Source: Oscillospiraceae bacterium (GTDB lineage Bacteria > Bacillota > Clostridia > Oscillospirales > Oscillospiraceae). From it: a stretch of DNA of 40,025 nt. Under the pieces are notes generated by a model, which saw only the letters and a list, made by a program, of their open reading frames with translations, was not told the origin of the DNA and searched no databases. The stretch is taken from assembly GCA_016282135.1 (NCBI GenBank), contig JAEEKA010000102.1, positions 1-40,025 of the forward strand, written 5' to 3'. Below, piece by piece: positions 1 to 40,025 of this stretch. Position 1 is the first letter of the stretch, and the number at the start of each line of letters is the position of its first letter. A program made the position numbers and the translations under genes.

Positions 1-1
1 C

Positions 2-436
2 CCGGAGTGCAAGGCTGTCTATCCGATCCACATGAACCCGGCGGTTCGGCAGGCCGCGGACGAAGAATTCGGCGGCTGCGAGCAGATTCACATCATTGAG
101 CCGATCGAGGTCTTCGACTGCCACAACTTTGAGGCGCGGAGTTATCTCTGCCTGACGGATTCCGGCGGGATTCAGGAGGAATGCCCAAGCTATGGCGTGC
201 CGGTCCTCGTGATGCGTGACACCACGGAGCGCCCGGAGGGCGTAGACGCCGGGACGCTGCGCCTGGTGGGGACGGACGAAGAGAAAATCTATCAGACGTT
301 CAAGCTCCTGCTGGAGAATCAGGAGGAGTATGAGAAGATGAGCAAGGCCTGCAATCCCTACGGCGACGGACGTGCCTGCAAGCGGATTGCGGATATCCTG
401 GAGCTTGGAGCTTATGAGCCCTGGGCTGCGAAATAA
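2..436 (+). CDS. wecB: UDP-N-acetylglucosamine 2-epimerase (non-hydrolysing), C-terminal part
   Basis: The frame is open from the left edge, so only the last 144 residues are present. The family interconverts UDP-GlcNAc and UDP-ManNAc in the cytosol for surface polysaccharide synthesis. The visible part carries the characteristic C-terminal signature DSGGIQEECPSYGVPVLVMR followed by TERPEG, the region that binds UDP in WecB/MnaA enzymes, and an upstream VYPIHMNP segment matching the usual VYPVHLNP. It ends 24 bp before the FnlA/CapE-like gene on the same strand, consistent with one polysaccharide operon. A second WecB-family gene lies at 1580-2752 but belongs to the FnlC branch, so the two are not simple duplicates. 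WecB is preferred over FnlC here because the ERPEGVDAGT segment is WecB-like. Confidence 0.9.
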   Translation, partial: PECKAVYPIHMNPAVRQAADEEFGGCEQIHIIEPIEVFDCHNFEARSYLCLTDSGGIQEECPSYGVPVLVMRDTTERPEGVDAGTLRLVGTDEEKIYQTFKLLLENQEEYEKMSKACNPYGDGRACKRIADILELGAYEPWAAK

Positions 437-460
437 AGGCTGACAAAGAGGGGAATACAC

Positions 461-1525
461 ATGCAGATCACAGAAGCGTTCCAGGGAAAAACCCTGGTCA
501 TCACCGGCGGAACGGGCAGCTTCGGTTCCACCGTTCTGAAGCATTTCCTTACGACGGATATCGGCGAGATTCGTATTATTTCCCGGGACGAAAAAAAGCA
601 GGACTGGATGCGCCACACTTTGCAGGCGCAGTATCCCGAGCACTGCGGTAAGGTTCGGTTCTTTGTGGGGGACGTGCGCAGCCTGGACTCGGTGCGGGAC
701 GTGATGTACGGCGCCGACTACGTGTTCCACGCCGCCGCCCTGAAGGAGGTGCCCTCCTGCGAGTTTTTCCCCATGGAGGCAGTGCAGACCAATATTATCG
801 GCACGGATCACGTGATTACCGCCGCGGTTGAGGCGAAGGTTCAGCGCATGGTTTTCCTCTCCACCGACAAGGCGGCATACCCCATCAATACCATGGGCAT
901 GACAAAGGCCGTGGGAGAGAAGGTCGTTCAGGCCAGGGCGCAAATGGCCTTTGAACGCGCCGGAACGGTTCTTTGCTGCACGCGCTACGGAAACGTCATG
1001 TGCTCCAGAGGCTCTGTGATCCCGCTCTTTATCGACCAGATCAAGCGGAAGGCTCCGATCACGATTACAGACCCCAACATGACCCGCTTCCTGATGAATC
1101 TGGATGAGGCGGTGGAGCTTGTAGCCTTTGCCTTTGAACACGCCGAACCCGGCGACCTGTTTGTCCAGAAGGCAGACGCTTCGACCATCGGGGATCTGGC
1201 CAGGGGCGTTATGAAGGTGTTCGGCGAGACGGAATGCAAGATCATCGGCAGCAGGCACGGAGAGAAGCTCTACGAAACCCTGGTTACCCGGGAGGAAATG
1301 CTGCGTTCCGTGGATATGGGCAATTACTATCGCATTGCACCCGACGCCCGGGGCTTGAACTATGATAAGTTCTACGTGCAGGGCACTATGACTACGGAAG
1401 GCGAAGAGGCCTATACCAGCCATAACACCACCCGCCTCGACGTGGACGGCGTGGTGAAAAAAATCATGAGCACGGACTATGTGCGGGAGGAGCTGGAAGG
1501 CCGGCCCCACATTGTCGAGGCATAA
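461..1525 (+). CDS. fnlA: UDP-GlcNAc 4,6-dehydratase/5-epimerase, FnlA/CapE type
   Basis: This 354-residue extended short-chain dehydrogenase should carry out the first step to UDP-L-FucNAc: C4 oxidation, C5 inversion and dehydration of UDP-GlcNAc to a 4-keto-6-deoxy sugar. The N-terminus has the NAD-binding motif TGGTGSFG (about residues 15-22), then STDKAAYPINTMGMTK around residue 145, the FlaA1/CapE-type active-site region with its Lys. The start at 461 follows an AGAGGGG ribosome site. Length fits the roughly 340-residue family. The next two genes encode the FnlC and FnlB activities, so the complete three-enzyme L-FucNAc set is present in the order A-C-B. FlaA1/PseB-type dehydratases are the nearest alternative, but the neighbours favour FnlA/CapE. 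Confidence 0.9.
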   Translation: MQITEAFQGKTLVITGGTGSFGSTVLKHFLTTDIGEIRIISRDEKKQDWMRHTLQAQYPEHCGKVRFFVGDVRSLDSVRDVMYGADYVFHAAALKEVPSCEFFPMEAVQTNIIGTDHVITAAVEAKVQRMVFLSTDKAAYPINTMGMTKAVGEKVVQARAQMAFERAGTVLCCTRYGNVMCSRGSVIPLFIDQIKRKAPITITDPNMTRFLMNLDEAVELVAFAFEHAEPGDLFVQKADASTIGDLARGVMKVFGETECKIIGSRHGEKLYETLVTREEMLRSVDMGNYYRIAPDARGLNYDKFYVQGTMTTEGEEAYTSHNTTRLDVDGVVKKIMSTDYVREELEGRPHIVEA

Positions 1526-1579
1526 GGAGCTCGTCTGGGCGGATCGTTTTGCTGAACACAGATAGGAGAGGGCCGCGTT

Positions 1580-2752
1580 ATGAATGCGAAGTGGAAAGAA
1601 AACGGCAGGATCAAGCTGATGATTATCGTGGGCACTCGCCCGGAAATCATTCGCCTGTCGGCTGTAATCAAAAAATGCAGAAAGTATTTTGATACGATCC
1701 TGGTCCACACCGGCCAGAACTACGACTACAATTTGAACGGTGTGTTTTTCAAGGATCTCGGTCTTGTGCCCCCGGAGCTTTACCTGGACGCCGTCGGCGC
1801 GGACCTGGGCGAAACCATGGGGAACATTATCGCCGAAAGCTATAAAGCTATGGTTGAACTGAAACCGGACGCCGTGCTGGTGCTTGGCGACACCAACTCC
1901 TGCCTGTCCGTGATCGGTGCAAAGCGGCTTCATATCCCGATCTTCCACATGGAAGCCGGAAACCGCTGCAAGGATGAGTGCCTGCCGGAGGAGACGAATC
2001 GCAGAATAGTTGACATAATCTCGGACGTAAACCTTGCGTATTCCGAGCATGCCCGGCGCTATCTGGCGGACTGCGGCCTGCCGAAGGAGCGCACCTACGT
2101 GACGGGATCTCCCATGGCGGAGGTTTTGAGCGAGAATCTGGAAGCGATTCAGGCGTCCGATATCCACGCCCGCCTGGGCTTGGAGAAGGGGAAGTATATC
2201 CTTCTTTCCGCCCATCGGGAGGAAAACATCGATACGGAAAAGAATTTCACCAGCCTGTTCACGGCGATCAACAGGATGGCCGGGCAATACGATATGCCGA
2301 TCCTCTATTCCTGCCATCCCCGTTCCCGCAAACGGCTGGAGGCGTCGGGATTCCAGCTGGATCAGCGGGTGATTCAGCATGAGCCCCTGGGCTTCCACGA
2401 TTACAACTGCCTGCAAATGAACGCGTTTTGCGTCGTCTCGGATTCCGGCACCCTGCCGGAGGAGGCCAGCTTTTTCACAAGCATCGGTCATCCCATTCCC
2501 GCCGTGTGCATCCGTACCTCCACGGAGCGCCCGGAAGCGCTGGACAAGGGCTGCTTCATCCTCTCCGGCATTGACACAAAGGGACTGCTCCAGGCGGTCG
2601 ACACGGCAGTGGAAATGGTCAGGGAGGAAAAGAACGGCGGAGCCCTTCCGGTTCCGGATTACGTGGATACCAACGTGTCTGACAAGGTCGTAAAGATCAT
2701 CCAGAGCTATGTGGGTGTGGTCAATAAGATGGTTTGGAGAAAAGTCCTATGA
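1580..2752 (+). CDS. fnlC: UDP-sugar 2-epimerase, FnlC/CapG type (last step to UDP-L-FucNAc)
   Basis: A 390-residue member of the WecB-like 2-epimerase superfamily. In the FnlABC/CapEFG pathway this enzyme inverts C2 of the UDP-6-deoxy-L-talose derivative to give UDP-L-FucNAc. The motif VGTRPEIIRLS near the N-terminus, LVHTGQNYDYNLNGVFF, and a C-terminal SDSGTLPEEASFF segment (where WecB has DSGGIQEE) are typical of the FnlC branch. ATG at 1580 follows ATAGGAGAGG. Its stop overlaps the start of the next gene (ATGA at 2749-2752), implying translational coupling with FnlB. Lying directly after FnlA/CapE makes the assignment much firmer than sequence similarity to WecB alone. Confidence 0.9.
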   Translation: MNAKWKENGRIKLMIIVGTRPEIIRLSAVIKKCRKYFDTILVHTGQNYDYNLNGVFFKDLGLVPPELYLDAVGADLGETMGNIIAESYKAMVELKPDAVLVLGDTNSCLSVIGAKRLHIPIFHMEAGNRCKDECLPEETNRRIVDIISDVNLAYSEHARRYLADCGLPKERTYVTGSPMAEVLSENLEAIQASDIHARLGLEKGKYILLSAHREENIDTEKNFTSLFTAINRMAGQYDMPILYSCHPRSRKRLEASGFQLDQRVIQHEPLGFHDYNCLQMNAFCVVSDSGTLPEEASFFTSIGHPIPAVCIRTSTERPEALDKGCFILSGIDTKGLLQAVDTAVEMVREEKNGGALPVPDYVDTNVSDKVVKIIQSYVGVVNKMVWRKVL

Positions 2753-3984
2753 ATGTGCTTGTAACCGGCGCCAGGGGCTTTGTGGGCCGCAATCTGGTGG
2801 AAAACCTGAAGAACATCCGGGACGGCAAGAACCGCACGCGCCCGAACATTCATATTGACGCCATTTATGAATACGATCTGGAAAATACGCCGGAGGAGCT
2901 GAACCGCTATTGCGCGGACTGCGATTTTGTGTTCAACCTTGCGGGCGTCAACCGCCCGAAGGACCCGCGGGAATTCCGGGAGGGCAATTTCGGCTTCGCT
3001 TCCACGCTGCTGGATACGCTGAAACGGCATGGGAACCGGGCACCGTTGATGCTTTCCTCGTCCCTCCAGGCGACCCTGTCCGGGCGCTTTGGGACCAGCG
3101 AATATGGGCTTTCCAAACGGGACGGAGAGGAGCTATTCTTCCGCTATGGGGAGGAGACCGGCGCAAAGGTATATGTCTACCGATTTCCCAACCTTGTTGG
3201 GAAGTGGGTCCGCCCCAACTACAACTCCGCGGTCGGCACCTTCTGCCATAACATCGCGAACGATCTGCCGATCACGGTCAACGACCCCGGCGTTGTGCTG
3301 GAAATGCTCTTCATTGACGATTTGCTTGAGGAGATGTACGATGCGATGGAGGGTCATCCCCACCGGGCAGAGTATCCGAAGACCGGAGAAATCATTGACG
3401 GCGTGGAATATGACGGGCTGACGCCCCGGCCCAAGGCTGACGGCCGCTATTGTTGCGCGCCGATTACGCACAAGGCGTCTTTGGGCCGTATTGTCGAGCT
3501 GCTCCGCAGCTTTCACGATCAGCCCCAGAGCCTGGTCATGCCCGCGATCCCCGACGGCAGCTTTGAGAAAAAGCTCTACTCCATGTACCTGAGCTACCTG
3601 CCCAAGGAGAAAGTGGCCTTTGATTTGAAGATGAACTGCGACGCCCGGGGCAGCTTTACGGAGCTCTTGAAGACGGCGGATCACGGGCAATTCTCCGTGA
3701 ATATTTCCAAGCCGGGAATTACCAAGGGCCAGCATTGGCACAACTCCAAATGGGAGTTCTTCATTGTGGTTTCCGGGCACGGTCTGATCCAGGAGCGGAG
3801 GATCGGAACGGACGAGGTGCTGGAGTTTGAAGTAAGCGGCGAAAGGATTCAGGCGGTTCACATGCTGCCGGGTTATACCCACAACATCGTCAACCTCTCT
3901 GACACGGAGAACCTTGTCACAGTCATGTGGGCGAACGAGATATTTGACCCGAAAAACCCGGATACGTTTGGGGAGAAAGTATAA
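2749..3984 (+). CDS. fnlB: Bifunctional SDR reductase plus cupin, FnlB/CapF type
   Basis: This 411-residue protein has two domains. The N-terminal Rossmann reductase (VTGARGFVGRNL at the start) occupies roughly residues 1-270. A C-terminal cupin (about 285-405) contains KGQHWHNSKWEFF, the metal-binding cupin motif. In CapF/FnlB the cupin domain epimerises C3 and the SDR domain reduces the 4-keto group with NADPH, giving UDP-N-acetyl-6-deoxy-L-talosamine for FnlC. The chosen ATG at 2749 overlaps the upstream stop as ATGA and is preceded by GGAG at 2736-2739. A TTG at 2734 is in frame but coincides with that ribosome site and is not used here. Domain order and length match the family closely. 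Confidence 0.92.
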   Translation: MNVLVTGARGFVGRNLVENLKNIRDGKNRTRPNIHIDAIYEYDLENTPEELNRYCADCDFVFNLAGVNRPKDPREFREGNFGFASTLLDTLKRHGNRAPLMLSSSLQATLSGRFGTSEYGLSKRDGEELFFRYGEETGAKVYVYRFPNLVGKWVRPNYNSAVGTFCHNIANDLPITVNDPGVVLEMLFIDDLLEEMYDAMEGHPHRAEYPKTGEIIDGVEYDGLTPRPKADGRYCCAPITHKASLGRIVELLRSFHDQPQSLVMPAIPDGSFEKKLYSMYLSYLPKEKVAFDLKMNCDARGSFTELLKTADHGQFSVNISKPGITKGQHWHNSKWEFFIVVSGHGLIQERRIGTDEVLEFEVSGERIQAVHMLPGYTHNIVNLSDTENLVTVMWANEIFDPKNPDTFGEKV

Positions 3985-3990
3985 ATTGAT

Positions 3991-5079
3991 ATGGAAAAAG
4001 AAAGAATTTGCTTATCGAACAAAAGCGTGTTTGTCACCGGCGCAGCCGGATTTATCGGGGCTTGTGTCGTGCAACAATTGCTGCTGCTCGACGGTCAAAT
4101 CACGATCGTCGGCATAGACAACATGAACGACTATTACGATCCGTCGCTGAAGGAGTACCGCCTTGCGAAACTGAACGAGCGCGCAAAGAACAGCAGGAGT
4201 AAGTTTGTGTTTTACAAGGGCAGCATTGCGGACAAAGGGCTGATCGACAAGTTATTCGCGGAATACAAGTTCGATATTGTCGTGAATCTCGCGGCGCAGG
4301 CGGGTGTGCGGTATTCCATTGATCATCCGGATGTGTACATCGAATCGAACATCATCGGTTTTTATAACATCCTGGAAGCCTGCCGGCATTCCTGCGACCA
4401 CGGCGCGAAGGGCGTGGAGCATTTGGTGTACGCCTCCTCCTCCTCAGTTTACGGCGGCAACAAAAAGGTTCCCTTCAGCACCGAGGATCCCGTGGACAAC
4501 CCGGTGTCTCTCTATGCCGCGACCAAGAAGTCGAACGAGCTGCTGGCCCACGCGTACAGCAAGCTTTACAACATCCCATCCACCGGCCTGCGCTTTTTCA
4601 CGGTCTACGGTCCCGCCGGACGTCCCGATATGTTCTATTTTTCGGCGACGCAGAAGCTGCTGCGCGGCGAGACGATCAGAATTTTCAACTACGGCGACTG
4701 CAAGCGCGATTTTACCTATGTGGACGATATTGTCGAGGGCGTAATCCGCGTGATGCAGGGCGCGCCCAAGCGTGCCACAGGGGAAGACGGCCTGCCCATC
4801 CCACCCTACGCGATCTACAACATCGGCGGCGGACAGCCGGAAAACCTGCTGGATTTTATCAACGTCCTGCAGGAGGAACTGGTTCGCGCCCAGGTGCTTC
4901 CCGCCGATTTTGATTTTGACGCCCACAAAGAGCTCGCGCCGATGCAGCCGGGCGACGTGCCGGTCACTTACGCCGACGCGACCGCGCTGGAGCGCGATTT
5001 TGGCTTTACGCCGAAAATCGGGATCAGAGAGGGCTTGCGAAAATTCGCCGAATGGTATAAAGACTATTACAAAGTGTGA
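3991..5079 (+). CDS. NAD-dependent epimerase, UDP-glucuronate 4-epimerase (CapI/LpsL) type
   Basis: A 362-residue extended [11 protein letters not shown] near residue 16 binds NAD, and YAATKKSNE supplies the catalytic Tyr and Lys. [36 protein letters not shown] and [17 protein letters not shown] are hallmark segments of the CapI/LpsL group, which converts UDP-glucuronate to UDP-galacturonate. The gene starts 6 bp after fnlB, with GGGAGAAAG upstream as ribosome site. The following gene is UDP-glucose dehydrogenase, which makes its substrate, so the pair should deliver UDP-GlcA and UDP-GalA for an acidic polysaccharide. A UDP-glucose 4-epimerase role is less likely because of the [16 protein letters not shown] context and the neighbour. 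Confidence 0.88.
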
Positions 5080-5089
5080 GGGAAAAACG

Positions 5090-6328
5090 ATGAATATTGC
5101 AGTTGCGGGGACCGGATACGTCGGGCTGTCGCTCGCTGTTTTGCTCGCACAGCACAACCATGTCGTGGCGGTGGACGTCATTCCGGAAAAAGTTGAAAAG
5201 CTGAACAACTACGTCTCGCCCATCCGGGACGAGTACATCGAAAAATATCTCTCTGAGGCAAAGGCCGGAACGCGCGAGCTGGATTTGACCGCAACGCTCG
5301 ACGGAGAAGCGGCGTATCGTGACGCCGAATTCATCGTCATCGCGGCGCCGACCAACTATGATCCGCAAAAGAACTTCTTTGACTGCTCCGCGGTGGAAGC
5401 GGTGATTGAACTCGCCCTGAAGGTCAATCCGAACGCGATGATGGTCATCAAATCGACGATTCCGGTGGGATATACCAAGTCGGTGCGCGAGAAGTACAAC
5501 TGCGACAGGATTCTCTTCAGCCCGGAGTTTCTCCGCGAGAGCAAGGCACTCTACGACAACCTCTACCCGAGCCGTATCATCGTCGGCTGCGACGAGGGGA
5601 CAAAAGCGCCGGCGCAGAGCTTTGCGAAGCTCTTGCAGGCGGGCGCGATGAAGGAAAAGATCGACACGCTCTTCATGGGCTTCACCGAGGCGGAGGCGGT
5701 CAAGCTCTTTGCCAATACATACCTCGCTCTGCGCGTGTGCTACTTCAATGAGCTCGACACCTATGCCGAGATGAAGGGGCTTGACACCAAGTCCATCATT
5801 GAAGGCGTCGGTCTCGATCCGCGAATCGGAAACCACTACAACAACCCGAGCTTCGGCTACGGCGGATACTGTCTGCCGAAGGATACGAAGCAGCTGCTTG
5901 CCAACTATAACGACGTGCCGCAGAACATGATGACGGCAATCGTCGAGAGCAACCGAACCAGAAAAGACTTTATCGCGGATCGAGTCCTGGAGATTGCGGG
6001 AGCGTACAGGAGCTCTGAAGCATATTGTGCAGAAAGAGAATGTGAAGTTGTGATCGGCGTCTACAGACTTACAATGAAAACAAACAGCGATAACTTCCGT
6101 CAATCGTCGATTCAAGGGGTTATGAAGCGGGTGAAAGCAAAAGGCGCTGTGGTCATTATCTATGAACCGACCCTTGAAGACGGTATGACGTTTTTTGGAA
6201 GCAAGATTGTGAACAACCTGGATGAATTCAAACAGCGCAGTCGATGCATCATTGCGAATCGATATGACTCCTGCCTGGACGACGTGAAAGAGAAGGTATA
6301 TACAAGAGATTTGTATCAGAGAGACTGA
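5090..6328 (+). CDS. ugd: UDP-glucose 6-dehydrogenase
   Basis: A 412-residue NAD-dependent dehydrogenase oxidising UDP-glucose to UDP-glucuronate by two hydride transfers. The N-terminal [17 protein letters not shown] is the Rossmann start. KSTIPVGYT, the central [20 protein letters not shown] segment and the catalytic cysteine C261 in [10 protein letters not shown] are all present, as is a C-terminal UDP-binding domain ([13 protein letters not shown]). ATG at 5090 is preceded by GAGGGAAAA 10 bp after the epimerase stop. A longer upstream frame from 4772 overlaps the epimerase gene and is rejected. The last third (about 5990-6328) is visibly poorer in G+C than the first two thirds, suggesting a recombinant 3-prime end. 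Confidence 0.95.
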
Positions 6329-6349
6329 TTGGGCGATTGCAGCGCCTGA

Positions 6350-7579
6350 ATGAAAATGGATTTGTCGAAAAATAAAACGTATCTTGAAGTGTTCCGCCTG
6401 TTGAGAGCCGCGCTGTTCCCCGCTGACGGGGAACAGCCGCAGCATTTGGAGGACTGGAACGCTGTGTTCCGGGAGATGCAGGCGCAGTCGGTGGCTGCGC
6501 TTCCTTACGCGTGGCTGAAAGAACAGAGGGAGCGTGAGCCGGAAGTTTATTCTGCCTGGCTTACTCGCTGCCTGCAATCACAGGCGCGATGGGTAAAGGT
6601 GATGAGCGGGCAGTCCCAGCTGCTTGCGCTTCTGGAAGAAAATGGGATCGAGTGCGTGATTCTGAAGGGCGCTGCGGCGGCGATGGCCTACCCGAATCCG
6701 TCGCTTCGTCAGATGGGGGACGTGGACTTCCTGGTAAGGCGCTCCGACAGAGACCGGGCCGCAGCCATTCTGGAGGAAAACGGCTACAGTCTGGAGCACG
6801 AGAAGGATGAGAAATCGCACCACTACGGATATACCAAGGGCGGGATCAGCTTTGAGCTCCACTGGCGGATCGGGGTTGTTCACGATTCGAACGAAAAGCT
6901 GCTGTCGCTGTTTGAAGAGGGAATCGCCAGGAGAGAAATCAGAGAAACGGGCGCGTTTTCCTTTCCCGTTCTCCCGGTGGAACTCAACGGACTGGCGCTG
7001 GTTTTTCATATCAATCAGCATCTGCGAAGCGGGCTTGGGCTGCGGCAGATTATTGACTGGATGATGTACGTCGATCAGCTTTCCGATGCGGCGGGCGTCT
7101 GGACGGAAAAGCTCCGGCCGCTGCTGCGGGAGACCGGCATGGAAAAGCTGGCCCTGTGCGTAAGCGTCATGTGTCAGCGCTTCCTTGGATTGCCAAAGAC
7201 CCTGGATGGGTGTGAAACGGTTGACCCGGCGGTTTGCGGCGAGCTGATGAGTTACATCATGGAAAAGGGCAACTTCGGGCGCAAAAGCGGTAAGACAGGG
7301 AAAATTTCTTCCGTGTATCTGGATATGTCCAACCCGTTTCGAGTCATCAAGCGCCTCCAGAAGGGCGGAATGACCAGATGGAAGGCGGCGAAAAAGCACC
7401 GGATTCTTCGCCCCTTTGCCTGGGCCTATCAGGCCGGATCAATCCGCAGAGAACTGAAAAGAAACCACATAAGCGCCAAAGAGATGTCGAATCAACACGC
7501 GCAGGGCGTCAGGCAGCGGGAGCTGATGAAGGCCTTGGGTTTGGATGTTGAGCGAAGTATAGGAGCGCGAACCAGCTGA
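6350..7579 (+). CDS. Uncharacterised nucleotidyltransferase family protein (NTP_transf_5-like)
   Basis: A 409-residue cytosolic protein. LKGAAAAMAYPNPSLRQMGD, with the acidic pair in GDVDFLV (D124 and D126), is the metal-binding core of the nucleotidyltransferase fold in the family often annotated as uncharacterised nucleotidyltransferase (PF14907-like). A further segment SFELHWRI (about 169-176) and a helical C-terminal half follow. It is the last gene of the polysaccharide block, 21 bp after ugd, so it may modify a sugar or carrier during surface-glycan synthesis. That role is inference; no substrate can be read from the sequence. No strong ribosome site precedes either ATG (6350 or 6356), so translation may depend on ugd. 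Composition is close to the downstream genes. Confidence 0.72.
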   Translation: MKMDLSKNKTYLEVFRLLRAALFPADGEQPQHLEDWNAVFREMQAQSVAALPYAWLKEQREREPEVYSAWLTRCLQSQARWVKVMSGQSQLLALLEENGIECVILKGAAAAMAYPNPSLRQMGDVDFLVRRSDRDRAAAILEENGYSLEHEKDEKSHHYGYTKGGISFELHWRIGVVHDSNEKLLSLFEEGIARREIRETGAFSFPVLPVELNGLALVFHINQHLRSGLGLRQIIDWMMYVDQLSDAAGVWTEKLRPLLRETGMEKLALCVSVMCQRFLGLPKTLDGCETVDPAVCGELMSYIMEKGNFGRKSGKTGKISSVYLDMSNPFRVIKRLQKGGMTRWKAAKKHRILRPFAWAYQAGSIRRELKRNHISAKEMSNQHAQGVRQRELMKALGLDVERSIGARTS

Positions 7580-7692
7580 CACAGGGTTTTCCCCGGGCTT
7601 TGCCGGGGAGCCATCCGGAAGAGGCAGATGAGGGATTAATAAGCAGCAGGCATTTTAAAAATTGGCATAAAACAGAAGAAAGGGCGCTTCCA
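7580..7692. other. Intergenic stretch with small GC hairpin before the mannosidase gene
   Basis: This 113-bp gap separates the polysaccharide block from the GH38 gene. It holds a 7-bp hairpin (7590-7596 with 7603-7609, loop of six) without a T-tract, so it is at best a weak terminator. AGAAAGG at about 7677-7683 is the likely ribosome site. No convincing promoter was found. Confidence 0.35.
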
Positions 7693-10600
7693 ATGAGCAA
7701 GAAAGCAAAGTTTTTCGCCGTTTCCAACGCGCACCTCGATACCCAGTGGAACTGGACGATTGTGGACACCATCCGGGACTGCATCAAAAACACCATGGAC
7801 TACAACTTCCCGCTGTTCCGGAAATACCCCTTCTACGAGTTCAACTTTGAGGGCGCTTTCCGCTACAAGCTGATGCAGGAATACTATCCTGCAAAATACA
7901 AGCAGGTCAAGAAATACGTCAAAGAGGGCAGATGGCACCCGGTGGGCGCCGCCTGGGACGCCATGGACGTGAACGTACCCTCCGGCGAAGCCCTGATGCG
8001 CCAGATTCTGATCGGCAACAACTGGTTTGAACAGGAATTCGGCGTGATTTCCAAGGACATCTTTCTGCCCGACTGCTTCGGCTTTCGGGCGTCGCTGCCC
8101 TCCATCGAAGCCCACATGGGCCTGATGGGCTTCTCGACCCAGAAGCTGGCCTGGGGGGCAGGAGCGCCGCTGCTTGCCCCCGACGGCAGGGTCCTGCCGC
8201 CTGTGCCGAACAGCGAGCTGCCCCGGCTGGACCTGGGCAGATGGATCGGTCCCGACGGCAAGGGCGTGTTCGTATCGCTGCAGGGCGGCAACTACACCTA
8301 CAATTTTGACAACCACAACGACGAGCGCCCCATCCAGACGCGAAGGGAGATTGCCGAGGCCATCGCCCATAACGAAAAATATTCGGGCGTTGCCAGGCGC
8401 ATGATGTACTACGGCACCGGCGACTACGGCGGCGCGCCCTCCGACGGCTCTGCCCGTCTCTTGCAGGCGGCGGCAGACAGCGCTGGGGATTTCGACGTGA
8501 TCGCGGCCACGCCCACCGACGTGTACGAAGGGCTGACGGAGGAGGAGATCGCGGGACTGCCTGTGTATCAGGGGGCTCTGCTCATTCCCCACGGCTATGG
8601 GGCCATGACCAGCCATACCGCGATGAAGCGTCTCAACCGGAGAAACGAGCGTCTGGCGGACCGCACCGAGCGGGCGGCCAGCGCGGCCAAGTACCTGGCG
8701 GGGGAAGCCTATCCCAAGAAACGGCTGAATGAGGGCTGGAAGACCTTCCTGTGGCACCAGTTCCACGACGATCTCACCGGCACCTCCATCGCCTCCGCCT
8801 ACCGCTATTCCCACAACGATGAGCTGCTGGCCGCCAACATCTTCGCGGGCGAGCTGCAAAACGCCCTTTCCGTCGTGGAGCGAAAGCTGGACACCCGGGG
8901 CAAGGGACAGCCCTACGTGGTTTACAATCCCTCTGCCTTCTCCCGCTGCGAAACGGTCCGGCTGCCCTACGACGGCAAGAACGGCTGCGTGTATCTGGAG
9001 GGCAAGCGGCTGCCTACGGCAGGGGAGAAGGGCTGCGTTATCTTCCGGACGCCACTGGCTCCGGCCTCCTTCACAGTGGTCCACGTCCGCGAAGAACGGC
9101 ACAGAGCGGCGTCCTCCCTGAAGGTCGGCTCCAGCATTCTGGAGAATGACTTTCTGCGAGTGCGGGTCAGCCGTTCGGGGGAAGTCCGCTCCATCTTCGA
9201 CAAGAAGCTGAACCGTGAGCTGCTCAGCGCGCCGATTGCGTTTGAAATCTATCCTGACACCAGCACGGTCTGGCCCGCATGGGAATACAACTTCGAGGAT
9301 CTGAAGAAACGGCCCAAGCAGCTTCCGAGGGAGGCCGAGATCGAAGTGATTGATCGGCGGCCGGTGTACGTGGCCCTGAAAATCACCAAAAAGTATCAGG
9401 AAAGCGTGTTTGAAACCACCGTGACCCTGGCTGAGGGTGCTTCCGCCCTGCGATTTGACAACCGGGTGCGCTGGTACGAGCGGGCGTCCAACCTCTTTGT
9501 GCGCTTCCCGCTGACAGCGGCCAGCGACACGGCCGTCTTTGACGCCGATCCCGGGGCGGTCAAGGGCGGAATCACGGATTCCTACCCCTACTTCATGCAC
9601 AACGTCCATGAGTGGGCGGACCAGCAGGACGAGAGCGGAAGCTTCGGCGTGCTGATTGCCAATGACTGCAAATACGGAATGACCAAACAGGACAGAAACA
9701 CCCTGTCCCTGGCCCTGATCCACACCCCGAAGGGCTCCTATCAGCCGGCGTCCGGCCAGGACTTCCAGGACTTCGGCCTCAACCTCTTCTCCTATACGAT
9801 CCAAGGCTACGGCACGGACCGGGGGGAGGCCCTGCGGGGCGCGGAAGCCCTCAATCTGCCGGTTTCCTGCGTCAAGGCCGAGACCCACAAGGGCGCCCGC
9901 AAAAGCCTGTCCTTCCTGGAACTGGAAGGGAGCGGCGCTCAGCTTACCGCCTGCAAGGAGGAAGAAAAGGGTTCTCTGCTCATCCTGCGGGTCAAGGAGA
10001 CAGAAGGAAAAGCCCAGCGGGGCTTGCGTATCAAGCTGCCGCTGAACCGGGTGAAGAAGGTCTACGCGTGCGACGGTTATGAGCGGATCAGCCGGGAAAT
10101 GCAGTGGGACGAAACCGGATTCCGCTTTGATCTCGACGCCTTTGCCGTGGCGTCCTTCGCGCTGGAAGTGGAAAAGACGCTCTGCCGCGGCACCCGAGAC
10201 ATCAGGATTCCTCTTCCTGTCAACGAAAAGATATTCACCCGGCGCGGCGAAAAGCTGGCCGCCGCCCGCTGCGCCCTGCCGGCGGAGCTCTTTGCGGAAA
10301 CGGTCAGCGCCAACGGCGTCAGCTACCGGCTGAGCCGGGGCGAGAAGGACGTGCTGAAGGCCGCCGGACAGCGGATTACTCTGCCGGAGCCCAGGAAATA
10401 TCTGCGCATCCTGGCCGCCGCCCGCAGTGATCGCAAGCCCTTCTCCTTCCTCGTGGGAAAGAACACCGTCACGTTCCCGGTGGCGCCCCTCAACTGCCCG
10501 GTGGGCAGCATCGAGTCTTCGGTTGCCGGCACAGCCAACGCCGTGACGAAGGATGCCGTGGCGGTATGCTATACCCACACCCACGACGAAAATGGTGGGG

Positions 10601-11406
10601 ACAGGCTGTACGATTTTGCGTACCTCTTTGAATATGAAATCCCCCTGGAGGGGGAAACGGAGCTCACCCTGCCGGACGACGGCGAGCTGCTCCTCTTCGC
10701 GGCCACAGCTACCGACAAGGCCCGCAGGCCGATGAGCGGTGAGGTCTATGACGACTACGGCGAGGATGACCAGCGTAGCCTGCACCGGCTGACGGTTGTG
10801 GGCTGCGACGGCAGCGGCGTCTATCCCGAAGGAGCCCTGGTGCGCATTTTCGCCCCCACCCTGACCGACGACGCCCTCTTCATGGGATTTGAAAAGAGCG
10901 ACGACATCGTTTCAATAGAAGAAAACCTTGCCGTCGTCCGGGTCGGCCAAAAGAACCTCACCGTGAAGGCACGATACAAGAAGCTGGGCAAGGACCTGGC
11001 CAGAGGCAAACGCTGCCGCGCCAACCACGAGATGAGCCGCCAGGAGAGCGCGGAACACGCCCTGGACGGCAACAGCGACACCAAATGGTGCGGCACCAGA
11101 GACGAAAACGGCGTCTGCACGCTGGTGGTAGACCTGGGCAGGCCAGAGGAAATCTCCTCCTATCTGATCGTTCACGCCGGATCGAGAGAATCGAGACTCT
11201 GGAACACCGTGGACTTTGAGATCCTGACGAAGGTACGGGAGGCGGAGAAATGGTCTCCGGCGGACAGCGTTTCCGACAATCGGGAAAACCTCACCAACCG
11301 TTCCTTCCCCCCGCGCAGGGCCCGCTACGTGATGCTTCGCATCACTCAGCCCTGCCGGGACGGAGACAGCCACGCCAGAATCTACGGGTTTGAAGTCTTC
11401 CGCTGA
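7693..11406 (+). CDS. GH38 alpha-mannosidase with C-terminal discoidin-like domain
   Basis: A 1237-residue retaining glycoside hydrolase acting on alpha-mannosides. Zinc-site residues H14 and D16 lie in NAHLDTQWNW, the predicted nucleophile D127 in FLPDCFGF, and a further zinc histidine (H358) in HQFHDDLTGTS. These are the standard GH38 landmarks. Middle and beta-sandwich domains follow. The last 140 or so residues (RANHEMSRQESAEHALDGNS and TKWCG onward) look like an F5/8 type C (discoidin) carbohydrate-binding fold. There is no signal peptide, so the enzyme should be cytosolic. An upstream in-frame start at 7600 reads through apparently non-coding sequence. ATG 7693 begins exactly at the conserved N-terminus. 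The family norm is about 850-1050 residues, so the C-terminal extension is real added length. Confidence 0.92.
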   Translation: MSKKAKFFAVSNAHLDTQWNWTIVDTIRDCIKNTMDYNFPLFRKYPFYEFNFEGAFRYKLMQEYYPAKYKQVKKYVKEGRWHPVGAAWDAMDVNVPSGEALMRQILIGNNWFEQEFGVISKDIFLPDCFGFRASLPSIEAHMGLMGFSTQKLAWGAGAPLLAPDGRVLPPVPNSELPRLDLGRWIGPDGKGVFVSLQGGNYTYNFDNHNDERPIQTRREIAEAIAHNEKYSGVARRMMYYGTGDYGGAPSDGSARLLQAAADSAGDFDVIAATPTDVYEGLTEEEIAGLPVYQGALLIPHGYGAMTSHTAMKRLNRRNERLADRTERAASAAKYLAGEAYPKKRLNEGWKTFLWHQFHDDLTGTSIASAYRYSHNDELLAANIFAGELQNALSVVERKLDTRGKGQPYVVYNPSAFSRCETVRLPYDGKNGCVYLEGKRLPTAGEKGCVIFRTPLAPASFTVVHVREERHRAASSLKVGSSILENDFLRVRVSRSGEVRSIFDKKLNRELLSAPIAFEIYPDTSTVWPAWEYNFEDLKKRPKQLPREAEIEVIDRRPVYVALKITKKYQESVFETTVTLAEGASALRFDNRVRWYERASNLFVRFPLTAASDTAVFDADPGAVKGGITDSYPYFMHNVHEWADQQDESGSFGVLIANDCKYGMTKQDRNTLSLALIHTPKGSYQPASGQDFQDFGLNLFSYTIQGYGTDRGEALRGAEALNLPVSCVKAETHKGARKSLSFLELEGSGAQLTACKEEEKGSLLILRVKETEGKAQRGLRIKLPLNRVKKVYACDGYERISREMQWDETGFRFDLDAFAVASFALEVEKTLCRGTRDIRIPLPVNEKIFTRRGEKLAAARCALPAELFAETVSANGVSYRLSRGEKDVLKAAGQRITLPEPRKYLRILAAARSDRKPFSFLVGKNTVTFPVAPLNCPVGSIESSVAGTANAVTKDAVAVCYTHTHDENGGDRLYDFAYLFEYEIPLEGETELTLPDDGELLLFAATATDKARRPMSGEVYDDYGEDDQRSLHRLTVVGCDGSGVYPEGALVRIFAPTLTDDALFMGFEKSDDIVSIEENLAVVRVGQKNLTVKARYKKLGKDLARGKRCRANHEMSRQESAEHALDGNSDTKWCGTRDENGVCTLVVDLGRPEEISSYLIVHAGSRESRLWNTVDFEILTKVREAEKWSPADSVSDNRENLTNRSFPPRRARYVMLRITQPCRDGDSHARIYGFEVFR

Positions 11407-11465
11407 AAGGCCCGTCCCCCGGGGAAAGGGAGCCGATTCCTGCCCCATTCACAAGAATCTATCTG

Positions 11466-11507
11466 CAAGCCGCGGCCACTCGGATGATTCCGAGTGGCCG
11501 CGGCTTG
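11466..11507. terminator. Long perfect hairpin between convergent GH38 and sigG genes
   Basis: A perfect 19-bp stem (11466-11484 with 11489-11507) and a 4-base loop TGAT lie between the 3-prime ends of the mannosidase and sigG. Neither strand has a good T-tract after the stem, so this may act as a bidirectional 3-prime end or stabiliser and not as a classical intrinsic terminator. Confidence 0.65.
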
Positions 11508-11514
11508 TGAAACG

Positions 11515-12291
11515 CTATGAGACGATTGCCTTTTTCAGCCGGTTCAGGGCGCCTTTTTCCAGGCGGGAGACCTGGGCCTGGGAGATGCCGATGGCGTTGG
11601 CAACCTCCACCTGGGTTTTGCCGTCGTAGTAGCGCAGAGACAGAATGTGCTTCTCCCGTTCTCCCAGAGCGGCCAGGGCGTCCCGGAGGGCCAACTCCTC
11701 TAGCCAGCGGTCGTCGTTGGCCTTGGGGTCGCTGATCTGATCCATCACCAGCAGGGGATCCCCGCTGTCGCTGTGGACGGGCTCATAGAGGGACACCGGG
11801 GCGGATACCGCGTCCATGGCCTCGCAGACCGCCGCTGTCGGCAGGTCCATGGCCTTGGCCAGCTCCTCCACCGTGGCCTCCCGGCCCAGTTCCACCATGA
11901 GCCGCTCCTTGCACTGCAAGACCCGGTAGGCCGTGTCCCGCACGGAGCGGCTCACACGGATGGGGGAGTTATCCCGCAGATACCTGCGGATCTCCCCGCA
12001 GATCATCGGTACCCCGTAGGTGGAAAATTTCACGTCCAGGTCCGGGTCAAAGTTATTGATTGCCTTCAGAAGGCCGATACAGCCTACCTGAAACAGGTCG
12101 TCCGGGTTTTCGCCCCGGCCGGAAAAGCGCTGGATCACCGACAGCACCAGCCTCAGGTTCCCCTCGATCAGCTTTTGCCGGGCCTCCCGGTCCCCGGCCC
12201 TGCTTCGGCGCAGCAGCGCCTCCGTCTCTCCCGCCTTCAAGGTCCCCAGCTTTGCGGTGTTCACCCCGCAGATTTCTACCTTTCCCTGCAT
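11515..12291 (-). CDS. sigG: Sporulation RNA polymerase sigma factor SigG (forespore, late)
   Basis: A 258-residue sigma-70 family factor that directs late forespore transcription during endospore formation. The N-terminal KVEICGVNTAKLGTLK is specific to SigG. Region 2 reads NLRLVLSVIQRFSGRGEN then DDLFQVGCIGLLKAINNFD, and region 4.2 ends with TQVEVANAIGISQAQVSRLE. Length equals the Bacillus protein (260). ATG at 12291 follows a GGAGG at 12298-12302. Unlike the usual clostridial and Bacillus arrangement, no spoIIGA or sigE lies upstream. The gene stands alone between a mannosidase and a deaminase-like gene. A sigma-G-type promoter lies directly upstream, implying autoregulation. Confidence 0.97.
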   Translation of the reverse strand: MQGKVEICGVNTAKLGTLKAGETEALLRRSRAGDREARQKLIEGNLRLVLSVIQRFSGRGENPDDLFQVGCIGLLKAINNFDPDLDVKFSTYGVPMICGEIRRYLRDNSPIRVSRSVRDTAYRVLQCKERLMVELGREATVEELAKAMDLPTAAVCEAMDAVSAPVSLYEPVHSDSGDPLLVMDQISDPKANDDRWLEELALRDALAALGEREKHILSLRYYDGKTQVEVANAIGISQAQVSRLEKGALNRLKKAIVS

Positions 12292-12321
12292 GCGTTCCTC
12301 CGAGTGTTTGATTTCACCCGG

Positions 12322-12351
12322 TAGTATGTCCCGCCGTTGGAAAAAACATGC
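12322..12351 (-). promoter_or_regulatory. Sigma-G-type promoter of sigG
   Basis: On the minus strand GCATG (12347-12351), an 18-bp spacer, and CATACTA (12322-12328) match the published sigma-G consensus GHATR-N18-CATXHTA at every defined position. Transcription would begin near 12314, giving a leader of about 22 bases with the ribosome site. Sigma-F recognises overlapping sequences, so first activation by sigma-F is also possible. Confidence 0.85.
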
Positions 12352-12401
12352 AGATTGTTTTCCGGCGGGCGGAAGGCGCTTTCCCGTTAGAGAAATTTAT
12401 A

Positions 12402-12430
12402 TTGCCATGGGCTTGTTTTTGTTGTAAAAT
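12402..12430 (+). promoter_or_regulatory. Sigma-A-type promoter of the deaminase-like gene
   Basis: TTGCCA (12402-12407), spacer of 17, TAAAAT (12425-12430). It diverges from the sigG promoter about 50 bp away, and its transcript start near 12437 supports the ATG at 12462 over longer frames. Confidence 0.75.
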
Positions 12431-12461
12431 AGAGCAAAAATCAGGAAAGCGGTTGCGTTTT

Positions 12462-13409
12462 ATGACTTTTGTGGAAGCGATCAAATGCGGGAATCTGGAT
12501 GAAATCCGAAAGGCGCCGAAGGCAGACCTGCACAACCATTTTGTGCTGGGGGGAAACAGGGCGTACATCCTGGGCAAAACGGGATACGCGATAGATCCCA
12601 TCTCCCGGCCCCTGGGGTCCATGGGCGAAATGGACGCCTGGAGCGCCAAATACATTGGCAGCCGGTTTCAAAGCACGGAGGGACGAAGACTGCTGATTGA
12701 AGCGGCCTTTGTCCAGGCCCGAGAAGATGGAGTTAGCGTATTGGAGATCGGCGAAGACGTATGGGGGCTGGGGGAGTACTTCCACAACGATGTTTCGGAG
12801 CTGATCTACGCCTTCCTGGAGGCAAAGGACAGAATTGCCCCGGAAGTGGAATTGCGCCTGCAGATCGGCCTGTCACGGCACTGTCCCATCGATTACCTGG
12901 AGGACTGCCTGAAGCATTTTTGGGGACGCAGGGAGTTTTATTCCATTGATCTGTACGGCGACGAGCTCGCCCAGCCCATTGAGAACTTTATACCCATCTA
13001 TGAGAAGGCTGGGGAAAACGGCCTGGTGCGGAAGGCCCACGTGGGAGAATGGGGAACGGCGGGGGACGTTGTAACTGCCGTCAAAGTACTGGGTCTCGAT
13101 GAAGTGCAGCATGGGATTGCTGCCGCCGGGGACGATGACGCCATCGCTTTTCTTGTGGAAAATCGAGTCAGATTGAACATCACGCCATCCAGCAACGTCC
13201 TGATGGGCCGCGTGTCCGATATGGCGGCGCACCCCATTGCCCGGCTCTTCCGAAAAGGGGTGGATGTAACCGTCAATTCCGACGACGTGCTGATCTTCGA
13301 TTCCGACGTTTCAAAGGAATGTCTGCGGCTGTATCAGTCAGGCTGCTTAACGGCGGAGGAATTGGACGAAATTCGATTAAACGGCTTGAGAGAGCCTGGA
13401 CGGCGCTGA
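12462..13409 (+). CDS. Adenosine deaminase-like amidohydrolase
   Basis: A 315-residue metal-dependent hydrolase of the adenosine/AMP deaminase family. KADLHNHFVLGG gives the first two metal histidines (H24, H26). Further on are KAHVGEWG (family HAGE motif), DEVQHGIAAA, NITPSSNVLMG, and NSDDVLIF (family SDDP/TDDP motif with the metal-binding Asp). The predicted reaction is hydrolytic deamination of adenosine or a related purine. Substrate is uncertain because the N-terminal half is divergent and the Pro of SDDP is Val. The ATG at 12462 follows AGGAAAG, and the in-frame extension to 12348 crosses the promoter. The C-terminus ends abruptly in REPGRR, slightly shorter than typical (about 330-340). 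Confidence 0.8.
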   Translation: MTFVEAIKCGNLDEIRKAPKADLHNHFVLGGNRAYILGKTGYAIDPISRPLGSMGEMDAWSAKYIGSRFQSTEGRRLLIEAAFVQAREDGVSVLEIGEDVWGLGEYFHNDVSELIYAFLEAKDRIAPEVELRLQIGLSRHCPIDYLEDCLKHFWGRREFYSIDLYGDELAQPIENFIPIYEKAGENGLVRKAHVGEWGTAGDVVTAVKVLGLDEVQHGIAAAGDDDAIAFLVENRVRLNITPSSNVLMGRVSDMAAHPIARLFRKGVDVTVNSDDVLIFDSDVSKECLRLYQSGCLTAEELDEIRLNGLREPGRR

Positions 13410-13437
13410 ACCGTTTCCCCGAGTCCATACAAGAAAA

Positions 13438-13470
13438 CCGGGCGAAAGACTGTTGCGGTCTTTCGCCCGG
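13438..13470 (-). terminator. Intrinsic terminator of the DUF1292 gene
   Basis: A 13-bp perfect stem (13438-13450 with 13458-13470, loop TGTTGCG). Read on the minus strand it is followed by TTTTCTTGT, a fair T-tract, 16 bp after the DUF1292 stop. It lies 28 bp after the convergent deaminase gene and may serve both. Confidence 0.85.
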
Positions 13471-13486
13471 GGCAGTTTATCCCGGT

Positions 13487-13744
13487 TTACAGGGGTTCGT
13501 CGCTGAGGCTTTCGAACTCGGCGGCAACCTTTTCAAAGGTCTCCTCGTCGATGTCCTCCAGCTCGAAGTCGTCCTCGGTGGGCTTGTAGCCGTAGAGATA
13601 CACGTCCTCGGAGCCGTCCAGGGCCTCCAGAGCGATGTAATCCTTGCCCTCTACGTCGAAGATTCCCATGATGCCGCAGTCAAATTCTACGCCATCGTCA
13701 AATTCCAGATGAATGATCTGGTCCTCGCTGTACTTGCCTGTCAT
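13487..13744 (-). CDS. DUF1292 (YrzB-like) small acidic protein
   Basis: An 85-residue, strongly acidic cytosolic protein. The core reads IIHLEFDDGVEFDCGIMGIF, then DYIALEAL and DVYLYGYKP, the pattern of the DUF1292 domain common in Firmicutes and usually found near ruvX or alaS. No biochemical function is established for the family. The ATG has a perfect AAGGAGG ribosome site. It lies downstream of mutY on the same strand with a 109-bp gap containing a palindrome, so co-transcription with mutY is uncertain. The acidic C-terminal tail (about residues 57-80) is a common family feature. Confidence 0.88.
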   Translation of the reverse strand: MTGKYSEDQIIHLEFDDGVEFDCGIMGIFDVEGKDYIALEALDGSEDVYLYGYKPTEDDFELEDIDEETFEKVAAEFESLSDEPL

Positions 13745-13811
13745 TGTGATTCCTCCTTTTGGTGTATCGGGACGGCGCGCAGCCGTCTGTTTGTCTTTGT
13801 ATCAGCGACGC

Positions 13812-13833
13812 GGCGGCCTGACCTCAGGCCGCC
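13812..13833 (-). terminator. GC-rich palindrome downstream of mutY
   Basis: A 10-bp palindrome with a two-base centre (13812-13821 and 13824-13833) about 20 bp after the mutY stop. No T-tract follows on either strand, so it is a weak terminator candidate or a processing hairpin. Confidence 0.4.
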
Positions 13834-13853
13834 CCGCGCTGCCCTGCGGCTCC

Positions 13854-14882
13854 CTACGGCCGGAACATCCGGAAGGCCGTGGGCAGGGCGTACTGCTCAT
13901 CCAGAGCAGCCTCGTTTGCCCAAGTGAAGCCCGCGGCCCGCTCCGCGCAGTTTACATAATAACACCGCATTTCCCACTGCACATGGGTGAAAATATGGGT
14001 TCGCTCCAGCTGCTTTTCCAGTCCCCGGGGCCGCAGACCCCAGGCAGCGGCCTGATCCAGAGCTTCCTGGGGCTCCAGCCGGCCGGGGACGTTGGGAAAT
14101 TCCCAGAGACCCGCCAGCAGACCGCTGTTTTTCCGTTTCCGCAGGGCCAGAGCCCCGCCGCAGGAGAGGACGAAAACCGTCAGCCGCTCCGGGCGCCGAG
14201 CCTTTTTCTTCGCCCGGACCGGATAGGCCTGCCAGCTTCCGGCGGCATGGGCCGCACAGAAGGAAGCGGCGGGACAGGTCCCGCATTTGGGCTCCCCGTT
14301 TGGCAGACAGACCGTGGCCCCCAGCTCCATCAGAGCCTGGGTCAGCGTCCCGGCCCCTTTTGCGGGGTAGCGGGCGGCCAGCCGATCCCGCAGCTCCCGC
14401 TTTACGGCGGGCTCGTCGGTGCAGCGGCTGTCGGCACTGAGCCGGGTCAGTACCCGAAGGACGTTGCCGTCCAGGGCGGGGGTGGGCTGATCGAAGCAGA
14501 TGGAGCAGATGGCCCCGGCGGTGTAATCTCCAATGCCGGGCAGGTCCCGTACGGCATGATAGTCCCGGGGAAAGACGCCCCCGTGTTCATTCATAATCAC
14601 CTGGGCGGCCTTTTGCAGGTTTCGCACCCGGGCGTAGTAGCCAAGGCCCTCCCAGAGCTTGTGCAGCAGCTCCGGGTCCGCGGACGCCAGGGCGGGAACG
14701 TCCGGCAGTGCCGCCAGAAAGCGGGCGTAGTAGCCTTTTACCGCCTCCACCCGGGTCTGCTGAAGCATAATCTCCGAAAGCCAGACGTGGTAGGGCTCCC
14801 GGTTCCGCCGCCAGGGCAGGTCCCGCCGGTTGGCCCCGAACCAGTCGGGCAGTATTTCAATCAGCTGCTCCAATGCGTCCAT
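13854..14882 (-). CDS. mutY: A/G-specific adenine DNA glycosylase MutY
   Basis: A 342-residue base-excision repair enzyme removing adenine mispaired with 8-oxoguanine. Catalytic E37 lies in SEIMLQQT, the helix-hairpin-helix is LPGIGDYTAGAI (about 114-125), and the catalytic Asp D138 is in ALDGNVLRV. Four cysteines for the 4Fe-4S cluster are C192, C200, C203 and C209. The first spacing is seven residues where the family standard is six, a small oddity. The C-terminal 110 residues form the MutT-like 8-oxoG recognition domain. ATG at 14882 follows GGAG. Length is normal for the family. Confidence 0.95.
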   Translation of the reverse strand: MDALEQLIEILPDWFGANRRDLPWRRNREPYHVWLSEIMLQQTRVEAVKGYYARFLAALPDVPALASADPELLHKLWEGLGYYARVRNLQKAAQVIMNEHGGVFPRDYHAVRDLPGIGDYTAGAICSICFDQPTPALDGNVLRVLTRLSADSRCTDEPAVKRELRDRLAARYPAKGAGTLTQALMELGATVCLPNGEPKCGTCPAASFCAAHAAGSWQAYPVRAKKKARRPERLTVFVLSCGGALALRKRKNSGLLAGLWEFPNVPGRLEPQEALDQAAAWGLRPRGLEKQLERTHIFTHVQWEMRCYYVNCAERAAGFTWANEAALDEQYALPTAFRMFRP

Positions 14883-14956
14883 GTGCGTCTCCTGCGGTGT
14901 AATGGCTGTGCGGAGGGCAGGGTATCGTTTCCTGACGTTCCCCGTCTCCTATTGGG

Positions 14957-14984
14957 TTCAGAGTCCAGGGTTCAGAGTTCAGGG
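14957..14984. repeat. Period-7 tandem array (TTCAGRG units)
   Basis: Four consecutive 7-bp units: TTCAGAG, TCCAGGG, TTCAGAG, TTCAGGG. It lies between mutY and the MFS gene, and is related to the array at 23894. Confidence 0.85.
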
Positions 14985-15000
14985 CCCGCATCCCCAGTCT

Positions 15001-15049
15001 CCTATTGCCTATTGCCTGATGCCTGATGCCTATTGCCTATTGCCTAATA
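15001..15049. repeat. Period-7 tandem array (CCTATTG units)
   Basis: Seven units of exactly 7 bp: CCTATTG twice, CCTGATG twice, CCTATTG twice, then CCTAATA. The same unit recurs at 36254. Preceding bases TCTCCTATTG are shared between both loci. Confidence 0.9.
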
Positions 15050-15099
15050 TTGTAATACACAAAAAGAATTCTGTCAATTTGAAAAATAATTGATGAAAT

Positions 15100-15128
15100 T
15101 TGTCAAAAAATGTGATATATTATTAAAT
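15100..15128 (+). promoter_or_regulatory. Putative sigma-A promoter of the MFS gene
   Basis: TTGTCA (15100-15105), spacer of 17, TTAAAT (15123-15128), inside an A+T-rich 70 bp that contrasts with the GC-rich surroundings and precedes the MFS start by about 30 bp. Confidence 0.55.
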
Positions 15129-15164
15129 AGAATGGATAGGAATATCCGGGAAGGGGAGACCACC

Positions 15165-16715
15165 ATGAAGCTCAACTACAAGCGTACGGTCTTTGTCGGC
15201 TTTGCTTTTTTCCTGATCTGTGCCTTTTGGCAGGCCTACGATAACACCATTCCACTGATTCTGACCAACAAATTCGGCCTGTCTCAGACGGCTTCCGGCG
15301 TGGTTATGGCGCTGGATAATATTCTGGCTCTGTTCATGCTGCCCCTCTTCGGCGCGATTTCCGACAAGTGCCGCCATCGGCTGGGCCGCAGGACCCCCTT
15401 TATTTTGGTGGGCACGATCGTGGCTGCCGTTGCCTTCGTCGGTCTGACCTTCGCGGACAATATGCAGCTCAAGCAGATCGAAAAGGTCTCCAAGATCGAC
15501 GATCCCGCCGCCCTGACGGAGATCTACATCCAGGAAAAGGACTCTGAGCTCCAGACTCCGGACGGTGACAAGTTCACCCTTTCCACCGCATTTTCTGAGG
15601 CGGAATTCGTTGAGATTCGCAGCCAGATTACCAGTGAGGAAGGGAAAACCATCACCAATCCGAACTACACCAACTACGTGGTCCCCGCCCGGCAGGCCTA
15701 CGCATGGAGCGTGACCAGAGACGGCTCCGCGCCCTTGATTATCTTTATGGTTCTGCTGCTGATGGTCCTGGTCTCTATGGCCACTTTCCGCAGCCCCGCC
15801 GTGGCCTTGATGCCGGACGTGACCATCAAGCCCCTGCGCTCCAAGGCCAACGCCGTCATTAATCTCATGGGCAGCGCCGGCGGTATTCTGGTGTTGGGTC
15901 TGGGCATGGTCTTTGCCACCAGCGCGGTGCGCAACTCGCTGATGAGCTACACCGTATATTTCTCCGTTATTGCGGGCATTATGCTCCTGGCCCTGCTGAT
16001 CTTCAAGTTGAAGGTGAAGGAGCCGAAGTTCGTGGAGGAAATGCAGGCCGAAAGCAAGCGCTATGGCATCGATGAGGGAGAGGCCGACGGCTCCGGCTCC
16101 CGGAAGCTTTCCAGGGAGGAACGGAAATCCCTGGCCTTCCTGCTGGCCTCCATCGTCCTGTGGTTTATGGGTTACAATGCCGTGACTTCCAAGTATTCCG
16201 TCTACGCCAGCAATATTCTGCACAAGGACTACAACCTGACCCTGATTATTGCGCAGGCAGCCGCCATTATCGCCTATCTGCCTGTGGGTATGGTGGCCTC
16301 CAGGGTGGGCCGGAAAAAGACCATCCTGGCGGGCGTTGTGATGCTCACCGCGGCCTTCGCGGTGGCCTGCTTCCTCCGGGAATCCAGCCCCACCATGTTG
16401 ATGAACGCCATGTTCGCCCTGGCGGGCATCGGCTGGGCCACTATCAACGTCAACTCCTTTCCCATGGTGGTGGAGCTCTGCAAGGGCGGCAACGTGGGCA
16501 AGTATACCGGCTTCTACTACACCGCCTCCATGGCGGCCCAGACCGTGACGCCTATGATCTCCGGCTTCTTCATGGATCAGTTTGGCATGACCACGCTCTT
16601 CCCCTACGCCGCCGTGTTTGCGGCCCTGGCCTTTGGAACCATGCTCTTTGTCATGCACGGCGATAACAAACCCGTTGCGAAAAAGGGCCTGGAGGCCCTG
16701 GATGTGGAGGATTGA
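15165..16715 (+). CDS. MFS/GPH-like sugar or polyol transporter with large extracytoplasmic insert
   Basis: A 516-residue integral membrane protein with about 12 predicted membrane helices. DKCRHRLGRRTPFIL after the second helix is the MFS signature loop in the form seen in glycoside-pentoside-hexuronide and SLC45-like carriers. A hydrophilic segment of about 90 residues (from FADNMQLKQ to AYAWSVTRDG, roughly residues 97-188) interrupts the N-terminal half and should lie outside the membrane. ATG at 15165 has AAGGGGAG upstream, and an in-frame ATG further upstream overlaps the promoter. The next gene, a phosphodiesterase, starts 3 bp after the stop, so the pair is co-transcribed. Substrate is unknown; glycerophosphodiesters or their sugars would fit the neighbour, by inference only. 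Confidence 0.8.
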   Translation: MKLNYKRTVFVGFAFFLICAFWQAYDNTIPLILTNKFGLSQTASGVVMALDNILALFMLPLFGAISDKCRHRLGRRTPFILVGTIVAAVAFVGLTFADNMQLKQIEKVSKIDDPAALTEIYIQEKDSELQTPDGDKFTLSTAFSEAEFVEIRSQITSEEGKTITNPNYTNYVVPARQAYAWSVTRDGSAPLIIFMVLLLMVLVSMATFRSPAVALMPDVTIKPLRSKANAVINLMGSAGGILVLGLGMVFATSAVRNSLMSYTVYFSVIAGIMLLALLIFKLKVKEPKFVEEMQAESKRYGIDEGEADGSGSRKLSREERKSLAFLLASIVLWFMGYNAVTSKYSVYASNILHKDYNLTLIIAQAAAIIAYLPVGMVASRVGRKKTILAGVVMLTAAFAVACFLRESSPTMLMNAMFALAGIGWATINVNSFPMVVELCKGGNVGKYTGFYYTASMAAQTVTPMISGFFMDQFGMTTLFPYAAVFAALAFGTMLFVMHGDNKPVAKKGLEALDVED

Positions 16716-16718
16716 CCA

Positions 16719-17558
16719 ATGCTGAAAGTTTTGTTGATTCTGGATCTGATTGCTCTGCTGTTCGTGGGCCTGTTTGTACTCAGCATGAAAGCCAGACGCC
16801 GCTCCGTGAATGGATTCCACGGCAAGCTTGGTACATACTACTATGCCCACCGGGGTCTGCACGCCATCCACGCCGGGATCCCCGAGAATTCCCTCCGGGC
16901 CTTCCGCCTGGCCGCCAACAACGGCTACGCCGCGGAGCTGGACGTGCGCATGAGCCGAGACGGGAACCTGGTGATTATGCACGATGAGAGCCTCAAGCGC
17001 ACCACCGGCGCCAACGCCAGCGTCAGCGCTGTCACTTCTCAGGTGCTGAGTCAGCTTACTCTGGAAAATACCCGGGAAAAGGTGCCTTTCCTGGAGGACG
17101 TGCTGCCGCTCTTTTCCGGCAAGACGGCCCTGCTCATTGAGCTGAAGCCGGAAAACGGCAATCACGGGGAGCTGACCAAGAAGGTCACCGATATGCTGCG
17201 GATGTATCCCGATTTGAACTATATGATCGAGTCCTTCGATCCCAGAGTCCTGCTCTGGTTGAAAAAGCACCGCCCGGACATCATCCGGGGCCAGCTGTCC
17301 GAGAATTTTTTCAAGGACAGGAAGTGCAAGCTCAACTGGTTCATGCGCTTTGCCCTGTCCAACATGATGACAAATATCTTTACCAATCCCGATTTTGTGG
17401 CCTATAAGTACGAGGATCGGGAGGACCTGGGCCCCGGCCTGTGCCGGAAAATCTGGGGTCCCCAGTTCTTCTGGTGGGTGGTTCCCTCCCAGGAAGAGAC
17501 CAACGCCCTGGTTCGGGCGGGCGATAAGATTATTTTTGAGGGATTTGCGGCAAAATAA
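16719..17558 (+). CDS. Membrane-anchored glycerophosphodiester phosphodiesterase (GDPD)
   Basis: A 279-residue TIM-barrel phosphodiesterase releasing glycerol-3-phosphate from glycerophosphodiesters. The first 22 residues form a hydrophobic membrane anchor. Catalytic features are YAHRGLH (H44, R45), E56 in PENSL, E73 and D75 in AELDVRMSRDG, and H88 in MHDESLKRTTG. All match the GDPD family. GGAGG at 16706-16710 serves as ribosome site within the end of the MFS gene. The anchor could place the catalytic domain at either membrane face; a short positive stretch (KARRR) right after the helix suggests a cytoplasmic domain. Confidence 0.9.
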   Translation: MLKVLLILDLIALLFVGLFVLSMKARRRSVNGFHGKLGTYYYAHRGLHAIHAGIPENSLRAFRLAANNGYAAELDVRMSRDGNLVIMHDESLKRTTGANASVSAVTSQVLSQLTLENTREKVPFLEDVLPLFSGKTALLIELKPENGNHGELTKKVTDMLRMYPDLNYMIESFDPRVLLWLKKHRPDIIRGQLSENFFKDRKCKLNWFMRFALSNMMTNIFTNPDFVAYKYEDREDLGPGLCRKIWGPQFFWWVVPSQEETNALVRAGDKIIFEGFAAK

Positions 17559-17566
17559 AAAAACAC

Positions 17567-17594
17567 TTGCAATTTTGCAAAAACCCATTATAAT
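17567..17594 (+). promoter_or_regulatory. Sigma-A promoter of the DUF1858 gene
   Basis: TTGCAA (17567-17572), spacer of 16, perfect TATAAT (17589-17594). A second TTGCAA at 17575-17580 forms a short repeated motif with the first and could be an operator. Confidence 0.8.
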
Positions 17595-17627
17595 GATAGG
17601 CAAATAAACACCAAAGGAGAAATCGCA

Positions 17628-17837
17628 ATGGCAAAGATCGAAAAAGACACCATTATCGGCGACGTGCTGGACATCGCGCCGGAGACCGCCCCCCTGTTTA
17701 TGGCCATCGGCATGCACTGCCTGGGCTGCCCCGCTTCCCGGGGTGAGACTGTGGAAGAGGCCTGCATGGTCCATGGGGTGGATGTGGACGAGTTCCTCAA
17801 GCACCTGAACGCCTTCGACGAGGGCAAGGCCGAGTAA
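17628..17837 (+). CDS. DUF1858 redox-disulfide protein (hybrid-cluster-protein associated type)
   Basis: A 69-residue cytosolic protein. The core IIGDVLDIAPETAPLFMAIG is followed by GMHCLGCP with C31 and C34, the CxxC pair that defines the DUF1858/ScdA-N-like domain. Standalone members are called hybrid cluster protein-associated redox disulfide proteins, so a thiol or redox role under nitrosative or oxidative stress is plausible, but no hcp gene lies nearby here. It has its own strong promoter, an AAAGGAG ribosome site (17613-17619) and a GC-rich terminator after it, so it is a well-expressed single-gene unit. Confidence 0.9.
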   Translation: MAKIEKDTIIGDVLDIAPETAPLFMAIGMHCLGCPASRGETVEEACMVHGVDVDEFLKHLNAFDEGKAE

Positions 17838-17853
17838 GACAACAGAAAGAACG

Positions 17854-17878
17854 GGGGCGCGGCCGCGCCCCTGTTTTT
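17854..17878 (+). terminator. Intrinsic terminator after DUF1858 gene
   Basis: The stem GGGGCGC/GCGCCCC (within 17854-17871, loop GGCC) is followed by TGTTTTT. It sits between the DUF1858 stop and the MATE start. Confidence 0.9.
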
Positions 17879-17894
17879 GTGAGTGAAGACAGAT

Positions 17895-19304
17895 ATGGAT
17901 AACAGACAAGTTGACCTCCGGCAGAAAAAATTCCTCCGCATGACCACCGCCCCGGTCCAGGGGCTGGTGCTGCGTCTGGCGGTGCCCACCATTGCTTCCA
18001 TGCTGGTGACCGCCCTGTACAACGTGGCGGACACTTTCTTCGTCAGCTCCATCGGCGGCTACGAGGGAACCTGCGCCATCGCGGCGGTATCAGTTTCCCT
18101 TTCGGTGATGGCGCTGATTCAGGCTTTGGGATTCTTTGTGGGCCAGGGCGCGGCCAACTTTATCTCCCGGGCCCTGGGACGTCACGACGTGGACAAGGCC
18201 TCCGAAATGGCGGCCACCGGCCTGTTCCTGGCGCTGAGTCTGGGTGCGCTGGTGACCCTGGCGGGGGAACTGTTCACCGCCCCGATTGCCCGGTTTTTGG
18301 GGGCGGATGAGGAATTCATCGGCCCCACGGTGGACTATTTGCGCTGGATCCTGGCGGCCGCCCCTTTGATGACCGGCTCCTTCTGCCTGAACAATCAGCT
18401 TCGCTTCCAGGGCAACGCCTTCTATGCCATGATCGGTGTGGTCAGCGGCGCCGTGCTGAACGTGGGCCTGGACCCGCTGTTCATCCACGTTCTGGGCCTG
18501 GGCGCCCAGGGCGCCTCCCTGGCTACGGCCATCAGCCAGAGCGTGGGCTTCTGCGTCCTGCTGGCGGGGACCTTCCGAGGAGACAATCTCCGGATCCAGC
18601 TCCGCCGGGTCCGAATCTCGCTGGAGAATTTGAAGTTCATTGCCCAGGGCGGCCTGCCCTCCCTGCTGCGGCAGGGCTGCGGTTCCGTGGCCGTAATGGT
18701 GCTGAACCGAACTGCGGGACAGGTGGGCGACTTGGACCCAGCCATCGGACGGGCGGCGCTGATTGCCGCCTTCGGCCTGGTCAGCAAGATTATGATGATG
18801 GTCAACAATGTGGTCATCGGTCTGGGCCAGGGCTATCAGCCCGTCTGCGGCTTCAACTACGGCGCGGGGCAGTTCAGCCGGGTCCGACAGGCCTTCTGGT
18901 TCCTGGTGAAGACCATCGCCTGCTGGTGTCTGCTGGTAATTGTGCTGGGGGAGCTGCTGGCTCCCGCGGTGGTGAATCTCTTCCCCGACGCTCAGCCCAA
19001 GGTCCGGGCCCTGGCAGCCACGATTCTGCGCTTTCAGTGCGCCGCCTTCTTTGCCAACTGCTGGGTGCTGCCCTCCAATATGACCCAGCAGACCATGGGC
19101 TGGATGTTCTCCGCCTCCGCCCTGGCCATGGCCCGGCAGGGCCTCTTCCTGGTGCCGCTGGTTTTGGTTTTGCCCGAGTTTTTCGGCCTGATCGGTCTGG
19201 AGCTGGCCCAGCCCCTCAGCGACGTGCTGACCCTCTGCCTGGCCATTCCCCTGCAAATCCGGGTGCTTCGGCACCTGTCACTGCCGGACAGACCGCTGGA
19301 GTGA
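17895..19304 (+). CDS. MATE family multidrug/Na+ efflux transporter
   Basis: A 469-residue membrane protein with about 12 helices in two six-helix halves. LAVPTIASMLVTALYNVADTFFVS is broken here as LAVPTIASML and NVADTFF, both classic for the MATE/MurJ-like superfamily, followed by ALGFFVGQGAANFISRALG. It should export cationic drugs or metabolites using a cation gradient. Start choice: GTG at 17883 falls at the terminator edge, so ATG 17895 is preferred. Neither has a strong ribosome site. The stop is followed immediately by a two-unit heptad repeat (19308-19321) and then trmK. Confidence 0.9.
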   Translation: MDNRQVDLRQKKFLRMTTAPVQGLVLRLAVPTIASMLVTALYNVADTFFVSSIGGYEGTCAIAAVSVSLSVMALIQALGFFVGQGAANFISRALGRHDVDKASEMAATGLFLALSLGALVTLAGELFTAPIARFLGADEEFIGPTVDYLRWILAAAPLMTGSFCLNNQLRFQGNAFYAMIGVVSGAVLNVGLDPLFIHVLGLGAQGASLATAISQSVGFCVLLAGTFRGDNLRIQLRRVRISLENLKFIAQGGLPSLLRQGCGSVAVMVLNRTAGQVGDLDPAIGRAALIAAFGLVSKIMMMVNNVVIGLGQGYQPVCGFNYGAGQFSRVRQAFWFLVKTIACWCLLVIVLGELLAPAVVNLFPDAQPKVRALAATILRFQCAAFFANCWVLPSNMTQQTMGWMFSASALAMARQGLFLVPLVLVLPEFFGLIGLELAQPLSDVLTLCLAIPLQIRVLRHLSLPDRPLE

Positions 19305-19307
19305 ATG

Positions 19308-19321
19308 AATTACGTATTACG
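19308..19321. repeat. Two-unit period-7 repeat after the MATE gene
   Basis: AATTACG then TATTACG, directly after the MATE stop codon. It is too short to stand alone, but it fits the period of the larger arrays in this window. Confidence 0.4.
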
Positions 19322-19335
19322 CTTCGTGAGGAAGA

Positions 19336-20037
19336 ATGAGAGATCGTGCAAATATGAAAATACCGATTTCAAGACGGCTCCTTTGCTGTGCGGAGTTGAC
19401 GCCCCCCTGCGGTACGGTGGCGGACGTGGGTACGGACCACGGCTATCTGGGCATCTACCTGCTGCAAAGCGGAAAATGCGCCCATGTGATTGCCGCCGAC
19501 CTGCGGGAAAAGCCCCTGGCCTCCGCGAGAGCAAACGCGGCGGAGTTTTGCGTATCCGGGCAGATGTCCTTCGTCCTGTCCGACGGTCTACATAATATTG
19601 AACCGGGCGCGTTCGATACGCTTGTTTTGGCAGGGATGGGGGGAGATCTGATCACCCGGATCCTGGCTGAGGCCCCCTGGCTGGAGGGCGGCCCCTATAC
19701 CCTGATTCTCCAGCCCCAGTCTGCGGCCAATGATCTGCGCCGTTGGCTGGGGGGGCGGGGCTGGTCCATCCGCCGGGAGCGGCTGGTGCGGGACGGCCGG
19801 TTCCTCTATGCCGTTATGGAGGTTCGGCCCGGAGAGGGCAGAGCTCTGAGCCCGGGGGAGCAGTATGTTTCCCCGGCCCTGCGCCGGGCAGGGGACCCCC
19901 TCTATCCGGAATTCCTGGCCCGCGTTCGCCGGGCGCTGGAGCTGACCGTTGCGGGCATCACCCAAAGCGTCGACCCTGCCGACCTGGAGCGGGCGGAATA
20001 CTACCGGGCGGCGTTGGAGGAAGTTTCAGCCATGTAA
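19336..20037 (+). CDS. trmK: tRNA (adenine-22-N1)-methyltransferase TrmK
   Basis: A 233-residue class I SAM-dependent methyltransferase modifying A22 of tRNA. ISRRLLCCAELTPP and VADVGTDHGYLGIYLL (motif I, about residues 28-43), then VLAGMGGDLITRIL and LILQPQSAANDLRRWL, are typical of TrmK/YqfN. In Bacillus the gene is followed by yqfO, and the same order holds here with a Nif3-family gene next. The start at 19336 has GAGGAAG close upstream; an internal ATG at 19354 (MKIPISRRLL) fits the family start equally well. The C-terminal coiled part is shortened but present. Confidence 0.92.
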   Translation: MRDRANMKIPISRRLLCCAELTPPCGTVADVGTDHGYLGIYLLQSGKCAHVIAADLREKPLASARANAAEFCVSGQMSFVLSDGLHNIEPGAFDTLVLAGMGGDLITRILAEAPWLEGGPYTLILQPQSAANDLRRWLGGRGWSIRRERLVRDGRFLYAVMEVRPGEGRALSPGEQYVSPALRRAGDPLYPEFLARVRRALELTVAGITQSVDPADLERAEYYRAALEEVSAM

Positions 20038-20081
20038 AAAGCCTTCCCCTTGGGGGAAAAGCTTTGGAAAGGAGAATAATT

Positions 20082-20849
20082 ATGACCGTACAAACCATTC
20101 TGGACTATCTTTGGACTCTGGCGCCGGAGCGCTTCCGGATGGATTGGGACAACGTGGGCCTGCTTTTGGGACGGAAAAACGCCCCGGTGGGGGGCGTTTT
20201 GGTGGCGCTGGACGCCACGGCGGCTGTGGCTGCCGAGGCGGAGCGACTGGGCTGCCAGTTGGTTTTGACCCATCACCCGGTAATCTTCCGGGGGGACAAG
20301 CATATCACCGACGCGGACCCGCTGACGGAGCTTCACCTGATCTATCTGGAAAAGGGTATCGCCGTGATCTCCATGCACACCAACCTGGACTGCGCTCCAG
20401 GCGGCGTCAACGACGTGCTGGCGGAGCGGCTTGGTTTACATAATTTTTCTGTGTTGGAGGATGGAGAGACAGCGGGGTTGCTCCGGATGGGGGAGGTTCC
20501 GGAGACGGAGCTGCCGGCCTTTGCCGCCTTCGTCAAGGAACGGCTGGACTGCCCCGGCCTGCGGTTCGTGGACGGTGGAAAGCCTGTCCGCAAGGTGGCC
20601 GTGGGAGGCGGCGGCTGTGGGGAATTTGCTTCCCGGGCCCTGGCGGCGGGCTGCGACACCTTTGTCACCGCAGATATCAAATATCATGATTTCTGTGACG
20701 CGGCCACCCTGGGTCTGAATCTCATCGACGCGGGGCACTTCGAAACCGAGGATCCGGTCTGCGATACGCTGGCTGCCAAGCTGCGGGAGGCCTTCCCGGA
20801 GCTTCGTGTCCACCGTTCGGCTCACCGGGGCTGTATTCAATTCCTGTGA
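20082..20849 (+). CDS. Nif3-like dinuclear metal-centre protein (YqfO family)
   Basis: A 255-residue protein of the NIF3/YqfO/YbgI family, ring-shaped hexamers with two metal ions per subunit. Metal ligands appear as H64-H65 in LTHHPVIF, D103 in MHTNLDCAPGGVND, and H219 and E221 in DAGHFETE. This is the short form, lacking the roughly 100-residue CutA-like insert of Bacillus YqfO. The biochemical role is unsettled in the family; some members were annotated as GTP cyclohydrolase type 2. AAAGGAG at 20067-20073 gives the start. Conserved pairing with trmK supports the call. Confidence 0.92.
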   Translation: MTVQTILDYLWTLAPERFRMDWDNVGLLLGRKNAPVGGVLVALDATAAVAAEAERLGCQLVLTHHPVIFRGDKHITDADPLTELHLIYLEKGIAVISMHTNLDCAPGGVNDVLAERLGLHNFSVLEDGETAGLLRMGEVPETELPAFAAFVKERLDCPGLRFVDGGKPVRKVAVGGGGCGEFASRALAAGCDTFVTADIKYHDFCDAATLGLNLIDAGHFETEDPVCDTLAAKLREAFPELRVHRSAHRGCIQFL

Positions 20850-20865
20850 GAACATGACCTGGGTG

Positions 20866-20910
20866 AACATGACCGGGGCAGATGCGCACATCTGCCCCGG
20901 TCATGTTTTT
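20866..20910. terminator. Strong terminator between convergent nif3 and amylase genes
   Basis: A perfect 19-bp stem (20866-20884 with 20889-20907, loop CGCA) is followed by a T-tract on the plus strand. The left foot AACATGACC also occurs 16 bp upstream as a direct repeat. Confidence 0.9.
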
Positions 20911-20915
20911 GAGGG

Positions 20916-22586
20916 TTAGCGCAGAACCACGCTGGTCTGGCCCTCCAGGGTCAGGACGGTGCCATCCAGACTGGCGGAGCCCAGGCCCACAAAGCCGCTG
21001 ACGGCGGTGAATTCCGCCAGGCCCCGGTTTGCCAGATCCGTCATAAAAGTCTCGGTGGTGGTGTTGTGGATCACCAGGCACTTCTTGCCGTTTAGTTCCG
21101 CGGTGAAGCCGCCCACGTTGGTGGCGTTGAATTTCAGAGCGCTGTACTTGCCGCCGGCAATCTCCGGGTTGGCCTTTCGCAGCAGGATCACCTGCTTGTA
21201 GTAATTGTAGAGGCTGTCCGCCTTGGAAAGCTGCTCCGCCGCGGTGCCGTCCGCCCGGGTATCGGTGGAATAGGTGGTGCCGATGGGATCCTTAACCGGG
21301 TCTCCGTCCCCCCAGACCATGGACAGGCGGCGGTTGGCGTCGGTGTTAGCCCCGCCCCGGGAGCCCCGCATGGCCAGCTCCTCGCCGTAGTAGAGGAAGG
21401 GGGAGCCTGGCCCCAGAATCAGCAGGTTGGCGGCCATCTGGGCCGCGCCGGTGCGGGTGGGCAGGAAGCCCGCGGACCGGTCGGTGTCGTGGTTGGCGAT
21501 AAAGGGTACGATGGTCGCGTCCGCCCGCAGGGGGTTGACGGTGTCCAGATAGCTCTGCACGTACTCGGTGTAGCGGTTTACATCGCCCTTTTGAGCGGCA
21601 GAGGCGATATAGCCCTCCGCCAGGCACATGGAGAAGTTAAAGCAGTTCATGGCGGGGTAGTAAATCTGGGTCACGGCGTCTCCGTCCCATACCTCGCCCA
21701 CGGTGTAGAGATCGGGCTTGAGGGCCCGAAGCTCGTTCAGATACCAGCTCCAGAACTCCGCGCTGGCGGCGTTGTCCCCGAAGTAGACGTATTTGGCTGC
21801 GTCGAAGCGGAAGCCGTCCACCCCCAGGTCCAGGTAGAATTTTGCCACGTCCAGCACGGCCTGGCGGACCTCCGGACTGTCGAAATTCAGTTCCGGCATG
21901 CCGCCGTCGAAGTTGCACTCATAGAAGATGTCGGTGCCGGAGAGCGGGGAGAAGCTGCGGCCCGCGGGAGCGGGCTCCCCCTGGGTGTAATAGCTGTAGA
22001 AATTGTAATAGGGATCGTCCACGGCATTGTGCTGGTGGGCCAGGGAAAAGCTGCTGAACCAGGAATTGCTTTTGCCGGTGTGATTGATGGGCAGATCCAG
22101 AATCAGCTTCACGTTCCGGCTGTGACAGAGCTCCGCCAGTTCCTTCAGGTCGTCCAGGGTGCCGAAGGAACCGTCCACCTGGTAATAGTCGTTCACGTCG
22201 TACTTGTGGTAGGAGCCGGATTTGAAGATGGGCGTCAGCCAAATGCCCTCAATGCCAAGAGATTTGCCGGAGCTGTCGTCCCCGTCGTTGAGGTAGTCCA
22301 TCCGGTTGATGATGCCCCGCAGATCGCCGATGCCGTCGCCGTCGGAGTCGGAGAAGGAGCCCACGAAAATCTCATAGAAGACCCGATTGTTGTCCGCTGC
22401 GGGCTTGACGCCGGCCGGGACGGCCACCGCGTACTCTCCGGCGGGAGCGGCGGGCTCCGTGCTTTGAACGGGTTGGCCTGTTCCCGATGCCGGAGGCGTG
22501 GAAGAGGAAACCGGGGTAGTCTCACAGCCCGCGAACAGGCTCAGAAGCAGAAACAGAGCAAGGGTGAGCGCCATGGATTTTTTCAT
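20916..22586 (-). CDS. Lipoprotein alpha-amylase (GH13)
   Basis: A 556-residue secreted lipoprotein: the first 20 residues are a signal peptide ending in LFAG with lipobox cysteine C21, then a Ser/Thr/Pro-rich linker to about residue 65. The GH13 barrel shows DGDGIGDLRGII, the catalytic nucleophile D262 in DGFRFDAAK, acid/base E298 in VGEVWD, and transition-state Asp D367 in ANHDTDR. It should cleave alpha-1,4-glucans outside the membrane. It is divergent from the pair of membrane proteins at 22742, with a canonical promoter of its own. It lies about 3.4 kb from the ABC importer, so released maltodextrins might use that importer. Confidence 0.93.
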   Translation of the reverse strand: MKKSMALTLALFLLLSLFAGCETTPVSSSTPPASGTGQPVQSTEPAAPAGEYAVAVPAGVKPAADNNRVFYEIFVGSFSDSDGDGIGDLRGIINRMDYLNDGDDSSGKSLGIEGIWLTPIFKSGSYHKYDVNDYYQVDGSFGTLDDLKELAELCHSRNVKLILDLPINHTGKSNSWFSSFSLAHQHNAVDDPYYNFYSYYTQGEPAPAGRSFSPLSGTDIFYECNFDGGMPELNFDSPEVRQAVLDVAKFYLDLGVDGFRFDAAKYVYFGDNAASAEFWSWYLNELRALKPDLYTVGEVWDGDAVTQIYYPAMNCFNFSMCLAEGYIASAAQKGDVNRYTEYVQSYLDTVNPLRADATIVPFIANHDTDRSAGFLPTRTGAAQMAANLLILGPGSPFLYYGEELAMRGSRGGANTDANRRLSMVWGDGDPVKDPIGTTYSTDTRADGTAAEQLSKADSLYNYYKQVILLRKANPEIAGGKYSALKFNATNVGGFTAELNGKKCLVIHNTTTETFMTDLANRGLAEFTAVSGFVGLGSASLDGTVLTLEGQTSVVLR

Positions 22587-22616
22587 GGAAATCGCCTCCT
22601 GTGAATCATTACTTTC

Positions 22617-22645
22617 ATTTTATCGATTATGATTCTCCCTGTCAA
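22617..22645 (-). promoter_or_regulatory. Sigma-A promoter of the amylase gene
   Basis: Minus strand: perfect TTGACA (22640-22645), spacer of 17, TAAAAT (22617-22622). The ribosome site AGGAGG sits just before the ATG. Confidence 0.88.
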
Positions 22646-22657
22646 GACGGTTTTACA

Positions 22658-22686
22658 TTGCAATTTGATTCTTGGAATGGTATAAT
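22658..22686 (+). promoter_or_regulatory. Sigma-A promoter of the 22742 gene pair
   Basis: TTGCAA (22658-22663), spacer of 17, perfect TATAAT (22681-22686). Its -35 lies 12 bp from the -35 of the divergent amylase promoter, so the two polymerases would compete. Confidence 0.85.
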
Positions 22687-22741
22687 CAACCGAAAGAGAC
22701 CACTTTACAGGTTTACATAATACGATAGAAGGAGGGCGCTT

Positions 22742-23257
22742 ATGCATCCCATCGTGGAGCTTTATCCGCCGGAGCGGCTGGAGCGGCTGGAGCGGCGGCG
22801 AAAACGGGTCAGACTGCTGCTGATTCTGCTGGCTGCCGCGGCGCTGGCGGTCTGTGTTGTCCTGACCTGCCGGGTGAACACCCGAAATATTTATGATATG
22901 CTGCTGGCCTGTATCTGTGTCAGCGTAGGGACTGCCTGGATCATCATCTACTTCGGCGTCTACACGGTCCGGGACGCCGGCCGGGAGCTGGAACACGCCA
23001 GGCATCTGGCGGAGGGCCCCCGGGAGTCTGTGACGGGGAAGGTCACCCTATTAAATCAGAAGGTCCGGGTTCGCAACAGCATCACCCTGCGGAAGCTCCG
23101 GGTGGAGACCGCGAAGGGAACGGTGAACCTCAACATCCATATAGACAAGGCGGAGGCCCTGCGCCGGGCCGGGGAGCGGCTGACCCTCTACACGGTCCAC
23201 GGCTATGTGGCGGCCTGGCAGGAAGCGGAACAGGAGGCGGGCCATGCGGATTCTTAA
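22742..23257 (+). CDS. Unrecognised two-helix membrane protein
   Basis: I do not recognise this 171-residue protein. It begins with a strongly basic, arginine-rich amphipathic stretch (ERLERLERRRKRVR), followed by two hydrophobic helices (about residues 25-42 and 54-76) and a cytosolic or external domain of some 95 residues predicted rich in beta strands (VTGKVTLLNQKVRVRN then GTVNLNIHI). AAGGAGG at 22730-22736 is a very strong ribosome site. The next gene overlaps its last 14 bp, so the two form a coupled unit with a good promoter. The beta-rich tail resembles small OB- or SH3-like folds, but that is only an impression. Confidence 0.7.
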   Translation: MHPIVELYPPERLERLERRRKRVRLLLILLAAAALAVCVVLTCRVNTRNIYDMLLACICVSVGTAWIIIYFGVYTVRDAGRELEHARHLAEGPRESVTGKVTLLNQKVRVRNSITLRKLRVETAKGTVNLNIHIDKAEALRRAGERLTLYTVHGYVAAWQEAEQEAGHADS

Positions 23258-23828
23258 AAACATCTGGGCCCAGCTCCACCGATTCGTCTTCTGGGCCCTG
23301 ATTCTCTCCCTGCTTTGGGCCTGGATCTATACCTTCGTGGGGGATACCTCCCGGGAGAAAAAAGTGATCCTCTATGTGGACGCCTACGCCCTGGATCAGC
23401 GGGGGTTGGGCCTGCGGCTGGAGGAGGAATGCCTCCCCGCCGGAATCAAAATGATCCAGGTGCGGAGCTTCGGCTACAGCTTCCTGGGCACGGAGCTGGA
23501 GGGAGACCTCTATCTGATGAAGGCATCCATTCTGGAATCGACCCTTACCGACACCCCCGGCACCCTGGCTGCCCTGCCCCTGCCGGAGGGAATGCGGGGC
23601 TATGAGCGGGAAGGGAAGTGTTGGGGCATTCTGGCCTTCGACCCCGAAACCCAGCGGGGCCCTGCCATGGACTATATCCAATATGCTCCTCTGCTGAACC
23701 CGGAACAGGAGGCATATTATCTCTGCATTGATGCCGACGGTCCCCATTTTTCCGGCAATCAAGGCGCGGTGGACAACGCGGCCTGGGAAGTGGGTCTGGC
23801 GCTTTTACAATTGACAAGTGACAGGTGA
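23244..23828 (+). CDS. Unrecognised single-anchor protein with repeat-derived C-terminus
   Basis: I do not recognise this 194-residue protein. One hydrophobic anchor (FVFWALILSLLWAWIYTFV, about residues 13-31) leads into a soluble domain of mixed alpha/beta character (VILYVDAYALDQRGLGLRLE, SFLGTELEGDLYLM). It starts inside the previous gene with AGGAGG (23231-23236) as ribosome site. A longer in-frame start at 23205 overlaps more of the upstream gene. Its final codons and stop (TGA at 23826-23828) lie in a period-7 tandem array (23805-23839), so the natural C-terminus may have been replaced. The soluble part has the appearance of a small extracytoplasmic sensor or DUF-type domain; function unknown. 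Confidence 0.7.
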   Translation: MRILKNIWAQLHRFVFWALILSLLWAWIYTFVGDTSREKKVILYVDAYALDQRGLGLRLEEECLPAGIKMIQVRSFGYSFLGTELEGDLYLMKASILESTLTDTPGTLAALPLPEGMRGYEREGKCWGILAFDPETQRGPAMDYIQYAPLLNPEQEAYYLCIDADGPHFSGNQGAVDNAAWEVGLALLQLTSDR

Positions 23829-23839
23829 CAATTGACAAT
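23805..23839. repeat. Period-7 tandem array (TGACAAK units) overlapping a gene end
   Basis: Five 7-bp units: TTACAAT, TGACAAG, TGACAGG, TGACAAT, TGACAAT. The array supplies the last residues and the stop codon of the 23244 gene. Confidence 0.9.
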
Positions 23840-23840
23840 C

Positions 23841-23866
23841 GTAGGGACAAGCATTGCTTGTCCGCC
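23841..23866. repeat. GTAG hairpin repeat, AAGC stem type
   Basis: Starts GTAGGGACAAGC, loop ATT, then GCTTGTCCGCC. The 8-bp stem is GGACAAGC with GCTTGTCC. A near copy lies at 34940. Confidence 0.9.
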
Positions 23867-23893
23867 TGCCGCTGCTTTCACCAGCCTCCGGGG

Positions 23894-23914
23894 TTCAGAG
23901 TTCAGGATTCAGAG
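23894..23914. repeat. Period-7 tandem array (TTCAGRG units)
   Basis: Three units: TTCAGAG, TTCAGGA, TTCAGAG. Same unit type as 14957-14984. Only about 70 bp remain to the downstream GH53 start, with no clear promoter. Confidence 0.8.
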
Positions 23915-23981
23915 CCTTTAGCGCGGGCCTTAACTGCGCGTCGCTGCCCGCCATGCGTGAAATATGAAAAGGAGATTTGAA

Positions 23982-26009
23982 ATGAAAAGACTGTCTGTTT
24001 TCGTTTTGGCCCTTCTGCTGTTGACCGGCTGCGCCAATCCGGCGCCGGGCGGAACGACCGGAGCGCCGGAGACCACCGGCGCCGGGAAGATCGCCGCCTC
24101 CGTGGCGGCGGTGGAAAATCCGCCCGTGATCGAGAAAAGGGACCTGGCCCCAAAGGAGGCCCTGACGGGCTGCCCCCTCTACGTCAACGCTGTGGAGGGA
24201 CTGCCGGAGGACTTCATCTTCGGCATGGACGCCTCCCAGGTTCCTGCCCTGGAACGGAGCGGGGTGAAATACTACGACCGGGACGGCGCGGAGCGGGACG
24301 TCTTTGAGATTCTGGCTGCCAATGGGGTCAATTACATCCGGGTCCGGGTCTGGAACGACCCCTTTGACGCCCAAGGCCGCGGCTACGGCGGCGGCAACTG
24401 CAACGTGGACACCGCCTTGGAGATCGGCAAGCGGGCCACCGCCTGCGGCATGAGACTGCTGGTGGATTTCCACTACTCCGACTTCTGGGCCGACCCCGGC
24501 AAGCAGATGGTTCCCAAGGCCTGGAAGGATTACGACCTGGCGACCAAGGCGGCGGCCCTGGAGGCCTACACCCACGACGTGCTGATGACCCTGCGGAATG
24601 GGGGCGTGGACGTGGGCATGGTCCAGGTGGGCAACGAGACCAACGGCGCCCTCTGCGGGGAGAAGGACTGGTCCGACATTGTAAAGCTGATGGCGGCGGG
24701 CTCCCGGGCCGTCCGGGACGTCTTCCCCCAGGCCAAGGTGGCGGTCCACTTTGCCAATCCCGAGCGGGGCGACTATCTCAACTACGCCTCCACGCTGAAG
24801 ATCTTCGAGCTGGACTACGACGTCTTCGGCTCCTCCTATTACCCCTACTGGCACGGGAGCCTGGACAACCTGACCCAGACTTTGGAGAAGATTCGCAAGA
24901 GCTACGGCAAGGACGTGATGGTGCTGGAGACCTCCTACGCCTGGACGGCGGAGGACTTTGACTTCTCCGGCAACACCATTTCCGAGTCCAGCGAGAAGCC
25001 CTATCCCTATACCCAGCAGGGGCAGGTGAACAGCCTTCGGGACGTGACCCAGGCGGTGCAGAAGGCCGGCGGCATCGGCGTGTGCTATTGGGAGGGAGCC
25101 TGGATCGGCGTGGGCGGCGTGTCCAAGGAGGAAAATCAGAAGCTTTGGGAGCAGTACGGCTCCGGCTGGGCCTCCTCTTACGCGGCGGAATACGATCCCG
25201 AGGACGCGGGCAAGTGGTACGGCGGCTGCGCCGTGGAGAACCAGAGTTTCTTCGATCCCCAGGGCAGGGTTCTGGACAGCCTCATGGCCTTCAACCTGAT
25301 CCGTTATGGAAACGGAGAGGTTCCGCTCAAAATCGAGGCGGTGGAGGACGCGGAGCTGCGGGCGAAGGCAGGGGAAGACCTTGTTCTGCCCGAGACCGTA
25401 AACGTGGTTATGACGGACAACAGCCGACAGGCGGCGCCCGTGCACTGGAATGCGGACCCGGTGGAGCTCAAGCTGCTGACGCCAGGGACCTATGAGATCA
25501 ACGGCGTGACCGACGCCGGCCTGCCCGCCAAGCTGACGCTGATCCTGGAAGGGGAGAACCTCCTGCTTAATCCGTCCCTTGAGACCGGTGTTGACGATCC
25601 CTGGGTCGCGGAAAACGTCGGCGGCTGCCAGCAGCTGAACATCGAGGAAAAGACCGGGGACTCCAGAACCGGCGACTGGCATTACCATTTCTGGTCTCCC
25701 GATGCCGACAAGGCGGAGTTTACCCTGGAGCAAAGCCCCGCGGGACTGGAAACCGGGGTCTACGATTTCAGCATCTGGATCATGGGCGGCGACTGCGGCG
25801 AGGCCGAGGTCTACGCCTACGCGAAGCTTGACGGCGAGATTGTCGCCACGGCCCCCATGGAGATCACGTCCTGGAACGAGTGGCACGAAGGCGCCGTGAC
25901 CGGCATCGAATACACTGAGGGCCAGACCCTGACCGTGGGCATCTACGTGAAGGCTCCCGCCGCGGGAGCATGGGGCAAGATCGACGACGCCAGACTTTCC
26001 AGGCAGTAA
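23982..26009 (+). CDS. Secreted lipoprotein endo-beta-1,4-galactanase (GH53) with CBM61-like module
   Basis: A 675-residue arabinogalactan endo-beta-1,4-galactanase cutting galactan side chains of pectin outside the cell. A signal peptide ends in LLLTG with lipobox C17, then a low-complexity linker. The GH53 barrel spans about 75-435, with acid/base E219 in VGNETNGA and nucleophile E316 in VLETSYAW. An Ig/Big_4-like domain (about 440-525) is followed by a C-terminal module (from LLNPSLETG, about 527-675) resembling CBM61, a beta-1,4-galactan binder. The ATG at 23982 follows AAAAGGAG; an upstream in-frame ATG at 23964 contains that ribosome site. It opens the glycan-use cluster, ahead of the ABC importer. 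Confidence 0.93.
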   Translation: MKRLSVFVLALLLLTGCANPAPGGTTGAPETTGAGKIAASVAAVENPPVIEKRDLAPKEALTGCPLYVNAVEGLPEDFIFGMDASQVPALERSGVKYYDRDGAERDVFEILAANGVNYIRVRVWNDPFDAQGRGYGGGNCNVDTALEIGKRATACGMRLLVDFHYSDFWADPGKQMVPKAWKDYDLATKAAALEAYTHDVLMTLRNGGVDVGMVQVGNETNGALCGEKDWSDIVKLMAAGSRAVRDVFPQAKVAVHFANPERGDYLNYASTLKIFELDYDVFGSSYYPYWHGSLDNLTQTLEKIRKSYGKDVMVLETSYAWTAEDFDFSGNTISESSEKPYPYTQQGQVNSLRDVTQAVQKAGGIGVCYWEGAWIGVGGVSKEENQKLWEQYGSGWASSYAAEYDPEDAGKWYGGCAVENQSFFDPQGRVLDSLMAFNLIRYGNGEVPLKIEAVEDAELRAKAGEDLVLPETVNVVMTDNSRQAAPVHWNADPVELKLLTPGTYEINGVTDAGLPAKLTLILEGENLLLNPSLETGVDDPWVAENVGGCQQLNIEEKTGDSRTGDWHYHFWSPDADKAEFTLEQSPAGLETGVYDFSIWIMGGDCGEAEVYAYAKLDGEIVATAPMEITSWNEWHEGAVTGIEYTEGQTLTVGIYVKAPAAGAWGKIDDARLSRQ

Positions 26010-26087
26010 AACACGAGAAAAGGAAAAAACATACCGTATTTCTGCATGAATACCCGCAAGAATTCCACATTCGATTGAAAATATGTA

Positions 26088-26105
26088 AATTATTTGGAAA
26101 TAATT
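26088..26105. promoter_or_regulatory. AT-rich 18-bp palindrome abutting the importer promoter (possible operator)
   Basis: AATTATTT, centre GG, AAATAATT: a perfect inverted repeat ending 1 bp before the -35 element. Position and symmetry suit a dimeric regulator or an UP element. No regulator gene lies in the cluster. Confidence 0.55.
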
Positions 26106-26106
26106 A

Positions 26107-26135
26107 TAGACATTCCGAAAGGAAAGTAGTATAAT
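26107..26135 (+). promoter_or_regulatory. Sigma-A promoter of the ABC importer operon
   Basis: TAGACA (26107-26112), spacer of 17, perfect TATAAT (26130-26135). The leader to the start codon is about 75 bases and contains a 7-bp stem (26144-26150 with 26162-26168). Confidence 0.85.
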
Positions 26136-26215
26136 TACTGCAATGATTGGGGAACAACCTACCAATCACTGCGCTCCGCTCTGCGGGGCAGAATTATCTT
26201 CAAGGAGGAAAAACG

Positions 26216-27817
26216 ATGAATTTTAAGAGAATCGCAGCAATGCTGCTGGCGGTTGTGATGGTTTTCGCCCTTGTTGCCTGCAACGACACCACCGACGAGA
26301 CCAAAACCCCCACCGGCGGCAACGACACCACCCCCGCCACCCAGGGCAACCAGGGCGGCAGCGAACTGGCCGGCACCTACGAGATCAAGGTCTGGTGTGC
26401 CGAGAAGATGGTGGACCTGACCACCAACCAGATCAAGGCTTTCAATGAGAAGAACACCGACGGCATCGTCATCAAGGCTACCGTGCAGAACGTGAGCGAG
26501 GGCGAGGCCGCTACCCAGATGATCACCGACGTGGACGCCGGCGGCGATCTGTTCTGCTTCGCTGATGACCAGTTCGCCCGCCTTGTCCAGGCTGGCGCTC
26601 TGTCCAAGCTGGGCACTCAGGCCTCCGAGTTCGTCACCAAGAACAATGATGCCGGCGCCGTCAAGGCTGCCACCATCAACGGTGAGATCTATGCCTACCC
26701 CATGACCGCGGACAACACCTACTTCATGTACTACGACAAGACCGTCATCACCGACCCCACCAGCATGGACAAGATCATCGCTGACTGTGAGGCCGCTGAC
26801 AAGCAGCTCTGCTTTGACGTGGGCAACGGCTGGTATCTGGCCTCCTACTTCTTCGGCGCCGGCTGCTCCTCTGACTGGTCCACCGACAAGGACGGCCACT
26901 GGGTCGTCAACGACACCTTCAACAGCGACGAAGGCCTCATTGCCATGAAGGGCATGAACAAGCTGATGTCCTCCCCCAAGTTTGACTCCAAGAGCAACGC
27001 CGCCGAGTTCGACAACGGCGCTGCCGTGGTCGTCAGCGGCACCTGGGATTCTTCTACTGCCAAGTCCATCCTGGGCGACAAGATGGGCGTCGCCGCCCTG
27101 CCCAAGTACACCGTGGACGGCAAGGATTATGAGCTGGGCTCTTTCATGGGCTACAAGCTGGTGGGCGTCAAGCCCCAGAGCGACGCTGTCAAGGCTGCCG
27201 TTCTGCACAAGCTGGCCCAGTACCTCACCGACAAGGACGCTCAGATCGAGCGCTTCAACACCGCCGGTTGGGGCCCCTCCAACCTGGAGGCCATGAAGTC
27301 TGACGCCGTTCAGAACGATCCCGTTCTGGCCGCTGTTGCTGCCCAGGCCCAGAGAGCCGTTGTGCAGAACGTGCCCGACGGCTGGTGGAACCTGGCTGCT
27401 GCCCTGTCCGCCACCGCCAAGGAGACCGGCGACGAGGCTGCTCTGAAGGAAGCCCTGAAGACCTACAACGACGGCGTGGAGCTGCTGAAGAACCTGAAGC
27501 CCGGCCTGCTGTTCGTGGGCGCCTGGAATGGCTGGAACAACGCTGTTGTGGAGGACACCTATATCCTCTCCGGCGACGGCGACGTCCTGTCCCTGACCCT
27601 GGATGTTCCCGAGAGCGATTATATGGGCGGCCGTATCGTCAACAACGGCAAGTGGGAGTCTGACAAGGGCTACGCCCAGGTTACCACCGGCAAGGAGCTG
27701 GCCAAGGACCTCGGCGGCGACAACCCCGACAACAACATTGTCTTCGTTGAGCCCGGCACCTACAAGATCACCATCAACACCGCCAACAACGAGATCACCC
27801 TCGAGAAGGTCGGCTGA
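26216..27817 (+). CDS. ABC sugar importer solute-binding lipoprotein with extra C-terminal sandwich domain
   Basis: A 533-residue extracellular binding protein of the maltodextrin/galacto-oligosaccharide (MalE/GanS) type. The signal peptide ends in ALVA with lipobox C22, followed by a Thr/Gly-rich linker. The binding-protein fold covers about 55-425 (for example EIKVWCAEKMVDLTTNQIKA, YAYPMTADNTYFMYYD). From about residue 430 a further domain begins, with VGAWNGWN (W437, W440) and ending GTYKITINTANNEITLEKV. That pattern is reminiscent of SusE/SusF-like or starch-binding beta-sandwiches and is not usual in binding proteins. AAGGAGG gives the start at 26216. Context (two GH53 genes, amylase nearby) leaves galacto-oligosaccharide or maltodextrin as ligand; the former is favoured by the operon. 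Confidence 0.88.
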   Translation: MNFKRIAAMLLAVVMVFALVACNDTTDETKTPTGGNDTTPATQGNQGGSELAGTYEIKVWCAEKMVDLTTNQIKAFNEKNTDGIVIKATVQNVSEGEAATQMITDVDAGGDLFCFADDQFARLVQAGALSKLGTQASEFVTKNNDAGAVKAATINGEIYAYPMTADNTYFMYYDKTVITDPTSMDKIIADCEAADKQLCFDVGNGWYLASYFFGAGCSSDWSTDKDGHWVVNDTFNSDEGLIAMKGMNKLMSSPKFDSKSNAAEFDNGAAVVVSGTWDSSTAKSILGDKMGVAALPKYTVDGKDYELGSFMGYKLVGVKPQSDAVKAAVLHKLAQYLTDKDAQIERFNTAGWGPSNLEAMKSDAVQNDPVLAAVAAQAQRAVVQNVPDGWWNLAAALSATAKETGDEAALKEALKTYNDGVELLKNLKPGLLFVGAWNGWNNAVVEDTYILSGDGDVLSLTLDVPESDYMGGRIVNNGKWESDKGYAQVTTGKELAKDLGGDNPDNNIVFVEPGTYKITINTANNEITLEKVG

Positions 27818-27880
27818 TCCCATGCACGCGAATCAGATCAGAACAATGAGCTTTGACTGGAACTGATTCAGAAATCGGAT

Positions 27881-27921
27881 TTTGGTTGGAGTCAAGCGAG
27901 CTTGGCTCCAACCAAATTTTA
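27881..27921 (+). terminator. Attenuating terminator between binding protein and permeases
   Basis: A 16-bp stem with one T-G pair (27881-27896 with 27901-27916, loop CGAG) is followed by TTTTATA. Such a partial terminator would let the binding protein be made in excess over the membrane genes downstream. Confidence 0.82.
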
Positions 27922-27938
27922 TAAAAAGGGGCTTTGCT

Positions 27939-29480
27939 ATGAAAAGATACACGGATATGGAGTATCTGCGCCTGTCAAAGGGGCGGAAATTCCTGTACAA
28001 AATCGCGGCTTTTTTCTGTGCGATCCCGCGCGGGCTGAAAAACTTCTTCCTCGGCATCGTCCGGGCCGTGGTGAATTTCTTCAAGTCGATCGGCCGGGAA
28101 TTTGCCGATATTTTCACTACCTTCGTCAAGGGCGATTGGAAAACCAAGCTGTCCTATTTTGTGATGGGCTTCGGCAACATCGCCCGGGGCCAGATCCTCC
28201 GGGGTCTGCTGTTTTTGCTCTTTGAGGCGGTTTTCATCGTCTACATGATCGTGGCGGGAGCCAAATGGCTGAGCATGCTGCCCTCTCTCGGCAAGGTCGG
28301 CCCCCATGAGGTCTACAACCCGGTCCTCGATCAATATACCACAGAGTACGGCGACAACTCCTTCAAGATCCTGCTCTACGGCGTTCTGACCATCTTCTTT
28401 ATCATCGCTTTCATTTACACCTGGCGGGTAAACATCAGGCAGAACAAGCTCTCCGAGCAGATCATCAAGTCCGGCAAGCCGCTGAAGAGCGGCAGGGACG
28501 ACCTCCGCTCCCTGGTGGACGACAACTTCCACAGAACCCTGCTCGCCCTCCCTCTGACGGGCATCCTGATCTTTACGGTCATGCCCATCATCTTTATGAT
28601 CCTGGTGGCCTTCACCAATTACAGCGGCATCAACGACGGCTACGCCAACAACCTCTTTACCTGGGTGGGCCTGGACAACTTCAACACCCTTCTGGCCTGG
28701 GAGGGCGCGGGCAACGTCTATTCCGCCACCTTCGGCGAGATTCTGTCCTGGACCCTGATCTGGGCCTTCTTCGCCACCTTTACCAACTATTTCCTCGGCA
28801 TGTTCGTCGCCATGATGATCAACAAGAAGGGAATCCGGCTGAAAAAGCTCTGGCGTACCATTCTGGTGCTCACCATCGCGATCCCACAGTTTATCTCCCT
28901 GCTGTACGTTTCCAAGATGTTCGACAAAAACGGCATCATCAACGGCTTGCTCTCTGACCTGGGCATTATCAGCCAGAACATCGACTTCTGGGGCAGCACG
29001 GCCCACAATGCCCTCCTTCCCAGGGTCATGGTCATTGTCATCAACATCTGGATCGGCATTCCCTATCTGATGCTGATTGCCACCGGCATTCTGATGAATA
29101 TTCCCGCCGATCTCTACGAATCCGCGAAGATCGACGGCGCCGGCGGCTGGAAGCAGTTCTCCAAAATCACCCTGCCCTATATGTTGTTCATTACCGGCCC
29201 CTATCTGCTCACCAGCTTTACCGGCAACATGAACAACTTTAACGTCATATACCTGCTCACCGGCGGAAAACCCATCAACGCGGCGGCTTCCTCGGCTGCC
29301 GGCTCCGCGGGCTACACAGACCTGTTGATTACCTGGCTCTTCAAGATCACCACCGGCGAGGGCGCCAAGTACTACATGGCCTCGGTTATCGGCATCCTGG
29401 TCTTTGTCGTGGTGGCAGTGATTTCCCTGGTGGTCTACAACCTGCTGCCCTCCATTAAGAACGAGGAGGATTTCCAGTGA
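27939..29480 (+). CDS. ABC sugar importer permease, MalF/GanP type
   Basis: A 513-residue integral membrane permease. The N-terminus is unusual: about 85 residues of basic, amphipathic sequence before two hydrophobic helices (about 88-108 and 143-161), a soluble loop, and then the canonical six-helix MalF core from about residue 200. The EAA loop for ATPase contact is LYESAKIDGAGGWKQFSKI (about 391-409). Bacillus GanP is about 420 residues, so this protein carries a longer N-terminal tail. The chosen ATG at 27939 directly precedes MKRYTDMEYLRLSKG and follows an AAAAAGGGG stretch. Stop and next start overlap as TGATG. Confidence 0.9.
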   Translation: MKRYTDMEYLRLSKGRKFLYKIAAFFCAIPRGLKNFFLGIVRAVVNFFKSIGREFADIFTTFVKGDWKTKLSYFVMGFGNIARGQILRGLLFLLFEAVFIVYMIVAGAKWLSMLPSLGKVGPHEVYNPVLDQYTTEYGDNSFKILLYGVLTIFFIIAFIYTWRVNIRQNKLSEQIIKSGKPLKSGRDDLRSLVDDNFHRTLLALPLTGILIFTVMPIIFMILVAFTNYSGINDGYANNLFTWVGLDNFNTLLAWEGAGNVYSATFGEILSWTLIWAFFATFTNYFLGMFVAMMINKKGIRLKKLWRTILVLTIAIPQFISLLYVSKMFDKNGIINGLLSDLGIISQNIDFWGSTAHNALLPRVMVIVINIWIGIPYLMLIATGILMNIPADLYESAKIDGAGGWKQFSKITLPYMLFITGPYLLTSFTGNMNNFNVIYLLTGGKPINAAASSAAGSAGYTDLLITWLFKITTGEGAKYYMASVIGILVFVVVAVISLVVYNLLPSIKNEEDFQ

Positions 29481-30388
29481 TGAGTAAACAACGTGAAGAA
29501 GCTCAGGCTGTCATGAAGCGGCACATGGGCCTGAAAGCATCCGCCAGAATCAGCAACACGGTGATCCATATCGTCCTGGTGCTGATGGCCATTATCTGGC
29601 TGGTTCCATTTGTCTGCATCGTTCTGCAATCCTTCCGCACGGAGACGAACCCTGACGGCACCAGGGTTACTTGGATGGTCCCTTATATTGTCCCGAAGAA
29701 GTGGGGCCTGGACAACTACGTTAACCTGTTCAAATCCGACTTCAAGGACTGGTATCTGAACACCTTTATCATTGCCCTGGTGGTGGCGGCGGTCCAGACC
29801 TTCATCGTCCTGTGCATGTCCTACACTCTCTCCCGCTTTCGCTTCAAGCTCCGCAAGGGCCTGATGCAGTTCATGCTGATCCTCGGCATGTTCCCCGGTA
29901 TGCTCACCATGATTATCCTCTACCGGGTGTTGAAGGACCTGGGGCTCACCGAAGCCCACGCCGTGCCCGGCCTGATATTGGTCTACGTGGCATCCTCCGG
30001 CATGGGCTACTACGTCTCCAAGGGCTTCTTTGACACCATCCCCAAAACTCTGGACGAAGCCGCCCGGGTGGACGGCGCTTCCCGGGCTCAGGTCCTGTTC
30101 AAGATCATCCTGCCGCTGGCCAAGCCCATTGTGATCTATACCGTCCTCACCGCTTTCATGGCCCCCTGGGGCGACTTCGTCTTTGCCCGGTACATCGCCT
30201 TCGGCGATTCCAGCGGCATGAATGCGGCAGTGGGCCTGTGGAAATGGCTGACCCAGGATATGATCAACCTGAGGTACACCATGTTCTGCGCGGGCGGCGT
30301 TGTCGTCGCCATCCCCGTGGCGGTCCTGTTCATGTGCCTGCAAAAGTACTACGTGGAAGGTGTCACCGGCGGCGCCGTCAAGGGCTGA
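29480..30388 (+). CDS. ABC sugar importer permease, MalG/GanQ type
   Basis: A 302-residue permease with about six membrane helices and the EAA loop LDEAARVDGASRAQVLFKII (about residues 191-210). It pairs with the MalF-type protein to form the channel. ATG at 29480 overlaps the upstream stop, with GAGGAGGA (29463-29470) as ribosome site. A GTG 3 bp earlier is in frame but less well placed. A short N-terminal cytosolic tail of about 27 residues precedes the first helix. Family length is about 280 residues, so it is typical. Confidence 0.93.
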   Translation: MSKQREEAQAVMKRHMGLKASARISNTVIHIVLVLMAIIWLVPFVCIVLQSFRTETNPDGTRVTWMVPYIVPKKWGLDNYVNLFKSDFKDWYLNTFIIALVVAAVQTFIVLCMSYTLSRFRFKLRKGLMQFMLILGMFPGMLTMIILYRVLKDLGLTEAHAVPGLILVYVASSGMGYYVSKGFFDTIPKTLDEAARVDGASRAQVLFKIILPLAKPIVIYTVLTAFMAPWGDFVFARYIAFGDSSGMNAAVGLWKWLTQDMINLRYTMFCAGGVVVAIPVAVLFMCLQKYYVEGVTGGAVKG

Positions 30389-30421
30389 TCCGGGATCAAG
30401 CAGAGTAAAGGAGAATCGAAT

Positions 30422-31597
30422 ATGGCAAGTGTAAAGCTGACGAAAGTTAAGAAAATTTACGATAACAAGGTTGTGGCGGTCCACGACTTTGACCTGGATA
30501 TCCAGGATAAGGAATTCGTGGTCTTCGTCGGTCCCTCCGGCTGCGGCAAATCCACCACCCTGCGCATGATCGCCGGCCTGGAGGAAATCAGCGAGGGCAC
30601 CGTGGAGATAGACGGTGTGGTGGTCAACGACCTCCAGCCCAAGGACCGGGACATCGCCATGGTCTTCCAGAACTACGCCCTTTATCCCCACATGACGGTG
30701 TATGACAACATCGCCTTTTCTCTCCGGCTGCGGAAAATGCCGGAGGATCTGATCTACGAGAAGGTCACCAACGCCGCCGAGATCCTGGGCATCACCGAGT
30801 ATCTCATGCGCAAGCCCCGGGCCCTGTCCGGCGGCCAGCGCCAGCGTGTGGCCATCGGCCGCGCCATGGTGCGGGAGTCCAAGGTCTTCCTGATGGACGA
30901 GCCCCTGTCCAACCTGGACGCCAAGCTCCGCAACCAGATGCGCGCCGAGATCATCCTGCTCCGGCAGAAGATGGACACCACCTTCATCTACGTCACCCAC
31001 GACCAGACCGAGGCTATGACCCTGGCCGACCGGATCGTCATTATGAAGGACGGCTACATCATGCAGGTGGGCACCCCCGCGGAGTGCTTCGACATGCCCG
31101 CCAACCTCTTTGTGGCGGAGTTCATCGGCGCCCCGAAGATGAACATTATCAAGACGGAATTGCTCAAAGAAAACGGAAAATATTATGTAACCCCCTTTGA
31201 CACGAAGATCGAGGTTACCGGCGAGAAGGGCGCGGAGCTGGCCCGCAGAGGCGTGGAGTCCGGCCCGGTTCTCCTGGGCGTCCGGCCCGAGCACATTACC
31301 CTGTGCAGGGAAGGGGAGGGGATCCCCACCATCCTGGAGGTCAACGAAATGATGGGCTCCGAGCTCCATCTGCACGTTTACGTCCAGCCAAAGGAGGAAG
31401 GGGAGGAAGACCAGGGCGAGGCGAAAGAACCCGCTCCCGTGGATCCCGCGTCCTGCCTGATTGTCCGCGTTCCCACCATCGGCCTCACTGCCGACCAGCG
31501 GAAGAACATGGCCTACGGCGCGCCGCTGAACATCACCTTCGAAGGAAAGGTCATGCACTTCTTCGACCCCGAAACGGAGAAGAATCTGCTGCTGTAA
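30422..31597 (+). CDS. Sugar ABC importer ATPase, MsmK/MsmX/UgpC type
   Basis: A 391-residue ATPase energising the importer. Walker A GPSGCGKST (37-45), signature LSGGQ (135-139), Walker B VFLMDE (155-160) and THDQTEAMTLADR (H-loop region) are intact. The C-terminal regulatory OB/TOBE region contains an acidic, low-complexity insert (EEGEEDQGEAKEP, about 324-336) not typical for MsmK. In Bacillus the equivalent ATPase MsmX is encoded elsewhere and shared between importers. Here it is in the operon, suggesting a dedicated subunit. Start ATG follows AAAGGAGAATCGAAT. Confidence 0.95.
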   Translation: MASVKLTKVKKIYDNKVVAVHDFDLDIQDKEFVVFVGPSGCGKSTTLRMIAGLEEISEGTVEIDGVVVNDLQPKDRDIAMVFQNYALYPHMTVYDNIAFSLRLRKMPEDLIYEKVTNAAEILGITEYLMRKPRALSGGQRQRVAIGRAMVRESKVFLMDEPLSNLDAKLRNQMRAEIILLRQKMDTTFIYVTHDQTEAMTLADRIVIMKDGYIMQVGTPAECFDMPANLFVAEFIGAPKMNIIKTELLKENGKYYVTPFDTKIEVTGEKGAELARRGVESGPVLLGVRPEHITLCREGEGIPTILEVNEMMGSELHLHVYVQPKEEGEEDQGEAKEPAPVDPASCLIVRVPTIGLTADQRKNMAYGAPLNITFEGKVMHFFDPETEKNLLL

Positions 31598-31617
31598 ACA
31601 AATTCGACCTGTCCGCT

Positions 31618-31647
31618 CCGGGGCCCCGGAAAAGGGGCCCCGGTTTT
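31618..31647 (+). terminator. Intrinsic terminator after the ATPase gene
   Basis: A 10-bp stem (31618-31627 with 31634-31643, loop GGAAAA) is followed by TTTT. It separates the importer genes from the unknown enzyme, though read-through is likely because no clear promoter follows. Confidence 0.88.
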
Positions 31648-31655
31648 GGAATTTC

Positions 31656-31722
31656 GTAGGGGCCGGCGTCCCGACGGGCCGCAGCTATCGGAAACTGAAG
31701 GCGTCGAGGACGCCGCCCCTAC
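31656..31722. repeat. Long GTAG palindromic repeat element
   Basis: A 67-bp element beginning GTAGGGGC and ending GCCCCTAC. The ends pair over about 15 bp with one bulge (GTAGGGGC-C-GGCGTCC with GGACGCCGCCCCTAC). A relative lies at 35891. Confidence 0.85.
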
Positions 31723-31740
31723 TTAGAAATGGAGAATACT

Positions 31741-33585
31741 ATGCCTGACAAATTCATCGTCAACATCATCCACCGTCCCGAGATGGTGCCGGAATATGCC
31801 GAAAAGGTTACCGGCCAGGGGAAGGAGGAAGATCTGGGCCGGAAGGCGCTGCTGACCGAGAGCTTGGACATTTTCAAGACCCAGCAGATGCTGGCCCACA
31901 AGTACGGCCTGAAAACCACCATCCAGATGACCTACGCAGCCCTCTTCAACCCCGAGGCCGTGGAGCTGGCAAAGCAGCACCACGCGGAGTTCGGGGACGA
32001 AATCGGCCTGTCCCTGCTGGGCCTGCCCTGCGAGCAGTTCCGGGAGAAGTACAAAACCAAGGACTTCTGCATTTGGATGTTCTCGATGGAGGACAAGAAA
32101 TCCATCGTCCGGGACGTCTTTGAGAAGTTTTATGACGCCTTTGGTTTCTACCCGGAATCCACCGGCTCCTACTATATGGACGCCGAGCTGATCAACTTCA
32201 TCAAGGCGGAGTACCCCACCGTCAAGTGCGCCGTGGCCACCTGCTGGGAGGAGGGCCCCAAGGCCTACCACACCTGCAACAACTCCTGGTACACCTTTAT
32301 GGACGGCGGCCCCTGGGCCCCCTGGATTCCCTCGAAGGTCAACACCCACGCCCCCGCCGCCAATGAGAGCGAGGACAGCGGCATCGTGGCCATCCCCCAC
32401 CTGAGCCGGGATCTGCTGGCCTGCTATGACGGAAACGGCTCCAACTTCGGTACCCACCCCCAGAATGTCCTGCGTGGCATGATCTACGACACCAAAACCT
32501 GGGAATATCCCTACCTCTACAATCTCATCGACCAGTACCGGAGCCTTGCCAAGTACAACGACGGCTACGCCTACAATATGATGTTCGTGGGTCCCGGCTG
32601 GATGAACAAGATGGGCCGCTGGGAACAGCCCTACGAGCTGCTGTACAAATCCTATGAGGACGGCTGCGCCTACTACGGCAAGCTGAAGCAGGAGGGCAAG
32701 CTGGTTGATATGACCATGGCCGAGTTTGCGGACTACTACCGGGAAAAGAAGACCTATACGACCCCGGAATGCGCCCTTTGGCGGGACATTCTCTACGGCT
32801 CCGACAAGCAGCTCTTCTGGTACTGCGACCCCTATATGCGGGCCTGCGTCAATATGGACCAGGGCGGCGCCATCGTGGACCTGCGGCCCTACGCCGCCAA
32901 GCTGGAGTGGCCCGTGGGCATCGGCACGGCCCACGTCCAGGACGCCTCCTATCCCTATCTGATTCAGGAAAAGTACCGGGCGGGCTACTTCACCCACTAC
33001 GCGGGAGAGGGCACCGTTCGCTCCGCCAAGGTCTGCTGGAACGGGGAGGAGGTGGATCTCTGCCTCTGCCGCACCAAGGCAAAGTTCTCGAAGGAAGGGG
33101 AGGATCGGATCCTGACCCTGGACCCGGTGGACATCGAGTTTGCGGGGGGGCTTACGGTAAAGCTGCAGACGGTGATCACCTTCTCCGAGGGCAGCTCCAA
33201 TATCCGCATGGACCGGAAGCTCCTGGGGCTCTCCGACCCGGAGGCCCAGGTGACGGTGAAGGAATACATGACAGCCTGCTACGGCACTACGGAATACGCC
33301 CAGGATATGACGAGCCTGACCCTGCGGATCGAGGCGGGGGAGGAGTCCGTCGCCATCCCCTACGAATACAAGTGCCGGGAGGCCGCCGTTCCCGGGGCGG
33401 AGGAAGTCAGCTGCACTATCCCGCCCATCAAGACCCGGGTTTCCATGCTGGCCAACGGCCGGAATAAGATCGGCTTTGTCCGGGAGGGCTATGCCTTCAG
33501 CCCCATGTTTACCCTGGGCTGGGAGCGCACTATGAAAGAACAGGAGGTTTTCACCACATGGCTCAATCTGGAAAGGGCAGACTGA
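31741..33585 (+). CDS. Unrecognised 614-residue protein, possible new carbohydrate-active enzyme
   Basis: I do not recognise a named family. The N-terminal half (about 1-330) reads like an irregular alpha/beta barrel. Segments such as HAEFGDEIGLSLLGLP, AFGFYPESTGSYYMDAEL and VKCAVATCWEEG recall NodB-polysaccharide-deacetylase or GH38/GH57-type folds, in which an early Asp/Glu and histidines are catalytic. The C-terminal third is beta-rich (VDIEFAGGLTVKLQTVITF). There is no signal peptide, so it is cytosolic. GGAG at 31731-31734 points to ATG 31741, not the ATG at 31729 that contains it. In the Bacillus galactan operon this place is taken by the GH42 beta-galactosidase GanA, so this protein may finish oligosaccharide hydrolysis. 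That is inference from position. Confidence 0.6.
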   Translation: MPDKFIVNIIHRPEMVPEYAEKVTGQGKEEDLGRKALLTESLDIFKTQQMLAHKYGLKTTIQMTYAALFNPEAVELAKQHHAEFGDEIGLSLLGLPCEQFREKYKTKDFCIWMFSMEDKKSIVRDVFEKFYDAFGFYPESTGSYYMDAELINFIKAEYPTVKCAVATCWEEGPKAYHTCNNSWYTFMDGGPWAPWIPSKVNTHAPAANESEDSGIVAIPHLSRDLLACYDGNGSNFGTHPQNVLRGMIYDTKTWEYPYLYNLIDQYRSLAKYNDGYAYNMMFVGPGWMNKMGRWEQPYELLYKSYEDGCAYYGKLKQEGKLVDMTMAEFADYYREKKTYTTPECALWRDILYGSDKQLFWYCDPYMRACVNMDQGGAIVDLRPYAAKLEWPVGIGTAHVQDASYPYLIQEKYRAGYFTHYAGEGTVRSAKVCWNGEEVDLCLCRTKAKFSKEGEDRILTLDPVDIEFAGGLTVKLQTVITFSEGSSNIRMDRKLLGLSDPEAQVTVKEYMTACYGTTEYAQDMTSLTLRIEAGEESVAIPYEYKCREAAVPGAEEVSCTIPPIKTRVSMLANGRNKIGFVREGYAFSPMFTLGWERTMKEQEVFTTWLNLERAD

Positions 33586-33770
33586 ATTACCGCTGCCCGT
33601 CCTGCTTCATGCGGGACATCGACATGGATATGTTCTACGACAAGGAAAAGGACGAGTTCTACTGCCTGCGCTGCCAGTATCGGGGCAATGAGGCGGACGT
33701 CCTGGCCAAGAACGAGCTGGCCCGCTTCCGCTACGGCGCCATGCGTCAGCGCTTCAGCTTTGAGGATTGA
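33558..33770 (+). CDS. Small zinc-ribbon protein overlapping the unknown enzyme gene
   Basis: A 70-residue protein with two CxxC knuckles (C13/C16 in YRCPSC and C36/C39 in YCLRCQYRG), a zinc ribbon similar to those in primase-type CHC2 or rubredoxin-like fingers. It starts 28 bp inside the previous gene in another frame, with AGGAGG (33542-33547) upstream, and ends 3 bp before the second GH53. Codon use looks like the neighbours. No DNA-binding helix is evident. A role as metal chaperone or partner of the unknown enzyme is possible but is not supported by motif evidence. Confidence 0.7.
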   Translation: MAQSGKGRLNYRCPSCFMRDIDMDMFYDKEKDEFYCLRCQYRGNEADVLAKNELARFRYGAMRQRFSFED

Positions 33771-33773
33771 GAA

Positions 33774-34943
33774 ATGATAAATCAGATCAAAGGCGCTGAT
33801 ATCTCTTCATTATTGGATGTGGAGGAGCACGGGGGAAAGTTCTGTGACCGGTCACCGGTCACCAGGCAACACGCACCGGTCTGTCATTCTGAGCGAAGCG
33901 AAGAATCCGTTTCCTCTGCTGCCGAAGACGCTCTCGTAATCCTGCAGCGCCACGGCGTCAACCTCATTCGTCTCCGGCTCTGGAACGACCCCTACGACGA
34001 AAACGGCTGCCCCTACGGCGCGGGAACCAACGATCTGCCCCGGACCATGGAGTTGGCCCGCCGGTGCAAGGCCCTGGGCTTGCCCTGGCTGCTGGACTTC
34101 CACTATTCCGACTTCTGGGCGGACCCCGGCAAGCAGTATCCCCCAAAGGCCTGGGCGTCTCTGGACGCGGACGGCCTGGAGCGGGCGGTCTATGAATTCA
34201 CAAAGCAGACGATGGAGACGCTGCGGGACGCGGAGCTGCTGCCTGCCATGGCCGCCCCGGGGAATGAGCTCTCCAACGGCCTGCTCTGGCCCCTGGGTCA
34301 GGTCCCCAACTGGGGAAATATCGCCCGCTTTGTCTCTGCAGGCATTCGGGCCATCCGGGAGATTGCCCCGGAAACCAAGGTGATGATCCACCTGGACAAC
34401 GGCGGCAACAACGACCTGTATCGAAGCTGGTTTGACCACTGGATAGAACACGGCGGCGCGGACTTTGACTGCATCGGCCTGAGCTATTATCCCTTCTGGC
34501 ACGGCTCTCTGGACGCCCTGCAGCGAAATCTTCACGACCTGGCCGCACGTTACGGGAAACCAATGATCGTGGCGGAGACCTCCATGGCCTTCACCCTGGA
34601 GGAGTGCCGGGATCGGGAGGGCCTGACTGCTGAGCAGAAGCGGGGCCTGGCCGCCAACGAAAAGACCGCCGCCGCGGTGCCCTACCCCCCCACGCCGAAG
34701 GGCCAGGCGGAGTTCCTGCGGGACCTCTGGGCGGTGATTCGTTCCGTCCCCGGCGGCCTTGGCCGGGGCCTCATCTGGTGGGAGCCTGGCTGGCTGCCGG
34801 TTCCCGGGGCGGAGTGGACCAAGCCGGCGGGACTGGCCTATATCCACGAAAAAGGCCCCGGCGGCAACGAATGGGCCAACCAGGGCTTGTTTGACTATGA
34901 CGGAAACGCACTTCCGGCGCTGGAAGAGCTTCAGCGTCTGTAG
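33774..34943 (+). CDS. Cytosolic GH53 endo-beta-1,4-galactanase with in-frame repeat insertion
   Basis: A 389-residue GH53 enzyme with no signal peptide. The domain begins at once (KGADISSL). Acid/base E165 is in PGNELSNG and nucleophile E268 in VAETSMAFT; HYSDFWADPGKQ is conserved. After GGKF (residue 23), normal GH53 proteins, including the paralogue at 23982, need about 8 residues before the helix (D)ALxIL; here there are about 28. The extra part is encoded by a period-7 array and a GTCATTCTGAGCG-type repeat, in frame. The last codons and the TAG stop lie in a GTAG hairpin repeat. The gene is thus invaded at both ends yet remains open. It probably degrades imported galacto-oligosaccharides if the insertion loop is tolerated. 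Confidence 0.88.
   Translation: MINQIKGADISSLLDVEEHGGKFCDRSPVTRQHAPVCHSERSEESVSSAAEDALVILQRHGVNLIRLRLWNDPYDENGCPYGAGTNDLPRTMELARRCKALGLPWLLDFHYSDFWADPGKQYPPKAWASLDADGLERAVYEFTKQTMETLRDAELLPAMAAPGNELSNGLLWPLGQVPNWGNIARFVSAGIRAIREIAPETKVMIHLDNGGNNDLYRSWFDHWIEHGGADFDCIGLSYYPFWHGSLDALQRNLHDLAARYGKPMIVAETSMAFTLEECRDREGLTAEQKRGLAANEKTAAAVPYPPTPKGQAEFLRDLWAVIRSVPGGLGRGLIWWEPGWLPVPGAEWTKPAGLAYIHEKGPGGNEWANQGLFDYDGNALPALEELQRL
33843..33877. repeat. Period-7 array inside the GH53 coding region
   Basis: Five 7-bp steps: TGTGACC, GGTCACC, GGTCACC, AGGCAAC, ACGCACC, translated in frame as part of the insertion. Confidence 0.75.
33883..33908 (+). repeat. GTCATTCTGAGCG-type interspersed repeat inside GH53
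   Basis: Begins GTCATTCTGAGCG and ends GAAGAATCC. An inverted copy with one mismatch in 26 lies at 35028-35053. This sequence type is widespread in intergenic DNA of other bacteria; here it is read as HSERSEES within the GH53 protein. Confidence 0.88.
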
Positions 34944-34965
34944 GGACAAGTAGTGCTTGTCCGCC
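34940..34965. repeat. GTAG hairpin repeat supplying the GH53 stop codon
   Basis: GTAGGGACAAG, loop TAGTG, CTTGTCCGCC. The TAG at 34941-34943 is the GH53 stop. The preceding CAGCGTCTG is identical to the bases before the copy at 39646, so the last three sense codons may also be repeat-derived. Confidence 0.85.
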
Positions 34966-34979
34966 TTGCGCACATATTT

Positions 34980-35002
34980 GCAGCGCGGGTAATCTGCCCG
35001 CC
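34980..35002. repeat. GCAG/GTAG hairpin repeat, GCGGG stem type
   Basis: GCAGCGCGGGTA, loop ATC, TGCCCGCC. A close copy at 35722 begins GTAG, and a decayed one lies at 37905. Confidence 0.8.
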
Positions 35003-35027
35003 GGCAGGAATCAGGGACGGGGGATGC

Positions 35028-35053
35028 GGATTCTTCGCTCCGCTCAGAATGAC
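35028..35053 (-). repeat. GTCATTCTGAGCG-type repeat, inverted copy
   Basis: The reverse complement of the element at 33883, 25 of 26 bases identical (A to G inside the CGAAG/CGGAG part). It sits in a mosaic with hairpin repeats on both sides. Confidence 0.88.
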
Positions 35054-35072
35054 GCCTGTGACGCTTGTGCCT

Positions 35073-35097
35073 GTAGGGACGGCACTCTGCCGTCCGC
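35073..35097. repeat. GTAG hairpin repeat, CGGCA stem type
   Basis: GTAGGGACGGCA, loop CTC, TGCCGTCCGC; stem GGACGGCA with TGCCGTCC. Identical to 39646-39670. Confidence 0.9.
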
Positions 35098-35112
35098 ATG
35101 AGAGGATAAAAC

Positions 35113-35709
35113 ATGAAGGAAACGAAAACGGTATTATTTGTAAACGCCTGCGTTCGGCCAGATTCCCGCACGCTGAAGCTCGCGAAACGGGTGCTGTCCC
35201 ATTTGGACGGGCAGGTCACGGAATTCAATTTGGAACAGGCAGGACTTTTGCCCCTGACCCGGGAGACCCTGGCGAAACGGGACGCCCTGCTGGCCGCCGG
35301 AGACCGGACGGACCCCATGCTGGCCCCGGCCCTGGCATTCGCGGCGGCGGACGAGATCGTCCTGGCCGCCCCCTACTGGGATTTGAGCTTTCCCGCTTCG
35401 GTCAAGACCTGGATCGAGCATATCAACTGCGTGGGCCTGAGCTTCGCCTACGGGTCCGACGATATGCCCTACGGCCTCTGTAAGGCCAAACGCCTGTTCT
35501 ACGTGATGACCGCCGGAGGCCCCATCCTCCCGCCCAACGAGGGCTTTGCCTACCTGGAGACCCTCTGCAAGACCTTTTACGGCATTCCGGAGTGCAAGCT
35601 CTTTTCCGCGGAATGCCTGGACATCCGGGGCGCGGACGTGGAGGCGATTATGAAAACAGCCAACGCGGAGATCGACGGGTATTTTGCCGACGATGATCGG
35701 ATCAATTAA
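35113..35709 (+). CDS. Flavodoxin-fold NAD(P)H-dependent FMN oxidoreductase
   Basis: A 198-residue cytosolic flavoprotein of the azoreductase/NQO-like flavodoxin fold. VLFVNACVRPDSRTLKLA forms the FMN phosphate-binding loop, AAPYWDLSFPASVKTWIEH is the conserved APxxNxxxPxxLKxWID-like segment, and VMTAGGP binds FMN. The predicted activity is two-electron reduction of quinones or azo compounds with NAD(P)H. ATG follows AGAGGA, after a block of repeats, with no obvious promoter. It closes with a good terminator at 35783. Metabolic context is not informative. Confidence 0.85.
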   Translation: MKETKTVLFVNACVRPDSRTLKLAKRVLSHLDGQVTEFNLEQAGLLPLTRETLAKRDALLAAGDRTDPMLAPALAFAAADEIVLAAPYWDLSFPASVKTWIEHINCVGLSFAYGSDDMPYGLCKAKRLFYVMTAGGPILPPNEGFAYLETLCKTFYGIPECKLFSAECLDIRGADVEAIMKTANAEIDGYFADDDRIN

Positions 35710-35721
35710 GCTTCCGCGAAT

Positions 35722-35743
35722 GTAGCGCGGGCAATCTGCCCGC
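35722..35743. repeat. GTAG hairpin repeat, GCGGGCA stem type
   Basis: GTAGCGCGGGCA, loop ATC, TGCCCGC; a 7-bp stem. Confidence 0.85.
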
Positions 35744-35782
35744 AAAACCGGGATCGACTCTGAAATGAGTCAGGACAGAACG

Positions 35783-35826
35783 GGACGGTTTTTGCTCGGA
35801 AAGGCAAGAACCGTCCGATTATTTTT
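35783..35826 (+). terminator. Terminator of the flavodoxin-fold oxidoreductase gene
   Basis: A 13-bp stem with one T-G pair (35783-35795 with 35804-35816, loop of 8) is followed by GATTATTTTT. Confidence 0.85.
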
Positions 35827-35872
35827 CCTGTTTTTTGCCATGTGTTTCGATAGAAAGATAGAAATTTTGAGC

Positions 35873-36016
35873 TATCTGTTCAGTAGCATTGTAGGGGGCG
35901 GCGCCTACGACGCCCCGCGCCAGCCATCCGACCCCGGAAGCGGGCCGTCCCCTAAAGGACTCGCTTTGCTTCGGAAGGCGCCGGCCCCTACAAGATTTAT
36001 CGTGACTGAACAGATA
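35873..36016. repeat. Composite 144-bp inverted-repeat element
   Basis: Outer 12-bp perfect inverted repeats TATCTGTTCAGT (35873-35884) and ACTGAACAGATA (36005-36016) enclose a 101-bp GTAG palindrome (35891-35991) that starts GTAGGGGGCGGCGCC and ends GGCGCCGGCCCCTAC. The nesting resembles a MITE-like element or a structured RNA. Confidence 0.8.
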
Positions 36017-36091
36017 CGTTTAGAGGAATACATTCCGGAAAGAGAGTATGTGTTCGATTAAGTAGACCGATTAACTACGATCAGAAGCAAG

Positions 36092-36126
36092 TTTGGCGAG
36101 GTTGACATAATTTCAACCTCGCCAAA
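36092..36126. terminator. 14-bp perfect hairpin downstream of prfC
   Basis: 36092-36105 pairs with 36113-36126 (loop CATAATT). It lies about 165 bp beyond the prfC stop, with no strong T-tract. It could be a bidirectional terminator or another repeat. Confidence 0.6.
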
Positions 36127-36253
36127 TCATTTTCAATCGAACTTGAATTTCAGACGCGCTGAATGACGGAGAACCGGAAATACGTTGCGCTTATGGTCGG
36201 CAGATTGCCGGCGCTGCAAATCAAGCGCTCAGAATAACAGGCGTGTTCGTTCT

Positions 36254-36288
36254 CCTATTGCCTGTTGCCTATTGCCTGTTGTCTGACA
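36254..36288. repeat. Period-7 tandem array (CCTATTG/CCTGTTG units)
   Basis: CCTATTG, CCTGTTG, CCTATTG, CCTGTTG, TCTGACA, ending 3 bp before the prfC stop codon. Same family as 15001-15049. Confidence 0.88.
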
Positions 36289-36291
36289 GGA

Positions 36292-37869
36292 TTATGACAT
36301 CTCCGCCAGCTCCAGGCCCGGGTTCTTCCGCTTGGTAAAGTCGATGGCCCAGAAGGAGGAGAAGACCAGCAGCTTCCGGCCCCGGTAGTCCTCCAGCAGC
36401 TCCACGTCGGAGGACAGGTTCAGGTCCTTTTCCGGCACGGGGCTGGCCGTGATGAAGCGCAGCTCCTCGTAGGGCAGACCCTCCATCCGCAGCTCCACGC
36501 CGTATTCGCTCCGCATCCGGTACTGGAACACGTCGAATTGCAGGGTGCCCACCACGCCCACGATGACCTCCTCCATGCCGGTGTCCGGCTTTTTGAAGAT
36601 CTGAATGGCGCCCTCCTGGGCGATCTGCTCCGTGCCCTTGATGAACTGCTTGCGCTTCATGGTGTCCTTGGGGCTGACCCGGCAGAAGTGCTCCGGGGCG
36701 AAGGTGGGGATGCCCGCAAAGCGGAACTTCTGGCCGGGGACGGTGATGGTGTCGCCGATGGCGAAGATGCCCGGGTCAAAGACGCCGATGATGTCGCCCG
36801 CGTAGGCCTCCTCCACGATCTCCCGCTCCGAGGCCATGAGCTGCTGGGGCTGGGAAAGGCGCATTTTCTTGCCCGCCTGAACGTGGTAGTATTCCGCGTC
36901 CCGCTGGAACTGGCCGGAGCAGATGCGCATAAAGGCCAGCCGGTCCCGGTGGGCCTTGTTCATGTTGGCCTGAATTTTGAAGACAAAGGCGGAGAAATCG
37001 GGGCTGAAAGCGTCGATCAGCCCGCAGTCCGCTGTCCGGGACAGGGGAGGAGGCGTCATGCGCAGAAATTCCTCCAGGAAGGGCTCAATGCCGAAGTTGT
37101 TCAGGGCGGAGCCGAAGAACACGGGGCTCAGCTCACCGGCCCGGACCTCTTCCATGTTGAACTCCCGGCCCGCGGAGAGCAGCTCCACGTCCTCAATCAG
37201 CTTGGCGTGCCGGGCCCCGCCCAGAATCTCGTCCAGGGCCGGGTCATAGAGCTCGATTTCCTGCTTCTCGGCCTTGTTCTTGCCGGAGATGCCGGAGAAC
37301 AGCAAAAGCTGACCGCCCTGCCGGTCATAGACCCCCCGAAATTCCTTGCCGGAGCCGATGGGCCAGTTCATGGCGCAGGTTTCGATGCCCAACTCCCGCT
37401 CCAGCTCATCCAGCAGGTCGAAGGGGTCCTTGGATTCCCGGTCCATCTTGTTGATGAAGGTGAAGATGGGAATGTGGCGCATGGCGCAGACCTTGAAGAG
37501 CTTCCGGGTCTGGGGCTCCACGCCCTTGGCTCCGTCGATGACCATGACGGCGGAGTCGGCGGCCATCAGGGTCCGGTAGGTGTCCTCGGAGAAGTCCTGG
37601 TGGCCCGGGGTGTCCAGAATGTTGATGCAGAATCCGTTGTACTGGAACTGCATGACGGAGGAGGTGACGGAGATGCCGCGCTGCTTTTCAATCTCCATCC
37701 AGTCGGAGACGGCGGCTCTGGCGTTCTTTTTGCCCTTGACGGCGCCGGCCTGGGCGATGGCGCCGCCGTAGAGCAGGAATTTTTCGGTCAACGTGGTTTT
37801 GCCGGCGTCGGGGTGGGAGATAATCGCAAAGGTCCGCCGTCGGGAGATTTCTTGCTGTAAAGTACCCAT
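36292..37869 (-). CDS. prfC: Peptide chain release factor 3 (RF3)
   Basis: A 525-residue translational GTPase that recycles RF1/RF2 from the ribosome. The G1 loop is HPDAGKTTLTEK (19-30), SDWMEIEKQRGISVTSS is the switch I region with G2 Thr, DTPGHQDFSEDTYRTL is G3, and NKMDRESKDP is G4. KGKKNARAAVSDWME distinguishes RF3 from EF-G. ATG at 37869 follows GAAAGGAT; a longer frame from 37917 is not conserved. The length matches RF3 (about 529). The stop is immediately next to a heptad array. It is divergent from murI. Confidence 0.96.
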   Translation of the reverse strand: MGTLQQEISRRRTFAIISHPDAGKTTLTEKFLLYGGAIAQAGAVKGKKNARAAVSDWMEIEKQRGISVTSSVMQFQYNGFCINILDTPGHQDFSEDTYRTLMAADSAVMVIDGAKGVEPQTRKLFKVCAMRHIPIFTFINKMDRESKDPFDLLDELERELGIETCAMNWPIGSGKEFRGVYDRQGGQLLLFSGISGKNKAEKQEIELYDPALDEILGGARHAKLIEDVELLSAGREFNMEEVRAGELSPVFFGSALNNFGIEPFLEEFLRMTPPPLSRTADCGLIDAFSPDFSAFVFKIQANMNKAHRDRLAFMRICSGQFQRDAEYYHVQAGKKMRLSQPQQLMASEREIVEEAYAGDIIGVFDPGIFAIGDTITVPGQKFRFAGIPTFAPEHFCRVSPKDTMKRKQFIKGTEQIAQEGAIQIFKKPDTGMEEVIVGVVGTLQFDVFQYRMRSEYGVELRMEGLPYEELRFITASPVPEKDLNLSSDVELLEDYRGRKLLVFSSFWAIDFTKRKNPGLELAEMS

Positions 37870-37904
37870 ATCGGTTAATCCTTTCAGTGGATAGTGGTTA
37901 TTGT

Positions 37905-37925
37905 GCAGCGCAGGCAATTTGCCGG
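37905..37925. repeat. Decayed GCAG hairpin repeat in the prfC leader
   Basis: GCAGCGCAGGCA then ATTTGCCGG, resembling the repeats at 34980 and 35722 but with a weakened stem. Confidence 0.5.
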
Positions 37926-38060
37926 TCGTGCTGCCCTCGGGGGAATACCGTTTCGTTTTTTTCTTACATTGGACGCTTCTCCATTCGCCGGCGGGTCTGG
38001 CACGAACCGTTTTCTCTTATCGCACGGTCAGCCTGCCGCCCATTCAAAACATTTCTCCCT

Positions 38061-38089
38061 ATTATATCCAATTAATCACAGGAAGTCAA
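38061..38089 (-). promoter_or_regulatory. Sigma-A promoter of prfC
   Basis: Minus strand TTGACT (38084-38089), spacer of 17, perfect TATAAT (38061-38066). Confidence 0.85.
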
Positions 38090-38100
38090 CGACCCAATTC

Positions 38101-38129
38101 TTGACTTATGGCGATTTTTGCGATAAAAT
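38101..38129 (+). promoter_or_regulatory. Sigma-A promoter of the murI-HD gene
   Basis: TTGACT (38101-38106), spacer of 17, TAAAAT (38124-38129). The -35 elements of the two divergent promoters are 11 bp apart. Confidence 0.82.
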
Positions 38130-38192
38130 ATCCGATAGTCAGTTTTCCGCGAGCCATTAGCCGTGAGTTGATTTGAAAGGGGGGCCTTATCC

Positions 38193-39590
38193 ATGGACCG
38201 CAATTCACCCATTGTCGTTTTTGATTCCGGCGTGGGCGGCGTCAGCGTGCTGCGGGCCCTGGTGCGGGAGCTTCCCGAGGAACATTTCATCTATTTCGGC
38301 GACTCAGCCAACGCCCCCTATGGGCCCCGGACCACGGAAGAGATTCGGGCCCTGACCCTGGAGAATCTGACTCGCCTCAAGGCCGAATACGATTTCAAGG
38401 CCGCGGTGATCGCCTGCAATACGGCCACCTCCGCCGCCATCGGGGCGCTGCGGGCCGCCTGGCCGGAGCTGCCTGTCATCGGCATTGAGCCCGCCTTGAA
38501 GCCCGCCGCGGACCGGCACCCGGGGGGGACCGTGGTGGTCATGGCCACCGAAACCACCCTGCGGGAGGAAAAGTTTGCCGCCCTGACCCGGCGAATGGAA
38601 AGCCGCTGCCGGATTGTCAGCCTGCCCTGCCCGGAGCTGGTGGAGTTCGTGGAGCGGGGTGAGACCGACAGTCCGGCCCTGGAGGAATATCTGCGGACCG
38701 TTCTGGAACCCTACCGGGAGAGCGCTGCGGCGGTGGTCCTGGGCTGCACCCACTATCCCTTTGCCGCGGCGGCCCTGCGGCGGGTCCTGGACCCCGCCAC
38801 GGAGCTGCTGGACGGGGCCGAGGGAACCGCCCGAAACACTCGCTCCCAGCTGGCGGAGCGCTCCCTGCTGGGGGAGACCGGACCCGGCAGCGTGACATTT
38901 TTGAATTCCAGCCCGGACCCCGCGGCCGCGGAGCTTTGCGAGCGTCTGCTGCAGACGCCGTCTCTGCCGCCGCTGCCGGAAAAAACCGGAAGGAGAACGC
39001 CTATGGACCCCAAGGAACGATTTGTTTCCGTCTATCGCCAATTTATTCGCCGGGAGGGGGCGGAGGAGCTGCTCCAATACCTGCTGGCCTCCGATTTCTT
39101 CGACGCTCCCGCCTCTGCCCGCTACCACTCCGCCGTGGCGGGGGGCCTGTGCCAGCACAGCCTGAACGTCTATGACTGCCTCCGGGCCTATCTGGCCCGG
39201 CCCCGGGTCCAGCAGGTCTACGGTCTCACCGGGGAGGACTACGGCGAGGAGAGCATTGCCATTGTGGCCCTGCTCCACGACCTGTGCAAGATCGGCTGCT
39301 ACAAGGCGGGCTTCCGCAACGTGAAGGACGAGCGGGGCGTCTGGCAGAAGGTCCCCACCTACAACTTTGAAGACGATTTCCCTTTCGGCCACGGGGAGAA
39401 ATCCGTCTGGATGGTGATGAAGTATATGAAGCTCACCGACCATGAGGCCTTTGCCATCCGTTATCACATGGGCTTCTCCGGGGAGGAGGACGCCCGCACT
39501 GTGGGCCAGGCTCTGGCTAAATTCCCCCTGGCCTTTGCCCTTAACGTGGCCGACTCCGAGGCAACGTACTTTTTGGAAGAAACACCGTAG
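38193..39590 (+). CDS. murI: Glutamate racemase fused in frame to an HD-domain phosphohydrolase-like protein
   Basis: A 465-residue open frame. Residues 1-255 are a full glutamate racemase supplying D-glutamate for peptidoglycan: D11 in VFDSGVGG, C75 in IACNTATSA and C185 in LGCTHYP are the catalytic set. After a Pro-rich linker (about 255-270), residues 271-465 form an HD-type domain with GGLCQHSLNV and LLHDLCKIG metal ligands. Directly before M271 (ATG at 39003) stands AAGGAG at 38990-38995, an ideal ribosome site with 7-bp spacing. The HD protein may therefore be made both as a fusion and alone. Racemases normally end near 265 residues, so this looks like two genes whose stop was lost, or an annotated-as-one overlap. 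The stop at 39588-39590 abuts a heptad array. Confidence 0.9.
   Translation: MDRNSPIVVFDSGVGGVSVLRALVRELPEEHFIYFGDSANAPYGPRTTEEIRALTLENLTRLKAEYDFKAAVIACNTATSAAIGALRAAWPELPVIGIEPALKPAADRHPGGTVVVMATETTLREEKFAALTRRMESRCRIVSLPCPELVEFVERGETDSPALEEYLRTVLEPYRESAAAVVLGCTHYPFAAAALRRVLDPATELLDGAEGTARNTRSQLAERSLLGETGPGSVTFLNSSPDPAAAELCERLLQTPSLPPLPEKTGRRTPMDPKERFVSVYRQFIRREGAEELLQYLLASDFFDAPASARYHSAVAGGLCQHSLNVYDCLRAYLARPRVQQVYGLTGEDYGEESIAIVALLHDLCKIGCYKAGFRNVKDERGVWQKVPTYNFEDDFPFGHGEKSVWMVMKYMKLTDHEAFAIRYHMGFSGEEDARTVGQALAKFPLAFALNVADSEATYFLEETP
38990..39005 (+). promoter_or_regulatory. Internal ribosome binding site and start inside the murI-HD frame
   Basis: AAGGAG (38990-38995), 7-bp spacer, ATG at 39003 in the same frame as murI. 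It would give a 195-residue stand-alone HD protein. Confidence 0.75.
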
Positions 39591-39637
39591 ACAGGTGAGA
39601 GTTGAGAATTGAGAAGTGACAAGTGACAGGTGACAAG
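39589..39637. repeat. Period-7 tandem array (TGAGAAK/TGACAAG units)
   Basis: Seven units: AGACAGG, TGAGAGT, TGAGAAT, TGAGAAG, TGACAAG, TGACAGG, TGACAAG. It begins inside the murI-HD stop codon. Confidence 0.9.
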
Positions 39638-39645
39638 CAGCGTCT

Positions 39646-39670
39646 GTAGGGACGGCACTCTGCCGTCCGC
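39646..39670. repeat. GTAG hairpin repeat, CGGCA stem type (intact)
   Basis: Identical over 25 bp to 35073-35097. Preceded by CAGCGTCTG as at 34932. Confidence 0.9.
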
Positions 39671-39693
39671 ATCCCCCGTCCCAAGTTGCGTCC

Positions 39694-39709
39694 GTAGGGA
39701 CGGCACTCT
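39694..39709. repeat. Truncated GTAG hairpin repeat
   Basis: Matches the first 16 bases of the 39646 copy, then diverges at 39710 where the transposable element appears to start. Confidence 0.75.
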
Positions 39710-40025
39710 TGTCAAGAGAAACATGGGTAACACATGGGGAATAGACATGGGTTACAGTTTTCGAATGGTGCGGTTGCAAATAGAACCCGTCTCGGCGTCA
39801 ATGGCAGCAATCTGGAAATTGCGATAAATAACAGCAAAGCTTGTCTCATCCAACTGCCGGACAGCAACCCTGGTATCGGCCATGGTCTCGCTCAGAAAGA
39901 CCTGCACCGGGCCGAAGCGGAGATAGCCCCAGTTGTTGACTTTTATTGTCTTCATGCCGGTATCGTAGACAAACGCTTTCGGCTCTGTGTACAGTCTCTT
40001 GCTCGGGACATAAACCGAACCCGGC
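39710..40025 (-). mobile_element. End of an insertion sequence running off the right edge
   Basis: The boundary at 39710 is set by loss of similarity to the intact GTAG repeat. Just inside, CATGGGTAACA, CATGGGGAATA and CATGGGTTACA-like repeats form a short terminal motif (39719-39756), and a transposase tail is read on the minus strand. The far end is outside the window. Confidence 0.55.
39752..40025 (-). CDS. Transposase, C-terminal fragment (open at the right edge)
   Basis: The minus frame stays open to the window end, giving about 90 residues: SVYVPSKRLYTEPKAFVYD, then VNNWGYLRFGPVQVFLSET and a final YRNFQIAAIDAETG, NRTIRKL. From memory this resembles the C-terminal beta-domain of DDE/integrase-core transposases common in gut clostridia. 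The catalytic DDE residues would lie beyond the edge. A cargo or phage integrase is less likely. Its ATG at 39955 is an internal methionine only. Confidence 0.55.
   Translation of the reverse strand, partial: PGSVYVPSKRLYTEPKAFVYDTGMKTIKVNNWGYLRFGPVQVFLSETMADTRVAVRQLDETSFAVIYRNFQIAAIDAETGSICNRTIRKL

Follow-up and report, generated by a model that had tools for sequence, protein, structure and literature searches.

The contig analysed here (the window, 40,025 nucleotides, positions 1 to 40,025 of JAEEKA010000102.1 from an Oscillospiraceae genome) raises the question of what an unrecognised protein does at the heart of a galactan-use operon. In the ganSPQAB operon of Bacillus, the permease genes are followed by ganA, which encodes a GH42 enzyme, and then by ganB, which encodes a GH53 enzyme. 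In the window, the operon position of GanA is taken by a gene for a 614-residue protein, here termed UNK, followed by a small zinc-ribbon protein (the ribbon) and a GH53 enzyme. An earlier note, made from the sequence alone, had read the gene order as GH53 lipoprotein, binding protein, two permeases, ATPase, unknown protein, zinc ribbon and GH53, and this order matches the Pfam and open reading frame lists:

23964..26009, + strand: GH53 protein with a Big_4 domain (Pfam) and a lipoprotein-like N-terminus (by eye)
26216..27817, + strand: sugar-binding lipoprotein, SBP_bac_8 (Pfam; lipoprotein by eye)
27939..29480, + strand: ABC permease 1, BPD_transp_1 (Pfam)
29477..30388, + strand: ABC permease 2, BPD_transp_1 (Pfam)
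30422..31597, + strand: MalK-like ABC ATPase (Pfam)
31741..33585, + strand: UNK, 614-residue predicted cytosolic protein with a NodB/GH57-like barrel and a beta-rich C-terminus (open reading frame, alignment, models)
33542..33548, + strand: AGGAGGT, putative ribosome-binding sequence of the ribbon, within UNK codons (read from the sequence)
33558..33770, + strand: 70-residue zinc ribbon, CPxC...CxxC, overlapping UNK by 28 nt (open reading frame list, survey of loci)
33774..34943, + strand: GH53 endo-beta-1,4-galactanase (Pfam) without a signal-peptide-like N-terminus (by eye), containing a short repeat element

The first of the two GH53 proteins is presumably a surface galactanase. UNK has no signal peptide by eye, and an alternative in-frame ATG at 31729 would add four residues to it. 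Between the binding-protein gene and those of the permeases is a terminator-like hairpin of 16 pairs (27881-27916); ahead of the former gene lies a promoter-like site (26107-26135). The short repeat CATTCTGAGCGAAGCGAAGAATC occurs in two copies (33885-33907 and 35029-35051, with 0 and 1 mismatch, whereas 100 shuffles gave no copy), the former inside the downstream GH53 gene, where a stretch of about 22 residues seems, by eye, to be missing from the compared GH53 N-termini. Elsewhere in the window (7693-11403) there is a gene for a 1237-residue GH38 alpha-mannosidase with an F5/8 type C domain.

UNK does belong outside the families searched, as the earlier note had supposed: it has zero matches in Pfam at E<=1 and in NCBIfam at E<=10, and its single match among PDB sequences is a ribosomal protein at E 1, which is not meaningful. 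Its own family is large. In the species-genome collection we confirmed at least 592 stretches with relatives, the best 80 of which are 76-98% identical to UNK, and a 98%-identical copy is present in a buffalo-rumen Oscillospiraceae genome. A single full-length copy is present in the host genome (2.5 Mb, 85.56% complete); a second match there, at E 0.05, was taken as chance. Within the order, a close copy is found in 3 of 295 genomes (the host included) and a relative with 24-31% identity in 14 more, and in a sample of the phylum the host is the one positive among 398 genomes. In one family sample, UNK is carried by 31 of 250 genomes (best match 74-83% identical in 30 and 39% in one); genome G689, with a weak match at E 1e-10, was counted with the 219 negatives. 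Two scans of viral contigs yielded no confirmed relative. A weak relative (25%) lies at 4137-4772 of MT837148.1, a record labelled Bacteriophage sp. and devoid of annotation.

The conservation of UNK is that of a protein under strong selection. Across 81 sequences, window copy included, 301 of the 614 residues are invariant, in line with the conserved residues that the earlier note had proposed to look for among homologues; together with the number of relatives, this means that the open reading frame is not a chance one. The first 385 residues are 85-95% identical in 54 sequences. In the 80 loci of the closest relatives, the median identity to the window copy is 81.5 for UNK, 55.2 for GH53, about 45 for the permease and 32.8 for the binding protein. 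Fourfold-degenerate sites were compared between the window gene and 17 orthologues; for six distant orthologues, each with about 80% protein identity, the value expected by chance was also calculated. For L068 the identity at these sites is 0.305 against a chance value of 0.301, and for the other five it exceeds chance by 0.07-0.14 (0.251 vs 0.177 in L073; 0.414 vs 0.272 in L075), most orthologue pairs being not fully saturated. Protein identity of about 80% alongside such values at fourfold sites points to strong constraint on UNK, as opposed to recent spread.

Whether UNK belongs to galactan use can be judged from its neighbours, which we surveyed in two partially overlapping sets (e.g. L073 and L171): the 80 loci of the closest relatives and the 31 loci of the broader family sample. 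Neighbours are genes that tblastn with reference proteins picked up at E 1e-12 in the fetched stretch, with some contigs ending early; one locus without UNK (L177) was excluded from the counts. A GH53 gene is present in 77/80 and 24/31 loci, respectively, and lies within 700 bases of UNK on the same strand in 72/80 and 22/31. At the level of whole genomes, GH53 occurs in 27 of the 31 family-sample genomes with UNK and in 33 of the 219 without it (Fisher p 1e-15), the GH53-positive genomes numbering 60 of 250 at E<=0.001 and 57 above the cut-off. The association with galactan genes for which the earlier note had proposed a neighbourhood survey is hence established, as a genomic link with GH53. 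Galactose genes (GalK, GalE or GalT), present in 8/80 and 6/31 loci, also speak for a role in galactan use. In seven of the 31 loci, GH53 is absent from the fetched stretch; three of these genomes carry it elsewhere and four have none, exceptions that weigh against such a role. Two of these four have a Melibiase-like gene after UNK (in one of them, with a gene for 2208 residues in between), another has GH42 and GH2 nearby, and the 39% relative has a GH29 fucosidase at its locus. Given the presence of other glycosidase genes at these loci, the substrate of UNK may be wider than galactan fragments.

The place of UNK in the operon led the earlier note to see in it a new exo-acting enzyme in the role of GanA. 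Its premise stands within the window, where the 19 proteins scanned (part of them listed at E<=1e-5 only) give no GH42, GH2 or GH35 match, and GH42 was not found in the host genome at its 85.56% completeness. Moreover, 40 of the 80 loci have GH53 without GH42 or GH2 in the fetched stretch. The same genome, however, encodes one LacZ-type GH2 enzyme with a small-chain domain on another contig (C101), and GH42 or GH2 accompanies UNK in 39/80 and 16/31 loci, with a GH2 gene directly ahead of UNK in Roseburia hominis (L073). UNK itself has no match to the GH42 profile PF02449. The positional part of the claim stands, whereas the case for UNK as a stand-in for a beta-galactosidase is weakened by this frequent co-occurrence and by the GH2 enzyme elsewhere in the genome, and we regard a new exo-beta-galactosidase replacing GanA as unlikely.

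Structural models provide a second line of evidence on the nature of UNK. Both are of moderate quality, with a mean pLDDT of 66 and a pTM of 0.67 for the full-length protein and of 68 and 0.78 for residues 1-385. The top PDB match of the latter in Foldseek is 3LM3 (E 3e-11, rmsd 7.7 and a TM of 0.61 on the query), the product of BDI_3119 from Parabacteroides distasonis (DUF3863/DUF3864), labelled as a putative glycoside hydrolase/deacetylase; polysaccharide deacetylases and GH57 enzymes follow. A profile built from 16 family members (A1) also selects 3LM3, as the sole significant PDB chain (E 2.7e-4). The 50 matches listed for the full-length model do not include 3LM3; a deacetylase is matched for the barrel, along with many beta-sandwich proteins (mutarotase-like, YidC and others), the mutarotase-like sandwiches being among the matches of the C-terminal half. 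This model served to assign the fold class and nothing further. Of the NodB/GH38/57-like barrel segments of the earlier description, a NodB/GH57-like barrel is recovered in this way, as is the beta-rich C-terminus, and the assignment of UNK to the NodB/GH57 barrel class is supported by the models. As modelled, the barrel has the same fold as 3LM3, that of the DUF3863 superfamily. At the level of sequence, the DUF3863 profile (PF12979) gives no match for UNK, one among the 16 A1 members (E 0.11) and none above the cut-off in 147 genomes; the GH57 profile PF03065 does not match UNK either, so that the likeness to GH57 is one of fold only. The profile-profile comparison that the earlier note had suggested for GH38 and CE4 returned nothing: with hhalign, run without a positive control on seven control families as well as two sets for GH38 and one for CE4, in two settings each, all probabilities are below 5%, the highest being that of a GH42 control (4.55%), with 0.3-1.3% for GH38 in four runs.

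The polysaccharide deacetylases that come after 3LM3 among the structural matches suggest that UNK might instead be a sugar deacetylase, removing acetyl groups from imported oligosaccharides. CE4/NodB deacetylases bind their metal through an HxxxH motif, and no such motif is seen by eye in UNK; nor does UNK match the CE4/NodB profile PF01522, and its hhalign probability with CE4, again without a positive control, is 2.7-4.2%. This makes a deacetylase improbable. A search for candidate catalytic residues left E87 as the sole invariant carboxylate of a ten-member alignment, in which D147, D224 and D380 come close to invariance. Although it does not vary in A1, E255 was rejected as a catalytic residue, as a 74%-identical orthologue has Q in its place.

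The main find of this analysis is the ribbon, which the earlier note had listed in the gene order only. A protein of 69-79 residues with two CxxC pairs is encoded 3' of UNK in all 113 loci that extend far enough downstream (two more ended too early, and some genomes occur twice, giving 106 distinct 300-nt junctions among the 113). Its start always falls within the 3' end of UNK, with an overlap of 28 nt in 112 loci and of 31 nt in that of the 39% relative (L145), and the AGGAGGT ahead of it is invariant in 13 aligned sequences and present also in L145. We used 112 tails of UNK, 107 of them distinct and 105 of these sufficiently long and with the ATG at its position. Among the 107, the most frequent codon has a share of 0.98 over the 5 overlap codons vs 0.59 over 19 upstream codons. 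At the ribosome site, K is always encoded by AAG and E always by GAG, in the 95 and 106 of 107 tails that have these residues. In the ribbon frame 3' of the overlap, variation is 0.106, 0.080 and 0.391 at codon positions 1, 2 and 3, and so mostly at the third. Judging from the conserved overlap, the ribosome site and this third-position variation, the ribbon is a real gene, and its overlap with UNK is constant. Its product has no known family above the cut-off; a plasmid match at E 2e-3, inside a Haloplanus transposase, was taken as a generic zinc ribbon. No ribbon was found within 900 nt of 12 distant UNK relatives (ten loci), and among the loci surveyed it appears specific to the UNK branch. 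The ribbon protein may bind UNK.

A ribbon partner might also point away from glycosidases. We know of no such partner among them, and GalK, GalE or GalT genes are present in 8/80 and 6/31 loci, both of which would suit a non-hydrolytic enzyme of galacto-oligosaccharide metabolism, such as a phosphorylase, an epimerase or an isomerase. The barrel class to which UNK is assigned, however, is known chiefly for hydrolases, transferases and deacetylases, in keeping with the matches of the 1-385 model, and we deem this reading quite improbable. Zinc ribbons are also common in nucleic-acid-binding proteins and no shared catalytic set was found in the UNK alignments, which counts against an enzyme and would fit a cytosolic sensor or regulator formed by UNK and the ribbon. 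Yet LacI regulators are already present in 36/80 and 15/31 loci, and the 85-95% identity of the N-terminal part would seem to fit a substrate pocket better; a non-enzyme is in our estimate very improbable.

The closest known systems share parts of this arrangement. UNK has 17% identity to a near-identical Parabacteroides version of the 3LM3 gene, which is encoded in a plasmid record (L232, 13812-16935) directly downstream of a UNK relative (23%), the one such relative seen in plasmids. The two genes overlap by 11 nt, and their locus, of the SusC/SusD type, also carries two GH2 genes. In other families of the order, relatives of about 510 residues share motifs with UNK and are 24-31% identical over the matched part but, unlike UNK, show no ribbon within 900 nt. 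GH53 was not recognised at nine of their loci in the order (L104-L112), and two of these (L104, 6557-9706; L105, 5742-8889) carry tandem pairs. GH57 enzymes and the NodB/CE4 deacetylases have the barrel class in common with UNK, which differs from them in lacking any sequence family match and in the negative CE4 profile comparison.

The arabinogalactan gpPUL of Roseburia hominis and R. faecis (PMC5320581) is the same kind of locus, with GH53, and its figure draws hypothetical genes in white; we infer that UNK is one of these, and the gpPUL passages of that article do not discuss it. Growth on type 1 arabinogalactan was reported there for R. faecis only, one of ten strains, though R. hominis A2-183 also has the predicted locus (PMC5320581). 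Were the latter's locus to carry UNK, its non-growth would count against reading UNK as a galactan enzyme. Titles and abstract openings in the literature searched gave no description of UNK or of its pairing with the ribbon.

Weighing these lines of evidence, we favour, at roughly even odds (about 0.5), the reading of UNK and the ribbon as a putative two-protein cytosolic carbohydrate-active enzyme for imported galacto-oligosaccharides. GH53 enzymes are established as acting on beta-1,4-galactan. The surface GH53 would cut this polymer, the ABC transporter would import the resulting oligosaccharides, and the cytosolic GH53, together with GH42 or GH2 in many species, would shorten them. UNK, with its predicted NodB/GH57-type barrel, would be the catalytic part, working with the zinc ribbon encoded by the overlapping gene, and galacto-oligosaccharides would be its substrate. 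The pair would add a further step beyond the known enzymes, most likely by cleaving a particular end, linkage or decoration. UNK is probably a sugar-cleaving enzyme, and an exo-acting galacto-oligosaccharide hydrolase is a possible form of it. More tentatively, and with somewhat less confidence than in the preferred reading, the pair may represent a new type of carbohydrate enzyme, in which a protein of NodB/GH57 fold needs a dedicated ribbon, carrying out a step that is conserved and central to the way gut Clostridia use galactan. The family of UNK is widespread, as seen in 31 of the 250 genomes of one family sample, and better conserved than its recognised operon neighbours (GH53, permease and binding protein), but none of the named families searched here includes it. 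If UNK is an enzyme, a zinc-ribbon partner would to our knowledge be new for this fold, and a step would be missing from the present picture of how gut Firmicutes use galactan and galacto-oligosaccharides.
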